Assembly: GCA_902626645.1 (NCBI GenBank)
Contig: CACOGC010000004.1
Span: 46,390-110,389 of the forward strand
Origin: an uncultured Pelagibacteraceae bacterium
GTDB lineage: Bacteria > Pseudomonadota > Alphaproteobacteria > Pelagibacterales > Pelagibacteraceae
Length of the DNA stretch: 64,000 nucleotides
Reading direction: 5' to 3'
Shown here: in pieces, positions 1 to 64,000 of the stretch
Layout of the letters: every line of letters starts with the position of its first letter
How positions within the stretch are numbered: the stretch's first letter is position 1
Made by a program: the position numbers and the translations under genes
The notes under the pieces: generated by a model
Databases searched by the model: none
Seen by the model: only the letters and a program-made list of their open reading frames with translations
Told to the model about the DNA's origin: nothing

Positions 1-1984
<1,984 letters not shown>

Positions 1985-1985
<1 letters not shown>

Positions 1986-2377
1986 TGAGTGATGAATTTA
2001 AAATAGAAATAGTTAATCCAGAGAAATCCTTTTTATCAAAAGAGGATGTTAATGAGGTAGTTGTACCTGCATTTGAAGGAGAAATGGGGATACTTAAAGA
2101 TCATATTACTATAATTTCATTTTTAAAACCAGGTATTATTACCATTCAAGCAAAATCTGGTGAAGAAAAGTATTATGTTGAGGATGGAATTATTGAATTT
2201 AAAAATAATACTTTATCCATTTTAACTAGTTACATCCTTAATTTAAAAGACATTGAGAAAAATAAGTTACAGGAATTATTAAAAAATGCGGAGGAGGAAT
2301 CTAATAAACCAGAAATTAGTGATCAATTAAAATATTTGGCCGATCAAAAAGTTGAAACTATAAAGTCGATCAATTAA
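1985..2377 (+). CDS. atpC: ATP synthase F1 subunit epsilon
   Basis: Small ORF overlapping the atpD stop; VVVPAFEGEMGILKDHITIISFLKPGII epsilon motif. Confidence 0.95.
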
Positions 2378-2846
2378 TTATTGTTTTTATTTTTTCTTTA
2401 AGTTCTTTATATACATGATATTTGAAATCCACTACCACTTCAGTTATTTTATCTAATTCAATCCATTTCCACTCTAAAAATTCTGGTTTATTTGTTTTAA
2501 TATTTATATCTTTATCTTTACCCAGGTATCTCATTAAAAACCATTTTTGTTTTTGTCCCTTATATTTACCTTTCCAAATAATACCCAATAAATTTTTTGG
2601 TAGCTCGTACGTAATTGTGCCTTCTATTTCTTTTACAAGTTCTACATTTTTGATACTAGTTTCCTCCTCTAATTCTCTATATGCGGCAGCTAGAAAATCT
2701 TCTCCGTCATCAACTCCACCTTGCGGCATTTGCCAAAAATTTTTTGGATTATCTATTCGTTTTGCAACAAAAACTTTATTTTCTTTGTTAAGGACGACAA
2801 TTCCCACTCCACTTCTAAGTGGCAGATTTTTGAATTTTTCTTCCAT
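2370..2846 (-). CDS. rppH: RNA pyrophosphohydrolase, Nudix family
   Basis: Nudix box GGVDDGEDFLAAAYRELEEETSI; RSGVGIVVLNKENKVFVAKRID, MPQGG. Confidence 0.9.
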   Translation of the reverse strand: MEEKFKNLPLRSGVGIVVLNKENKVFVAKRIDNPKNFWQMPQGGVDDGEDFLAAAYRELEEETSIKNVELVKEIEGTITYELPKNLLGIIWKGKYKGQKQKWFLMRYLGKDKDINIKTNKPEFLEWKWIELDKITEVVVDFKYHVYKELKEKIKTIIN

Positions 2847-2847
2847 A

Positions 2848-3975
2848 TTAGCCTTTAAGAAGTTTAATGGCGTATTCTAACTGATTGTCAGTTTCAGTTT
2901 TTATTCTGAAATCATCGTTTTCCTCATCAATTTCTATATCTGGTGATACCCCAACTTCAGAAATAGATTTTCCAGAAGGAAGATAATATTTGGCGACTGT
3001 AAGCCTAATTGCCCCATCATTTTTAAGGGGGATGATAGATTGCACGGAACCTTTACCATAACTATTTTCACCTAATAAAATTGCTCTTTTGTGATCTTTA
3101 AGAGCACCCGCAACTATCTCTGACGCTGAAGCTGATCCATAGTTAATTAGAACAATCAAGACTTTTCCATTTGTTAGGTCACCTTTTTTTGCAAACCATT
3201 TTCTATTTTCAGAAGGCTTTCTACTTTTTGTAGATACGATCTCTCCATTATCTAGGAAAAAGTCGGAGATTTTTATTGCTTGAGAAAGTAGTCCGCCAGG
3301 ATTGTTTCTTAGATCTAAAATGTAGGACTTAACATCTTTATTTTTTTCTAATTTTTTAATTTCTCTTTCTATTTGTTTGCCACTATTTTCATTAAACGAG
3401 GTTAGTCTTAAATAACCTATGCTTTTCTCTAAAATGTCAGCTTTAACAGATTGAATTTGTATAATTTCTCTTACAACATTAAATATTAGAGCTTTTCTCT
3501 CTCCACGTCTTCGAATTGTGAGTTCAATTCCTGATCCAACTGGCCCCCTCATTAAATCAACAGCTTCACTGAGAGATTTGCCCTGAACTTGGACATCATT
3601 AATTTTGACTATATAGTCGCCTGCTTTAATCCCTGCTCTAGATGCTGGCGTGTCATCTATAGGAGAAATGACTTTTACAACACCCGACTCCATACTCACC
3701 TCAATACCAAGACCCCCAAATTCACCACTGGTCTCAGTCTGCATTTCATTAAATATTTCTGGAGACATGTATGCTGAATAAGGGTCAAGAGATTGTAGAA
3801 GGCCATTGATTGCAGAATCCATACTCTCAGATTGATTAATTTCATCCACATATTCTTTATTGATCTTCTCAAGAACTTCTCCAAATAAATCAATTTTTTT
3901 GTAAATATCATTTTCAGCAGAATTGACATGCTGAAATAGAAAAAAAAATAAAAATAATGTTAATACTTTTTTCAT
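2848..3975 (-). CDS. ctpA: C-terminal processing peptidase, S41 family, with PDZ domain
   Basis: Signal peptide, PDZ GLGIEVSMESGVVKVISPIDDTPASRAGIKAGDYIVKI, catalytic YGSASASEIVAGALKDHKRAILLGENSYGKGSVQ. Confidence 0.95.
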   Translation of the reverse strand: MKKVLTLFLFFFLFQHVNSAENDIYKKIDLFGEVLEKINKEYVDEINQSESMDSAINGLLQSLDPYSAYMSPEIFNEMQTETSGEFGGLGIEVSMESGVVKVISPIDDTPASRAGIKAGDYIVKINDVQVQGKSLSEAVDLMRGPVGSGIELTIRRRGERKALIFNVVREIIQIQSVKADILEKSIGYLRLTSFNENSGKQIEREIKKLEKNKDVKSYILDLRNNPGGLLSQAIKISDFFLDNGEIVSTKSRKPSENRKWFAKKGDLTNGKVLIVLINYGSASASEIVAGALKDHKRAILLGENSYGKGSVQSIIPLKNDGAIRLTVAKYYLPSGKSISEVGVSPDIEIDEENDDFRIKTETDNQLEYAIKLLKG

Positions 3976-4325
3976 TAAATAATTAATTTTTCTTTAGGGA
4001 TTAGTTCGGACCACATTTTTTCAAGTTCATAAAATTTTCTTTTTTCTGGGTGAAAAATATGAACAATTAAGTCTATACCATCAATTAATTTCCATTCACT
4101 GCTATCTGCTCCCTCAATTTTTGAATTTTTTATGCCATTATCTTTAAATTTTTCCAAAACTTGCTCAGATAAAGATTGTATATGCCTAGAAGAAGTGCCG
4201 CTCGCAATAATCATAAAATCAGCCATAGAACTTTTGTCTTTGAGATCTATGCTTATTATGTCTTGAGCCTTGTTAATATCCAATGTTTTGATGATAGAAT
4301 TTTTAAGATCTGAAATTTTATCCAT
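3975..4325 (-). CDS. rsfS: Ribosomal silencing factor RsfS
   Basis: MADFMIIASGTSSRHIQSLSEQV and WKLIDGIDLIVHIFHPEKRKFYELEKMW; adjacent to nadD. Confidence 0.93.
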   Translation of the reverse strand: MDKISDLKNSIIKTLDINKAQDIISIDLKDKSSMADFMIIASGTSSRHIQSLSEQVLEKFKDNGIKNSKIEGADSSEWKLIDGIDLIVHIFHPEKRKFYELEKMWSELIPKEKLII

Positions 4326-4342
4326 TAATTAATTTTAGACTA

Positions 4343-4864
4343 TCAAATTTTCCTTAATTGAGAAGATGAAATATTGACTTTATTAAAGTTAACAAATTTA
4401 AATTTCTTACTTTTAAGGGTTTTATATGTCTTTGAATTTAATGATTTTTTCTTATATCCATATCTATCAAAAACTAAGATATTACATTTTTCTGAAATCT
4501 GTTTCCATTTATGCCATTTATGGAAATTAACTAAATTATCTGCACCCATTAAGAAAAAAATTTCATTTTTTTTATTCTTGTTGAAGTAATTTATTAAATT
4601 TATTGTTTTATTTGATTTAATTTTATTTTCATAAAATTTGACCTCAATAAATTTATTTTTTTTAATAATCATTTTACATCCTTTAATTCTAGATTTCAGG
4701 CTTAAAGAACTTTTTATTTTGAAAGGATTTTTTTTTGTAATGGCCCATATAATCTTTTCAAGTTTAAATCTTTTTACTGCTTCTTTAGATATAGCTAGAT
4801 GACCATTGTGAGCAGGATCAAATGAACCACCTAAAATTCCAATTCTTTTTTTTTTCAAATTCAA
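4343..4864 (-). CDS. nadD: Nicotinate-nucleotide adenylyltransferase
   Basis: GILGGSFDPAHNGHLAIS nucleotidyltransferase motif, GADNLVNFHKWHKW, SSSQLRK. Confidence 0.93.
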   Translation of the reverse strand: MNLKKKRIGILGGSFDPAHNGHLAISKEAVKRFKLEKIIWAITKKNPFKIKSSLSLKSRIKGCKMIIKKNKFIEVKFYENKIKSNKTINLINYFNKNKKNEIFFLMGADNLVNFHKWHKWKQISEKCNILVFDRYGYKKKSLNSKTYKTLKSKKFKFVNFNKVNISSSQLRKI

Positions 4865-4865
4865 A

Positions 4866-6115
4866 TTACTTCCTTACTTGGCCTTTGCTGGTGACTTGAT
4901 ATTTATAGGAAATAAGTTGATTAAGTCCTACGGGACCTCTAGGTGGAAGTGTGTTGGTTGAGATTCCCACTTCGCCACCAAACCCAAATTCACCTCCATC
5001 TGCAAATTGAGTTGAAGTATTGTGCATAGCTATTGAACTTTTTACCTCATTTAAAAATTTTTTTGCTGCTTTTTTGTTTTGAGTAATAATACAATCCGTA
5101 TGCATGGTTCCGTATTTGTTAATATGCGCTATAGCCTCATCTATATTTTTTACTGATTTTACAGATACGACAGGTGACAAATATTCTTTTGACCAATCTT
5201 TTATCGAAGCTTTCTGAATTTTTTTATCATAAAGTTTTCTTATCTTATTATCTCCAATAATTTTACATCCATTTTCTTCTAAATTTTTTAAAATCTTATT
5301 TCCAAATTTCTTGATTATTTTTTCGTGTAAAAGAATTGTTTCAGTTGCTCCACATATTGCGGTATTCCTCAATTTAGCATTATGAACTATTTTATTTGCA
5401 ATCTTAGGATTTGCATTTTTATCTACATAAGAATGACAAATACCTTCCAAATGACCAATTGTTGGAACAGATGACAAATCCTGTACTTTTTTTACTAAAC
5501 CTTTCCCACCTCTTGGAATTATTACATCAATAAATTTATTCATTTTTTGTAGAAGAAAATCAACAACACTTCTTTTTTTAAGTTTTAAAAATTGAACAAA
5601 ATTTTCATCGACATTATTTTTCTTTAGTGATTTTCTAAAGAATTTTGTGAGAATAAGATTAGAATAATAAGCTTCAGATCCACCTTTTAAAATGACGGCA
5701 TTCCCAGACTTAAAACATAACGATGCAACATCTGCTGTAACATTGGGTCTACTTTCGTATATAACACCAATTACACCAATAGGTATAGATACTTTTGATA
5801 TTACTAAACCATTTGGCCTTTTCCATTTTTCTAAAATGACATTTGTAGGATCCCTTAAACTAATGATTTTTTTTATAGAATTGGTTATCGCAATTATTTT
5901 TTTGTCATTTAATATTAATCTTTGGATTAAATTATTTTTAATACCTTTTTTGTAGGCATTCTTAATATCTTTTTTATTTTCATTAATTATTAATTTTTTG
6001 TTCTTTAAAATTAGAAGACGATAATCTTTTAGAACTTTGTCCTTTTTTTTTGTACTTAAACTTTTATTAATAGCTTTTTTTGATTTTTTTCCGATATCAG
6101 TTAGTAGCTTTTGCA

Positions 6116-6116
<1 letters not shown>
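4866..6116 (-). CDS. proA: Glutamate-5-semialdehyde dehydrogenase
   Basis: PIGVIGVIYESRPNVTADVASLCFKSGNAVILKGGSEA; GATETILLHE; FGFGGEVGISTNTLPPRGPVGL. Confidence 0.97.
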
Positions 6117-8204
<2,088 letters not shown>

Positions 8205-8222
8205 CTATTTTGAGTTGTAATA

Positions 8223-8477
8223 TTAATTGGGTTTTACTGAAACAAAAGTTCTATCGGATTTTGTTTTTTTAAAAACAACTTTACCTTTAATTACTGAAAA
8301 AATTGAGTGATCTTTACCCATACCCACATTTTCTCCTGGAAATATCTTAGTACCTCTTTGTCTAACAATTATGTTGCCAGGAATAACATTTTGACCACCA
8401 TATTTTTTTACACCAAGTCTTCTGCCGGCACTATCTCTACCGTTCCTTGATGACCCACCAGCTTTTTTCGTAGCCAT
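8223..8477 (-). CDS. rpmA: 50S ribosomal protein L27
   Basis: [29 protein letters not shown]. Confidence 0.99.
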
Positions 8478-8488
8478 ATTTTATTCCT

Positions 8489-8887
8489 TTATTTACTCAA
8501 TTCTTTTTTTTCAGAATCTTTTTTTGTTGGTTTTGAAATCTTCTCAGCCTCAGATAAAATCTTACCATCTTTTGAAAAAATTTTATTTATTCTGATCATA
8601 GAATATTCTTGTCTATGACCATTTTTTCTTCTTGAGTTTTGTCTTCTTCTCTTTTTAAAAATAAGTACAGTTCTATTTTTACTATTTTTAATCAGGTTTG
8701 CTTCAACTTTGGCACCTTGAATTGTTGGCGAACCAATTTCTATTACTTTGTTATCGCCATATGCCAATATGTCATTAAACTCAATTTTAGTATCAGATTT
8801 TAAATTTGGTAATTTTTCAATTTTCAAAATTTCACCAGACTTCACTTTATATTGTTTTCCACCTGATTGTATAACTGCATATGACAT
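8489..8887 (-). CDS. rplU: 50S ribosomal protein L21
   Basis: MSYAVIQSGGKQYKVKSGEILKIEKL; KKRRRQNSRRKNGHRQEYSMIRI; upstream of rpmA. Confidence 0.97.
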   Translation of the reverse strand: MSYAVIQSGGKQYKVKSGEILKIEKLPNLKSDTKIEFNDILAYGDNKVIEIGSPTIQGAKVEANLIKNSKNRTVLIFKKRRRQNSRRKNGHRQEYSMIRINKIFSKDGKILSEAEKISKPTKKDSEKKELSK

Positions 8888-8910
8888 AAAATAGATTTTT
8901 TTTATCAGGC

Positions 8911-8938
8911 AATATAGTCAGGGCATTCCTTTAGTCAA
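8911..8938 (-). promoter_or_regulatory. Putative sigma70-type promoter of rplU-rpmA-obg-proBA block
   Basis: On minus strand TTGACT (8938-8933), 16-nt spacer, TATATT (8916-8911), about 24 nt upstream of the rplU start. Confidence 0.6.
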
Positions 8939-8947
8939 GCTTATTAA

Positions 8948-9667
8948 CTAAAAATTATCCTTTAAATCTCTCAATTTTGAAAAACTTTCTAAATCTTTTG
9001 CTTTAAGAAATATATTACATTCTAATTCATCAGCTAAAGTACTTGGTATTGTTGGTAATGCATTTTTAAGTTTCTTGTTAATCTCTAGTATTTTATTTTT
9101 TAATTTTAAATTACCAGAGTCATTAGCGATACAAAAATTTGAGTTTTGTAAAGTGTATTCATGGCCACAATATATTTCTGTATCTTTTGGTAATGATTTA
9201 ATTTTTTTAAGTGAATTATACATTTGCTCGTAGGTACCTTCAAAAATTCTGCCACACCCTAAAGAGAATAGAGTATCACCAGTAAAAATTTTTTTTTCTT
9301 TAAAAAAATGAAAAGCGATATGACCAGATGTATGACCTGGAACATGATAAATTTTTGCCTCAAAATTATCTTGTTTCCATATTTGATTATCCTCTAGAGA
9401 TATATCAATCTCAGGTATACGATTTTTATCTCCAATAAACCCGACCACCTTAGAATTATACTTTTTTTTTAATTCAAGATTTCCACCCACATGATCGTAA
9501 TGATGGTGAGTATTAAGTATGAATTTTAAATTTATTTTTGAATTATCAAGATAATTGATTATTGGTGTAGACTCGCTAGGGTCAATGACACAAGCGGTTT
9601 GATTTTCTTCATCAATGATTAAGTAGCTATAATTATCCTGTAGACATTTAATAATTTCAATTTTCAT
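8948..9667 (-). CDS. gloB: Hydroxyacylglutathione hydrolase (glyoxalase II)
   Basis: Metallo-beta-lactamase THHHYDHVGGN, VPGHTSGHIAFHF, TGDTLFSLGCGRIFEGT, CGHEYTLQNSNF. Confidence 0.95.
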   Translation of the reverse strand: MKIEIIKCLQDNYSYLIIDEENQTACVIDPSESTPIINYLDNSKINLKFILNTHHHYDHVGGNLELKKKYNSKVVGFIGDKNRIPEIDISLEDNQIWKQDNFEAKIYHVPGHTSGHIAFHFFKEKKIFTGDTLFSLGCGRIFEGTYEQMYNSLKKIKSLPKDTEIYCGHEYTLQNSNFCIANDSGNLKLKNKILEINKKLKNALPTIPSTLADELECNIFLKAKDLESFSKLRDLKDNF

Positions 9668-10264
9668 TTATTTTTCTATTAAAAATATACCAAGTTCTCC
9701 AAATAAATTTTTAAAAATAAGATTTGATTTATTAATATCAGACACATTCTCATTAATTAACGCTAAAGATTTAAAAATTTTAAAGTTTATAATCTTAGAA
9801 AATCCTACAAAATCTTTTATTGTGCACATATGAATGTTTGGTGTGTTATACCAATCATGAGGTAAAGAGTTTGTAATTGGCATTGTTCCTTTAAATAATA
9901 AATTTAATCTTACTTTCCAATGCCCAAAATTTGGAATAGTTACTATAGCTTTGTTACCAACTCGTAAAAGCTCTTTAATTACAGTCTCAGGATTTATAAA
10001 AGCTTGTAAAGTTTGTCCAAGAACAACATAGTCAAAAGAGTCATTTGGAAATTGCTTTAAATCAAATTCTGCATTTCCTTCGATAACAGTTAGCCCTTTA
10101 GCAATACAAGTTTGTACTTTTTCTTTTGAAATCTCAATTCCTCTGATATTAACATTTTTATTTATTTTCAAAAATTCCATTAAAGTTCCATCGTCACATC
10201 CTACATCAAGAACTTTTGTGTCTTTATCAATTAAATCTGAAATAATTTTATACTCTGGTTTCAT
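9668..10264 (-). CDS. metW: Methionine biosynthesis protein MetW
   Basis: KVLDVGCDDGTLMEFL methyltransferase-like; NFGHWKVRLNLLFKGTMPITNSLPHDWYNTPNIH; overlaps metX. Confidence 0.94.
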   Translation of the reverse strand: MKPEYKIISDLIDKDTKVLDVGCDDGTLMEFLKINKNVNIRGIEISKEKVQTCIAKGLTVIEGNAEFDLKQFPNDSFDYVVLGQTLQAFINPETVIKELLRVGNKAIVTIPNFGHWKVRLNLLFKGTMPITNSLPHDWYNTPNIHMCTIKDFVGFSKIINFKIFKSLALINENVSDINKSNLIFKNLFGELGIFLIEK

Positions 10265-11385
10265 GAAAGTTTTTCTGCATACGATTTATCTAAAAAATTT
10301 TTTAGAGCTTTTAAGAAATCGGGAACATTAAGCAAAAAAGAATCGTGCCCTTTATCAGACTCAATTTCGACGAAACCCACATTTGCGCCAACTGCGTTTA
10401 AGGCAATTACAATGTCTTTATTTTCTTGTGTTGGATAAAGCCAATCTGAAGTAAAGGATATTATAAAAAATTTTGCTTTAGTATTTTTAAAAGCATCAGA
10501 TAAATTACCATTAAATTGTTTTACTAAATCAAAATAATCCATTGCTCTAGTAATATATAGATAACTATTCGCGTCGAATCGATCTACAAATACGGAACCT
10601 TGGTATCTAAGATAACTTTCAATTTGAAAGTCAGCATCAAACCCAAATTTTAAATCATCTCTTTCTTGAAGTTTTCTACCAAATTTTTCTTGAAGTCCTT
10701 TTTTTGAGAGATACGTAATATGTGCAGCCATTCTAGCTACAGCTAATCCTTTATCGGGTACGATATTTTTTGAATTATAATCTCCATCAGACCAATTATG
10801 ATCAGCCGCAATGGCTTGTCTGCCAAGTTCATTAAAAGCAATATTTTGCGCAGAATGGCTTGAAGTACAAGCAATTGGTATTGCTGTTTTAGCTTTATCA
10901 GGATAATTACTAATAAATTGTAGGACTTGCATTCCACCCATTGAACCACCTACTACTGAAAAAAGTTTTTTTATTCCAAAAAAATCCAATAAATTAATTT
11001 GTGCATTCACCATGTCATTAATTGTGATGACTGGGAAATCTGTTCCATAAATTTTTTTTGTCTTGGGATTTTCATGGCCAGGCCCAAAAGACCCCATACA
11101 CCCACCTATTACATTTGCACAGATTACAAAATATTTATCCGTATCTATCGACTTGCCAGAGCCTACTGCGTAAGACCACCAACCATCCTTTTTGGTCACT
11201 GGATTTATACCTGTAACAAATTGGTCACCTGTTAAAGCATGAAATACTAAAATTGCGTTATCTTTTTCATTATTGAGGGAACCATAAGTTTCATACGCTA
11301 AAGGAAAATTATTAATAGTCTGACCACAGTCTAATTTAAGCGGTTTTTCAACAATCAACGTTTTTATATTTTGTTTTTTATTCAT
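10261..11385 (-). CDS. metX: Homoserine O-acetyltransferase
   Basis: NNFPLAYETYGSLNNEKDNAILVFHALTGDQFVTG; VVGGSMGGMQVLQF nucleophile elbow; followed by metW. Confidence 0.96.
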   Translation of the reverse strand: MNKKQNIKTLIVEKPLKLDCGQTINNFPLAYETYGSLNNEKDNAILVFHALTGDQFVTGINPVTKKDGWWSYAVGSGKSIDTDKYFVICANVIGGCMGSFGPGHENPKTKKIYGTDFPVITINDMVNAQINLLDFFGIKKLFSVVGGSMGGMQVLQFISNYPDKAKTAIPIACTSSHSAQNIAFNELGRQAIAADHNWSDGDYNSKNIVPDKGLAVARMAAHITYLSKKGLQEKFGRKLQERDDLKFGFDADFQIESYLRYQGSVFVDRFDANSYLYITRAMDYFDLVKQFNGNLSDAFKNTKAKFFIISFTSDWLYPTQENKDIVIALNAVGANVGFVEIESDKGHDSFLLNVPDFLKALKNFLDKSYAEKLS

Positions 11386-11420
11386 AATAAAAGCTGAAAG
11401 TTGAATTGTGAGAAAAAAAA

Positions 11421-11470
11421 CTTTTTTAGCGGTTTTTTTAAAGCGCTCGCAATTCAGGTAAATCAGCGCA
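11421..11470 (-). ncRNA. SAM-II riboswitch aptamer (metX leader)
   Basis: Minus-strand RNA UGCGCUGAUUUACCUGAAUUGCGAGCGCUUUAAAAAAACCGCUAAAAAAG: P1 GCGCU/AGCGC, conserved loop GAUUUA..C..AUUGC, conserved 3' GCUAAAAA; directly upstream of metX. Confidence 0.9.
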
Positions 11471-11587
11471 TAAATTTTGTACTAGAAGTTATTTAGTATG
11501 TCAATTTTTAAAATAATTACACTTAAACTATATAAAAAAATGTTTTTTTATTTATAAAGAGCATAAAATTTATAAAAGTTGGCAACA

Positions 11588-12664
11588 ATGAGATTTAAGA
11601 GATTGAATATTGAAACCTATGAGCCTGGTAAATCCAGTATTAAGAGATTTCATCAAGTTGTAAAGCTATCTGCAAATGAGTCGGCCTTAGGTGTCAGCTC
11701 AAAGGCTAAAAAGGTTTTGTCTAATAAAAATTTAAGTTTTTTTAGGTACCCAGATGGCAAGTCTAAAGCCTTAAGAAGTCAAATATCTAAAAAGTTTCAA
11801 TGCGATGAAGATAGAATTATTTGTGGCGCTGGATCTGATGAGGTTATTCAAATGTTATGTCAATTATTTTTGAATCCTAAGGATGAAGTTATTCTTCCTC
11901 AGTATAGTTTTTTAATGTACAGGATATATGCCAAAATAGTTGGTGCAAAAGTTATTTTTGCTAAAGAAAAAAATTTCAAAGTATCAATTCCTGAAATTAT
12001 TAAAAATGTTTCAAAAAAAACAAAAATTGTTTTTTTAGCAAATCCTAATAATCCAACTGGAACATACCTTACAAATTCTGAACTTTTAGAACTAAGAAAA
12101 AAATTGAGAAAAAATATTCTGCTAGTAGTGGACGATGCATATGCAGAATATATGCAAAATAATGATTATAAAAGTGGATTAAAATTATTCAAAAATAAAC
12201 AAAATGTCTTTATTTTAAGAACATTTTCTAAAATCTACGGTTTATCTTCTCTAAGAGTAGGGTGGGGATATGGTTCAAAAAAAATTATTAAAGCACTGAA
12301 TGTTATTAAGCCACCTTTTAATGTTAATGAAGTAGCACAAAAAGCTGCCATTGAGTCTCTTAAGGATACTAAGTTTATAAATCGTTCAATAAAACACAAT
12401 TTTATTTACGCAAAAAAATTGAAAAAGTTCCTTAAGCAATATGGAATTGATTCAAATAATGTATCGGCCAATTTTTTATTATTAAATTTTGGGAAATGTA
12501 GATTTAAAGCAAAATATTTTTATGAAAAATTAAAAATGAAAGGAATTATCTTAAGATCAACAGAAAATGGCTATAATATAAGAAATATGTTACGATTAAC
12601 TATTGGATCAAAAACAGATAATTTAAAATTTATTCGAGCAGCAAAAGGAATATTTAATAAATGA
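11588..12664 (+). CDS. hisC: Histidinol-phosphate aminotransferase (ORF track start TTG at 11579; ATG at 11588 preferred)
   Basis: PLP aminotransferase: KLSANESALGVS, FLANPNNPTGTYL, DDAYAEYM, RTFSKIYGLSSLRVGWGYG; followed by tyrA. Confidence 0.92.
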   Translation: MRFKRLNIETYEPGKSSIKRFHQVVKLSANESALGVSSKAKKVLSNKNLSFFRYPDGKSKALRSQISKKFQCDEDRIICGAGSDEVIQMLCQLFLNPKDEVILPQYSFLMYRIYAKIVGAKVIFAKEKNFKVSIPEIIKNVSKKTKIVFLANPNNPTGTYLTNSELLELRKKLRKNILLVVDDAYAEYMQNNDYKSGLKLFKNKQNVFILRTFSKIYGLSSLRVGWGYGSKKIIKALNVIKPPFNVNEVAQKAAIESLKDTKFINRSIKHNFIYAKKLKKFLKQYGIDSNNVSANFLLLNFGKCRFKAKYFYEKLKMKGIILRSTENGYNIRNMLRLTIGSKTDNLKFIRAAKGIFNK

Positions 12665-13557
12665 AAAATGTGCTTATTATCGGCTGTGGTTTGTTAGGAT
12701 CTTCGTTAGTAAAAAGAATTGCAAAAAAAAAATTAGCAAAAAAAATTTTCATTTTTGAAAAATCTAAAAAAAATATTTCAAAGATCAAAAGACTAAAATT
12801 GCCAGGAACTCTCGTAAATAAACTACAAGAGGTAGTTGCAAAATCAAATCTAATTATTTTTTGTACGCCAATGAGTGAATACAAAAAGATGATATTAAGA
12901 TTAAACAATAATTTTAATTCAAAACAAATTATTACTGATGTTGGTTCGTCAAAAATAGAGTCTTCAGAAATAATTAAAAGAAATTTAAAAAAAAAAATAT
13001 CCTGGATTCAAAGTCATCCTATAGCTGGATCAGAAGTAAGTGGGCCTGAGCATGGTAAGGAAAATCTGTTTGAAAATAAGTGGTGTGTATTAATTAAAAA
13101 TAAGAAAATAAATATGAAACATTTAAAATTTTTGAATTCTTTTTGGAAAAAAATGGGTTCAAAAACTGTAATCATGAATGCGGAAAGACACGATAAAATA
13201 TTTTCAATTACAAGCCATTTACCACATTTAATAGCTTACAATTTGGTTAAATCAGCTCAAGATTTTGAGAAAAAGCAAAAATATGACTTAATTAAATATA
13301 GTGCAGGTGGATTAAGAGATTTTTCAAGAATCGCTGCATCAAATGAAATTATGTGGAGAGACATTTTTTTTGATAATAGAAAAAATGTTTCAAGAGCAAT
13401 TGATATATTTATCAAAAATTTAAGATCTTTTAAGACAGACATTAATTCAAAAAATAATAAATCAATTCTTAAAAAATTAATTCAAACCAAAAAAGTTAGG
13501 TCTAAAATAATCAAATTAAAACAGGATGTAAATAAACCTGACTTTGGTAGAGATTAA
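12661..13557 (+). CDS. tyrA: Prephenate/arogenate dehydrogenase family protein
   Basis: IIGCGLLGSSLVKRI; DVGSSK; HPIAGSEVSGPEHGKENLFENKWCVL. Confidence 0.93.
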   Translation: MKNVLIIGCGLLGSSLVKRIAKKKLAKKIFIFEKSKKNISKIKRLKLPGTLVNKLQEVVAKSNLIIFCTPMSEYKKMILRLNNNFNSKQIITDVGSSKIESSEIIKRNLKKKISWIQSHPIAGSEVSGPEHGKENLFENKWCVLIKNKKINMKHLKFLNSFWKKMGSKTVIMNAERHDKIFSITSHLPHLIAYNLVKSAQDFEKKQKYDLIKYSAGGLRDFSRIAASNEIMWRDIFFDNRKNVSRAIDIFIKNLRSFKTDINSKNNKSILKKLIQTKKVRSKIIKLKQDVNKPDFGRD

Positions 13558-14309
13558 TAATTACCAATATTACTTACTTTTTTAACTTTCAGATTTGCAG
13601 TTTTTTCAATTAATTGAATTGTTTTTTTAGTTGACATTACTACCACCTTTTTTTTTGGTCCATAAGCATGAATAAATTTAGACTTACTTATGCATATACC
13701 AACATGGCCTTTCCAAAATATTATATCTCCTTTACTTAAATTTTTACCTTTTTTTCTTTTACAAAACTTTACTTGATCTTTTGTATCTCTTGGAAAAAAT
13801 ATTCTGTTATAATAAAAACAAATTTGGATCAAAGCAGAGCAATCAATACCATCAGATGTTTTTCCACCCCATAGATATTTACTACTTTTAAATAATTTCA
13901 TTATTTTTAAATAATCTTTTTCAAGATGATCAATTTTAACAATATCACTTTTTTTTATCCATCTGTCCTTTTTAAACTCAATTAGCCCTTTATTTTTGTT
14001 TAAAACTGATATGCCAGATGCAAAGTAAAGATAATTTTTTGTTGGTAAAAACTTATTTTTTTTTTTAATAAATATTCTAGATTTTGTTTTATTTATTTTA
14101 AAAGTTGGCTGAAAATTTTTGTAAAAATTATTTTTTTTAATGTAACCAGTATAATTGTCAAAATTAGTTTTAATTTTAACCCAGTTCTTTTTGTTCTTTA
14201 ATACCTTAAATTTTTCACCATATAAGATTTGCGATAAAGTCTCAGAATTATTAGAAGGTTTTGAATTTATATTTCCAAGTGAAAAATTATAAAAAAGATT
14301 ATTTTTCAT
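13554..14309 (-). CDS. NlpC/P60 family cell-wall endopeptidase with SH3-like region
   Basis: KSSKYLWGGKTSDGIDCSALIQICFYYN...FPRDTKDQ; GDIIFWKGHVGICIS, FIHAYG Cys/His catalytic motifs. Confidence 0.9.
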   Translation of the reverse strand: MKNNLFYNFSLGNINSKPSNNSETLSQILYGEKFKVLKNKKNWVKIKTNFDNYTGYIKKNNFYKNFQPTFKINKTKSRIFIKKKNKFLPTKNYLYFASGISVLNKNKGLIEFKKDRWIKKSDIVKIDHLEKDYLKIMKLFKSSKYLWGGKTSDGIDCSALIQICFYYNRIFFPRDTKDQVKFCKRKKGKNLSKGDIIFWKGHVGICISKSKFIHAYGPKKKVVVMSTKKTIQLIEKTANLKVKKVSNIGNY

Positions 14310-15675
14310 TAATCTTTAATTTATTTCTTATTATCCACAATATAATTAAAGATGGTATTACCATTATAGCAGTTAAAATAAAAAATATACCCCAGTCTCC
14401 ATTAAGCCAATCAACCAAAGCACCCGATGATGAGGCTAATGTAGTTCTTCCAGCAGTACCTATTGAAGCTAATAGAGCATATTGAGTTGCGGTGTAAGTT
14501 CTGTCAACTAACAATGATATGAATGCAACAAATGCAACAGTGGCAAAAGCTGCTGCTATGTCATCAAAGATTACAGCTATTGCAAAAAGTATTTCAGATT
14601 TACCACTCCACGCCAAAAGACTGAACAAAAGATTTGTGCTCGCCATTAAAATTCCTGCTAAAAACATTGCTTTTAAAACACCAGATCTTATTACAAATAG
14701 TCCACCTAGAAGAGTGAAGATGACAGTCGTTATCCACCCCAAAGTTTTTGAGTAAATAGCAATATCTGATTTACTAAAACCAATTTCTTTATAGAAGATA
14801 ATAGACATACGCCCTAAAAAAGCCTCTCCAACTTTGAATAAAAAAACAAACCCTAGTATCCCCAAAGCAATTTGAAAGCCATTTTTTTTAAAAAAACTAA
14901 TTATAGGTCCACTGATTGTTCCACTTATCCAAGTTATAGTTTGAGTAAGAAAATTTGAATTTTGAAATTTACCAGCAATTAATTGATCATTTTCTTTCTG
15001 ATTAATTTGTCTTTCAGTCGAGTCAGTTTCATTGACAAACATCAATCCAATATTCATTAGAATTATTAAAATTCCTAAGATTAAAAAAGTTAGTTGCCAA
15101 TAATTTTGAAAACCTAAATTTTCTAAATAATCTGCAGAAAACAATGACAAAACTCCGCCTAATTTATATCCACTCCACCACCCAACGACAGCCATTGCTG
15201 CGCCCGCAGCCATTGATTTACCTTCGTTTTCGCTAATTTGCTCAATCCTTAAAGCATCCACTGTAATATCTTGTGTTGCTGAGGCAATTGCAATCAATAA
15301 ACCCACTGATATTACAAGGGCTAAATTTTCTGAAGGATCAATTACACTCCATAAAAATAATGAGATTAGGATTAATATTTGCATTAGGACAATCCATCCT
15401 CTTCGATGTCCAATTTTTTTTGTTAAATAAGGTATTTGAATACGATCTATTAAAGGAGCCCATAAATAATTAAATGCATAAACTGCAAATATAAGACCAG
15501 CCCAACCGACTGTAGATCTGCTTAATCCATCTTCCTTTAACCATAAACTTAAACTACTTCCTATCAATACCCAAGGAAAACCAGAGATAGCACCAAGTAA
15601 TAATATTTTTAACATTCTTTTATCGAAATAAACTGAAAATGTTTCTGAAAGGGATTGTTTTTTAATTTCTATCAT
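14299..15675 (-). CDS. AmpG-like MFS (PAT family) permease, probable muropeptide transporter
   Basis: ILLLGAISGFPWVLIGSSLSLWLKEDGLSRSTVGW, TQDITVDALRIE; multi-TM; overlaps NlpC/P60 gene. Confidence 0.85.
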   Translation of the reverse strand: MIEIKKQSLSETFSVYFDKRMLKILLLGAISGFPWVLIGSSLSLWLKEDGLSRSTVGWAGLIFAVYAFNYLWAPLIDRIQIPYLTKKIGHRRGWIVLMQILILISLFLWSVIDPSENLALVISVGLLIAIASATQDITVDALRIEQISENEGKSMAAGAAMAVVGWWSGYKLGGVLSLFSADYLENLGFQNYWQLTFLILGILIILMNIGLMFVNETDSTERQINQKENDQLIAGKFQNSNFLTQTITWISGTISGPIISFFKKNGFQIALGILGFVFLFKVGEAFLGRMSIIFYKEIGFSKSDIAIYSKTLGWITTVIFTLLGGLFVIRSGVLKAMFLAGILMASTNLLFSLLAWSGKSEILFAIAVIFDDIAAAFATVAFVAFISLLVDRTYTATQYALLASIGTAGRTTLASSSGALVDWLNGDWGIFFILTAIMVIPSLIILWIIRNKLKINEK

Positions 15676-15678
15676 TTT

Positions 15679-17118
15679 TTAATTTCTCCAGAATGAAGGT
15701 AAAAATAACACTAATATAGCAAATAATTCCAGTCTTCCCAAGATCATACCGATTGTTAAAATCCATTTGGAAAAATCTGGCAATGAGGAGAAATTCCCGT
15801 TAGGTCCAATTATTGATCCTAAACCTGGGCCAACGTTTGAAATAGAGGTCGCAGCACCTGAAATTGCGGTTATAAAATCAAGTCCATTCAAAGATAATAA
15901 CGCAGATAGTAAAAAAAATATTATCAAGTACATGTAAATAAAAGAGATGATTGATGCTATGAATTTATCATCAATTGGATTTTTATCATATTTCAACACA
16001 AAAACGCCTTTAGGGTAAATAATTTTTTTTAGTTGATTAATTACAAATGAATAAAGAATTTGAAAACGAAATATTTTTATACCACATGTTGTTGAACCAG
16101 CGCAACCACCTATAAACATTAAAGCCAAAAATAACACTAGAGGAAAGCTACCCCAATTGTCAAATTGAGCATTGACGTAACCAGTTCCAGTAAGGATAGA
16201 AATAACGTTAAAGAAAATTGATCTTAAATCAAATAAACTTGAATTATTTAAAGTAAGATAAATCGATAAAATAAAAATTGATATAAATATTATCTTAATA
16301 AAAGTTTTGATTTGAGTATCCGATGTAAAAATAGACCTATTGCCATTTAAAAATTTTATGTACACGATAAATGGCACACTTCCTAAAATAATAAATACCA
16401 TAGCCGTAGTTTCTATCGCTAAGCTATTAAAAAAACCAATGGATTGATTATAATTAGAGAATCCTCCAGTTGCTATAGTTGTCATTGAATGTGTAATACT
16501 ATCAAAAATATTCATTCCAAAAATATTATATGTGATTGCACATAACGCTGTTAATCCAGAGTAAATATAAATCAATCTTAGAGCAACCTCTTTAGACTTT
16601 GGAAGAATTTTTTCAGATGAATCATTGTTTGAAATTTTAAATAATTGCATTCCCCCAACATTCATGATGGGCATTAATGTAATCGCCATCACTATGACAC
16701 CAATACCTCCCAACCATTGAAGTATTGCTCTCCAAAATAATATCCCTTTAGGCATATTTTCTAAATTTGATATGATTGTTGAACCAGTTGTTGTAATACC
16801 TGACATACTTTCAAAAAAGGCATTTGTGACTGAAAATTCTAAATTAGAGAATATAAAGGGTAATGAACCAAATATAGCAATACTTACCCATGCTAATGCA
16901 GTTAGAAGGAATGCTTGTTGCAAATTAAGTTTTTTCTCATGATCTAGATTGGAGAGAAAAAATAAGGTGCCAAAAATAATCGTAACAATTGCTGCACCAA
17001 AAAAAGAAGAATCTATTTGACCATAAATAAATTGTACAATTATTGGAACAAGCATAAAAATACCAAGAATTATTTGAAGAATTCCAAGAGTAAAAAAAAC
17101 TGTTTTATAATTAGACAT
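15679..17118 (-). CDS. trkH: TrkH-family potassium uptake protein
   Basis: TNAFFESMSGITTTGSTI, WRAILQWLGGIGVIVMA, GGCAGSTTCGIKIFRF. Confidence 0.93.
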   Translation of the reverse strand: MSNYKTVFFTLGILQIILGIFMLVPIIVQFIYGQIDSSFFGAAIVTIIFGTLFFLSNLDHEKKLNLQQAFLLTALAWVSIAIFGSLPFIFSNLEFSVTNAFFESMSGITTTGSTIISNLENMPKGILFWRAILQWLGGIGVIVMAITLMPIMNVGGMQLFKISNNDSSEKILPKSKEVALRLIYIYSGLTALCAITYNIFGMNIFDSITHSMTTIATGGFSNYNQSIGFFNSLAIETTAMVFIILGSVPFIVYIKFLNGNRSIFTSDTQIKTFIKIIFISIFILSIYLTLNNSSLFDLRSIFFNVISILTGTGYVNAQFDNWGSFPLVLFLALMFIGGCAGSTTCGIKIFRFQILYSFVINQLKKIIYPKGVFVLKYDKNPIDDKFIASIISFIYMYLIIFFLLSALLSLNGLDFITAISGAATSISNVGPGLGSIIGPNGNFSSLPDFSKWILTIGMILGRLELFAILVLFLPSFWRN

Positions 17119-17205
17119 TTTGAAAGAACATTATTTTATGGTAAATAAATTTCAACTCTATAAGAATTAAGTAGTTCGCTAATTAAAGATTTTGTTGAAT
17201 TATTC

Positions 17206-18768
17206 ATGATAAAAAAAGAAAACTTAGAAAAAACAAGCTCTTGGCCAATCGTTGAAGCAAAAAAAATGCTTAGAGAAAGAAAATCTTTTTTAGAAAAAAA
17301 AGGTAAAATTACACTACAGACTGGGTATGGCCCAAGTGGACTTCCTCACATAGGAACATTTGGAGAAGTTGCTAGAACTTCTATGATGGTTAATGCGTTA
17401 AAACAATTAACTGATCTTCCAACAGAAATTATCACTTTTTCTGATGATATGGATGGTCTTAGAAAAGTACCAGACAATGTACCCAATAAAGAATTGTTAG
17501 AAAAAAACCTTCATAAACCTTTGACAGACGTACCAGACCCCTTTGAAAAATATAATAGTTTTGGTGAACATAATAATGAGAAATTAAAAAATTTTTTAAA
17601 TAATTTTAATTTTAAATATAAGTTCAAAAGCTCTACTCAATTGTATAAATCGGGTTTTTTTAATCCAACACTTCAAATTATTTTAGATAATTATGATGGA
17701 ATAATGAATATCATAATGCCTACTTTAGGAAAAGAACGGCAAAAAACTTATTGTCCATTTCTTCCTATTTGTCCAGAAACAGGACATGTTTTGGAAATTC
17801 CAGTTAAAAAAATTGATAATTCTAAGTCTAAAATTGTGTTTGATAATAAAGGTAAAGATTTAGAATCAAGCATATTAGATGGTCATTGTAAACTTCAGTG
17901 GAAAGTCGATTGGGCCATGAGATGGTATGCGTTAGATGTTGACTTTGAAATGTACGGAAAAGATCTGATAGAAAGTGCAATATTATCCACTAAGATTATT
18001 AAACTAATTGGAAAAAAAAACCCATCTGGTTTTGCTTATGAACTCTTTTTGGATGAGAAAGGGGAAAAGATTTCTAAATCAAAGGGGAATGGAATAACAA
18101 TCGAGCAATGGTTGGAGTACGCCTCACCAGAAAGTTTATCATTATATATGTATCAAAATCCAAAAAGAGCTAAAAAACTTTATAATGAGATAGTTCCAAA
18201 AGCGGTAGACGAATATTTGGAATTTATTGAAAAGGCTAAAACTCAAGATGAGCTTCAGTTACTGATGAATCCAGTATGGCATGTTCATAATGGTAGTGTC
18301 CCAAAAGAAAAAATGATTATGTCATTTTCCATGTTATTAAATCTTGTAGAAACAAGTAATGCCGAAAATAAAGAATTATTATGGAAGTTCGTAAAAAAAT
18401 ATAAGGAAAATATTTCTGAAAAAGATCACCCCATTTTTGATAATCTAGTTGGTTATGCTATTAAATATTTTAACGATGTAATAAAAGCTAAAAAAAAATA
18501 TAAAATACCTGATCAAATAGAAAAAAAAGCACTAGAGGCTCTAATATCAACCTTAGATAAATGTAATGACAAGATGTCTCCCGAAGAAATTCAAACTTTA
18601 ATTTATTCAACAGGAAAAGAAAATGGGTATTCAGAAAATTTGAGAGACTGGTTTAAATTAATTTATGAAGTTGTATTTGGAGTCGAAAATGGCCCTCGGA
18701 TGGGTTTTTTTATAAGTTTTTTTGGTGTTAAAGAAACTAAAGATCTTATAATAAATAAAATTAAATAA
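17206..18768 (+). CDS. lysK: Lysyl-tRNA synthetase, class I
   Basis: GYGPSGLPHIGTFGE (HIGH), EKISKSKGNG (KMSKS), WAMRWYALDVDFEMYGKD. Confidence 0.96.
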   Translation: MIKKENLEKTSSWPIVEAKKMLRERKSFLEKKGKITLQTGYGPSGLPHIGTFGEVARTSMMVNALKQLTDLPTEIITFSDDMDGLRKVPDNVPNKELLEKNLHKPLTDVPDPFEKYNSFGEHNNEKLKNFLNNFNFKYKFKSSTQLYKSGFFNPTLQIILDNYDGIMNIIMPTLGKERQKTYCPFLPICPETGHVLEIPVKKIDNSKSKIVFDNKGKDLESSILDGHCKLQWKVDWAMRWYALDVDFEMYGKDLIESAILSTKIIKLIGKKNPSGFAYELFLDEKGEKISKSKGNGITIEQWLEYASPESLSLYMYQNPKRAKKLYNEIVPKAVDEYLEFIEKAKTQDELQLLMNPVWHVHNGSVPKEKMIMSFSMLLNLVETSNAENKELLWKFVKKYKENISEKDHPIFDNLVGYAIKYFNDVIKAKKKYKIPDQIEKKALEALISTLDKCNDKMSPEEIQTLIYSTGKENGYSENLRDWFKLIYEVVFGVENGPRMGFFISFFGVKETKDLIINKIK

Positions 18769-19820
18769 TGTTTTCAAATTTAAGATCTCTAATTTTTAAA
18801 CTTGATCCAGAGACAGCCCATGGTTTGGCAATAAAGTCATTAAAATTTAATTTCGTACCAAATGTTTTGGACAAAAATAAAAATAGCCATTTATTTAAGA
18901 CTAAATTATTTGAAAAAGAGATAGAAAATCCAATTGGAATGGCAGCAGGATTTGACAAAAATGCTGAGGTTTATAATTCTTTATTTAAATTGGGATTTGG
19001 TTTTGTGGAGGTGGGCACAGTTACACCTCTTAAACAATATGGTAATCCCAAGCCAAGAGTTTTTAGATTAGTCGAAGATGAGGCATTAATTAATAGATTG
19101 GGTTTTAATAATTTAGGTGCAAAAAACATTGTTGATAGGATCTCAAGTAATAAACAAATTGGTTTACTTGGAATTAATATAGGTCCCAACAAAGATACAA
19201 ATGATAGATTGAAGGATTATGTTGAATGTTTAAAAACCTTCCATGAATTTGCAGACTATATTACGATTAATATTTCATCTCCCAACACCGAAGAGCTGAG
19301 AAATTTTCATGATCAGGAAAAATTGAATAGTTTATTAAATATAATTAATAGTGAAAAAACAAAACTAAATTCAAAAATTCCAATTGTAGTAAAAGTCTCA
19401 CCAGATATTAAAGATAAGGAAATACCCAAAATTTCTGATGTTCTTTTAAGCAATAATATAAAAGCAGTCATTTTATCGAACACCTCTGACTCTACTCGAG
19501 ATAAATTAAATGACATTCAAAAGCATCAAAAAGGAGGTTTGTCAGGTAAACCAATAGAAGAAAAATCTACAATGCTGATTAATAAATTTTATAAAACTCT
19601 TGGTAATAAAATTAAAATTATTGGAGTTGGTGGAGTAGACTCTGGAATAAGTGCGTACAATAAGTTTTTAGCTGGCGCGAGTTATGTTCAACTTTATACA
19701 GGTATGGTATACAGAGGACCAAATATTGTAAACCTTATTAAAAAAGAGCTTAAGGAATTATTGATAAGAGATGGAGTTAAACATTATAGTGAAATCATAG
19801 GGAAAAAAACAACTTCTTAA
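18768..19820 (+). CDS. pyrD: Dihydroorotate dehydrogenase (quinone), class 2
   Basis: [61 protein letters not shown]. Confidence 0.97.
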
Positions 19821-19831
19821 ATTTTATAAAC

Positions 19832-19860
19832 TTGACGCAATCATCAACTCACTTTATATA
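19832..19860 (+). promoter_or_regulatory. Sigma70-type promoter of rpmB
   Basis: TTGACG (19832-19837), 17-nt spacer, TATATA (19855-19860), start codon only 12 nt after the -10 box. Confidence 0.6.
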
Positions 19861-19872
19861 GTCGAAAATATT

Positions 19873-20187
19873 ATGTCAAAAAAATGTGAACTTACCGGCA
19901 AAATTCCCCTTAAAGGTCATAACGTTAGTCATGCTAATAATAAGACAAAGAGAAGATTTTTACCTAATTTAAAAAAAGTAAAATTTACAAGTGAACTTTT
20001 AAAGAGAAGCATGAAACTTACTGTAAGTAATGCTGGTGTAAGATCTGTAGATAAAAAAGGAAGTTTTGACGAGTTTTTAAAGACTGTAAAAAATAAAAAT
20101 TTGTCTCCAAGATTAAAGAAGATGAAAAAAAGTTTATTAATAAAGTCTCCATTTCAAAAAAAACAAGTTCAATCTAAGACAGCTTAA
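19873..20187 (+). CDS. rpmB: 50S ribosomal protein L28
   Basis: [36 protein letters not shown]. Confidence 0.97.
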
Positions 20188-20735
20188 TGAATAAAATTTT
20201 TTTTATACTCTCATTTTTAATGGGAGCAGTTGTTTTAGCATCTAATTATTTAGTTCAGTTCCCTATAAAATATTATGGTTTAGAAGAAATATTAACTTAT
20301 GGAGCTTTTAGCTATCCGATTGCTTTCTTGATCACAGATTTAGCCAACAGATCTTTTGGCAAGATAGTAGCCAGAAAAATTGTTTATATTGGTTTTGCTA
20401 TAGGTATTAGCTTTACGCTTTTATTCTCAACAAACTTTACAGACTTGATATCTATAAGAATTGCAATTGGATCGGGTACTGCCTTTTTAGTTGCCCAACT
20501 CTTAGATGTTCAAATTTTTGATAAATTGCGAAAAAAAGAATGGTTTGTTGCACCTTTAACGTCATCTTTGATAGGTTCAACAATTGATACGTTTATATTT
20601 TTTTCAATATCTTTTTATGGAACAGGCATCCCTTGGATCACATTGTCTTTAGGAGATTTAAGTGTAAAAATTTTTGTTGCTTTAATGATGTTAATCCCTT
20701 TCAGACTATTGCTGAAAACACTTAAACCAGTTTAG
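20187..20735 (+). CDS. Queuosine precursor transporter, VUT family (YhhQ-like)
   Basis: PITYGAFSYPIAFLITDLANRSFGKIVARKIVYIGF-type motif, VAQLLDVQIFDKLR, SLIGSTIDTFIFF. Confidence 0.85.
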   Translation: MNKIFFILSFLMGAVVLASNYLVQFPIKYYGLEEILTYGAFSYPIAFLITDLANRSFGKIVARKIVYIGFAIGISFTLLFSTNFTDLISIRIAIGSGTAFLVAQLLDVQIFDKLRKKEWFVAPLTSSLIGSTIDTFIFFSISFYGTGIPWITLSLGDLSVKIFVALMMLIPFRLLLKTLKPV

Positions 20736-20737
20736 AT

Positions 20738-21691
20738 TTAATATAAATATTTATAAGATAATATCTTATAAGCCAACTTTGCTACTAGAAAATTGTAGGA
20801 ATTAAATCCTTTGATCGGTGCGAGCTCATTTATATCTGCGCCAACGATGTTTGAGTTTTTGGCTGCAATCTTAATTATATCTAAAACTTCATCCCATAAT
20901 AAACCGCCAGGTTCAGGTGTTCCTGTTGCAGGCATGATACTCGAATCTAAACCATCTACATCAAAAGTTAGATAAACAGTCTTATTTTTAATTAGTTTTT
21001 TAAATTTTTTGAAATTCCATTTTGCTTTATCTTTTGCCCAAAAAATATTAATTCTAGATTTATTTTTTTTTAAAAAAGGTATCTCCTCTTTAGAAATATT
21101 TCTAATTCCAAATGAGATTATTGAAACGTTTTTATAATCTAAACATCTTCTGATAGCAGATGCGTGTGAAAATTTTTCACCATTATAACTTTCTCTTAAA
21201 TCTGCATGAGCATCGAAATGTAAGAGGCAGATATTTTTATGTTTTTTAACAAATGGAACAATACATCCTGGTGTGATTGAATGTTCACCACCAAAAGTCA
21301 TTGGAAAAAGTTTATTATTAAGAATTTCTTTATTTATGTTAGCTATCTTTTTTAAAGCTTTTTTAATATTTTTATCAATCTTAAAAGGTTTTAAAGTTTT
21401 AATTCCTATTTTTTTGTAAGGTTCACAATTTAATTCCTCATCATATAATTCAACTTGATGTGAAGCTTTAATTATCTCTTTTGGGCCATTTTTAGTCCCA
21501 CCACCATAACTCACAGTTTTTTCCAGACCAAAAGGAACAATTACAACTTTTTCTTTAAAATTGAATTTATTATCTATTCCAAGAAACCCTTTTTTATTTG
21601 AAAGATATTGCAATGTTTTATCCAAAAATTTTTGTAAAGTTTTTTCTATCTCTATTTTTCCATTCACCTTTATGATATGCATCACTTGCAA
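20738..21691 (-). CDS. Agmatinase/arginase family ureohydrolase (start uncertain: ATG 21691 overlaps upstream gene; TTG near 21613 possible)
   Basis: FGGEHSITPG, LHFDAHADLRESYNG, VYLTFDVDGLDSSIMPATGTPEPGGL, GADINELAP. Confidence 0.92.
   Translation of the reverse strand: MQVMHIIKVNGKIEIEKTLQKFLDKTLQYLSNKKGFLGIDNKFNFKEKVVIVPFGLEKTVSYGGGTKNGPKEIIKASHQVELYDEELNCEPYKKIGIKTLKPFKIDKNIKKALKKIANINKEILNNKLFPMTFGGEHSITPGCIVPFVKKHKNICLLHFDAHADLRESYNGEKFSHASAIRRCLDYKNVSIISFGIRNISKEEIPFLKKNKSRINIFWAKDKAKWNFKKFKKLIKNKTVYLTFDVDGLDSSIMPATGTPEPGGLLWDEVLDIIKIAAKNSNIVGADINELAPIKGFNSYNFLVAKLAYKILSYKYLY
20751..20771. terminator. AT-rich hairpin at yhhQ/ureohydrolase convergent junction
   Basis: Perfect 9-bp inverted repeat ttataagat-aat-atcttataa. 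Confidence 0.3.
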
Positions 21692-22661
21692 TCAAAGGTA
21701 ATACACTTGTTGCCTCAGCAAAAACCATTTGTTCTTTCGTGACATCAACTTTACCCCATGAACTTGCCTCTTTTAAAGTTGAACTGCTACACGCACCATC
21801 TCTTGAGTCTGCTACAGTAATTTGCACAGCATATTTATGCATTTCAACATCTTTACCTAAAAGTTCAGCACATATGATTGTGTCCTGAATAAAATTTTTT
21901 GGCACTCCGCCACCTATCATAAATAATCCAGAACCTTTTGATTTAATTTTTATTTCAGTTAATTCTCGAAATTCTCTTATAGAGTCTATTGTAATATGAG
22001 ATTTCGGGTTCTTTTCTTGATGAATTACTAAACCAAAACCAGCGCTAGAATCTGTAAAAGCAGGACAGAATATTGGCACATTGTGATCATAGGCAGTTTC
22101 AATTAAAGAATCTTTCTTTACTGAGTTTTTTTTGAGATATTTCCCCATTTCGTGAATAAATTCTCTAGAGGTATAGCTTCTAGGCTCCAAGTTATCAGCT
22201 ATTTCACAAATTTTCTTATCACAAATTTGTAATTCATCTTCGTCGATGTAGGTATCGTATATTCTATCAATATAATTTTTTCTAAGTTCAGTATCATCTT
22301 GAAATTGAGAGCCTTGATAATGCTTAAATCCTAATGCCTCAAAAAAATCCATATCAATTATCGAAGCACCAGTTGCCACGATTGCATCTACCATATTGTA
22401 TTTGACTAAATCTTTGTAAATATTCATACAACCAGCTGCTGAGGTCGAACCAGCTAAAGTAAGAAAAATTGTACAATCTTTATCTTTTAACATTTCATTA
22501 TAGATGTTTGCTGCATTTGCAGTTTCTCTTGATACAAATGACATTTTCTCCATTGATGAAATAATTTTTCTAGAGTCAAAAGATGTAATATCTATATGTT
22601 CAACTGGATTTTTAAGAAAGTCTTTTTTACTATTATGTCCTAGATTTTTGTTTTTTGACAT
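21618..22661 (-). CDS. Deoxyhypusine synthase-like protein (possible homospermidine synthase)
   Basis: LAGSTSAAGCMNIYKDLVKYNMVDAIVATGASIIDMDFFEALGFKHYQG; SGLFMIGGGVPKNFIQDT; GACSSSTLKEASSWGKV; DAYHKGEWKNR. Confidence 0.9.
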   Translation of the reverse strand: MSKNKNLGHNSKKDFLKNPVEHIDITSFDSRKIISSMEKMSFVSRETANAANIYNEMLKDKDCTIFLTLAGSTSAAGCMNIYKDLVKYNMVDAIVATGASIIDMDFFEALGFKHYQGSQFQDDTELRKNYIDRIYDTYIDEDELQICDKKICEIADNLEPRSYTSREFIHEMGKYLKKNSVKKDSLIETAYDHNVPIFCPAFTDSSAGFGLVIHQEKNPKSHITIDSIREFRELTEIKIKSKGSGLFMIGGGVPKNFIQDTIICAELLGKDVEMHKYAVQITVADSRDGACSSSTLKEASSWGKVDVTKEQMVFAEATSVLPLIASDAYHKGEWKNRDRKNFTKIFG

Positions 22662-23845
22662 TAAGCAACTAAAGTATCTTTGTTGCTGTCTTTGTTATAG
22701 AGGCTCATTATAGCATTATCTTCAACTTCATAAATTTTATCAGAATAGAAACCATTAAACTGTGTTCTAAAGGTAAGGCCGTATGAACCTAATTGACCAA
22801 GTTCTATATAATCATTTTCTTTAATATTATTAGGTAAAAGGAAAGGACCTTTCATGTAATCCATGCTGTCGCATGTTGGTCCATAAAAATCAAATGCAGT
22901 TAATTTTTTTGAAATAATTTTGTTTGAATTATCTTTTATCATTTTAGATGGAAAAACAATATTTGGTGTTCCTGCATCAAAAAGCGTTCCATAAGTTCCA
23001 TCATTTATATAAAGTTTTTGTTTTTTTCTTAAGTTAACCCGAACTATAGTTGAACCACTTTCAGCAACTAAGGCTCTACCTGGTTCACAAATTATTTCTG
23101 GTAATTTTTCAATCTTTAAATTTTCTAAACCTTTCTTAATTTCATCAAAATAACTCTCTAAAGAGGGTGGAATTAAATCCGGATAGATAGTTGGAAAGCC
23201 GCCCCCTATATTTAAATAATCAGGAACAATTTTCGTTTTCTTTATTATATTTGCAATTTCGGAAATCCCTTTTGAGTATGAAATTGGATGCATACATTGC
23301 GATCCTACATGAAAACTTAATCCAATCTTTTTTGAATGTTGTTTTACTAATCTTAAAAGTCCTGCCGCCTCTGAATTTATAGCACCGAATTTTTTTGATA
23401 AGTCAATTTCAGCATGTTCATTTGATACAGCCACTCTTACAAATAATTCTAAATCTTTTGCATTGCTGGTGCTCTCAATAATTTTTATCAATTCATCTTT
23501 AGTATCAAGTGCAAATGTTTTGACTCCGTATTTGAAGTATGCTTCACTTATATCTTCTCTACTTTTAATTGTGTGCATGAAAGAACACTTAGATACTTGA
23601 TCAAATTTTCTGACTGCTTTTATCTCCTCCACTGAGGCAACATCAAATTGATTAATACCGCTTTTTAATAAAGTTTTAATTACCTCAGGATGAGGATTTG
23701 TTTTGACAGCATATAGAATTTTACCTGGAAAGTTTTTTTGAAAAAATTTGGAAGCTGAAAGAATTGATTTCTTTCTAATACAATAAACCGGTTTGTCTGG
23801 TCTCAGTTGATTAACTAGTTCTTCAACCGACTTAAATTTTTGCAT
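22661..23845 (-). CDS. Ornithine decarboxylase-type PLP enzyme (fold type III)
   Basis: ILYAVKTNPHPEVIKTLLKSGINQFDVAS (PLP Lys), GSQC, NIGGGFP, EPGRALVAES, FYGPTCDSMDYM. Confidence 0.9.
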   Translation of the reverse strand: MQKFKSVEELVNQLRPDKPVYCIRKKSILSASKFFQKNFPGKILYAVKTNPHPEVIKTLLKSGINQFDVASVEEIKAVRKFDQVSKCSFMHTIKSREDISEAYFKYGVKTFALDTKDELIKIIESTSNAKDLELFVRVAVSNEHAEIDLSKKFGAINSEAAGLLRLVKQHSKKIGLSFHVGSQCMHPISYSKGISEIANIIKKTKIVPDYLNIGGGFPTIYPDLIPPSLESYFDEIKKGLENLKIEKLPEIICEPGRALVAESGSTIVRVNLRKKQKLYINDGTYGTLFDAGTPNIVFPSKMIKDNSNKIISKKLTAFDFYGPTCDSMDYMKGPFLLPNNIKENDYIELGQLGSYGLTFRTQFNGFYSDKIYEVEDNAIMSLYNKDSNKDTLVA

Positions 23846-23966
23846 TTTTCATGCCCCCCAAAAAAAATTTAACAAAAAAAAGTCTTTTTATTTAAAAAAA
23901 CTTTAATGAATCGAGCAATTAATTCAATACTTACCTAATGTAAAGCAAATAATGACCTATTGAATT

Positions 23967-24557
23967 GTGGAAAAAAATTCCCACATTAGACTCATGAAAA
24001 ACGAAGGCGCATTACAAAATTTAGCTGATTTCAACAATAAATCACTATTAATTGTTGATGATGACAATCCATTTAGAGAAAGATTAGCTAGGGCTATGGA
24101 AAAAAAGGGTTTTGAAGTTATTCAAGCTGAAGGTGTGCAAAAAGGAATTGATACAGTCAAAGCAAAAAAACCAGGATTCGCTGTTGTTGATTTGAGGTTG
24201 GGCGATGGCAATGGTTTAGAAGTTGTAAAACAAATACAGACCTCTAATCCTGAAAGTAGAATAATAATGTTAACAGGATATGGAAATATTCCAACTGCTG
24301 TTGCAGCAATAAAAGAGGGTGCAATCGATTATTTGGCTAAACCTGCAGATGCAGATGATGTTGAAAAAGCTCTTTTAGCTGATCCTGCTAAAAAAGCGGC
24401 TCCACCTGAAAATCCAATGTCAGCAGATAGAGTAAAATGGGAACATATACACAGAGTTTTTGAATTGTGTAACAGAAATGTTTCAGAGACAGCAAGAAGA
24501 CTAAAAATGCACCGAAGAACTCTTCAAAGAATTTTATCTAAAAGATCACCTAAATAA
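23967..24557 (+). CDS. regA: RegA/PrrA/ActR-family response regulator (GTG start at 23967 or ATG at 23994)
   Basis: SLLIVDDDNPFRERLARAMEKKGFEV receiver; PTAVAAIKEGAIDYLAKPADADDV; Fis-type HTH NVSETARRLKMHRRTLQRILSKRSPK. Confidence 0.92.
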   Translation: MEKNSHIRLMKNEGALQNLADFNNKSLLIVDDDNPFRERLARAMEKKGFEVIQAEGVQKGIDTVKAKKPGFAVVDLRLGDGNGLEVVKQIQTSNPESRIIMLTGYGNIPTAVAAIKEGAIDYLAKPADADDVEKALLADPAKKAAPPENPMSADRVKWEHIHRVFELCNRNVSETARRLKMHRRTLQRILSKRSPK

Positions 24558-25101
24558 GTTTTCTTAATTTAAAAATTTTCTTGGCAATAAGCACAAGTAA
24601 AACTATCTTAAATATTTCAGCTAATAGAAAAGGCTTAACACCTAAATCGAATATAGGTTTGTCCCATCCAATTAGTATCCCTAACCACAAAATACCAAAA
24701 ATATAGATTGTTGATACTGCAAGTATAAGTTTTGAGAAAATGATTAAATAATTATCTTTTAATTTTATAAAAGAAGCTAAAAAACAAGCTGAAAGAAATC
24801 CAATTAGATATCCCATTGTTGGACCTGTAAAATAAGCTAAACCTATTCCTCTTTCTGGGGAATTTGAAAACACAGGAAGACCTGCAATTCCTTCAATTAA
24901 ATATAAACCAATTGTCGCAACACCTATTTTATATCCAAAGCTTATCCCAATAAAAAGAACTACAAAAGTTTGCATTGTCATTGGAACTGGATAGAAAGGA
25001 ATTTTAATTTTTGCCGAGATAGCAAGTAACACAGAACCTAAAAAAATTACAAGTATTGATTTAATTATTTGGGCTTGTGTATTTTGCTTTATAAGTTCCA
25101 T
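24550..25101 (-). CDS. bioY: BioY-family biotin transporter S component
   Basis: KIPFYPVPMTMQTFVVLFIG; GLPVF; GPTMGYLIGFL. Confidence 0.93.
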   Translation of the reverse strand: MELIKQNTQAQIIKSILVIFLGSVLLAISAKIKIPFYPVPMTMQTFVVLFIGISFGYKIGVATIGLYLIEGIAGLPVFSNSPERGIGLAYFTGPTMGYLIGFLSACFLASFIKLKDNYLIIFSKLILAVSTIYIFGILWLGILIGWDKPIFDLGVKPFLLAEIFKIVLLVLIAKKIFKLRKLI

Positions 25102-25147
25102 AAAAAATAATACTCTTATTTCTGTCTATAATCTATATTAATTTCTA

Positions 25148-27922
25148 ATGGGAAAAATTAAAAAAACAGATCATTTTTATTTAATTGATGGATCAGGTTA
25201 CATTTTTAGAGCGTATTATGCGTTACCACCATTAACGCGTAAAAGTGATGGATTACCGACGGGTGCAGTGAGTGGTTTTTGCAGTATGCTTTTTAAACTT
25301 CTAGAGGACTCAAAGTCAAATCAAAATTTACAAAAACCAACACATTTTGCAGTTATATTTGACTCTGCTAGAAAAACTTTCAGAAACGAAATTTATAGTG
25401 ATTACAAAGCTAATAGAGCTGAAGCACCTGATGATTTAGCTCCTCAATTTGATTACATCAGAAAATCAGTATTGGCTTTTAATTTACCTTCATTGGAATT
25501 GATAAATTATGAAGCTGATGACTTAATTGCAACGTATGCTGAAATGATTTTAAAAGAAGGTGCAAAAGTAACAATAGTGTCCTCAGATAAGGATTTAATG
25601 CAATTATATAAAAAAAACGTTCGAATTTATGATCCAATGAAAAATAAGTTTATTTCAGAGGAAGATATTAAAAATAAATTTGGTGTAGGTGCAAGTAAAG
25701 TAATTGATGTCCAGGCTTTAGCTGGTGATAGCAGCGATAATGTACCAGGAGTTCCTGGAATTGGTGTTAAAACAGCTGCAGAATTAATTAATAAATATGG
25801 AGACCTTGAAAAACTTTTAAAATCTGCTCATGAAATTAAACAAAACAAAAGAAGAGAAACACTCATTGAGAATAAAGATAAGGCTTTAATAAGTAAAAAA
25901 CTAGTGACATTAAAAAGTGATGCTCCCGTAAATAAAAATCTCACTGATCTTGAATTAAAAAGTATTGATAAAGATAAACTCTATAAATTTTTGAGGGAGA
26001 TGGAATTTAATAGATTGTTGAGTTCAGCTATCTCTGCATATGGAGAACCAAATTTAACAAGTATCAAAAACGAGGTTAAAATTGAAAAAAATCAAAAAGC
26101 AATCAATAAAAAAGAATATTATCTAATTGAAAATTTGGAACAAATCGACAACTGGATAACTGAAGCTGAGGAGTTAGGTGAAGTTGCAGTAGATACCGAA
26201 ACAAATTCATTAGATCCTCATCAGGCAGATCTAGTCGGTGTTTCATTAAGCTCAAAAATTGGAAAAGCTTGTTATATTCCTATCGGTCATAAATCTAACA
26301 AATGTATCGAAAAAGATTTAGTTTTAAAAAAGTTAAAACCTTTACTTGAGGATCCTAGTATCAAAAAAATAGGTCAAAATATAAAATTTGATTTTATAGT
26401 TTTTTTCAAACACGGAATTAATATGACTTCAATGGAAGATACTATGCTGATGTCCTATGTTCTTGATGCAGGAAAAAATAGACATAATATGGATACATTG
26501 TCAGAAATTCATTTAAACCATAAAACAATATCTTTTAAAGATTTAGTTGGTACAGGAAAAAAGGAGATTAATTTCAGTGAAGTAGATGTTGAAAAAGCCA
26601 AAGATTACGCAGCCGAAGATGCTGATATTACATTTAGATTATACAAAAAATTTCAAAAAAGTTTAAAGGATGAAAAAATGATAAATATCTACGAGATATT
26701 TGAAAAGCCTTTATTAAAGATTCTTGCTTTTATGGAAATTGAGGGAGTTAAAATAGATAATAAATTTTTAAAATCATTATCCACTAAATTTGAAAAAAAG
26801 ATTGTTAAAATTCAAAATGAAGTTTTTAAAATATCTAAAAAAGAATTTAATATTGCATCACCAAAACAACTTGGGGAAATATTATATAATGATCTTAAAA
26901 TTGCAGATTTAAAAAAAACAAAAAAAGGGAGTTTTGCAACAAGCGCTTCGGTTTTAGAAGATTTAGCATTTAAAGGTCATAAGTTTCCCCAATTAGTATT
27001 GGATTGGAGACAGGTATCTAAATTGAAAAATACCTACTCAGATTCCTTGCCGGAACATATCAATCCTAACACACAAAGAGTTCATACCTCTTTTTTATTA
27101 GCAGCTACTACAACTGGCAGATTAGCGTCAAGCGATCCAAACTTACAAAATATTCCGATTAAATCTGAGGATGGTAAAGATATTCGTAAAGCATTTATAG
27201 CCAAAAAAGATCATGTTTTAATTTCTGCAGATTATAATCAAATTGAGATGAGAATTTTAGCTGATTTGGCTGACGTCAAAGGATTAAAAAAAGCTTTTAA
27301 AAACAACGAAGATATTCATTCACTCACAGCTAGTCAAATTTTTAATGTTGATATAAAAAAAGTAAATCAGGATCAGAGAAGAAAAGCTAAAGCTATAAAT
27401 TTTGGAATAATATATGGGATTTCACAATATGGATTAGCAAAACAAATTAATGTCACAAATCATGAAGCTGAGGAATTCCTTAATGCTTATTTTTTGAAAT
27501 TTCCTGAAATTAAAATTTATATGGACCGAACAATAAAGTTTTGTAGAAAAAGTGGATTTGTGAATAATATTTTTGGAAGACGATCACATTTTATTAATAT
27601 CAATGATAAAAACTATAATATTAGAAATTTCCAAGAGCGCGCAGCAATTAATGCTCCAATTCAAGGCTCAGCTGCAGAAATAATGAGATTAGCTATGATA
27701 AGACTTGATAAAAAATTAAGTGATCAAAAAAATCAAAATACAAAAATGTTGTTGCAAATCCATGACGAGTTAATTTTTGAAACTCCTAAAGAAGAAGCAA
27801 AAAGAATCAGTAAAATTATAATTGATGAAATGTCTAGTGTTGTTAAGAGTGAACAGCATTCTTTTTCCATACCTTTAACAGTTGATCTAAATACAGGAGA
27901 AAATTGGGGTACACTTCATTAA
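25148..27922 (+). CDS. polA: DNA polymerase I
   Basis: 5'-3' exo DGSGYIFRAYYALPP, YEADDLIATYA; 3'-5' exo VAVDTETNSLDP; polymerase SADYNQIEMRILA, RRKAKAINFGIIYGIS, QIHDELIFE. Confidence 0.99.
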   Translation: MGKIKKTDHFYLIDGSGYIFRAYYALPPLTRKSDGLPTGAVSGFCSMLFKLLEDSKSNQNLQKPTHFAVIFDSARKTFRNEIYSDYKANRAEAPDDLAPQFDYIRKSVLAFNLPSLELINYEADDLIATYAEMILKEGAKVTIVSSDKDLMQLYKKNVRIYDPMKNKFISEEDIKNKFGVGASKVIDVQALAGDSSDNVPGVPGIGVKTAAELINKYGDLEKLLKSAHEIKQNKRRETLIENKDKALISKKLVTLKSDAPVNKNLTDLELKSIDKDKLYKFLREMEFNRLLSSAISAYGEPNLTSIKNEVKIEKNQKAINKKEYYLIENLEQIDNWITEAEELGEVAVDTETNSLDPHQADLVGVSLSSKIGKACYIPIGHKSNKCIEKDLVLKKLKPLLEDPSIKKIGQNIKFDFIVFFKHGINMTSMEDTMLMSYVLDAGKNRHNMDTLSEIHLNHKTISFKDLVGTGKKEINFSEVDVEKAKDYAAEDADITFRLYKKFQKSLKDEKMINIYEIFEKPLLKILAFMEIEGVKIDNKFLKSLSTKFEKKIVKIQNEVFKISKKEFNIASPKQLGEILYNDLKIADLKKTKKGSFATSASVLEDLAFKGHKFPQLVLDWRQVSKLKNTYSDSLPEHINPNTQRVHTSFLLAATTTGRLASSDPNLQNIPIKSEDGKDIRKAFIAKKDHVLISADYNQIEMRILADLADVKGLKKAFKNNEDIHSLTASQIFNVDIKKVNQDQRRKAKAINFGIIYGISQYGLAKQINVTNHEAEEFLNAYFLKFPEIKIYMDRTIKFCRKSGFVNNIFGRRSHFININDKNYNIRNFQERAAINAPIQGSAAEIMRLAMIRLDKKLSDQKNQNTKMLLQIHDELIFETPKEEAKRISKIIIDEMSSVVKSEQHSFSIPLTVDLNTGENWGTLH

Positions 27923-27967
27923 TTTAATTGCCCAAATTAGAACAATTTAGTATTTTTATAATCGAGT

Positions 27968-28675
27968 ATGCAGAAACAAACAATTGCCCTTGTCGATGAT
28001 GATAGAAATATTTTAACAAGTCTGAGTATAGCTTTAGAGAAAGAGGGATTTAAAGTTCAAACATATATTGATGGTGAAAGCGCTTTAATTGGCTTAACTA
28101 GAACCCCACCGGATCTTGCAATCGTTGATATTAAAATGCCAAAAATGGATGGAGAAGAGCTACTTAAAAAGCTAAGAAAAAAAACTTCATTACCAGTTAT
28201 TTTTTTGACCTCTAAAGATGATGAAATTGATGAATTGCTTGGATTGAAGTTAGGAGCAGATGATTTCATAAAAAAATCTGGAGGCTTTTCAATTAAAGTG
28301 TTGATTGAGAGAATAAGAGTGCAACTCAGAAAGAAAGATTCAAAAGAAATTATAGAGGAAAACAAAAGTATAATATCTCATGGTAAATTAAAACTAGATC
28401 CTTCACAATTAGAGTGTGAATGGAATGGTAAACAATTGCCAGATAAACTTACAACGACCGAATTTTTATTAGTTAAGGAATTAGCAAAAAGACCAGGTAT
28501 AATCAAAGAAAGAGCTCAGTTGATGGATATAGCCTACAGAGAAGATACCGATATAGAGGACAGAACAATAGACAGTCATGTGAAAAGAATAAGAAAAAAA
28601 TTTAAAAAGGTTGATCCTGAATTTTCAGCTATAGAAACTAGATATGGAAGTGGATATAGGTGGAATGTTAGCTAA
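27968..28675 (+). CDS. chvI: OmpR-type response regulator, ChvI-like
   Basis: [35 protein letters not shown]; winged-helix [15 protein letters not shown]; directly upstream of sensor kinase. Confidence 0.85.
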
Positions 28676-30216
28676 TGTTAAGCAACCTTCTTAAAAACTT
28701 ATCTATATTAAAAAAATTTTTATTTATTAATTTTATTTTTTTTACATTTATTGGAATTTTTCTTTTTATTTACTTAAAAAATGTTCAACCAAATTTAATA
28801 AAAAAAAAATCATCTAATCACATTGAAGTGATTAATAATACTATTGATAATTTGACAAGACTAAATGTCGAATTTGTAGAAGATGATATCAGGAAATTTC
28901 TTTTTTCCACAAGATTTCTTTTTCAAAATTTAGATAGAGTGATATTTTTTGATAATCAACTAAACTTAATTGGTGATACAGATACCTTAGATCTTGATCC
29001 TAGATCGTTTTCACAAAGATTAGATATTGTTGAATTTGAAGTGTTAACTGAAAAAAAAACTAAAGAAATCACTGAGAAAAAAAATATTGATGTTGGAAAT
29101 AATAACGTTGTTTCTCTTAATGATGTACTTTTAAATTACGCATCTTCTAAAAATTTTGGAACACCTTTTACTTTTACCCAAGAAGAGTTCAATAAATTTA
29201 AGCTGACAACAATTAAAAATGTAATGCAAAGAGGTGAAAACATTGGCTATTTAGCTATTACAGAAAATGCAAATGATGTTAAAGCAGCTATAGATGAAAG
29301 AAAGACTTTTGTAATTAGAACAGCTTTAGCTATTGGTTTAGTAATATTAATTTTCTCCTTTGTTTTAAATAGATATTTCTTAAAACCAATAAAAAATTTA
29401 GTAACGTACACTGAAACAATCAGAAATAAAGATCAGAAAGTTACTAATCTTGATATTTTAAAAAAAAGAAATGATGAACTAGGATTACTCTCAAAATCAC
29501 TAGATGATATGACAAATGAATTAACTAAAAGGATTTCACATGCTGAAAATTTTTCAACAGATTTAGTTCATGAAATAAGAAATCCTCTAGCTTCTCTCAA
29601 GAGTGCGTCTGAAATTTTACATGATACGACTGATGTTGAGCAAAGGATTAAATTAATTGATATTTTGAGTCATGATGTTCAAAGAATTGAAAGATTAATT
29701 ACAGATTATTCACAAATGCTAAAAGATGAAGTTGCATTAAGTAGAGAAAAAATTAAAAAACTTGATATCGAACCAATTATTAAATCAGTCGTAGATGATT
29801 TTAATAATATTTATAAATTAAAAAGAGGAATAAATATTTCTTATTCGAATGATGGAAAAAACAAATATTTGATAAATGGAATAGAAAATAGAATTGAACA
29901 AATAGTCGCTAATCTTTTGGATAATGCAATATCTTTCAGTGGTGATAATAAAGATGTAATTGTTAAGGTTTCAAAATTAGAAAATGATAAAGTTTCAATC
30001 AATATTTTAGATGAAGGACAAGGATTTAAAGAAAAAGATACCAATAAAATATTTAAAAGATTTTATAGTAATAGACCTGATAAATTTGGACAACATTCAG
30101 GACTTGGTTTAAATATAGTTAAAAATTTAGTCGATTTACATAATGCTACAATAAGAGCATCTAACAGATTAGACAAAAAAGGAGCAAGTATGGAAATTAT
30201 ATTTCCAAATGCCTAA
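28675..30216 (+). CDS. chvG: Sensor histidine kinase, ChvG-like
   Basis: Two TM segments, HAMP, H-box FSTDLVHEIRNPLASLKSASEIL, N-box NLLDNAISFS, GLGLNIVKNLVDLH. Confidence 0.85.
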   Translation: MLSNLLKNLSILKKFLFINFIFFTFIGIFLFIYLKNVQPNLIKKKSSNHIEVINNTIDNLTRLNVEFVEDDIRKFLFSTRFLFQNLDRVIFFDNQLNLIGDTDTLDLDPRSFSQRLDIVEFEVLTEKKTKEITEKKNIDVGNNNVVSLNDVLLNYASSKNFGTPFTFTQEEFNKFKLTTIKNVMQRGENIGYLAITENANDVKAAIDERKTFVIRTALAIGLVILIFSFVLNRYFLKPIKNLVTYTETIRNKDQKVTNLDILKKRNDELGLLSKSLDDMTNELTKRISHAENFSTDLVHEIRNPLASLKSASEILHDTTDVEQRIKLIDILSHDVQRIERLITDYSQMLKDEVALSREKIKKLDIEPIIKSVVDDFNNIYKLKRGINISYSNDGKNKYLINGIENRIEQIVANLLDNAISFSGDNKDVIVKVSKLENDKVSINILDEGQGFKEKDTNKIFKRFYSNRPDKFGQHSGLGLNIVKNLVDLHNATIRASNRLDKKGASMEIIFPNA

Positions 30217-30261
30217 AGAGTTATATTGATTAATTAATTCTTTATTGTTAGAAGACGCACC

Positions 30262-31548
30262 ATGGAAGATTTCAAAGTTAAAGATTTGACCCAAGCTGAG
30301 TTTGGAAGAAAAGAAATTTCAATAGCAGAGAGTGAAATGCCTGGCTTAATGGCTTTAAGAGAAGAATACTCTGGAAAGTCACCGCTAAAAGGAGCGAAAA
30401 TTATTGGATGTCTGCACATGACTATTCAAACAGCTGTTTTAATTGAAACACTAGTTGCTTTAGGTGCGGAGGTAAGATGGTCATCTTGTAATATTTTTTC
30501 GACCCAAGATCATGCAGCAGCTGCAATCGCCAAAGCTGGGATTCCAGTATATGCTTGGAAGGGAGAAACTGAAGAGGAATATATTTGGTGTATTAAACAA
30601 ACTATTGAGGGTAAAAAAGATTGGGCGCCTAACATGCTTTTAGATGATGGAGGAGACCTCACTGCAATGATGCATCAAGAGTATAAAGAATTACTTAAAA
30701 ATGTGAAAGGTGTTTCAGAGGAGACGACAACAGGCATTAAAGCTCTTAATAAAATGGAAAAAGATAAAACTTTGTTAGTGCCTGCAATAAATGTAAATGA
30801 TTCTGTCACCAAATCTAAATTTGACAATCTCTATGGATGTAGAGAGAGTTTAGTTGATGGCATAAGAAGAGCTACAGATGTTATGATGTCTGGAAAAATT
30901 GCTATAGTTGCTGGATTTGGAGATGTCGGTAAAGGAAGTGCCGCATCTTTAAGACAAAGTGGTGCTAGAGTATTAGTTACAGAAGCTGATCCAATTTGTG
31001 CATTACAAGCAGCAATGGAGGGTTACGAAGTGGTTTTGATGGAAGAGGCAATTAGCAAAGCTGACATCGTCGTTACAGCAACTGGTAACAAAGATATTGT
31101 TACAGCTGATCATATGAGAGAAATGAAAGATAGAGCAATTTTGTGTAACATAGGACACTTTGATAACGAAATTCAAGTTGAAGCTTTGAAAAATTATAAA
31201 TGGACTGAAGTAAAACCTCAAGTTCACGAGATAGAATTACCAAGTAAAAAAAGGATTATTTTATTAGCAGAAGGTAGATTAGTTAATTTAGGTTGTGCCA
31301 CAGGTCATCCAAGTTTTGTAATGAGCGCATCGTTTACTAACCAAGTGATTGCTCAGATAGAGCTTTGGAATAATCATAAAAACTATGAGAACAAAGTTTA
31401 TGTTTTACCAAAACATTTAGATGAGAAGGTTGCCACACTTCATCTTAAGAAAGTTGGAGCAAAATTAACCAAATTATCAAAAGAACAGGCGGACTATATA
31501 AGTGTCGGAGTCGAAGGTCCTTTTAAACCTAATGCCTACCGCTATTAA
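30262..31548 (+). CDS. ahcY: Adenosylhomocysteinase
   Basis: [48 protein letters not shown]-terminal [10 protein letters not shown]. Confidence 0.99.
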
Positions 31549-31981
31549 AAGTGATAAAATAGATTTATCTTCAGAAAAAGAAACAGAGGAACTCGCCAGT
31601 ACATTTTTAAAAAAAATCAAGCCTGGATGCTTTATTTTTTTATATGGTGAAATCGGGGTAGGAAAAACTACTTTTATTAGATATCTTATTAATCAATTTC
31701 AAAAACTTAATAAATTGGAGATAACAGAAGTTACGAGTCCCACTTTTAATTTGTTAAATGAGTATCAAATAAATGATTTCAAGATAAATCATTATGATCT
31801 ATTTAGATTAAAATCTACTGAGGAAATTAAAAATTTAGATTTATTTGAGGATAATAAAAACACAATTACTTTAGTAGAATGGCCACAAATAATTAAAGAA
31901 AAACCAAAAAATTTGATAGAATTAGTTTTCGAGTATGGAAAAAATCACAAAACTAGATCTGTTCAAATTAAAGGTTTATAG
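31532..31981 (+). CDS. tsaE: tRNA threonylcarbamoyladenosine biosynthesis ATPase TsaE (ORF track start 31502; ATG 31532 preferred)
   Basis: [42 protein letters not shown]. Confidence 0.93.
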
Positions 31982-31994
31982 CTTCTATTCCTGA

Positions 31995-32933
31995 ATGCCA
32001 AAATTAATAAAAATAAAGGGAGATGCATCTTTTAGAAGTTTTTTTAGAAAAAAAGTAAATGGTAAATCCTCTATCGTTGTTTATGCCAAAAAAGAAAAAT
32101 CTAAAAATTTACTTGTATACGATGCAATAAATAAAATTTTAAACAAGAACAAAATTTTAGCACCACGATTATATACCCAGAGATATGATAAAAATTTCAT
32201 TGAAATACAAGATTTTGGAAATGAAACTGTTTTCAAAACATTAAAAAAAAAGGGCAAAAATAAACTAAGCTATTTTAATCGAATAATTAAATTGTTAATA
32301 CAAATACAGTCTATCAAACATAGAAAAGTAAAAAATTTTAGAAATCAAAATTATATAATTCCAAAATATGATAAAAAGATTTTAATAAATGAAGCTAATT
32401 TATTTTGTGATTGGTATGCAAAAAATAATTTATCAAAATTAAGAAAAAAAAGATTCTGTAAAAAATTTAAAAAGATCATTAAAGAATTAACTTTGAAATT
32501 AGAATTAAAAGATAATATTTTCGTCCACAGAGATTTTCATGTTTCAAATTTAATGTCAGTTAAAAACCAAATAGGTCTTATTGATAGTCAGGACGCATTA
32601 ATTGGTAACAAAGCTTATGATTTAGCTTCTTTAATAGATGACGTGAGACTAAAAACTTCTTACTCTTTTAAGGAGAAAATTTTTAAGTTTTATATAAAAA
32701 AACAAAAAAACTTGGATATTAAAAAATTTAAAAATGATTTTGAAATATTATCAGTTTTAAGAAATCTTAAAATTATTGGAATATTTACCCGCCTAGCACT
32801 CAGGGATAGAAAAAAAAACTACTTAAGATTTATTCCTTATACATGGCAACTGATTAATATGCGAATTGATCAAAATCGGACATTCATTGATTTGAAAAAT
32901 TTATTAAGTCAAAATTTTAAAAAGATTAAATGA
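31995..32933 (+). CDS. amgK: Aminoglycoside phosphotransferase-family sugar kinase, AmgK-like
   Basis: GDASFRSFFR start, FVHRDFHVSNLMSVKNQIGLIDSQDALIGNKAYDLASLIDD; paired with MurU-like gene. Confidence 0.85.
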   Translation: MPKLIKIKGDASFRSFFRKKVNGKSSIVVYAKKEKSKNLLVYDAINKILNKNKILAPRLYTQRYDKNFIEIQDFGNETVFKTLKKKGKNKLSYFNRIIKLLIQIQSIKHRKVKNFRNQNYIIPKYDKKILINEANLFCDWYAKNNLSKLRKKRFCKKFKKIIKELTLKLELKDNIFVHRDFHVSNLMSVKNQIGLIDSQDALIGNKAYDLASLIDDVRLKTSYSFKEKIFKFYIKKQKNLDIKKFKNDFEILSVLRNLKIIGIFTRLALRDRKKNYLRFIPYTWQLINMRIDQNRTFIDLKNLLSQNFKKIK

Positions 32934-33619
32934 GAATTAAAACAGCTTTGATATTATGCGCAGGCTTCGGATCGAGGTTAAATCCTCTTACTTTAAAGAC
33001 ACCTAAACCTCTTTTGAAATTAAATGATAAAACAATGTTAGAAGTCTGCATAAATTTAACTTTGAAATTGGGTGTTCAAAAAATATTTATCAACACATTT
33101 CATTTAGGTGATCAAATCTCAAAATTTATTGAAAATAAAAAATTTCCAATAAATATTCAAATAATCAAAGAGGAAAATGAGATACTTAATACAGGTGGAG
33201 GTATATTAAATTTGATCAATAATTCAGATGATAACGATTTTATAATTTTTAATCCTGATACTTTATGGCACAAAGATTATCTTCATGAAATCACTCAAAT
33301 GCAAAATTTTTATTTTTCTAATAAACTAAATAATGTTCTCCTGCTTTCAAATAAAGAATTGAGTTTTGATAAAAATTTTTTAGGTGATTTCACATTGGAA
33401 AATAATTTGATAAAAAAAAATGAAAAAAACGATTTGATATATATTGGTTGTCAAATTCTGAACAAAAGTTTATTCAAAGAATATAGAGTCTCAAATTTTT
33501 CTATTACAAAAATATGGGATAATTTACGAAAAGAAAATAAATTAAATGGTTTTCAAAGTAAAAAAAAATTTTATCATTTAACAAATTTAGATGTCTTCAA
33601 AAAACTAAAAGATCTTTAG
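32930..33619 (+). CDS. murU: Nucleotidyltransferase, MurU-like
   Basis: ALILCAGFGSRLNPLTLKTPKPLLKLNDKTMLE; NTGGGILNLI. Confidence 0.87.
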   Translation: MRIKTALILCAGFGSRLNPLTLKTPKPLLKLNDKTMLEVCINLTLKLGVQKIFINTFHLGDQISKFIENKKFPINIQIIKEENEILNTGGGILNLINNSDDNDFIIFNPDTLWHKDYLHEITQMQNFYFSNKLNNVLLLSNKELSFDKNFLGDFTLENNLIKKNEKNDLIYIGCQILNKSLFKEYRVSNFSITKIWDNLRKENKLNGFQSKKKFYHLTNLDVFKKLKDL

Positions 33620-34310
33620 CTCTTTCCTTATCAAGATATTCACATTTCGCTATTGCAAAATTTTCTCTAAATTCTATCAACATAGGGTTTCCAGTGGGTA
33701 TTTCTAAATTAGAAATTTGTTTATTATCTAAATTAAATAAATTCTTACATAGAGCCCTAATAGAGTTTCCATGTGCAGATATCAAAACATTATTATTTTT
33801 TAAATTTTCTTTTACGTGTTTTTCAAAAAAATTTATAACTCTTTCATAAGTGTCTTTTAAAGACTCAGTGTTAGGTAATAATTCTTTTGGAATTTGTTTA
33901 TAAGCATCAATATTAAGTGGATGATATGGACTTTCCTTTTTTAGTGGATCTGGTCTTAGATCCCATGATCTTCTAAACTCATAAATTTTATCCTCGCCAA
34001 TTTTTTTACTCATTTCAATTTTATTCAAACCAGTTAGTGCTCCGTAATGTCTCTCATTCAATTGCCAAGCTTTAGTAAAATTTTTTTTATCATCTAATTC
34101 TTGTTGAATTATTTTAAGAGTATTATTTGCTCTTAATTGAAGAGAGGTATAATAAAAATCAATTTTGATGTTTTTATTTTTCAATAAGGATCCTGCTTTT
34201 TTTGCCTCCAATATACCTTTTTCGGTCAAATCAACATCAACCCAACCAGTAAATTTTTTCTCTAAATTCCATGTGCTTTGTCCATGTCTCACTAATATTA
34301 AAAAACTCAT
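33597..34310 (-). CDS. gpmA: 2,3-bisphosphoglycerate-dependent phosphoglycerate mutase
   Basis: LVRHGQSTWNLEKKFTGWVDVDLTEKG; NERHYGALTGLNK; SAHGNSIRAL. Confidence 0.97.
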   Translation of the reverse strand: MSFLILVRHGQSTWNLEKKFTGWVDVDLTEKGILEAKKAGSLLKNKNIKIDFYYTSLQLRANNTLKIIQQELDDKKNFTKAWQLNERHYGALTGLNKIEMSKKIGEDKIYEFRRSWDLRPDPLKKESPYHPLNIDAYKQIPKELLPNTESLKDTYERVINFFEKHVKENLKNNNVLISAHGNSIRALCKNLFNLDNKQISNLEIPTGNPMLIEFRENFAIAKCEYLDKERAKDLLVF

Positions 34311-34355
34311 ATAATTATCTTTAAATTAAATTTATAAATAACACCATCAAATTAA

Positions 34356-34754
34356 ATGATAAATTTTTTTTCAAAATTTAAAATATTTTTTTATGTAATT
34401 AATTTATTATTAATCATCTTATATTTATTTCCAGGAAGTTTATTGGGATGTATTTTTTTTGATAATTGTAAAGTTCAACCACAAATTACATCAGATTTTC
34501 TCCAAATATCCTCTAACCACTTTTACGCATTCGGATTAGTTACTATTTTAGGATATTTTACTTTTTTAAATTCAGAAAAATTAAAACTAGTTTTATATTA
34601 TCTTTTAGTAATTTCAGTTCTATTAGAAGTGTTTCATATAGTAATTCCTGAAAGGAGTTTTCAGTGGTCAGATCTGTTTGGAAATTTATTAGGGGTGATA
34701 GTTGTAATTTTTGTTAAGAATCTTATAAATAAATATGGGATCACTAAAAAATAA
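34356..34754 (+). CDS. VanZ-like family membrane protein
   Basis: Four predicted TMs, LLEVFHIVIPERSFQWSDLFGNLLGVIVVI typical VanZ C-terminus. Confidence 0.7.
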   Translation: MINFFSKFKIFFYVINLLLIILYLFPGSLLGCIFFDNCKVQPQITSDFLQISSNHFYAFGLVTILGYFTFLNSEKLKLVLYYLLVISVLLEVFHIVIPERSFQWSDLFGNLLGVIVVIFVKNLINKYGITKK

Positions 34755-35334
34755 ATTTGTTATACTATTTATTTTTTTCTTAACAGGATGCTCATCAGTT
34801 CCATCAAATACTGCAAATAGTTGTTCAATTTTTAATGAGCGTTATCTCTGGTATAAGTATGCAAAAAAAACAGAGCAAAAATGGGGTACTCCTATTTATA
34901 TCCAATTGGCTATAATAAAAATGGAGTCAGATTTTGACTGGTTAGCTAAGCCAGCTAGACAAAAAATATTTAAAGTAATCCCTTATAAACGCCCATCAAG
35001 TTCATTTGGATATTCTCAGGCAGTAAAAGGGACTTGGGAACAATATAAAAAAGAAACAGGAAACAAGTTAGCAACAAGAGCTAGATTTAAAGATAGTGTT
35101 GATTTCATTGGTTGGTATACTAGTAAATCAGAAACAATTTTAAAAATTTCCAAACAAGACGCTTTTAAACAATATCTGGCTTATCATGAGGGCTGGGGAA
35201 ATTTTAAGCATTATAAAAAAAATAAAAAAGTTATTGGATTAGCTAAAAAAGTTGAGAAACAATCTAATATTTATAAAAAACAATTATTAAGTTGCAGCAA
35301 TTCTTTAAATAAAAATAAATATATTATTTTTTAG
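34735..35334 (+). CDS. Lipoprotein with SLT-type lytic transglycosylase-like domain
   Basis: Lipobox FFLTGCSS; LAIIKMESDFDWLAKPAR...SSFGYSQAVKGTWEQYKKETG. Confidence 0.7.
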   Translation: MGSLKNKFVILFIFFLTGCSSVPSNTANSCSIFNERYLWYKYAKKTEQKWGTPIYIQLAIIKMESDFDWLAKPARQKIFKVIPYKRPSSSFGYSQAVKGTWEQYKKETGNKLATRARFKDSVDFIGWYTSKSETILKISKQDAFKQYLAYHEGWGNFKHYKKNKKVIGLAKKVEKQSNIYKKQLLSCSNSLNKNKYIIF

Positions 35335-38300
35335 AAAGTTCTTTTTTTAACTCTAGGTCTATTATGTCAATCCGTTTAGTGTTTTTTGCTAAAGCTAAAT
35401 ACATTGATGGGGTAACATATAATGTGAAAAAAGTTGAAATTATCATACCACCTAAGATGGTTGCTCCCACAGCTAATCTTGAGCCTTCACCTGCACCCGG
35501 GCCGATATTTCCTATAACTAAAGGGATCATTGCAATCATTGTACTTAATGATGTCATAATGATAGGTCTAAATCTTACTGCACAAGCTTCTTTCACAGCT
35601 AATTCAATACTTTTTCCTGTAGTCCTTATTCGATTGGCATAATCAACAATCAAAATACTATTTTTAGTCGAGATACCAATAAGAATTATCAAAGCGATCT
35701 GAGAGAAAATATTAACTGAACTATTCAAAAATAAAATAAATACTAACCCACCAAAAATTGCCAAAGGAACTGTTAAAACTATAATGAATGGATGAATGAA
35801 TGAATTAAATGTTGCTGCCATCACCAAGTAAGCTGTGAGCAATGCAAGAGCAAAAATTATAAACAACTCATTACTAGTCTCTTTAATTTCTTCTGATTTA
35901 CCTTTCCAGGTAATTTGATTTTTTGGAGCTAAATCTGCCATGATATTCTCAAAGAATTTTATCGCCTCAGCTAAGGTGTATCCCTCATTAATATTTGCAG
36001 ATATCGTGACTGCTCGTTGTCTATTGTACCGTGCAAGTTGTTTCGCTGAACCTTCCTCTTTAAAACTAACTAGATTTGATAAAGAGATTAGTTTTCCATT
36101 TGTTTCAGAACGAACAAAAATTTTAGAAACTCCTTCTTTATTCCTTCTATCAGATAAATATTGCTGAACCACAATTGGGTATTCTTTTCCTAATTTATTG
36201 AAAGTTGTAATTTTTTTTCCACCATAAAGAGTTTCAAGTGTTTCTCCTATTGCTTTTGTTGAAACACCTAAATCTTTAGCTTTATTTTTATTAATTACTA
36301 ATTTTACTTCAGGTTTGTTTCGATTGTAGTCAGACTCAATTCTTGAGAGACCCTTATTTGATCTTAATTTTCTAATCACTCTTTTTTGAATTTCTTCAAG
36401 TTCCTCATAGGTACTTCCATAGATAACCATTTGTACTGGCTTATTATAATTAGATACCCTGATTGACTGTGGAGATATTGGAAATGCAAGAGCTTGAGGT
36501 AATGTAACAATTTTTCCAATAGCCTCTCTTAAAACGACTTGTTGTCCTTTTTTTCTATTTTTCCAGTCATCTAAAAGTGCAATTATGATAAAACTATTAT
36601 ATGAGTTTGCAGAACCACCAAAACCAGGCACTCTCATAATAAATCTTGAGTATGGACTATCTTCAGCTTGTAAAAGTGGAATTAATCTAGCTTCGACTTT
36701 TTGTGCTTGTTCTTGTGTGTACTCAAAAGAGCTTCCTTCATCCGTTGCTCCAATAATTAAATAAGCACCACGATCTTCCATTGGCAATAATTCTTTTTTA
36801 GAGAAACTAAACAACAATACAGAGCAAATAATTATAAATACGATAAAAGAACCCACTGACTTTGTTTTGTGAGCAATTACATCTAAAGTCTCTCTATAGA
36901 ATTTTGAAAATCCTAAAAATATTTTTTCAAATTTTTGAATCAAAATCCTCTTTGAAGTCTTTTTATTTAAAAATTTACTAGCGAGCATTGGCGACAAAGT
37001 AAGAGCAACAAATGATGAGACAACTATTGAAAATGATAATGCAATTGCTGTTTCTCTAAATAATGTTCCTGAAATTCCCTCGATGAATATCAGTGGCAAA
37101 AATACAGCTACTAGAATTAATGTTGTTGCTATGATTGCAAATGAAATTTGTTTAGATCCTTTATAAGCGGCAACTAGCGGAGTTTCTCCATTTTCTATTC
37201 TTCGATATATCGCATCAGTCATAATCACTGAGTCATCAGTAATTATACCGATTGCTAAAATAAAACTTAAAAGAACAAATATATTTATCGACAATCCAAA
37301 AATATAAAGACCTAGAAAAGATGCTATCAAGCTTACTGGAAGAGCAATTGCTGGAACGACTACAGCTTTAAGATTCCCAAGAAATAAATAAATTATTAGT
37401 ACTACTAATACAAAAGCGATTAAAAGAGTTTTATATACTTCTTCAATAGCAGCCTCTATGTAGTTTGCTCTGTTAAATGAAACTCTTAAATCTAATTCAT
37501 TTGGTAAAGATTTTTTAACTTCCACTATCTTTTTTTTGATTTCATTTGAAAGTTCGACTGTTGAAGCTCCACTTCTCGCATAAATACCAATACCCACTGT
37601 CCTTAAATTAACCTGATCTTTTGCTTGGGCTTTAAAAAGTGTTTTCTCTGAAACAGGTCCAAATTCAATATTAGCAACATCAGATAACAAAATTACTTTA
37701 TTATTTGTTTTTTTGATTGGTAATTGTTTTATCGAATTTATATCGTTGTATGATTTATCTAAATTTAAAGTTAGGTCAATATTATCTGCCTCAAGAGTAC
37801 CAGCTGGAAGACTTACATTTTCTCCACGCATTGCAAGTTCGACTTCCTTAATAGTTAAATCATTTGCAGCAAGTTTAATTGGATCTATCCAAACTCTGAT
37901 ACTTAATTCTCTTAGACCACCAACAAGAATCCTTCCAACATTTTTAATACTAGAAAACTGATCCACTAAATATCTTTCTGCATAGTCTCCTAGTTCAAGA
38001 TCGCTCCAAGTTGCAGATGATAAGGACAACCACATAGTCGTAGTAAAACCAGCTGCCCTTTTTAATATTTGAGGAGGATCAGACTCAGATGGTAAATTAT
38101 CTACAACTCTTGCAACTCTCTCTCTAATGTCATTTGCAGCATTATCTAAATCAATGCTAGTATCAAACTCTACATTAATTGTGCTTCTTCCATTCTCAGA
38201 TTTTGAGTCTATATTTTTTATACCTTCAGCACCTCCTATAACATCTTCAACGACTTGAGTAACTTCTTGATCCACAATTGATGCTGATGCAGATTTGTAA

Positions 38301-38452
38301 TCTACTTGGACTTGGACTACAGGCGGCTGTATTCCATTGGGTAATTCTCTAACTGGTAATTTCCAAAAGACAAATAAACCAAAAATAATTAAGATTAAAG
38401 ACATTACCCAAGAAACAGCTGGTCTTTTTATGCTTAGTTCAGTAATAAACAT
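35324..38452 (-). CDS. RND efflux transporter, HAE1/AcrB-like
   Basis: 1042 aa; FITELSIKRPAVSWVMSLILIIFGLFVFWKLPVRELP; FVLLSFILAIGIITDDSVIMTDAIYRRIE. Confidence 0.95.
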   Translation of the reverse strand: MFITELSIKRPAVSWVMSLILIIFGLFVFWKLPVRELPNGIQPPVVQVQVDYKSASASIVDQEVTQVVEDVIGGAEGIKNIDSKSENGRSTINVEFDTSIDLDNAANDIRERVARVVDNLPSESDPPQILKRAAGFTTTMWLSLSSATWSDLELGDYAERYLVDQFSSIKNVGRILVGGLRELSIRVWIDPIKLAANDLTIKEVELAMRGENVSLPAGTLEADNIDLTLNLDKSYNDINSIKQLPIKKTNNKVILLSDVANIEFGPVSEKTLFKAQAKDQVNLRTVGIGIYARSGASTVELSNEIKKKIVEVKKSLPNELDLRVSFNRANYIEAAIEEVYKTLLIAFVLVVLIIYLFLGNLKAVVVPAIALPVSLIASFLGLYIFGLSINIFVLLSFILAIGIITDDSVIMTDAIYRRIENGETPLVAAYKGSKQISFAIIATTLILVAVFLPLIFIEGISGTLFRETAIALSFSIVVSSFVALTLSPMLASKFLNKKTSKRILIQKFEKIFLGFSKFYRETLDVIAHKTKSVGSFIVFIIICSVLLFSFSKKELLPMEDRGAYLIIGATDEGSSFEYTQEQAQKVEARLIPLLQAEDSPYSRFIMRVPGFGGSANSYNSFIIIALLDDWKNRKKGQQVVLREAIGKIVTLPQALAFPISPQSIRVSNYNKPVQMVIYGSTYEELEEIQKRVIRKLRSNKGLSRIESDYNRNKPEVKLVINKNKAKDLGVSTKAIGETLETLYGGKKITTFNKLGKEYPIVVQQYLSDRRNKEGVSKIFVRSETNGKLISLSNLVSFKEEGSAKQLARYNRQRAVTISANINEGYTLAEAIKFFENIMADLAPKNQITWKGKSEEIKETSNELFIIFALALLTAYLVMAATFNSFIHPFIIVLTVPLAIFGGLVFILFLNSSVNIFSQIALIILIGISTKNSILIVDYANRIRTTGKSIELAVKEACAVRFRPIIMTSLSTMIAMIPLVIGNIGPGAGEGSRLAVGATILGGMIISTFFTLYVTPSMYLALAKNTKRIDIIDLELKKELSKK

Positions 38453-39322
38453 TTATTTTGTAATAGGTTTTATTTTTCCTCTAGGTCTTACTTTTTTTAA
38501 TCCTTCCGCGACGATTATTTCCCCTTCACTTAATCCAGAAATTACCTCGATGTTTTTATTACTTCTTAGACCTGTTTTAACCTCAGTTTTATTTGCAACA
38601 TTATCGCCATTTATTTTGTAAACATAGGATTTATCGCCTTCAATCATCACACTTGTATCAGGTACACTTAATGAGTTTCTAAGATTAAATTTAACGCTTA
38701 CTTCTAAAAGAGATCCCGAAATTAGTTCGAGATCATTATTTTGCACTTTAATTCTGGATAGTATACTTCTTGTATCGGCGTTAATCCTGCTTGATACAAA
38801 ATCAACTTCACCTGAAAAAGTTTTATCTTTAAAACTAGATAATTTTACGTCAACTGGAAGACCTTTTTTAATAGATGCCGAATAATTCTCTGGAATTTTA
38901 ATGTCTGAGTAAATAGTTGAATTATCATCTAATGTTATGATGAATATATTATTAGATACAAGAATATCTTCCGTAAGACCAGTATAACCAAGTACTCCGC
39001 TGAATGGGGCTATAATATTTCCACTTTTCAACTTGATTAATACATCTCCTTTTTTAACAAAGTCTTTCAATTTTAAATCTTCAAAAAGATCATCTTTTTT
39101 TATTTTGAAAGTTTCAGATTTTTTTGAGATTGCAGTACCAAAGGTCTCTATTGTTTCAGCAAATTCCTTTTTTACCACTTCGGTAACAATTATTCCTGGA
39201 GGGGGCCTTTTACTGAATTTTTTTTTAAAATGATTTCCAATCATTGTTCTACCAATAATTACCGCTGCAATGATTAGAAAAAATATTAAAATAATTGATA
39301 TAGTTTTAGTCGATCTTTTCAT
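38453..39322 (-). CDS. RND efflux periplasmic adaptor (HlyD/MFP family)
   Basis: N-terminal TM, PPPGIIVTEVVKKEFAETIETFGTA, GDVLIKLKSGNIIAPFSGVLGYTG; abuts RND pump gene. Confidence 0.92.
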   Translation of the reverse strand: MKRSTKTISIILIFFLIIAAVIIGRTMIGNHFKKKFSKRPPPGIIVTEVVKKEFAETIETFGTAISKKSETFKIKKDDLFEDLKLKDFVKKGDVLIKLKSGNIIAPFSGVLGYTGLTEDILVSNNIFIITLDDNSTIYSDIKIPENYSASIKKGLPVDVKLSSFKDKTFSGEVDFVSSRINADTRSILSRIKVQNNDLELISGSLLEVSVKFNLRNSLSVPDTSVMIEGDKSYVYKINGDNVANKTEVKTGLRSNKNIEVISGLSEGEIIVAEGLKKVRPRGKIKPITK

Positions 39323-39327
39323 TCTAT

Positions 39328-40143
39328 TTAAATTAACCCGTATTCAGCCCAAGAGCCATCATAAATACAGGGTCGATATTTATCATTTATTAAAGAATAA
39401 GCTAGTGCCAAAACACACGCGGTTACCCCAGATCCACATGAAAAGACAATATTTTTATCATTTAAGTTTTTTAAGGAAGATTGAAAAATTTTTTCAAGTT
39501 CTTGTTTATTTCTAAAAGTTCTATCCTGATTAAGACAAGAGGCAAATGGTATGCACACAGAATTTTTAATACTTCCACTTTTTAATCCCTCTCTAGGCTC
39601 AGGAATCTTTCCTTCAAATCTTTCTTTGCTTCTAGCATCAACAACCCTAAAATTTTGGGTTACTATATTTTGATTAATTGAATCTTTGTTTTTAACTAAT
39701 TCCTGATTTTCAAAACTTTTGTAGTCTGACTTCATAACTTTAGATATATTATTTGTTACTTTTCTTTTTTCGTCCATCCATTTTTTTAAACCCCCATTTA
39801 AAACATGAACTAATTTAGGATCATGACCATAATAGATAAAATTAAACCAACAGCGACATGAGCTAACAACATCAGAATTATCATAAATAATAATCATATC
39901 CTCATTTTTGATTCCCATCTTTGAGACTATTTTTTCCCATTCATTTTTATTCACTAACATATGTGGAAGATTTGTATTTTTGTCTGAATTGTCATCTAGG
40001 TCAAAAAAAATGGATTCCGGGATATGTTGAGTTTTATACTCTTCAAAACCATTTCTTTTCGTTTGTGGCATGTGCCACGAGCAATCAATTATTTTTACTT
40101 TGTCTTTGTTATTTTCGAGCCAATCAGTTTCTACTAATGACAT
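39328..40143 (-). CDS. sseA: 3-mercaptopyruvate sulfurtransferase (rhodanese, two domains)
   Basis: VETDWLENNKDKVKIIDCSWHMP; HIPESIFFDLD; FSCGSGVTACVLALA. Confidence 0.93.
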   Translation of the reverse strand: MSLVETDWLENNKDKVKIIDCSWHMPQTKRNGFEEYKTQHIPESIFFDLDDNSDKNTNLPHMLVNKNEWEKIVSKMGIKNEDMIIIYDNSDVVSSCRCWFNFIYYGHDPKLVHVLNGGLKKWMDEKRKVTNNISKVMKSDYKSFENQELVKNKDSINQNIVTQNFRVVDARSKERFEGKIPEPREGLKSGSIKNSVCIPFASCLNQDRTFRNKQELEKIFQSSLKNLNDKNIVFSCGSGVTACVLALAYSLINDKYRPCIYDGSWAEYGLI

Positions 40144-40586
40144 TATCTCTTTTCTAAATATTTTTGATGATATTCCTCAGCAATACAATAGTTTTTTAGT
40201 AAGGAAATTTTTGTTACTACTTTCCCTGATAACTTTTTATTAACCTGGTCCAGAACATCTTCTGCAATTTTTTTTTGATTGTCATTCAAATAAAAGATTT
40301 CACTTCTATATTGTGTACCAAAATCTGGTCCTTGAGAATTGAGTGTAGTTGGGTCATGAATTTCAAAAAAAATTTTTAAAATTTCTTCATAAGTGATTAT
40401 CTTCTCATCATAATCAATCTTAACAACTTCAGCATGATTTGTACTACCTGTGCAAACTTCTTTATAGGTGGTTTGTGAACTATTACCACCGCAATAGCCA
40501 ACTTCAGTTTTGATAACACCATTAATTTTGCTGAATTTGATTTCAGGTCCCCAAAAACATCCAAGTGCTAAAACTGCTATTTCCAT
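40143..40586 (-). CDS. msrA: Peptide methionine sulfoxide reductase MsrA
   Basis: LALGCFWGPEIKFSKINGVIKTEVGYCGG; HAEVVKIDYD; HDPTTLNSQGPDFGTQYRS. Confidence 0.97.
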   Translation of the reverse strand: MEIAVLALGCFWGPEIKFSKINGVIKTEVGYCGGNSSQTTYKEVCTGSTNHAEVVKIDYDEKIITYEEILKIFFEIHDPTTLNSQGPDFGTQYRSEIFYLNDNQKKIAEDVLDQVNKKLSGKVVTKISLLKNYCIAEEYHQKYLEKR

Positions 40587-40621
40587 TGATTATGATTTAA
40601 ATTAATTTACAAATTATTCGT

Positions 40622-41506
40622 ATGCTTAGTAAAAATCAATTAGGATTTTTGTACATGTTTATGTCTGTTTGTGCATTTTCACTAATGGATATAATTGTCA
40701 AGTGGTCAGTCGATTATCCAATTGGACAGGTTTTATTTTTTAGAGGGTTTTTTGGAATACTATTTTATTTTTTCATTATACCAAGAGATAGACTTCACAA
40801 TTTTTATCAAACCAAAAGACCAGGCTTGCATGCCCTAAGGTGCTTGTCGGGTTTAATTGCTTTAGTGGCAATTTTTATTGCTTTAAGAAAATTACCCCTC
40901 GCAACTGTGGTAAGTATTTCTTTTGCTGCTCCAATTTTTACAACTATATTTTCAATTTTTTTATTGAGTGAAAAAGTTGGTATTTATAGATGGTTAGCTG
41001 TTATAGTTGGTTTTATAGGAATATTAGTAATCACTGAACCAGGGATAAGTGAACTTAACATTTATTATATTTTTCCCATTATATTTTGTCTTGGTCTATC
41101 TTATGTAGCGATATCAATAAGACAGTTATCGACCACAGAACCAGTTTGGTTAATTTCATTTTATTTTTCATTATCAATAACCTTATTGAGTTTTTTAACT
41201 ATTCCACAAGGATGGGTTATGCCTAATTCACAGGATTTTATTTTATTATCTTTTGTTGGCATTTTTGGAGGCGTTGCAAATTTATGGTTAGGTCAGTCAT
41301 ATAAATATTCAGAGGTTTCTTTGGTAACTCCTTTAAAATATTTAGCTCTTTTGTTTGCAATAATTTTTGGATATTTCATTTGGGGTGAGGTTCCAACAAT
41401 CAAAACTCTTCTTGGAGCCTCTTTGGTAATCATTTCAACATTAATTATTTTTAGAAGAGAAATTTACAATAAAAAAATAATCACCTCTAAAACAATCAAT
41501 GACTAA
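40622..41506 (+). CDS. DMT superfamily (EamA) permease
   Basis: Ten TM pattern, two EamA repeats; LRCLSGLIALVAIFIALRKLPLATVVSISFAAPIFTTIFS. Confidence 0.88.
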   Translation: MLSKNQLGFLYMFMSVCAFSLMDIIVKWSVDYPIGQVLFFRGFFGILFYFFIIPRDRLHNFYQTKRPGLHALRCLSGLIALVAIFIALRKLPLATVVSISFAAPIFTTIFSIFLLSEKVGIYRWLAVIVGFIGILVITEPGISELNIYYIFPIIFCLGLSYVAISIRQLSTTEPVWLISFYFSLSITLLSFLTIPQGWVMPNSQDFILLSFVGIFGGVANLWLGQSYKYSEVSLVTPLKYLALLFAIIFGYFIWGEVPTIKTLLGASLVIISTLIIFRREIYNKKIITSKTIND

Positions 41507-42134
41507 AGTTCCAAAATATTGGAATAAAGCTAAAAGATATTTATCCAAAAGGGATAAAATAATGTCAAGATTAATTAAAAATTATCAAAGCCCCGATGAA
41601 ACGATTCTTACTTCAAGAAAGGATATTTTTTTTTCATTATGCAAAAGTATTATTGGTCAGCAAATAAGTGTTGCTGCAGCAAATTCAGTTTTTTTAAAAT
41701 TTAAGAAAAAATGTAAAAATAAAATTAATCCAAGAACTGTATCTAAATTGACCTCAACACAACTTAAAAATTGTGGATTAAGTAGGCAAAAAGTCTTAGG
41801 AATAAAAAGTTTAGCCAAACAAATTCTTAATAAATCCTTTAATCCTAAATTAATAAAGAATATGAGTGATGAGGAAGCTATAGTTTATTTATCTAATTTA
41901 AGACAAATAGGTAGATGGTCGGCTGAAATGATTTTACTTTTTACTTATAATAGATCTGACATTTGGCCTATACAAGATATTGGGCTTTTGCGAGCGATTT
42001 CTAAAAATTATAATAAAAAATATTTTCCACCAGAAAAATTTGTGTCTTTACTTCAAAAAAGATTTTCACCTTATTGCTCAGTAGCTACATGGTATTTATG
42101 GAGAAGTATAGATCCTGAACCTATTCAGTACTAA
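41499..42134 (+). CDS. alkA: DNA-3-methyladenine glycosylase II (HhH-GPD)
   Basis: KSIIGQQISVAAANSV; LRQIGRWSAEMILLFTYNRSDIWPIQDIGLLRAI. Confidence 0.88.
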   Translation: MTKVPKYWNKAKRYLSKRDKIMSRLIKNYQSPDETILTSRKDIFFSLCKSIIGQQISVAAANSVFLKFKKKCKNKINPRTVSKLTSTQLKNCGLSRQKVLGIKSLAKQILNKSFNPKLIKNMSDEEAIVYLSNLRQIGRWSAEMILLFTYNRSDIWPIQDIGLLRAISKNYNKKYFPPEKFVSLLQKRFSPYCSVATWYLWRSIDPEPIQY

Positions 42135-42417
42135 ATCCCTCAACGATTTGCATGTGTCTTATAGTGGTCTTTTTGGCTAAATCCCAACCAGCCTGATATT
42201 CTTTAGATTGATGACATTTTAAAGCTTGCTCGTAATTTGGAAATTCCCAAACCACAGTTCTTAAAAAATCATCACCATCGAAAGTTGTATGCTTGCCACC
42301 TCTAACCAAAGGTAAACCACCATAACTTTTAATAATTGGAGTTACTGTCTCTGCATACTTCTTTAAATTTTCTTGGTCATTAACTTTAGTATACAAACTT
42401 ATCCAATAAGCCTTCAT
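42121..42417 (-). CDS. DUF1330 domain-containing protein
   Basis: MKAYWISLYTKVNDQENLKKYAETVTPIIKSYGGLPLVRGGKH; WEFPNYEQALKCHQSKEYQ. Confidence 0.85.
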   Translation of the reverse strand: MKAYWISLYTKVNDQENLKKYAETVTPIIKSYGGLPLVRGGKHTTFDGDDFLRTVVWEFPNYEQALKCHQSKEYQAGWDLAKKTTIRHMQIVEGFSTE

Positions 42418-42460
42418 GATTTCTCCTTTTTAATTATTTTTAATTATGATAATAAATTTC

Positions 42461-42988
42461 ATGGCAGAGAAATTAATTATCAGTTTTGACGAATATACTC
42501 AAATTGTTGAAAAGTTAGCAATACAAATTCATGAAAAATATAAACCAACTGTATTAGTTGGTATTATGAGAGGGGCAGCTCCTATTATTGATATTTTATC
42601 AAGAATTTTGAAATTACCAATCGCATATATTGTTATTCAAAGTTATTCAGGTAAAGGTTTAGAGGATCAACAGGGCCAATTGATGTTTGCAAGAGAAATA
42701 AGTTCTTTGGCTAATAACAAAGATTTTAACAAGGTTCTTCTAATAGATGATCTCTCCGATACCGGTTTAACGCTTAATAAAAGCATTGAGTGGTTAAAAA
42801 ATTATGGCCCAACTAAAGATTATATAAAAGAAGTAAAAACTGCTTGTTTATGGAAAAAGAAATCGTCAACTTTCGAACCTGATTTTTGTCCCATCAGATT
42901 AGATTCAGATCCTTGGATTGTTCAACCTACAGAACATTATGAAGAATTTTCTATTGAGGAGATTGTGAAAAAAAATAAACAGGGCTAG
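42461..42988 (+). CDS. Phosphoribosyltransferase, likely purine salvage (ORF track start 42446; ATG 42461 preferred)
   Basis: VLLIDDLSDTGLTLN PRPP motif; LVGIMRGAAPIIDILSRILKLP; next to purine permease. Confidence 0.85.
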   Translation: MAEKLIISFDEYTQIVEKLAIQIHEKYKPTVLVGIMRGAAPIIDILSRILKLPIAYIVIQSYSGKGLEDQQGQLMFAREISSLANNKDFNKVLLIDDLSDTGLTLNKSIEWLKNYGPTKDYIKEVKTACLWKKKSSTFEPDFCPIRLDSDPWIVQPTEHYEEFSIEEIVKKNKQG

Positions 42989-43005
42989 TATAAACTAGCC
43001 CTGTT
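42978..43005. terminator. Bidirectional hairpin terminator
   Basis: Perfect 12-bp inverted repeat aacagggctagt-ataa-actagccctgtt between convergent genes. Confidence 0.8.
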
Positions 43006-43015
43006 CAATTAATAT

Positions 43016-44326
43016 TTAAGCAACTGCAAAACTTACAACACTCAAAATTGCTATTACCCAAATAGCTGGTGAAGTAGTTGCAAATTTACCAGTGAATATC
43101 TTGATCAAAGCATACGATACGAAAGCTAGAGCAATACCATTGCTGATACTATAAGTTAAAGGCATAGCGATCATCGCAAGAATTGCTGGAGCAGATTCTG
43201 AAACATCATTCCACTCTATGTCAGTAATATTTCTAATAAATAAAACTGAAACAAAAAGTAAAGCAGCACCATCAATTTGTTTTGGCAAACTAGTTGCTAA
43301 GGGCGCAAAAAATATACATGCTAAAAATAATATACCAATTACCAAAGAGGTCATGCCAGTCTTTCCACCAGCTTTTACCCCAGCCCCAGACTCAACGTAA
43401 CTAGTTACAGTTGTGGTTCCCATTACAGCTCCAGCAACAGTACTAACGCTGTCTGATAACATTGCTTTATTGATGTCTTTAACTTTTCCATCTTTGCCCA
43501 CTTTTCCAGCTACGTTGGCAACTGAAGTTAGAGTTCCTGCAGTATCAAAAAAGTCTACAAACAATAGAGTAAATATAACCGTAGACATTCCAGCTGTCAT
43601 AGCTGCAGATAAATCAAATTCAAAAAGATAAGTCATTGAAGGCGGCGCACTTGCAATACCATTAAACTTTGCAAGACCCGTGGCCCAAGCAATTATACTA
43701 AATACTAAAATACCAATAATGATATTACCTTTGACGTTCATCTTATCTAAAACAATTATTGCAATAAAAGTTGCGCATCCTAATAAAACAAGTGGATCAC
43801 TTAAATTTCCAAGCTGTACTAATGTTACAGGATTATCAACAACTACTTCCATAATTTGAAGACCAATAATTGCTAAGAACAAACCAATTCCTGCACCAAT
43901 TCCTAACTTTAAACTCTTAGGGATAGAGTTGATAAGCCATGCTCTTATTGGTGTTAACGATATAATTAAAAATAATACACCAGCAACTAATACAGCACCC
44001 AAAGCTTGTTGCGGTGTATATCCCATACCTGCACAAACCCCAAAAGCTACAAAAGCATTAATCCCCATTCCTGGCGCAAGACCAATCGGCCAAGTTTTTC
44101 CATGAAATGCCATTATGAAACAAGCCAAAGCAGTTGCTAGAATAGTTGCCGTGTAAACTGCGCCGAAATCAAAGAAACCTTTTTCGGGTCCAGCAAATTC
44201 ACCTGATAAAATAAACGGATTTAAAAACATGATATAAGCCATGGTTAAAAAAGTAGTCGTTCCGGCTATTACTTCTGTTTTAAAATCTGTTTTGTGTTTT
44301 TTGTACTCAAAATATTTTTCTAACAT
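43016..44326 (-). CDS. NCS2/AzgA-family guanine/hypoxanthine permease
   Basis: FKTEVIAGTTTFLTMAYIMFLNPFILS; GLAPGMGINAFVAFGVCAGMGYTPQQALGAVLVAG; FFDTAGTLTSVA; TSYVESGAGVKAGGKTG. Confidence 0.94.
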   Translation of the reverse strand: MLEKYFEYKKHKTDFKTEVIAGTTTFLTMAYIMFLNPFILSGEFAGPEKGFFDFGAVYTATILATALACFIMAFHGKTWPIGLAPGMGINAFVAFGVCAGMGYTPQQALGAVLVAGVLFLIISLTPIRAWLINSIPKSLKLGIGAGIGLFLAIIGLQIMEVVVDNPVTLVQLGNLSDPLVLLGCATFIAIIVLDKMNVKGNIIIGILVFSIIAWATGLAKFNGIASAPPSMTYLFEFDLSAAMTAGMSTVIFTLLFVDFFDTAGTLTSVANVAGKVGKDGKVKDINKAMLSDSVSTVAGAVMGTTTVTSYVESGAGVKAGGKTGMTSLVIGILFLACIFFAPLATSLPKQIDGAALLFVSVLFIRNITDIEWNDVSESAPAILAMIAMPLTYSISNGIALAFVSYALIKIFTGKFATTSPAIWVIAILSVVSFAVA

Positions 44327-44360
44327 TATTCCTCCTATCCTGGTTAAATAGATGATTCTT

Positions 44361-44394
44361 TTGATAAATACTTAGCCAAATCTAATTTTATCAA
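44361..44394 (-). promoter_or_regulatory. Inverted-repeat element in NCS2 permease leader (possible cis-regulatory RNA or operator)
   Basis: TTGATAAA (8 nt) ... TTTATCAA with nested TTAG/CTAA, 35 nt upstream of start codon. Confidence 0.45.
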
Positions 44395-44444
44395 CATAAT
44401 TCAACTAAGAAGTTTATATTTTGGTCATATTTAGAAGCTAGAAT

Positions 44445-44756
44445 ATGAAAATGAGAAATTTTAAATTAATAGTGTTGTTACTTAGTTTCTTCTTAATGGT
44501 CACTGCATGCCAGACTGTACAAAAAAAAACTGACAAAATTGTTGAGCAAGAAAATAAAAGATTGGGTAAATATATAGGTCAATTATCCAGTGAACTTAAA
44601 ATTGATCTAGGAAATCCTGATGAAGATTTTAAGAACGAAAAAGGAAATCAAGTTCTTGTATATAAAACAAAAAAATATGGTATTTCTTGTGAAAGAAAAT
44701 TTGAGGTAGACACTAACTCAGTGGTAATTGGATTTTCATCAAAAGGATGTTTTTAG
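44445..44756 (+). CDS. Small lipoprotein of unknown function
   Basis: Signal peptide with lipobox LMVTACQT; conserved-looking C-terminal domain. Confidence 0.75.
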   Translation: MKMRNFKLIVLLLSFFLMVTACQTVQKKTDKIVEQENKRLGKYIGQLSSELKIDLGNPDEDFKNEKGNQVLVYKTKKYGISCERKFEVDTNSVVIGFSSKGCF

Positions 44757-44760
44757 TTTA

Positions 44761-44785
44761 CTTGCGGAGCTAGTTGCCCCGCAAG
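44761..44785. terminator. GC-rich hairpin at convergent junction
   Basis: cttgcgg-agctagttgcc-ccgcaag inverted repeat between lipoprotein and hsp20 genes. Confidence 0.55.
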
Positions 44786-44797
44786 CAAGGCTTTAAC

Positions 44798-45244
44798 TTA
44801 TCTAATTTCGATTAGTTTTTTCTTCTTATGCTCAGGTACAATTCTCTCGCAAGATATTGTTAAAAGACCATCTTTGAGCTCGGCACCATTTACTTTAACG
44901 TCATCAGCAATTGTAAATGATCTAGCAAATTGTCTTTGAGATATTCCCTTATGAATGATCTCTCCATCAGCATTTTTATCCTCAGATTTATCAACTTGTT
45001 TTGTTCTTACAGTTAATAAATTATCTTCGAACTCAACCTCAACATCCTTTTTGTTGAAACCTGCTAAAGCAACTTCAATAGCGTAGTTATCTTTACCAGT
45101 CTTTCTGATGTTGTATGGTGGGTAATTGGATTGCATTGTCATTGCACCATTTCCCAACATATTCTCAAATTGATCAAACATATCGTCGAACCCAATCGAG
45201 AATGGTCTTAATGAGTTAAATATAGATAGATCCTTACTTGTCAT
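44798..45244 (-). CDS. ibpA: Small heat-shock protein Hsp20/IbpA (ORF track TTG start 45265; ATG 45244 with AGGAGG SD preferred)
   Basis: FDDMFDQFENML, YPPYNIRKTGKDNYAIEVALAGFNKKDVEVEFEDNLLTV, GISQRQFARSFTIADDVKV. Confidence 0.95.
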   Translation of the reverse strand: MTSKDLSIFNSLRPFSIGFDDMFDQFENMLGNGAMTMQSNYPPYNIRKTGKDNYAIEVALAGFNKKDVEVEFEDNLLTVRTKQVDKSEDKNADGEIIHKGISQRQFARSFTIADDVKVNGAELKDGLLTISCERIVPEHKKKKLIEIR

Positions 45245-45296
45245 ATATCCTCCTTTGTTAAGCAAGTTTATTTATAAGCCCCATTAGGCGACTTAC
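45245..45296 (-). ncRNA. Candidate ROSE-type RNA thermometer in hsp20 5'UTR
   Basis: Minus-strand RNA: hairpin UAAGUCGCC-UAAU-GGGGCUUA then CUUGCU-UAACAA-AGGAGG pairing the SD with an internal G.G as in ROSE elements, then AUG. Confidence 0.65.
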
Positions 45297-45303
45297 GTTT
45301 ATT

Positions 45304-45331
45304 ATGTAGGAACGATTTAAGTTTTTTCAAG
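45304..45331 (-). promoter_or_regulatory. RpoH (sigma32)-type promoter of hsp20
   Basis: Minus strand CTTGAAA (45331-45325), 14-nt spacer, CCTACAT (45310-45304). Confidence 0.65.
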
Positions 45332-45340
45332 ATTGAGAAA

Positions 45341-47416
45341 TTAAATTTTTTTTGAAATTTTTAGTGCAAAAGCATAGTCTAAAGCTATTTCTTCTATAGC
45401 GCCATCTCTACCTGATTTTCCACCATGACCTGCATCCATTTCTGTTTTTAAAAGTAATAAATTATTATCTGTTTTTAAGTCTCTTAGCTTGGCAGTAAAT
45501 TTAGCAGGCTCATCAAACAATACTCTATTGTCACTTAAACTAGTGGTAATTAACATATGAGGGTAGTCCATTTTTTTTATATTATTATAAGGAGCATAAG
45601 AAAATATATAATCAAAGTGAACTTTATTATCTTTGGCATTACCAAACTCATCAAATTCACCAACTGTTAATGGTAGAGAGTGATCAAGGTTAGTAGTTAA
45701 AGAGTCAACAAATGGAACCGCCATTATAATCCCTAAAAATAATTTTGGAGATTGGTTTACCACTGCCCCCATTAATAATCCACCTGCAGATCCACCCATA
45801 CCAATGATCTTACCAGCAGAAGAGTATTTCTTTTCAATTAAATATTTAGCTGCATAAATGTAATCCTCAAAAGTATTTTTTTTGTTTGTTAATTTTCCTT
45901 CTTTCCACCATTTCATACCCTTTTCCATTCCACCTCTAATATGGGCTGTAGCCCAGATGATATCTCTGTTGATCAAACTCAAACGTGTAGATGAAAAACT
46001 AGGGCTCATTGAATTTCCGTATGAACCATAACCGTACAATAAGACATTTGCAGTTCCATCAATCTTGGTTTTCTTATGTCTTGTTATTGTTAAAGGAACC
46101 ATTCTTCCATCATGAGATTTATATTCAATTCTCTCTACGATATAATCCTCTGAATTATGGCCTGATGGAATTTCTTGTTCTTTAACTAATTTTTTAGATT
46201 TATCTGAAAGATTATATGAATAAACTCTTGAAGGAGTTTTCGGCGATGAATATCCAAGGTAAATTTCGTCTGTGTTTCGATCTTTTTGTTTAAGAGAAAT
46301 ATTTGGTACGTATACTTTTTCATCTGAAAAAATTAATTCTTCTTCAAAATTTGTTGATATATTTCTAATGAATAATTTATCTAATGCATCAGAAGTTTCT
46401 GATCGAATTATCCAATTTTTTAAAAATACACAACCACCAATTAAAACTTCATTTTTTGAAGGTACAAAAGGTTTCCAATTTTGGTTCTCTAAGCTTGATG
46501 AGATATCAATCTTAAAATCCTCAGCATCATTATTTGTATGATTGTAAAAATTGTTAGCCCAAGAATTTATAGAGTATAAAATTCCTCTTTGTCTTTTAAT
46601 GATTAATTTTGGTTTTGGAGTTATTTCATCAACACCAAAATAGTATTGCTCTGATGTGTTGTGATCAGAAGTTGTTATTAGATAATATTTTTCATCAGAA
46701 GTTAAGCTTATTCCAACTGTAAAAGCTTCACTTTTTTCTTCAAAGACCAAATAATCCTCACTTAAATGGTCTCCAATTTTGTGTCTATATATTTTTCGGG
46801 CACGATGATTTTCATCTAATTTTGAGTAAAAAATATATTTATCGTCCAGACTAAAAGTAATACTACCAGATGTGTCCGTTATTTCTTTTGTGACCATCTT
46901 ATTTGTTGAAATATCTCTTATGAAGATTTTGTAATACTCTGATCCTTTGGTATCCAGAGAATATGCAAGTAGCTTATCGTTATGGCTTACTTCTAAATCT
47001 CCCACTCCAAAATATTCAACGCCTAATTTTTCTTTTTCTTTATCTCCGTTCCAAATTTCTTCAACATTATCTGTATTAATTTTTTTACGGAGTTTGATAG
47101 AATAATTTCCTTCGGTTGTGGTTTTTGTCCAATAATCATAAGTGTGATCTCTAAAAGGAAGAGACTCATCATCTAATTTTATTCTTCCCTTTATTTCATC
47201 AAAGAGTTTTTTCTGTAAGTTTTTAGTATCTTTAAGATGATAGTCAGTATGATTGTTTTCTTCAATTAAGTATTTTTTTACTTCTGGATTTAATTTATTT
47301 TTGTCTTTTAAGACTTCAAGAATATCTTTTTGATGTATCCAGCTGTAATTATCTTCCCAACTCGTGTTGTGACAAGATTTTATTTCCAGTTTTTTTCTAA
47401 GTTGTGGTACCTTCAT
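45341..47416 (-). CDS. ptrB: Oligopeptidase B / prolyl oligopeptidase family (S9)
   Basis: LLYGYGSYGNSMSPSFSSTRLSLINRDIIWATAHIRGGMEKGMKWW; IGMGGSAGGLLMGAV catalytic Ser; DAGHGGKSGR. Confidence 0.95.
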   Translation of the reverse strand: MKVPQLRKKLEIKSCHNTSWEDNYSWIHQKDILEVLKDKNKLNPEVKKYLIEENNHTDYHLKDTKNLQKKLFDEIKGRIKLDDESLPFRDHTYDYWTKTTTEGNYSIKLRKKINTDNVEEIWNGDKEKEKLGVEYFGVGDLEVSHNDKLLAYSLDTKGSEYYKIFIRDISTNKMVTKEITDTSGSITFSLDDKYIFYSKLDENHRARKIYRHKIGDHLSEDYLVFEEKSEAFTVGISLTSDEKYYLITTSDHNTSEQYYFGVDEITPKPKLIIKRQRGILYSINSWANNFYNHTNNDAEDFKIDISSSLENQNWKPFVPSKNEVLIGGCVFLKNWIIRSETSDALDKLFIRNISTNFEEELIFSDEKVYVPNISLKQKDRNTDEIYLGYSSPKTPSRVYSYNLSDKSKKLVKEQEIPSGHNSEDYIVERIEYKSHDGRMVPLTITRHKKTKIDGTANVLLYGYGSYGNSMSPSFSSTRLSLINRDIIWATAHIRGGMEKGMKWWKEGKLTNKKNTFEDYIYAAKYLIEKKYSSAGKIIGMGGSAGGLLMGAVVNQSPKLFLGIIMAVPFVDSLTTNLDHSLPLTVGEFDEFGNAKDNKVHFDYIFSYAPYNNIKKMDYPHMLITTSLSDNRVLFDEPAKFTAKLRDLKTDNNLLLLKTEMDAGHGGKSGRDGAIEEIALDYAFALKISKKI

Positions 47417-47432
47417 AAAAAAGAAGAACTAT

Positions 47433-47936
47433 ATGAATATCATAATTTATACATTAGTCATTTTGACTATTTTATACTTTCTATTGAAATTTATAACTAA
47501 GATTTCCTCAAAAAAAATATCAAAAGGTCTAAGGATTTTATTAATACTTGGTTTTATTGTATTAGCAATTTTATTTGCCATCGGTGGGCGTTTTTTATTA
47601 ACGTTGCCTTTTACATTAGCTAGTCTTGCATTATTAAAATTAAAAGGTCTATCTATTTTTCAATTAATATCGCTTTATAGATTAATTCAAACATTGAGAA
47701 GATCAGGAAGATTTTCTTTTAATCAATCGAACCTAAATAACTCATCTTCAATTTCAGTAACTGAAGCATATAAAATATTAAATTTAGATGTGAATAAAAA
47801 AATTACAAAAGAAGATGTAAATAAAGCTTATGTAAAAATACAAAAAAAAATCCATCCGGATATTTCACCAGAGACAGCTAGGTTGTCCTCAATAGTAAAT
47901 GAAGCAAAAGATATAGTTTTGAACGATATTTCTTAA
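47433..47936 (+). CDS. Membrane-anchored J-domain-like protein
   Basis: N-terminal TMs, C-terminal TEAYKILNLDVNKKITKEDVNKAYVKIQKKIHPDISPETARLSSIVNEAKDIVL with HPD motif. Confidence 0.75.
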   Translation: MNIIIYTLVILTILYFLLKFITKISSKKISKGLRILLILGFIVLAILFAIGGRFLLTLPFTLASLALLKLKGLSIFQLISLYRLIQTLRRSGRFSFNQSNLNNSSSISVTEAYKILNLDVNKKITKEDVNKAYVKIQKKIHPDISPETARLSSIVNEAKDIVLNDIS

Positions 47937-48895
47937 TTTAGAATCTCTAAAGCTTTATCAAATATTTTCTGTGGATTTATTCTATCTTTTCCAGAGGTAT
48001 GATGCCTAACAGTTTCCTCACCATCTGGAATTATCGGGAACATTTTAGAGTTATAATTTCCATAAATAATTGGCGTATCAACCATCAAAGTTATCGTTTT
48101 AGTCCCCAATGCCGCAGATAAGTGACTAAAACTTGAGTCATTACAAATAGACAGATTACAGTTTTTTATGATCGGCAAAATTTCTTTAATCGATAAATCA
48201 TCTAAAGGTAAACATGTGTCTTTAAATTTAGACTGAAGTATTTCATTAAGAATAATTTGCTCGTCACTATTTTTACCAGTGGCAAGATAAAAATTACATT
48301 TTTTAATTTTTGAAATTTTTTCCATAAAATCAATAAATATTTTCGAGGGAACCCTTTTCGTAGGGCCTGAGCCACCAATTCCTAAGAGTATATTAATTTT
48401 ATTGCTATCAATGTTAAATTTTTCAACTGATTTTGAAATAGTTTCATCATCAATATGTATTTCAGGATCATCAATTTCTTTAATATTTAATTTATCTTTT
48501 AAAAATTTTTTAGGCGTATTAATAATGTGCTGGTCAGTTTTACTAAATAATGGATACTGATAAATTTCGGCTATTCCTGATAATTTTGCTATTAAGTTAA
48601 ACCTAAGAGAAGAATTAAAAATGAAAATTTTATCAAAACTTTGTTTTTTTAATTCTTTAATCAAATTTAAAGTTCCAAAAAAACCACCATGTTTATTGCT
48701 TAATTTTTTATCTCTTTCTAAGATAAGAATTTCATTAATGTAATTAGTTTGATGTAAGAATTCTGCAGCTTTAGAATTTTCTCTCACCAAGAGACTTACT
48801 GGTGAATTATATTTTTTTGATATTGCCTTAATAAAGGGTAAAAAGATTACTGTATCGCCAATACCCATTCTATTTTGGACAGCTAATATTTTCAT
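47933..48895 (-). CDS. Glycosyltransferase family 9 (heptosyltransferase-like)
   Basis: NRMGIGDTVIFLPFIKAISKKY; LLGIGGSGPTKRVP; ICNDSSFSHLSAALGTKTITL. Confidence 0.88.
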   Translation of the reverse strand: MKILAVQNRMGIGDTVIFLPFIKAISKKYNSPVSLLVRENSKAAEFLHQTNYINEILILERDKKLSNKHGGFFGTLNLIKELKKQSFDKIFIFNSSLRFNLIAKLSGIAEIYQYPLFSKTDQHIINTPKKFLKDKLNIKEIDDPEIHIDDETISKSVEKFNIDSNKINILLGIGGSGPTKRVPSKIFIDFMEKISKIKKCNFYLATGKNSDEQIILNEILQSKFKDTCLPLDDLSIKEILPIIKNCNLSICNDSSFSHLSAALGTKTITLMVDTPIIYGNYNSKMFPIIPDGEETVRHHTSGKDRINPQKIFDKALEILN

Positions 48896-48945
48896 ATTCG
48901 ATTTATAAACTTTACTAATTTTTATATTTTATATAAATTTTTATT

Positions 48946-49830
48946 ATGACAAAAATAAGTGGGATATATGCAGCTTCGATGTCAGTTCTGAACTCTGATT
49001 TGAGCTTAAATATTGAAAAAACCATATCACATGCAGAAAATTTAATTGACCAAGGTTGTCATGGCACTGCAATATTTGGAAGCACTGGCCAAGCACAATT
49101 AATTCCTATCGTTGAAAAGATTAAATTACTAAATCACCTTTCAGAAAGTAAATACAAAGAGAAACATTTAATTGGAACAGGATTAAATTCTTTAAATGAA
49201 ACAATTAATTTGATGAAAATTTCAGTTTCTCTAAACTTTAAAAAATTTTTAATCATGCCACCAGCTTATTATAAATATCAAGACAAGGATGTAATAAACT
49301 TTTACACAAAAATCATTGATGCAATACCAGACTCTAAAATTATACTATATAATTTTGAGAAATTGTGTGGATATAAATTTAGTATTGAATGTGTGGAAAA
49401 ATTGGTTCACAAATTTCCTGATCAAATTGTAGGTGTGAAGGATAGTTCTTACAATTTATTTGAAAAGTTAAAGTTGGAAAATTTTTCAGTTATGCCAGGT
49501 TCAGAGTCAAAATTACTTAAAGGATTAGAAAATGGTTGCTCAGGTATTATTACTGCAACTTGCAATGCTACATCTCAATTAGCTCGAAAAGTTTACGATG
49601 ATTTTAAAGAAAAGAAAGATCATTCTTTAAACCGAAAATTAGTTAATGTCAGAAATACTTTTGAAAAATATAATTTAATTTCAGCTCTTCATACTTTGTT
49701 TTCAAAAGAGAACAAAATTTATGGAAATCTATTACCACCTTTAAGTTTACTTAGCGAAGTTGATGAGAGAAATCTTTTGCAGAGTTTAAAAGATTTAAAT
49801 TTTGAAACAAAATCACAATTGGCAGCTTGA
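48946..49830 (+). CDS. DHDPS/NAL-family aldolase or lyase
   Basis: GCHGTAIFGSTGQAQLIPIVEKIKLL; KIILYNFEKLCGYKFS; VGVKDSSYN. Confidence 0.88.
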   Translation: MTKISGIYAASMSVLNSDLSLNIEKTISHAENLIDQGCHGTAIFGSTGQAQLIPIVEKIKLLNHLSESKYKEKHLIGTGLNSLNETINLMKISVSLNFKKFLIMPPAYYKYQDKDVINFYTKIIDAIPDSKIILYNFEKLCGYKFSIECVEKLVHKFPDQIVGVKDSSYNLFEKLKLENFSVMPGSESKLLKGLENGCSGIITATCNATSQLARKVYDDFKEKKDHSLNRKLVNVRNTFEKYNLISALHTLFSKENKIYGNLLPPLSLLSEVDERNLLQSLKDLNFETKSQLAA

Positions 49831-49831
49831 G

Positions 49832-51019
49832 ATGTATTTAGCGAGATTTCTTAACAAAGTTTTTAAAAAAGGAGGGTTTATCCTGACCGATGCTGATTCC
49901 AAGGATTATATTATTGGTCAGCCAACTGACGATCCTATTAAATTAAAAATTCTTAATAAGAAACTCCATTATAAATTACTATTTCATCCAGATCTTTACT
50001 TTGGGGAGGCATATACAAACGGAGATATAGTTATCGAAAATGGATCGCTTACAGATTTTTTAGATCTAGCATTGATGAATATTGGAAGAAACGAGTTAAA
50101 CATTTTTAGTTATCTTTTAAATAAACTAAGAGGGTCTTACCGATATCTTACCAATTTTAACTTTATCAAAAAATCTAAAATGAATGTTTCACATCATTAT
50201 GATATCAAAGATGATCTCTATGATTTGTTTTTAGATCCTAAAAGACAATATTCATGTGCTTATTTTAAAAATGAAAATGATAGTCTTGAAACTGCACAGA
50301 ATAATAAGATTCAACATATAATTAAAAAATTAAATATTAAACCTGACCAAAAAGTTTTAGACATAGGATGTGGCTGGGGATCATTAGCAATTGATATTGC
50401 TAAAAATGCTAAGTGTGAAGTTACAGGAATAACCCTATCAGAAAATCAACTAAACTATTGTAATCAAAAAGCAAAAGAAATGAATTTACAGAACCAAGTA
50501 AAATTTAAACTGATGGATTATAGAGAGCTGGATGAGAAATTTGATAGAATAGTGAGTGTTGGCATGTTCGAACACGTTGGAAGGAAATTTTATAAAAAGT
50601 TTTTTAAACAAATAGAAAAATTGTTGAAAGATGATGGTGTTTCGTTAATTCACACTATTGGGTCTGTTAACCCGCCGAGAGATCCTCATCCTTGGATTAC
50701 AAAATATATTTTTCCTGGTGGTTATACCCCAAGCTTAAGTGAAGTAACGAATCCTATTGAAAAAGCTGGCTTAATTGTAACTGACATTGAAGTTTTAAGA
50801 CTTCATTATGCTCATACTTTAAGACATTGGAAAGAAAACTGTTTAAAAAATAAAGATAAAATAATCCAAATGTTCGATGAAAAATTTTTTAGAATGTGGG
50901 AGTTTTATCTCGCTGGTTGTGAAATGGCATTTAAGTGGGGTGACCAAGTTGTTTATCAATTTCAACTCACTAAAAATTATAGATCAACCCCCGTGACTAG
51001 AGACTATATTTATCAATAA
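49832..51019 (+). CDS. cfa: Cyclopropane-fatty-acyl-phospholipid synthase (ORF track start 49802; ATG 49832 preferred)
   Basis: VSHHYDIKDDLYDLFLDPKRQYSCAYF; VLDIGCGWGSLAIDIAK; VGMFEHVGRKFYKKFF. Confidence 0.94.
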   Translation: MYLARFLNKVFKKGGFILTDADSKDYIIGQPTDDPIKLKILNKKLHYKLLFHPDLYFGEAYTNGDIVIENGSLTDFLDLALMNIGRNELNIFSYLLNKLRGSYRYLTNFNFIKKSKMNVSHHYDIKDDLYDLFLDPKRQYSCAYFKNENDSLETAQNNKIQHIIKKLNIKPDQKVLDIGCGWGSLAIDIAKNAKCEVTGITLSENQLNYCNQKAKEMNLQNQVKFKLMDYRELDEKFDRIVSVGMFEHVGRKFYKKFFKQIEKLLKDDGVSLIHTIGSVNPPRDPHPWITKYIFPGGYTPSLSEVTNPIEKAGLIVTDIEVLRLHYAHTLRHWKENCLKNKDKIIQMFDEKFFRMWEFYLAGCEMAFKWGDQVVYQFQLTKNYRSTPVTRDYIYQ

Positions 51020-51048
51020 ATTATTGATAGAATCATTTCTTCTCAGAA

Positions 51049-52245
51049 ATGAAAAAAAAACAAAAAAAATCAAAAAAAAAGAGAAAAGTATTAAAAAAAG
51101 TCAAATCCTATAAGTTTCGAAGAAAAGGTAAAAAAACTAAAAGGGTTGTTAAAAGATTCAAAAAAAAAAGAATTATCAAAAAAAGGAAAAATAAGGTTAA
51201 AAAATTAAAAAAAACTAATTATTCAAAACAAATTAAAAAAACCCAAAACGAAAGTATAGTTTTAAAATTAGTTAAATTGCAACTATCCTTGAAACCTCAA
51301 TTCAATTTTAAATTTAATTTTAGTTTAGAAAAACATATTCAAGGTTTTTTTGACAAAATTTCAGAGACAATTTCAAGTTATAAAGTTTTAAAACGTGATG
51401 AAAAAAGAAGAATTAAGATAGAAAAAATTGAAAGAGAGAGGGCAGAAAAAATTGAGTTGGCTAAACAAAAAGAGGAAGAACAAGCTCTCAGAGTTAAACT
51501 AAAAGAACAAACACTTAAAGAAGAAGCTAGATTGGAAAAACAACGAGTAAAAGATATAAAATTATTCTTAAGAAAAGAACAAGCACTTTTGAGAATTGAG
51601 CAAGCTGAAAAACAAAAACAGTTTTTAAAACAATTAAGATTAGATAAACAAATTGAAAAATTCAGAATTAGAGAAGTCAAGGAACTAGAAAAACTTGAGA
51701 AAATTTCTTTAAAAGAAAAAAGAGAAGACTATGCAGGTTTACAAGAAAGAATTGATAAACTTAAGGAAAAATATCGATTACTTCGAGATCAAAAAATTAA
51801 AGAAAGAGTTGAAGCATTAGGGGTTAAACTTCAAGGTGATGAAGATAGAGAAACCTTATTAGAAAAAGAAAAAGAATATACTTTAGCAAGACAAAAAATT
51901 GAATTTGCATTAGAAAGTTTTTACAGAAGTGCAAGTAGCCTAGTATTTCAGTTAAATAAAAGACATATCACCCGCGACATGTCTATTTTTCGTTGTATAG
52001 ACAGAAGATTTGAAACTGGTGAAGTTTTTATTAAATGGGATGAGTCACAAGATGATGACTGGTTATTATTAATTTATATTAAAAATAATTCTCCAGATGA
52101 AGGAATTGTTATTGAAGATAAAACTAATCCTGAAAAAAATCTTTCTCATGAGTTTAGAAATGTAGATATTTTCAAAGCGTCAGATACAATGGTAGACTCT
52201 TTAACGCAACTCATTGCAAGGAAAAGAGCCAAAAATAACAATTAA
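51049..52245 (+). CDS. Lysine-rich coiled-coil protein of unknown function
   Basis: 398-aa ORF; extremely K/R-rich N-terminus, long charged helical middle, normal-composition C-terminal domain. Confidence 0.75.
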   Translation: MKKKQKKSKKKRKVLKKVKSYKFRRKGKKTKRVVKRFKKKRIIKKRKNKVKKLKKTNYSKQIKKTQNESIVLKLVKLQLSLKPQFNFKFNFSLEKHIQGFFDKISETISSYKVLKRDEKRRIKIEKIERERAEKIELAKQKEEEQALRVKLKEQTLKEEARLEKQRVKDIKLFLRKEQALLRIEQAEKQKQFLKQLRLDKQIEKFRIREVKELEKLEKISLKEKREDYAGLQERIDKLKEKYRLLRDQKIKERVEALGVKLQGDEDRETLLEKEKEYTLARQKIEFALESFYRSASSLVFQLNKRHITRDMSIFRCIDRRFETGEVFIKWDESQDDDWLLLIYIKNNSPDEGIVIEDKTNPEKNLSHEFRNVDIFKASDTMVDSLTQLIARKRAKNNN

Positions 52246-52275
52246 ACATTTATATTAAATTAGGTATTATCTGTA

Positions 52276-52569
52276 ATGATTTTAGGATCTGCCTTTCTAA
52301 TAATTTTATATTTAATTTTCAGATACATTATTGCGTGGATCACATATTTTAATAATTTGGACCCAAGACTTGGTGATAGTACATGGCGGTTTACGTATGA
52401 TTATCCAGTAGTTGGTGAGAGAGATATCTCTGATTTGGATGATAAGGACTTTGTTAGATTAAGAAGAAAAAAGAATAAAATTATTTTATTAATGTACTCA
52501 ATAGTCTTAGTGATGTTTGTATCTTCTATGTCTCTATTAAGTAAATTTTTATTATTTTTTACAAGTTAG
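52276..52569 (+). CDS. Small membrane protein of unknown function
   Basis: Two TM segments flanking a short soluble region; codirectional with preceding gene. Confidence 0.6.
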   Translation: MILGSAFLIILYLIFRYIIAWITYFNNLDPRLGDSTWRFTYDYPVVGERDISDLDDKDFVRLRRKKNKIILLMYSIVLVMFVSSMSLLSKFLLFFTS

Positions 52570-52915
52570 ATTTTTTAAGTTGCTTTTTATTTTTTAAGTA
52601 AAGAAAAAAAGCTAGTATTTCATATACAATTGAAAATATATTAAAGATGATTGGTAACTTAAAAAATTTATAAAGAAATTTATATTTTGGCATTTTTTTC
52701 CATAATAATAAAAAAGCTTCCGCACCCCCAATAACTTTTTCACCATCTTTGACATGCAGTCTTCTCAAAAGTTGTTTACTATCTTTAGAGGTTTCTTGTT
52801 CTGCTAATTCATTATCTGTAATATCAACCCAATCAATTTCCTCTATTTCTTCCTTCTTATAGAGATCAATTTCTGCCTTACAAATTTTACAAGAATTATT
52901 AAAATAAACTTTCAT
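52559..52915 (-). CDS. DUF393 / DCC thiol-disulfide oxidoreductase family protein
   Basis: VYFNNSCKICKAEIDLYKKE CxxC motif; RRLHVKDGEKVIGGAEAFLLLWKKMPKY. Confidence 0.88.
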   Translation of the reverse strand: MKVYFNNSCKICKAEIDLYKKEEIEEIDWVDITDNELAEQETSKDSKQLLRRLHVKDGEKVIGGAEAFLLLWKKMPKYKFLYKFFKLPIIFNIFSIVYEILAFFLYLKNKKQLKKSNL

Positions 52916-53000
52916 AATTAGATGTTTTATTACTAATTTGTCCCATATATGTACATGCGTAAAATACTCTAGTTGAAAAATCTTTGAAACAATCTATTTA

Positions 53001-54422
53001 ATGTCTTCTATGAGTAATTTCTTTGAAAAATCTGACCTATCAAGAAGTGAGGCTGAAAATATTATCTCGGATACTCTTCAAAAATGTGATGATGGTGAGT
53101 TGTACTTAGAAAATTCTAAATCTGAGTCAATTTTACTAGATGATAATAAGATAAAAAATTCTAGTTATAATTCAGATTTAGGATTTGGGTTTAGAGCTAT
53201 CTCTGATGAAGTAGTTGCTTATTCTCACTCTAATGAAATTTCAAAAAACTCCTTAAAGCAATCTTCAGAAAATTTAAAATCGACACTTAAATCTGTCAAA
53301 GGTACCTATAATCATGAAATTCCTAAATCTAACAAGAAATATTATGAGAACATCAACCCTATTGAACAAAAATCTCTTAATGAAAAAATTAGAATACTTA
53401 ATGAAGTAAATAATTATCTGCGTTCAAAAGATGACAACATTAAACAAGTTACTGCTAATTTTTTGGGAGAACAAAAATCGGTTGAAATAATCAGATCTGG
53501 TGGAGAAACTTTAACTGATGTTCGTCCTTTAATAAGATTCAATGTATCCGTTATGCTTGAGAAAAATGGGAGAAAAGAGACGGGTGTGTATGGTGTTGGG
53601 GGAAGACAATCTTATGACTCTTATTTAAAAGATGATAACTGGAAAAGCGTTTGTGATGAGGCTTTGAGAATAGCTTCGGTAAATTTAGAAAGTAAACCTG
53701 CACCAGCTGGTGAAATGAAAGTTGTGCTAGGACCTGGTTGGCCGGCAATATTAATTCATGAGGCTGTTGGTCATGGTTTAGAAGGGGATTTTAACAGAAA
53801 AAAAACCTCAGCTTTTCATAATTTAATGGGCCAAAAAGTTGCAAGTGAGGGAGTTACAATTGTTGATGATGGCACTATTGATAACAGAAGAGGTAGTCTT
53901 ACAATTGATGATGAGGGAACCCCGACAGAAAAAACTGTTTTAATTGAGAATGGGATTTTAAAAAATTTTATGCAAGATCGTCTAAACGCTCGTTTAATGA
54001 AAACCAAATCTACTGGTAGTGGAAGAAGAGAAAACTATAGACATATTGTTCTTCCAAGAATGAGAAATACGATGATGCTGAGTGGTAATCAGACTCAAGA
54101 TGAGATGATTAAAGCTGTCGACAAAGGTATTTTTGCTGTGAGTTTTGGTGGCGGACAGGTTGATATTACCTCTGGAAAATTTGTATTCAATTGTACTGAA
54201 GCTTATGAGATTGTTAATGGTAAAATTGGATCTCCAATTAAAGGCGCGACTCTTATTGGAGATGGCCCTTCAATTTTAAAAGAAGTTTCTATGGTTGGGA
54301 ATGACATGATGATGGATCCTGGTATTGGAACATGTGGAAAAGCTGGCCAAGGTGTTCCCGTAGGCGTTGCTCAACCATCTATACTAATTAATAAGATGAC
54401 TGTTGGTGGCACAAAACTTTAA
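53001..54422 (+). CDS. tldD: TldD metalloprotease family protein
   Basis: ILIHEAVGHGLEGDFNRKKTSAF zinc motif; DDEGTPTEKTVLIENGILKNFMQDRLNAR. Confidence 0.97.
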   Translation: MSSMSNFFEKSDLSRSEAENIISDTLQKCDDGELYLENSKSESILLDDNKIKNSSYNSDLGFGFRAISDEVVAYSHSNEISKNSLKQSSENLKSTLKSVKGTYNHEIPKSNKKYYENINPIEQKSLNEKIRILNEVNNYLRSKDDNIKQVTANFLGEQKSVEIIRSGGETLTDVRPLIRFNVSVMLEKNGRKETGVYGVGGRQSYDSYLKDDNWKSVCDEALRIASVNLESKPAPAGEMKVVLGPGWPAILIHEAVGHGLEGDFNRKKTSAFHNLMGQKVASEGVTIVDDGTIDNRRGSLTIDDEGTPTEKTVLIENGILKNFMQDRLNARLMKTKSTGSGRRENYRHIVLPRMRNTMMLSGNQTQDEMIKAVDKGIFAVSFGGGQVDITSGKFVFNCTEAYEIVNGKIGSPIKGATLIGDGPSILKEVSMVGNDMMMDPGIGTCGKAGQGVPVGVAQPSILINKMTVGGTKL

Positions 54423-55739
54423 ATGGTCAAAGATCAAGAATTTTTAGAAAAAAAAGCATCATATTGTTTAGGTTTAGCTAAGAAATTAGGCGCAACCGAG
54501 TCCAGTGTGATTGTTAATAACTCTGTATCTGAAACTGTTAATTTTAGAAATAAAAAACTAGACGAGTCTAATAGATCAGATGATCTTGGAATAAGCATTA
54601 CCACTTACATTGGAAAAAAAAAGTCATCAATATCTTCTTCTAATTTACTTGAGGATAATCTAAACATTTTGATTGAAAAATGTGTTGAGACAACAAAAAA
54701 TACTCCTGAAGATGAATTTAATTCATTACCAGATAAAGATTTATTGGCCAAAGAGGTTAAGGATTTAGATCTTTATGACGATACCCGTATAGAAAACGAT
54801 CAAAAAATAGATTATTTGAAAAAATTAGAATCCGCAGCTTCCAATGATAAAAAGATTGTTAATACAGAATCTAGTTTTACTCAAAATAAATCAAATTTTA
54901 TTTTAGCCAATAGTGAAGGTTTCTGTGCTGGCTACAAAACATCTTCATTTACAGCTTCGAGTGTCACAGTTGCCAAAGATGAAAAAAGTATGGAGAGAGA
55001 TTATGAATATTCTAGTAAATGTTTTCTGAAAGACTTGGATGACGCAGGAGAATTAGGTAAACAAGCTGCTGATCAAACAATTAGAAAATTAAGCCCCAAA
55101 AAAATAGGTAGTGAAAAAATTGCTATAATTTTTGACAAAAGAATTGCTAAGGGAATACTAAGTACTTTTGCAAGTGCGATTTCATCATCAGCGATATCAA
55201 GAGGAACCTCTTTTTTAAAAGATAAAGTTAACCAAAAAATTTTTTCTGATAAAATTAATGTTTTGGATAAACCGGATATACTCAAAGGTTTAGGTTCAAG
55301 AAATTTTGATAGCGAGGGGGTTAAAACTGATACTCTTAAATTAGTAGACCAAGGAATTTTAAAACATTATTTGATTGATACTTACAATGGAAAAAAATTA
55401 AACCTTAAATCAAATGGAAGATGTGGCGGGACAAGCAATCTTTATTTTGAAAATGGAAATATAAGTTTTAAAGATTTATTGAATTCAAAATCAAAAAGTC
55501 TCTATATTACAGAAACTATAGGACACGGAAGTAATATTGTAACTGGTGATTATTCTGTAGGTGCAACAGGTTTTTTAGTGGAAAACGGAGAGTTTAAGTA
55601 TCCTATAAATGAAATTACTATTGCAGGTAATTTTAAAGACATGTTTAAGAATATTACTCTCGCAAATGATTTAGAGTTTAAATATTCAACCAATTCACCA
55701 ACCATGATGATTGAGGGAATGGTTGTTGCAGGTAAATGA
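54423..55739 (+). CDS. pmbA: PmbA/TldE metalloprotease family protein
   Basis: Adjacent to tldD; RDYEYSSKCFLKDLDDAGELGKQAADQTIRKLSPKKI; TGDYSVGATGFLVENGEFKYPINEITIAGNFKDM. Confidence 0.95.
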   Translation: MVKDQEFLEKKASYCLGLAKKLGATESSVIVNNSVSETVNFRNKKLDESNRSDDLGISITTYIGKKKSSISSSNLLEDNLNILIEKCVETTKNTPEDEFNSLPDKDLLAKEVKDLDLYDDTRIENDQKIDYLKKLESAASNDKKIVNTESSFTQNKSNFILANSEGFCAGYKTSSFTASSVTVAKDEKSMERDYEYSSKCFLKDLDDAGELGKQAADQTIRKLSPKKIGSEKIAIIFDKRIAKGILSTFASAISSSAISRGTSFLKDKVNQKIFSDKINVLDKPDILKGLGSRNFDSEGVKTDTLKLVDQGILKHYLIDTYNGKKLNLKSNGRCGGTSNLYFENGNISFKDLLNSKSKSLYITETIGHGSNIVTGDYSVGATGFLVENGEFKYPINEITIAGNFKDMFKNITLANDLEFKYSTNSPTMMIEGMVVAGK

Positions 55740-56707
55740 GTGAATTTTGCGTAATCGGCTCAGGTATTTCCGGAGCTACAATAGCGAATCTTCTTAATAA
55801 AAAAAATTCAGTAATCCTATTTGATAAAGCGAGAGGTCCAGGAGGACGTGCATCTTTCAAAAGAATGAAAGGTAATATAGGCTTTGATCATGGCACTCAA
55901 TACTTTTCGCCAAAAACCCCAGAATTTAAAAAATTTACCAAAGATTTAATTAAAAAAAGAATTTTAAAGGTTTGGGGGGGTAAACACATTTTTCTTAACA
56001 CTAAAAAAAAAGAAAATAAAAAACATCTGAAAATTATAGGTAAAAATGGAAACAATGATATTAGCAAGTACTTATTAAAAAAAATCAATTGTAACTATCA
56101 AAGTGAATTAAAAAAAATTCATTATAAAAACAAACTTTGGCATTTATCATTTGCTGATGGAAAATTGAGATCTTTTAAAAGTATTATTTTGACCTGTCCT
56201 TTTCCGCAATTAAAAAAACTCTCTAAAAGATTCATAAATAATTCTTTTTTAAAAAAATCAATTAAAATGGATGCAAATATAACTACTATGATTGCTATAA
56301 AAAAAAACAAGAAATCAAATAGTAGCTATCTTTTCGAAGATCCAATTCTTGGTTGGGCGGGTAATGAAAACTCGAAAAAAAGATTTAAATCAAAATATGA
56401 TTTATGGACTCTTCAAAGTACATTTAAGTGGGCAAATAAAAAAATTAATCAAAATAAAAATAATAAGAAAGAGAATTCAAAAATTATGATTGATAAGTTC
56501 TTTCAACTTTCAAATATTAAAAAAACGAAAATTAATTTCTCTCTTAATCATGGTTGGAAATACTCCTCTAATTCAAAACCTTTTAAGATAAAAAGTTTTT
56601 GGGATCCAAAAAAAAAAATAGGTGTTTGTGCTGATTGGTTTGTAGGACCAAGACTAGAGTCCGGATGGATAAGTGCACGGGACTTATTTAAAAAAATTTC
56701 GAGATAA
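55736..56707 (+). CDS. FAD-dependent amine oxidase / renalase-like oxidoreductase
   Basis: VIGSGISGATIANLLNKKNSVILFDKARGPGGRASFKRMKGNIGFDHGTQYFSPK. Confidence 0.88.
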   Translation: MSEFCVIGSGISGATIANLLNKKNSVILFDKARGPGGRASFKRMKGNIGFDHGTQYFSPKTPEFKKFTKDLIKKRILKVWGGKHIFLNTKKKENKKHLKIIGKNGNNDISKYLLKKINCNYQSELKKIHYKNKLWHLSFADGKLRSFKSIILTCPFPQLKKLSKRFINNSFLKKSIKMDANITTMIAIKKNKKSNSSYLFEDPILGWAGNENSKKRFKSKYDLWTLQSTFKWANKKINQNKNNKKENSKIMIDKFFQLSNIKKTKINFSLNHGWKYSSNSKPFKIKSFWDPKKKIGVCADWFVGPRLESGWISARDLFKKISR

Positions 56708-56708
56708 A

Positions 56709-57389
56709 TTACTCAAAGCTTTTTAATCTGTACTCCCAATTACCCATCCTGGAATAAGTCACTTTTAAAATTCTTAAATTTTCTTGATCGTACCAAATAT
56801 TAAAGTCTAATCGTTTATCTTTTGGAATATTCATATCCTTAGATTTAAGTGTAAAATGATCAACATCATAAATTTTTCCATAAAGGTCAATTTTTTCTTT
56901 TGCTATAAAAGTAACTACCTGTTCTTTAATACTTCCTGATATTGGACTTATTTGAGATCCTGCTTGCAAAATTTTATGATTCCACCAATTTCCAATAACA
57001 TTATTAGTTGTTGCTTCGCCATTGAATGAGGAGCCTTTGATATCATATTTTCTAGTCTTTTTATTTAATTCTAAATTTACAAATTTTTCTTTGTCATTTT
57101 GAAGGGTCTTAGAGTTATATGATATCAATTGATCTTTGATATATTTTTCTTCACCATATGACTCAACCTGAAAAATTGTAGTTCCCAATAGATCAACAGA
57201 AAATTTAAATTGATTTGTAATAATAGTTTCTTCACCATTTCTTTCAAAAAAATAATAATTGTATCCAATTAGTTCACCATTTCTAAAAATCTCCATTTCA
57301 ATTTTGTTATATTTATTGTAGTGACCCATATGTGCCATGGAAATAACTGGAAAAATTACAATAAACAAAATGGCTATAAATTTTCTCAT
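56709..57389 (-). CDS. Secreted DUF6134/DUF3108-like protein
   Basis: Signal peptide; EMEIFRNGELIGYNYYFFERNGEETIITNQFKFSVDLLGTTIFQVESYGEEKY. Confidence 0.65.
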   Translation of the reverse strand: MRKFIAILFIVIFPVISMAHMGHYNKYNKIEMEIFRNGELIGYNYYFFERNGEETIITNQFKFSVDLLGTTIFQVESYGEEKYIKDQLISYNSKTLQNDKEKFVNLELNKKTRKYDIKGSSFNGEATTNNVIGNWWNHKILQAGSQISPISGSIKEQVVTFIAKEKIDLYGKIYDVDHFTLKSKDMNIPKDKRLDFNIWYDQENLRILKVTYSRMGNWEYRLKSFE

Positions 57390-57439
57390 TTAGCAATTAC
57401 ATTAGTGGACTTTATCTATAATAGAAATAACTTATTAAA

Positions 57440-58087
57440 ATGTTTTTAAAAATAAAGAAAATACCAAAAGTTAATTGGAGTTCTGACAAGCCATATAATT
57501 TTAAACCAAAATTTTCTACTTTCTTTTTTTTATGCTTTGGTCTAACGATGTTTGGTCTTGGTGAAGGGTTATTGATTGTTTCCTTTACAGGCGCTTCTCC
57601 ATGGAGTGTTTTAGCTCAAGGTATTTCCTTAAATGTTAATTTAAGTATTGGAACAATTACTCTTTTAATAAGTATTGCTGTCTTAATTTTATGGATTCCT
57701 TTGGGCCAAAAACCAGGAATGGGTACAATATTTAATGCCTTAATAATAGCCTTTATGATTGATCTTTGTATTAAGTTTGTACCAACCCCATCAAATTATT
57801 TTAATCAATTAATCCTAGCAGTAGTTTCTGTAATGATGGTTGGAATAGGTGGGGGCATTTATTTAGTTTCCAATCTTGGTGCGGGACCAAGAGATGGATT
57901 AATGATTGGTTTACAAAAAGTAACTAATTTACCAGTGGCAGCCGTTAGAGCTTTTTTAGAAATTTCTGTTGTAAGTATTGGTTGGTATTTAGGTGGAACA
58001 GTAGGGGTTGGAACTCTTTTATTCGCTTTTGGTATTGGTCCGTGCGTTGCTCTAGGTTTATTTTTAGTTGATAAAATTTTTGATTAG
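57440..58087 (+). CDS. YitT/YczE-like membrane protein
   Basis: GLTMFGLGEGLLIVSFTGASPWSVLAQGIS; GGGIYLVSNLGAGPRDGLMIGLQK; GTVGVGTLLFAFGIGPCVAL. Confidence 0.85.
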   Translation: MFLKIKKIPKVNWSSDKPYNFKPKFSTFFFLCFGLTMFGLGEGLLIVSFTGASPWSVLAQGISLNVNLSIGTITLLISIAVLILWIPLGQKPGMGTIFNALIIAFMIDLCIKFVPTPSNYFNQLILAVVSVMMVGIGGGIYLVSNLGAGPRDGLMIGLQKVTNLPVAAVRAFLEISVVSIGWYLGGTVGVGTLLFAFGIGPCVALGLFLVDKIFD

Positions 58088-59910
58088 GCAGCAGCGCCTG
58101 ATTTTTCACTTCTTTTTCTTTCATGAGGATCAAGAATAGCTTTTCTTAGTCTGCAAGACTCTGGAGTAATTTCTAGAGCTTCATCTGTATTTAACATACT
58201 CAGTTGTTCAGCAATCGACATTTTTCTTACAGGAGTTAAGACAACATTTTCATCAGTACCCTGCGTTCTCATATTGGTTAATTTTTTTCCCTTCATGACA
58301 TTAATAATCATATCTCCTGGCTTAGGTGATAGTCCCACAATCATTCCAGGATAAACAGGATCGTTATGAGTTACAAACATTTCTCCTCTTGCCTGTAAAT
58401 TAAAGATTGCAAAAGCAACTGCCTTTCCTTGTTCCATAGAAATTAGAGCACCATTTCTTCTGCCCTCCATTTCACCTTCAAATGGACCATATTCATGAAA
58501 AATTCTATTGATGACACCGTTTCCTTTTGTCAGCGTTAAAAATCTACTTGTATATCCCATCAAACCCCTTGTTGGTGCATGAAATATAAGCCTCTTTTTA
58601 TTTTTACCAGTATCTTTTAATTCTATTAATTTACCTTTTCTTCTATTCATTGAATCAATTATTTTTGATGAATGCTCTTCATCAAGATCCATTGTAATTT
58701 CTTCTATTGGCTCAAGTTTGTTTCCATTTTCATCTTTTTTATAAAGAACTTTTGGAGGGCTCACTGTCATTTCAAAACCTTCTCTTCTCATTTGAGTAAG
58801 TAAAATTTCCAACATTAATTCACCACGTCCACTAACCACAAAAGAGTCATTTCCCTCATTTTCAGTAAATGTAATTCCAACATTATTTTGTGCCTCTTGA
58901 ACTAATCGATCTCTAATCTGCGTACTTGTAAGTTTTTTACCTTCTGTGCCAGCCAAAGGCGATGTATTTACAGTGATGGTAATTGACATAGTTGGGGGAT
59001 CTATAGGAGTGGCTTCTATTGGCTCGTTAACCTCAAGATCACAAATAGTATCTGCAACGTTAGCTTTTTCTAAACCGGCAACAACTACAATATCTCCAGC
59101 TTCACCAACCTCAATTGGAACTTTTTTGGTACCTTCATATCTAAAAATTTTAGTTAATCTACCTTCATCAACTTTCTCTCCATTTAAGTTGATTGCCTTA
59201 ATTGCTTGATTAGCTTTTGCTGTTCCTTGAGAGATTCTACCTACTAAACTTCTACCTAAAAAACTGTCAGCATAAAGAAGTGTAGAGAGCATAGCAAAAG
59301 GTTTTGATTTGTCTAATTCAGCTGGTTTAACATGGTCTATAATTTTATCTAAAAGTGGATTAAGATTTTCTCTAGGGCCATCAACTTCTAAATCAGCCCA
59401 TCCGGATCTTCCACTGGCATATAAAACCGGGAAATCTAGTTGTTCCTCATTAGCATCTAAACTTACAAATAAGTCGAATGTTTCATCTAAAACTTCATTA
59501 GCTCTTTGATCTGATTTATCTAATTTATTTATAACCACAATTGGCTTTAAACCTTGTTTTAACGCTTTTGCTAAAACGAATTTTGTTTGAGGCATCACAC
59601 CTTCAGCAGAGTCTATTAGTAATAATGCTCCATCAGCCATACTAAGTACTCTTTCAACTTCAGCAGCAAAATCTCTGTGGCCGGGGGTATCAATTATATT
59701 TATTCTGGAATCTTTCCAATTAATCGAGGCAGGTTTAGCTAATATTGTAATTCCTCTCTCTTTTTCTAATTCTCCAGAGTCCATCAGCCTTTCATCAACA
59801 ACCTCATTTTCTCTAAATGAGCCACTTTGTTTCATTAGGTTATCAATTAGGGTTGTCTTGCCATGATCAACATGGGCAATTATGGTGATGTTTCTTATAG
59901 TATTATTCAT
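58084..59910 (-). CDS. typA: TypA/BipA ribosome-associated GTPase
   Basis: NITIIAHVDHGKTTLIDNLMKQSG; ERGITILAKPASI; NIIDTPGHRDF; VINKLDK. Confidence 0.98.
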   Translation of the reverse strand: MNNTIRNITIIAHVDHGKTTLIDNLMKQSGSFRENEVVDERLMDSGELEKERGITILAKPASINWKDSRINIIDTPGHRDFAAEVERVLSMADGALLLIDSAEGVMPQTKFVLAKALKQGLKPIVVINKLDKSDQRANEVLDETFDLFVSLDANEEQLDFPVLYASGRSGWADLEVDGPRENLNPLLDKIIDHVKPAELDKSKPFAMLSTLLYADSFLGRSLVGRISQGTAKANQAIKAINLNGEKVDEGRLTKIFRYEGTKKVPIEVGEAGDIVVVAGLEKANVADTICDLEVNEPIEATPIDPPTMSITITVNTSPLAGTEGKKLTSTQIRDRLVQEAQNNVGITFTENEGNDSFVVSGRGELMLEILLTQMRREGFEMTVSPPKVLYKKDENGNKLEPIEEITMDLDEEHSSKIIDSMNRRKGKLIELKDTGKNKKRLIFHAPTRGLMGYTSRFLTLTKGNGVINRIFHEYGPFEGEMEGRRNGALISMEQGKAVAFAIFNLQARGEMFVTHNDPVYPGMIVGLSPKPGDMIINVMKGKKLTNMRTQGTDENVVLTPVRKMSIAEQLSMLNTDEALEITPESCRLRKAILDPHERKRSEKSGAAA

Positions 59911-60001
59911 AAATCTGGGTTCTTATACATATTTAAACACTTTTGAAAACTTAAAAAAAACTACACTAGGCTTGAATAAATTAAGGATTTTTTTTTAATT
60001 T

Positions 60002-60112
60002 TTATTTTTTTCGCTTTTCGCGTTTAAGTTTTCTTTTTTCTTTAAAATTTAATTTAGGTTTTTTTTTGACACTAGAGTCTTTAAACGATTTTCCACTATA
60101 TCTTTTAGACAT
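60002..60112 (-). CDS. 36-aa highly basic small protein (not in ORF track)
   Basis: Hand-translated: MSKRYSGKSFKDSSVKKKPKLNFKEKRKLKREKRKK*; AGGAAT SD-like sequence just upstream; codirectional with typA. Confidence 0.6.
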   Translation of the reverse strand: MSKRYSGKSFKDSSVKKKPKLNFKEKRKLKREKRKK

Positions 60113-60157
60113 ATTCCTGAGTTTATATCATTAACAAAATATTATATATTAATAAAT

Positions 60158-61099
60158 ATGCAAAATCTTCAAATGGCTTTTAAAAATAAAAAGAAGGTTT
60201 TTTTAAAATCTATTAAAAGTAAAAATACTAAAAGTCGAAATAAATATAAAAGAGTTGCTTTATCTACAATCAGATATGCTGGAGGAAAATCTCTAGCAGT
60301 AGGACATGTTTTTGAATTGTTACCAAATCATGTCAAAAAAGTAGTATCCCCTTTTTTTGGCGGAGGGTCTGTTGAGATAGCAATGAGTAAATTTTTAGGA
60401 CTCAATGTAGTTGGTTATGATATTTTTGATATTCTTTGTAATTATTGGAATTTTCAAATTAAAAAACCAGAAGCACTTTATAAAAAACTTAGTCAACTGA
60501 AACCCTCTTTTAAAGAATTTGAAAGAATTAGAAAAATCTTAAATAAAGTTTGGAAAAAAGAGATTAAATTAGACCCTTTAACCCTAGCAGTTTATTATGT
60601 TTATAATTTCAACTTATCTTATGGTCCAGGTTTTATGGGCTGGACATCAGAAATTTATTTAAACAAAAAAAAATATCAGAAAATGTTGGAAAAAATTAAA
60701 AATTTTAAACCTGGAAAATTATCCGTGAAACAAAAAGATTTTGAAAAAGTCTTAAAAAAACATAAAAACGACTTCTTGTATTGTGATCCACCGTATTTCA
60801 TTGGGCCTGACTCTAAAATGTTTAAAGGAGTTTATCCTATGAGAAATATACCTGTTCATCATAGGGATTTTCCACATGAGAGGCTAAGAGACATGTTAAA
60901 AAAACATAAGGGTGGATTTATACTATCTTATAACGATTGCCCGACGATAAGAAAATATTACAAAGGTTTTAAAAAGTTATATCCAACATGGCAATACACA
61001 ATGGGTCAAGGTGAGACTAGAATTGGAAAAAACAGGATAGAAAAGGGGAATAAACACATAAAAAATTCACATGAAATTTTAATTTTTTCTCCATCTTAA
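60158..61099 (+). CDS. D12-class N6-adenine DNA methyltransferase (orphan)
   Basis: TIRYAGGKS, VVSPFFGGGSVEIAMSKFLGLNVVGYDIFD SAM-binding motif, FLYCDPPYFIG catalytic DPPY. Confidence 0.88.
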   Translation: MQNLQMAFKNKKKVFLKSIKSKNTKSRNKYKRVALSTIRYAGGKSLAVGHVFELLPNHVKKVVSPFFGGGSVEIAMSKFLGLNVVGYDIFDILCNYWNFQIKKPEALYKKLSQLKPSFKEFERIRKILNKVWKKEIKLDPLTLAVYYVYNFNLSYGPGFMGWTSEIYLNKKKYQKMLEKIKNFKPGKLSVKQKDFEKVLKKHKNDFLYCDPPYFIGPDSKMFKGVYPMRNIPVHHRDFPHERLRDMLKKHKGGFILSYNDCPTIRKYYKGFKKLYPTWQYTMGQGETRIGKNRIEKGNKHIKNSHEILIFSPS

Positions 61100-61112
61100 T
61101 TTTTAGTTAAAA

Positions 61113-61140
61113 AAAAAGGGCAGTAAAAACTGCCCTTTTT
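61113..61140. terminator. Bidirectional hairpin terminator
   Basis: Perfect 12-bp inverted repeat aaaaagggcagt-aaaa-actgcccttttt between methyltransferase and groEL. Confidence 0.85.
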
Positions 61141-61166
61141 GAATTTTTGTTTGAGAACAATGGGGA

Positions 61167-62846
<1,680 letters not shown>

Positions 62847-62851
62847 TTATA

Positions 62852-63142
62852 TTATTTACTTGAAATACCCATAATGTCTGACTCTTTCATTATGCTGTAT
62901 TCTTTACCATCAATTTTGACTTCAGTTCCTGACCATTTGCCAAATAAAACTTTGTCTCCAACTTTAACATCCATTGGAATTTTTTTTCCATCTTCAGTTT
63001 TTGCACCACCACCAACAGCAACAACTTTTCCTTCTTGAGGCTTCTCTTGTGCAGTATCCGGTATGATTATTCCTCCAGCAGTTTTTTCGCTGCTATCTAA
63101 AACTTCTATTAAAACTCTGTCGTGTAACGGTCTAAATTTCAT
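62852..63142 (-). CDS. groES: Co-chaperonin GroES
   Basis: [44 protein letters not shown]. Confidence 0.99.
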
Positions 63143-63169
63143 ATATTCTCCTATATAAATATGGAGTTC

Positions 63170-63197
63170 ATATAGAGATTGGTAATACTATTTCAAG
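63170..63197 (-). promoter_or_regulatory. RpoH (sigma32)-type promoter of groESL
   Basis: Minus strand CTTGAAA (63197-63191), 15-nt spacer, CTATAT (63175-63170). Confidence 0.5.
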
Positions 63198-63266
63198 ATA
63201 TACTTGATATTTAGTTTATTAAAAAAGGTAGGAAATTGTGGATTTTTTGGGTTATAGATTATTTTG

Positions 63267-64000
63267 ATGACTAAAAATTTAGACAAAGATGGTTTCTGCT
63301 CCATCGTTGATAATTATCAGCTTTTTTATATCGATTTATGGGGTGTTATTCATAATGGAATAAACCTTCACAAAGAAGCAATCAACGTTTTAAAAGAAAT
63401 CACAAAAAAAGGCAAAGAATACATTCTACTTACAAATGCTCCAAGACCTAACGATGTTGTTAAATCCTTTTTAGAAAACATGGGTATGGAAAAAGAAATT
63501 AGAGATCATGTTTTTACATCTGGCCAAGCATCATTAAATTATCTTAAAAAAAATTTATTCACCCAAAAATTTTTTCATGTTGGACCACCACGTGATTTTG
63601 ATTTGTTTAATGACTTCGCAAAAATGAAGTCAGACAAAATTGATGATGGAGAGTACATATTGTGTACAGGGTTATTTGAAAAATTTGATAAAGATTTGAA
63701 TTATTATAAAGATTTATTTGAAAAGAATTTAGATAAAGAGATGGTTTGTACTAATCCTGACTTAATTGTGGATAGAGGTGATAAAAGAGAACTCTGTGCA
63801 GGATCGGTTGCTATGGTTTTTGAAAAGATGGGTGGCAAGGTAGTATATTTTGGTAAGCCATATCCTGAGGTTTATAATTTATCTATTAATAACAAAGGTA
63901 AAAAAATTCTTTCTGTTGGTGATAATTTAAATACTGATATTAAAGGTGCAAATCTTTTAAATTATGACTCATTAATTATTTCAAATGGTATTCATAAAAA
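63267..64000 (+). CDS. HAD superfamily class IIA hydrolase (3' truncated by window edge; not in ORF track)
   Basis: Hand-translated MTKNLDKDGFCSIVDNYQLFYIDLWGVIHNGINLHKEAINVLKEITKKGKEYILLTNAPRP...FGKPYPEVYNL...ILSVGDNLNTDIKGAN; open to end of window. Confidence 0.9.
   Translation, partial: MTKNLDKDGFCSIVDNYQLFYIDLWGVIHNGINLHKEAINVLKEITKKGKEYILLTNAPRPNDVVKSFLENMGMEKEIRDHVFTSGQASLNYLKKNLFTQKFFHVGPPRDFDLFNDFAKMKSDKIDDGEYILCTGLFEKFDKDLNYYKDLFEKNLDKEMVCTNPDLIVDRGDKRELCAGSVAMVFEKMGGKVVYFGKPYPEVYNLSINNKGKKILSVGDNLNTDIKGANLLNYDSLIISNGIHK

Follow-up and report, generated by a model that had tools for sequence, protein, structure and literature searches.

The window analysed here is a 64,000 nt stretch of DNA from the ~1.1 Mb genome of a SAR11 bacterium (Pelagibacteraceae), a member of one of the most abundant groups of marine bacteria and one which has kept few regulators. 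On the minus strand of the window lies hsp20 (44798–45244, with the ATG start codon at 45244–45242), which encodes a small heat-shock protein of 148 aa with a score above the cut-off for the HSP20 family (PF00011). No other HSP20-family gene was found in the genome assembly, and the nearest relatives of this one are from uncultured Pelagibacteraceae with protein identities of up to 100%. The hsp20 mRNA has a leader of ~53 nt containing two hairpins directly behind a heat-shock promoter, and we consider it very probable that this is a short two-hairpin ROSE-type RNA thermometer placed behind an RpoH promoter, which would open on heating. A 53 nt leader able to read temperature without a protein would suit the economy of SAR11, and it offers a concrete target for understanding how these bacteria sense warming.

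The promoter consists of a –35 element of the RpoH (sigma-32) type, CTTGAAA (45325–45331, minus strand), and a –10 element, CCTACAT (45304–45310, minus strand), separated by a 14 nt spacer. Both elements are conserved in homologous upstream segments, where the family consensus is CTTGAAA/CCCATAT (the exact letters were chosen after the alignment had been inspected). At least 10 of the 14 positions of this heptamer pair are matched in 164/165 distinct upstream segments compared to 11% of shuffled segments, and at least 12/14 are matched in 78% compared to no shuffled segments, with the window promoter itself matching 12/14; the spacer is 14 nt long in 158 of the distinct segments. The family consensus is in agreement with that of E. 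coli sigma-32, CTTGAA-N13–18-CNCCATAT as quoted in PMC3669281, to which the window promoter also conforms. The RpoH-type promoter, CTTGAAA-N14-CCTACAT, which the original prediction placed before hsp20 is borne out by this degree of conservation and by the presence of an RpoH gene in the genome (TIGR02392, 363.6 bits, above the cut-off), and we infer that the hsp20 promoter is RpoH-dependent. The –10 element is followed by a variable 7 nt spacer of low conservation (45297–45303, minus strand), and the distance from the end of the –10 element to hairpin I is 7 nt in 139/164 segments. Because this distance is nearly constant, the phasing suggests that transcription would start at the foot of hairpin I, at or next to 45297–45296, and the whole 5' leader would then consist of the two hairpins.

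Hairpin I (45274–45296, minus strand), GUAAGUC(g)CC-UAAU-GGGGCUUAU, was identified by folding and covariation and has nine pairs with a bulged G at 45289. A short A-rich linker joins it to hairpin II (45249–45266, minus strand), CUUGCUU-AACA-AAGGAGG, which was identified from the minimum-energy fold and from conservation, and in which an anti-SD strand faces the Shine-Dalgarno (SD) sequence AGGAGG (45249–45254, minus strand; recognised by sequence and by conservation in homologues). The anti-SD CTTGCT (45266–45261) contributes the pairs U-A, C-G, G.G, U-A, U.G and C-G, with G45263 and G45252 opposed, and in its extended form CUUGCUU (45266–45260) faces AAGGAGG (45255–45249). All of the elements named in the original prediction are present at their minus-strand positions, and the RNAfold minimum-energy structure of the 59 nt leader consists of exactly hairpins I and II (z = –2.3 for the folding energy, with 7/200 shuffles as good). 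The two-hairpin structure that had been proposed is therefore supported by the fold, but not the 6 nt loop given to hairpin II, as an extra U45260–A45255 pair reduces this to 4 nt.

Genome collections, together with whole genomes belonging to the genus and family, supplied hsp20 loci from which we obtained 170 distinct leaders in which the U(U/C)GCU motif and SD are kept in all but one (169/170). The segment running from the anti-SD to the SD differs in length and letters among homologues, and the SD core GGAG is constant. In the alignment used for covariation (A1, 82 leaders), 97.8% of the hairpin I cells are paired and double-sided changes are found at eight of the nine pairs. Across the structure as a whole there are 78 double-changed cells, each of them within hairpin I, compared to 18.2 ± 3.5 in shuffles, and the covariation score of 0.385 (0.221 in shuffles) was reached by 0/500 shuffles and is far above all of the slid controls; sliding the structure by one column costs much of its pairing. 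With non-SAR11 members added, the number of double-changed cells is 121 compared to 27, in an alignment which was fitted to the structure, and RNAalifold recovers hairpin I unaided. Hairpin II shows little covariation because one of its strands is the nearly invariant SD, and this hairpin is supported instead by an anti-SD that is conserved although its flanks vary. The alignment of relatives' leaders thus upholds the UUGCU/SD pairing and both hairpins of the original prediction, with strong covariation in hairpin I. Neither the bulged G nor the C-G pair above it (A1 columns 10–11 and 22) varies in any of the 82 leaders, and the hairpin I loop is near-constant; the invariant bulged G suggests that hairpin I is more than a clamp.

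A covariance model built on the SAR11 hsp20 leaders only (R1) scores 71 bits at the window leader, with the next best matches at 14.4 bits in the 64 kb window and 20.6 bits in the whole genome. The other R1 matches in this genome are weak, and those inspected (L198, L199 and L200) head no long reading frame. The Rfam ROSE families behave differently with the window leader and with its relatives. No match was found in an Rfam scan of the hsp20 leader, even at E ≤ 10, or in a scan of the 64 kb window at the gathering score, and the positive control, E. coli ibpA, scores 100 bits with ROSE_2. In diverged relatives, ROSE_3/ROSE_2 matches lie exactly on the leader, at 21–23 bits (L137, L143 and L177), 28.6 bits (L208) and 34.5 bits (L214, E = 0.002). 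These span the whole models and at 21–34.5 bits fall below the gathering scores of 43 (ROSE_3) and 65 (ROSE_2), which it should be noted are cut-offs set for particular models rather than biological properties of ROSE elements. The comparison with Rfam ROSE/ROSE_2 by which the original prediction was to be judged is therefore negative for the window leader itself and positive, below threshold and on the same site, for its diverged relatives.

The leader nevertheless has the features by which ROSE elements are recognised, as the 3'-proximal hairpin contains U(U/C)GCU in an imperfect pairing with the SD that includes a G.G opposition, a stable hairpin is found 5' of the SD hairpin, and the element is positioned in the leader of a small heat-shock gene. 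We regard it as ROSE-like by anatomy and, judging by the intermediates, by descent or strong resemblance, and the compact two-hairpin ROSE originally predicted finds support in the conserved UUGCU/SD pairing, the covariation of hairpin I and the ROSE_3/ROSE_2 scores of the relatives. Rfam ROSE_3 (RF02523) is similar in having an 8-pair stem, a one-base bulge in the first hairpin at a position matching the SAR11 bulged G, three pairs (AUGCC...GGGU), and then CU(C/U)GCU...AGGAG, but differs in that the SAR11 relatives score below 43 and the window leader is unmatched. Rfam ROSE_2 (RF01832), which includes E. coli ibpA, shares a UCGCU/AGGAG core, a bulged upstream hairpin and a small heat-shock gene; however, the best SAR11 score is 22.8 bits compared to the 65 needed, and the SD hairpin in E. 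coli ibpA runs on into longer flanking pairs, unlike that of SAR11. The rhizobial ROSE (Bradyrhizobium hspA) is also alphaproteobacterial, associated with heat-shock genes and built on a U(U/C)GCU core, but has three to four hairpins (PMC3669281) where SAR11 has two.

The closest known system is the short ROSE-like thermometer of Pseudomonas ibpA (PMC3669281), which has two hairpins in a 61–62 nt leader, a stable hairpin I, U(U/C)GCU paired with the SD in hairpin II, and a sigma-32 promoter (CTTGAA-N-CCATAT) before a small heat-shock gene. The layout of a two-hairpin ROSE combined with a heat-shock sigma promoter is therefore already known from this system, for which measurements have shown hairpin II to open on heating and hairpin I to be stable (PMC3669281). 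The SAR11 leader differs in being AT-rich, in having an SD hairpin without G-C closure on both sides, in the constant bulged G in hairpin I, and in the conserved complementarity of the anti-SD to codons 2–4. We found no report of SAR11 in connection with ROSE elements or thermometers in the open literature, and heat shock, hsp20 and ibpA go unmentioned in the main text of a study dedicated to finding structured RNAs in Pelagibacter (PMC2704228). Judged by its anatomy and homologues, the SAR11 hsp20 leader is a well-conserved addition to the known ROSE-like thermometers.

Similar leaders are found before hsp20, dnaK and rpoH in other Alphaproteobacteria. When R1 was searched against 337 alphaproteobacterial genomes and the gene behind each match was read, 15 non-SAR11 matches were obtained at E < 1e-3, including seven before hsp20, four before dnaK and one before rpoH, with two more rpoH leaders at E < 0.01. 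A second model with non-SAR11 leaders added (R2) was run on 385 genomes, and all 18 of the non-SAR11 matches at E < 1e-4 are before hsp20 (10), dnaK (5) or rpoH (3), most of which are in the training set of this model; matches from outside the training set are L239, L240 and L249 before hsp20, and L241 before dnaK. The dnaK leaders matched (L216, L217, L219, L220, L241 and L248) and the rpoH leaders (L222, L229, L233 and L242) come from several families, and several of them fold into these same two hairpins, in which the SD is sequestered. One further model match, L215, which lies before an ABC-F gene, was set aside as a terminator-like hairpin. There is thus a conserved alphaproteobacterial branch that escapes the Rfam ROSE models and that, in other orders, precedes the genes at the core of the heat-shock response, dnaK and rpoH. 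We found no report of ROSE on alphaproteobacterial dnaK in a search that covered mainly the open-access literature, and rhizobial rpoH genes may already be discussed in this connection in subscription papers. The two-hairpin ROSE-type element is absent from this genome's own dnaK and rpoH. We note that its dnaK, which lacks a ROSE leader, is closely preceded by an RpoH-like CTTGTAG-N14-CCTATAT, and that an SD-like GAGGAG directly behind the –10 may not be included in mRNA transcribed from this promoter.

In the mechanism we propose for hsp20, heat would first increase transcription from the RpoH promoter, with the mRNA starting at the foot of hairpin I. In a cool cell, hairpin I would serve as a stable 5' clamp keeping the downstream strand in register and the SD would be held within the weak helix of hairpin II, and on warming hairpin II would open, allowing the 30S subunit to bind and Hsp20 to be made; the anti-SD strand might also exchange onto codons 2–4. 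The heat-dependent melting, the control of translation and the role of hairpin I are what we infer from the leader. A nearest-neighbour melting calculation was uninformative in this respect because the known thermometer, E. coli ibpA, was as flat as the medians over all leaders. It might be argued that the leader is a conserved translation attenuator and not primarily a thermometer, with the SD hairpin tuning basal translation and hairpin I guarding the 5' end or binding a protein such as Hsp20 itself, as the invariant bulged G and near-constant loop exceed the sequence conservation that a plain clamp needs, and the E. coli Hsp20 protein IbpA is known to regulate itself. We think this improbable, since a U(U/C)GCU/SD helix containing a G.G is the hallmark of ROSE and is kept on hsp20, dnaK and rpoH across the class, and it should be noted that attenuator and thermometer roles are not mutually exclusive. 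The conserved block is also contiguous with the promoter, as would be expected of an operator or promoter element conserved at the DNA level and not as an RNA structure, but hairpin I stays paired through compensatory changes while its sequence changes, the distance between the anti-SD and SD is not constant, and a variable spacer separates the –10 element from hairpin I. On the strength of the compensatory changes in hairpin I we rejected a DNA operator in place of the RNA, an explanation to which we give hardly any credence.

The two-hairpin thermometer may, in addition, involve the start of the coding sequence. The predicted fold of the leader plus coding sequence divides between anti-SD:SD and anti-SD:codons 2–4, and as CUUGCUU was often paired with AAGUAAG in such folds, we went on to count synonymous changes in 145 distinct genes whose products begin with MTSKD, MTSRD or MTGKD, using a tree constructed from the rest of the gene. 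Codons 2–4, ACA AGU AAG (45233–45241, minus strand), which include the AAGUAAG complementary to the anti-SD CUUGCUU, are synonymously frozen, with 1, 0 and 0 synonymous changes, respectively, compared to a median of 16 over 119 codon columns. The next lowest columns have three changes, and the freeze is over at codon 5 with nine. Ser3 is AGT in all 142 genes with Ser at this position, and Lys4 is AAG in all 142 genes with Lys there, although Lys elsewhere is ~80% AAA. When synonymous codon sets are ranked by their pairing with the anti-SD, the chosen codons are in the top 1.4% (CUUGCUU variant) or 2.1% (CCUUGCU variant). We rejected a plain start-codon effect as the full cause of the freeze: the general trend is real, as the start-proximal Lys codons of the neighbouring permease used as a control are also frozen, but to AAA, so that a general effect exists without explaining AAG and AGT. 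In partition functions for the window leader plus 60 nt of coding sequence, heating from 0 to 45 °C is predicted to lower SD-pairing from 0.69 to 0.31 and to increase both coding-region pairing, from 0.12 to 0.51, and SD opening, from 0.23 to 0.52.

The anti-SD (C)CUUGCUU could therefore pair with either the SD in a closed state or with AAGUAAG(G) in codons 2–4, and warming might move it to the coding partner and so free the SD, or the coding-region helix might be a second closed state which loops out the start site. The synonymous counts and the abrupt end of the freeze at codon 5, the fixed AGT and AAG, the high rank of the codon set, the opposite choice made in the permease and the predicted shift for the window leader all favour such a second partner. 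However, constraint on start-proximal codons is general among SAR11 genes, AGC would give better pairing than AGT yet is never used, and the predicted populations vary with the leader variant and the length folded. The complementarity is also weak or lost in most of the deeper SAR11 lineages, one of which has UCGCU for UUGCU, and was not apparent on visual inspection of the non-SAR11 leaders. We consider a dual-partner thermometer to be quite possible but somewhat short of probable. We tentatively suggest that this might be a ROSE variant in which the anti-SD has two conserved and mutually exclusive partners, acting by strand exchange or as a double lock and constraining the coding sequence, and the frozen codons, as a second pairing partner, can be tested directly.

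Two further observations were made amongst the hsp20 leaders of other genomes. In three from one other alphaproteobacterial family (L209, L210 and L213), the RpoH-type promoter is replaced by an inverted repeat like TGTCATATTGACAT-TATGTCAATATGACA, located ~15–50 nt upstream of the leader, which is possibly a repressor operator. One genome from the SAR11 family has two hsp20 paralogues (L160 and L164), and the two-hairpin leader is found on both.
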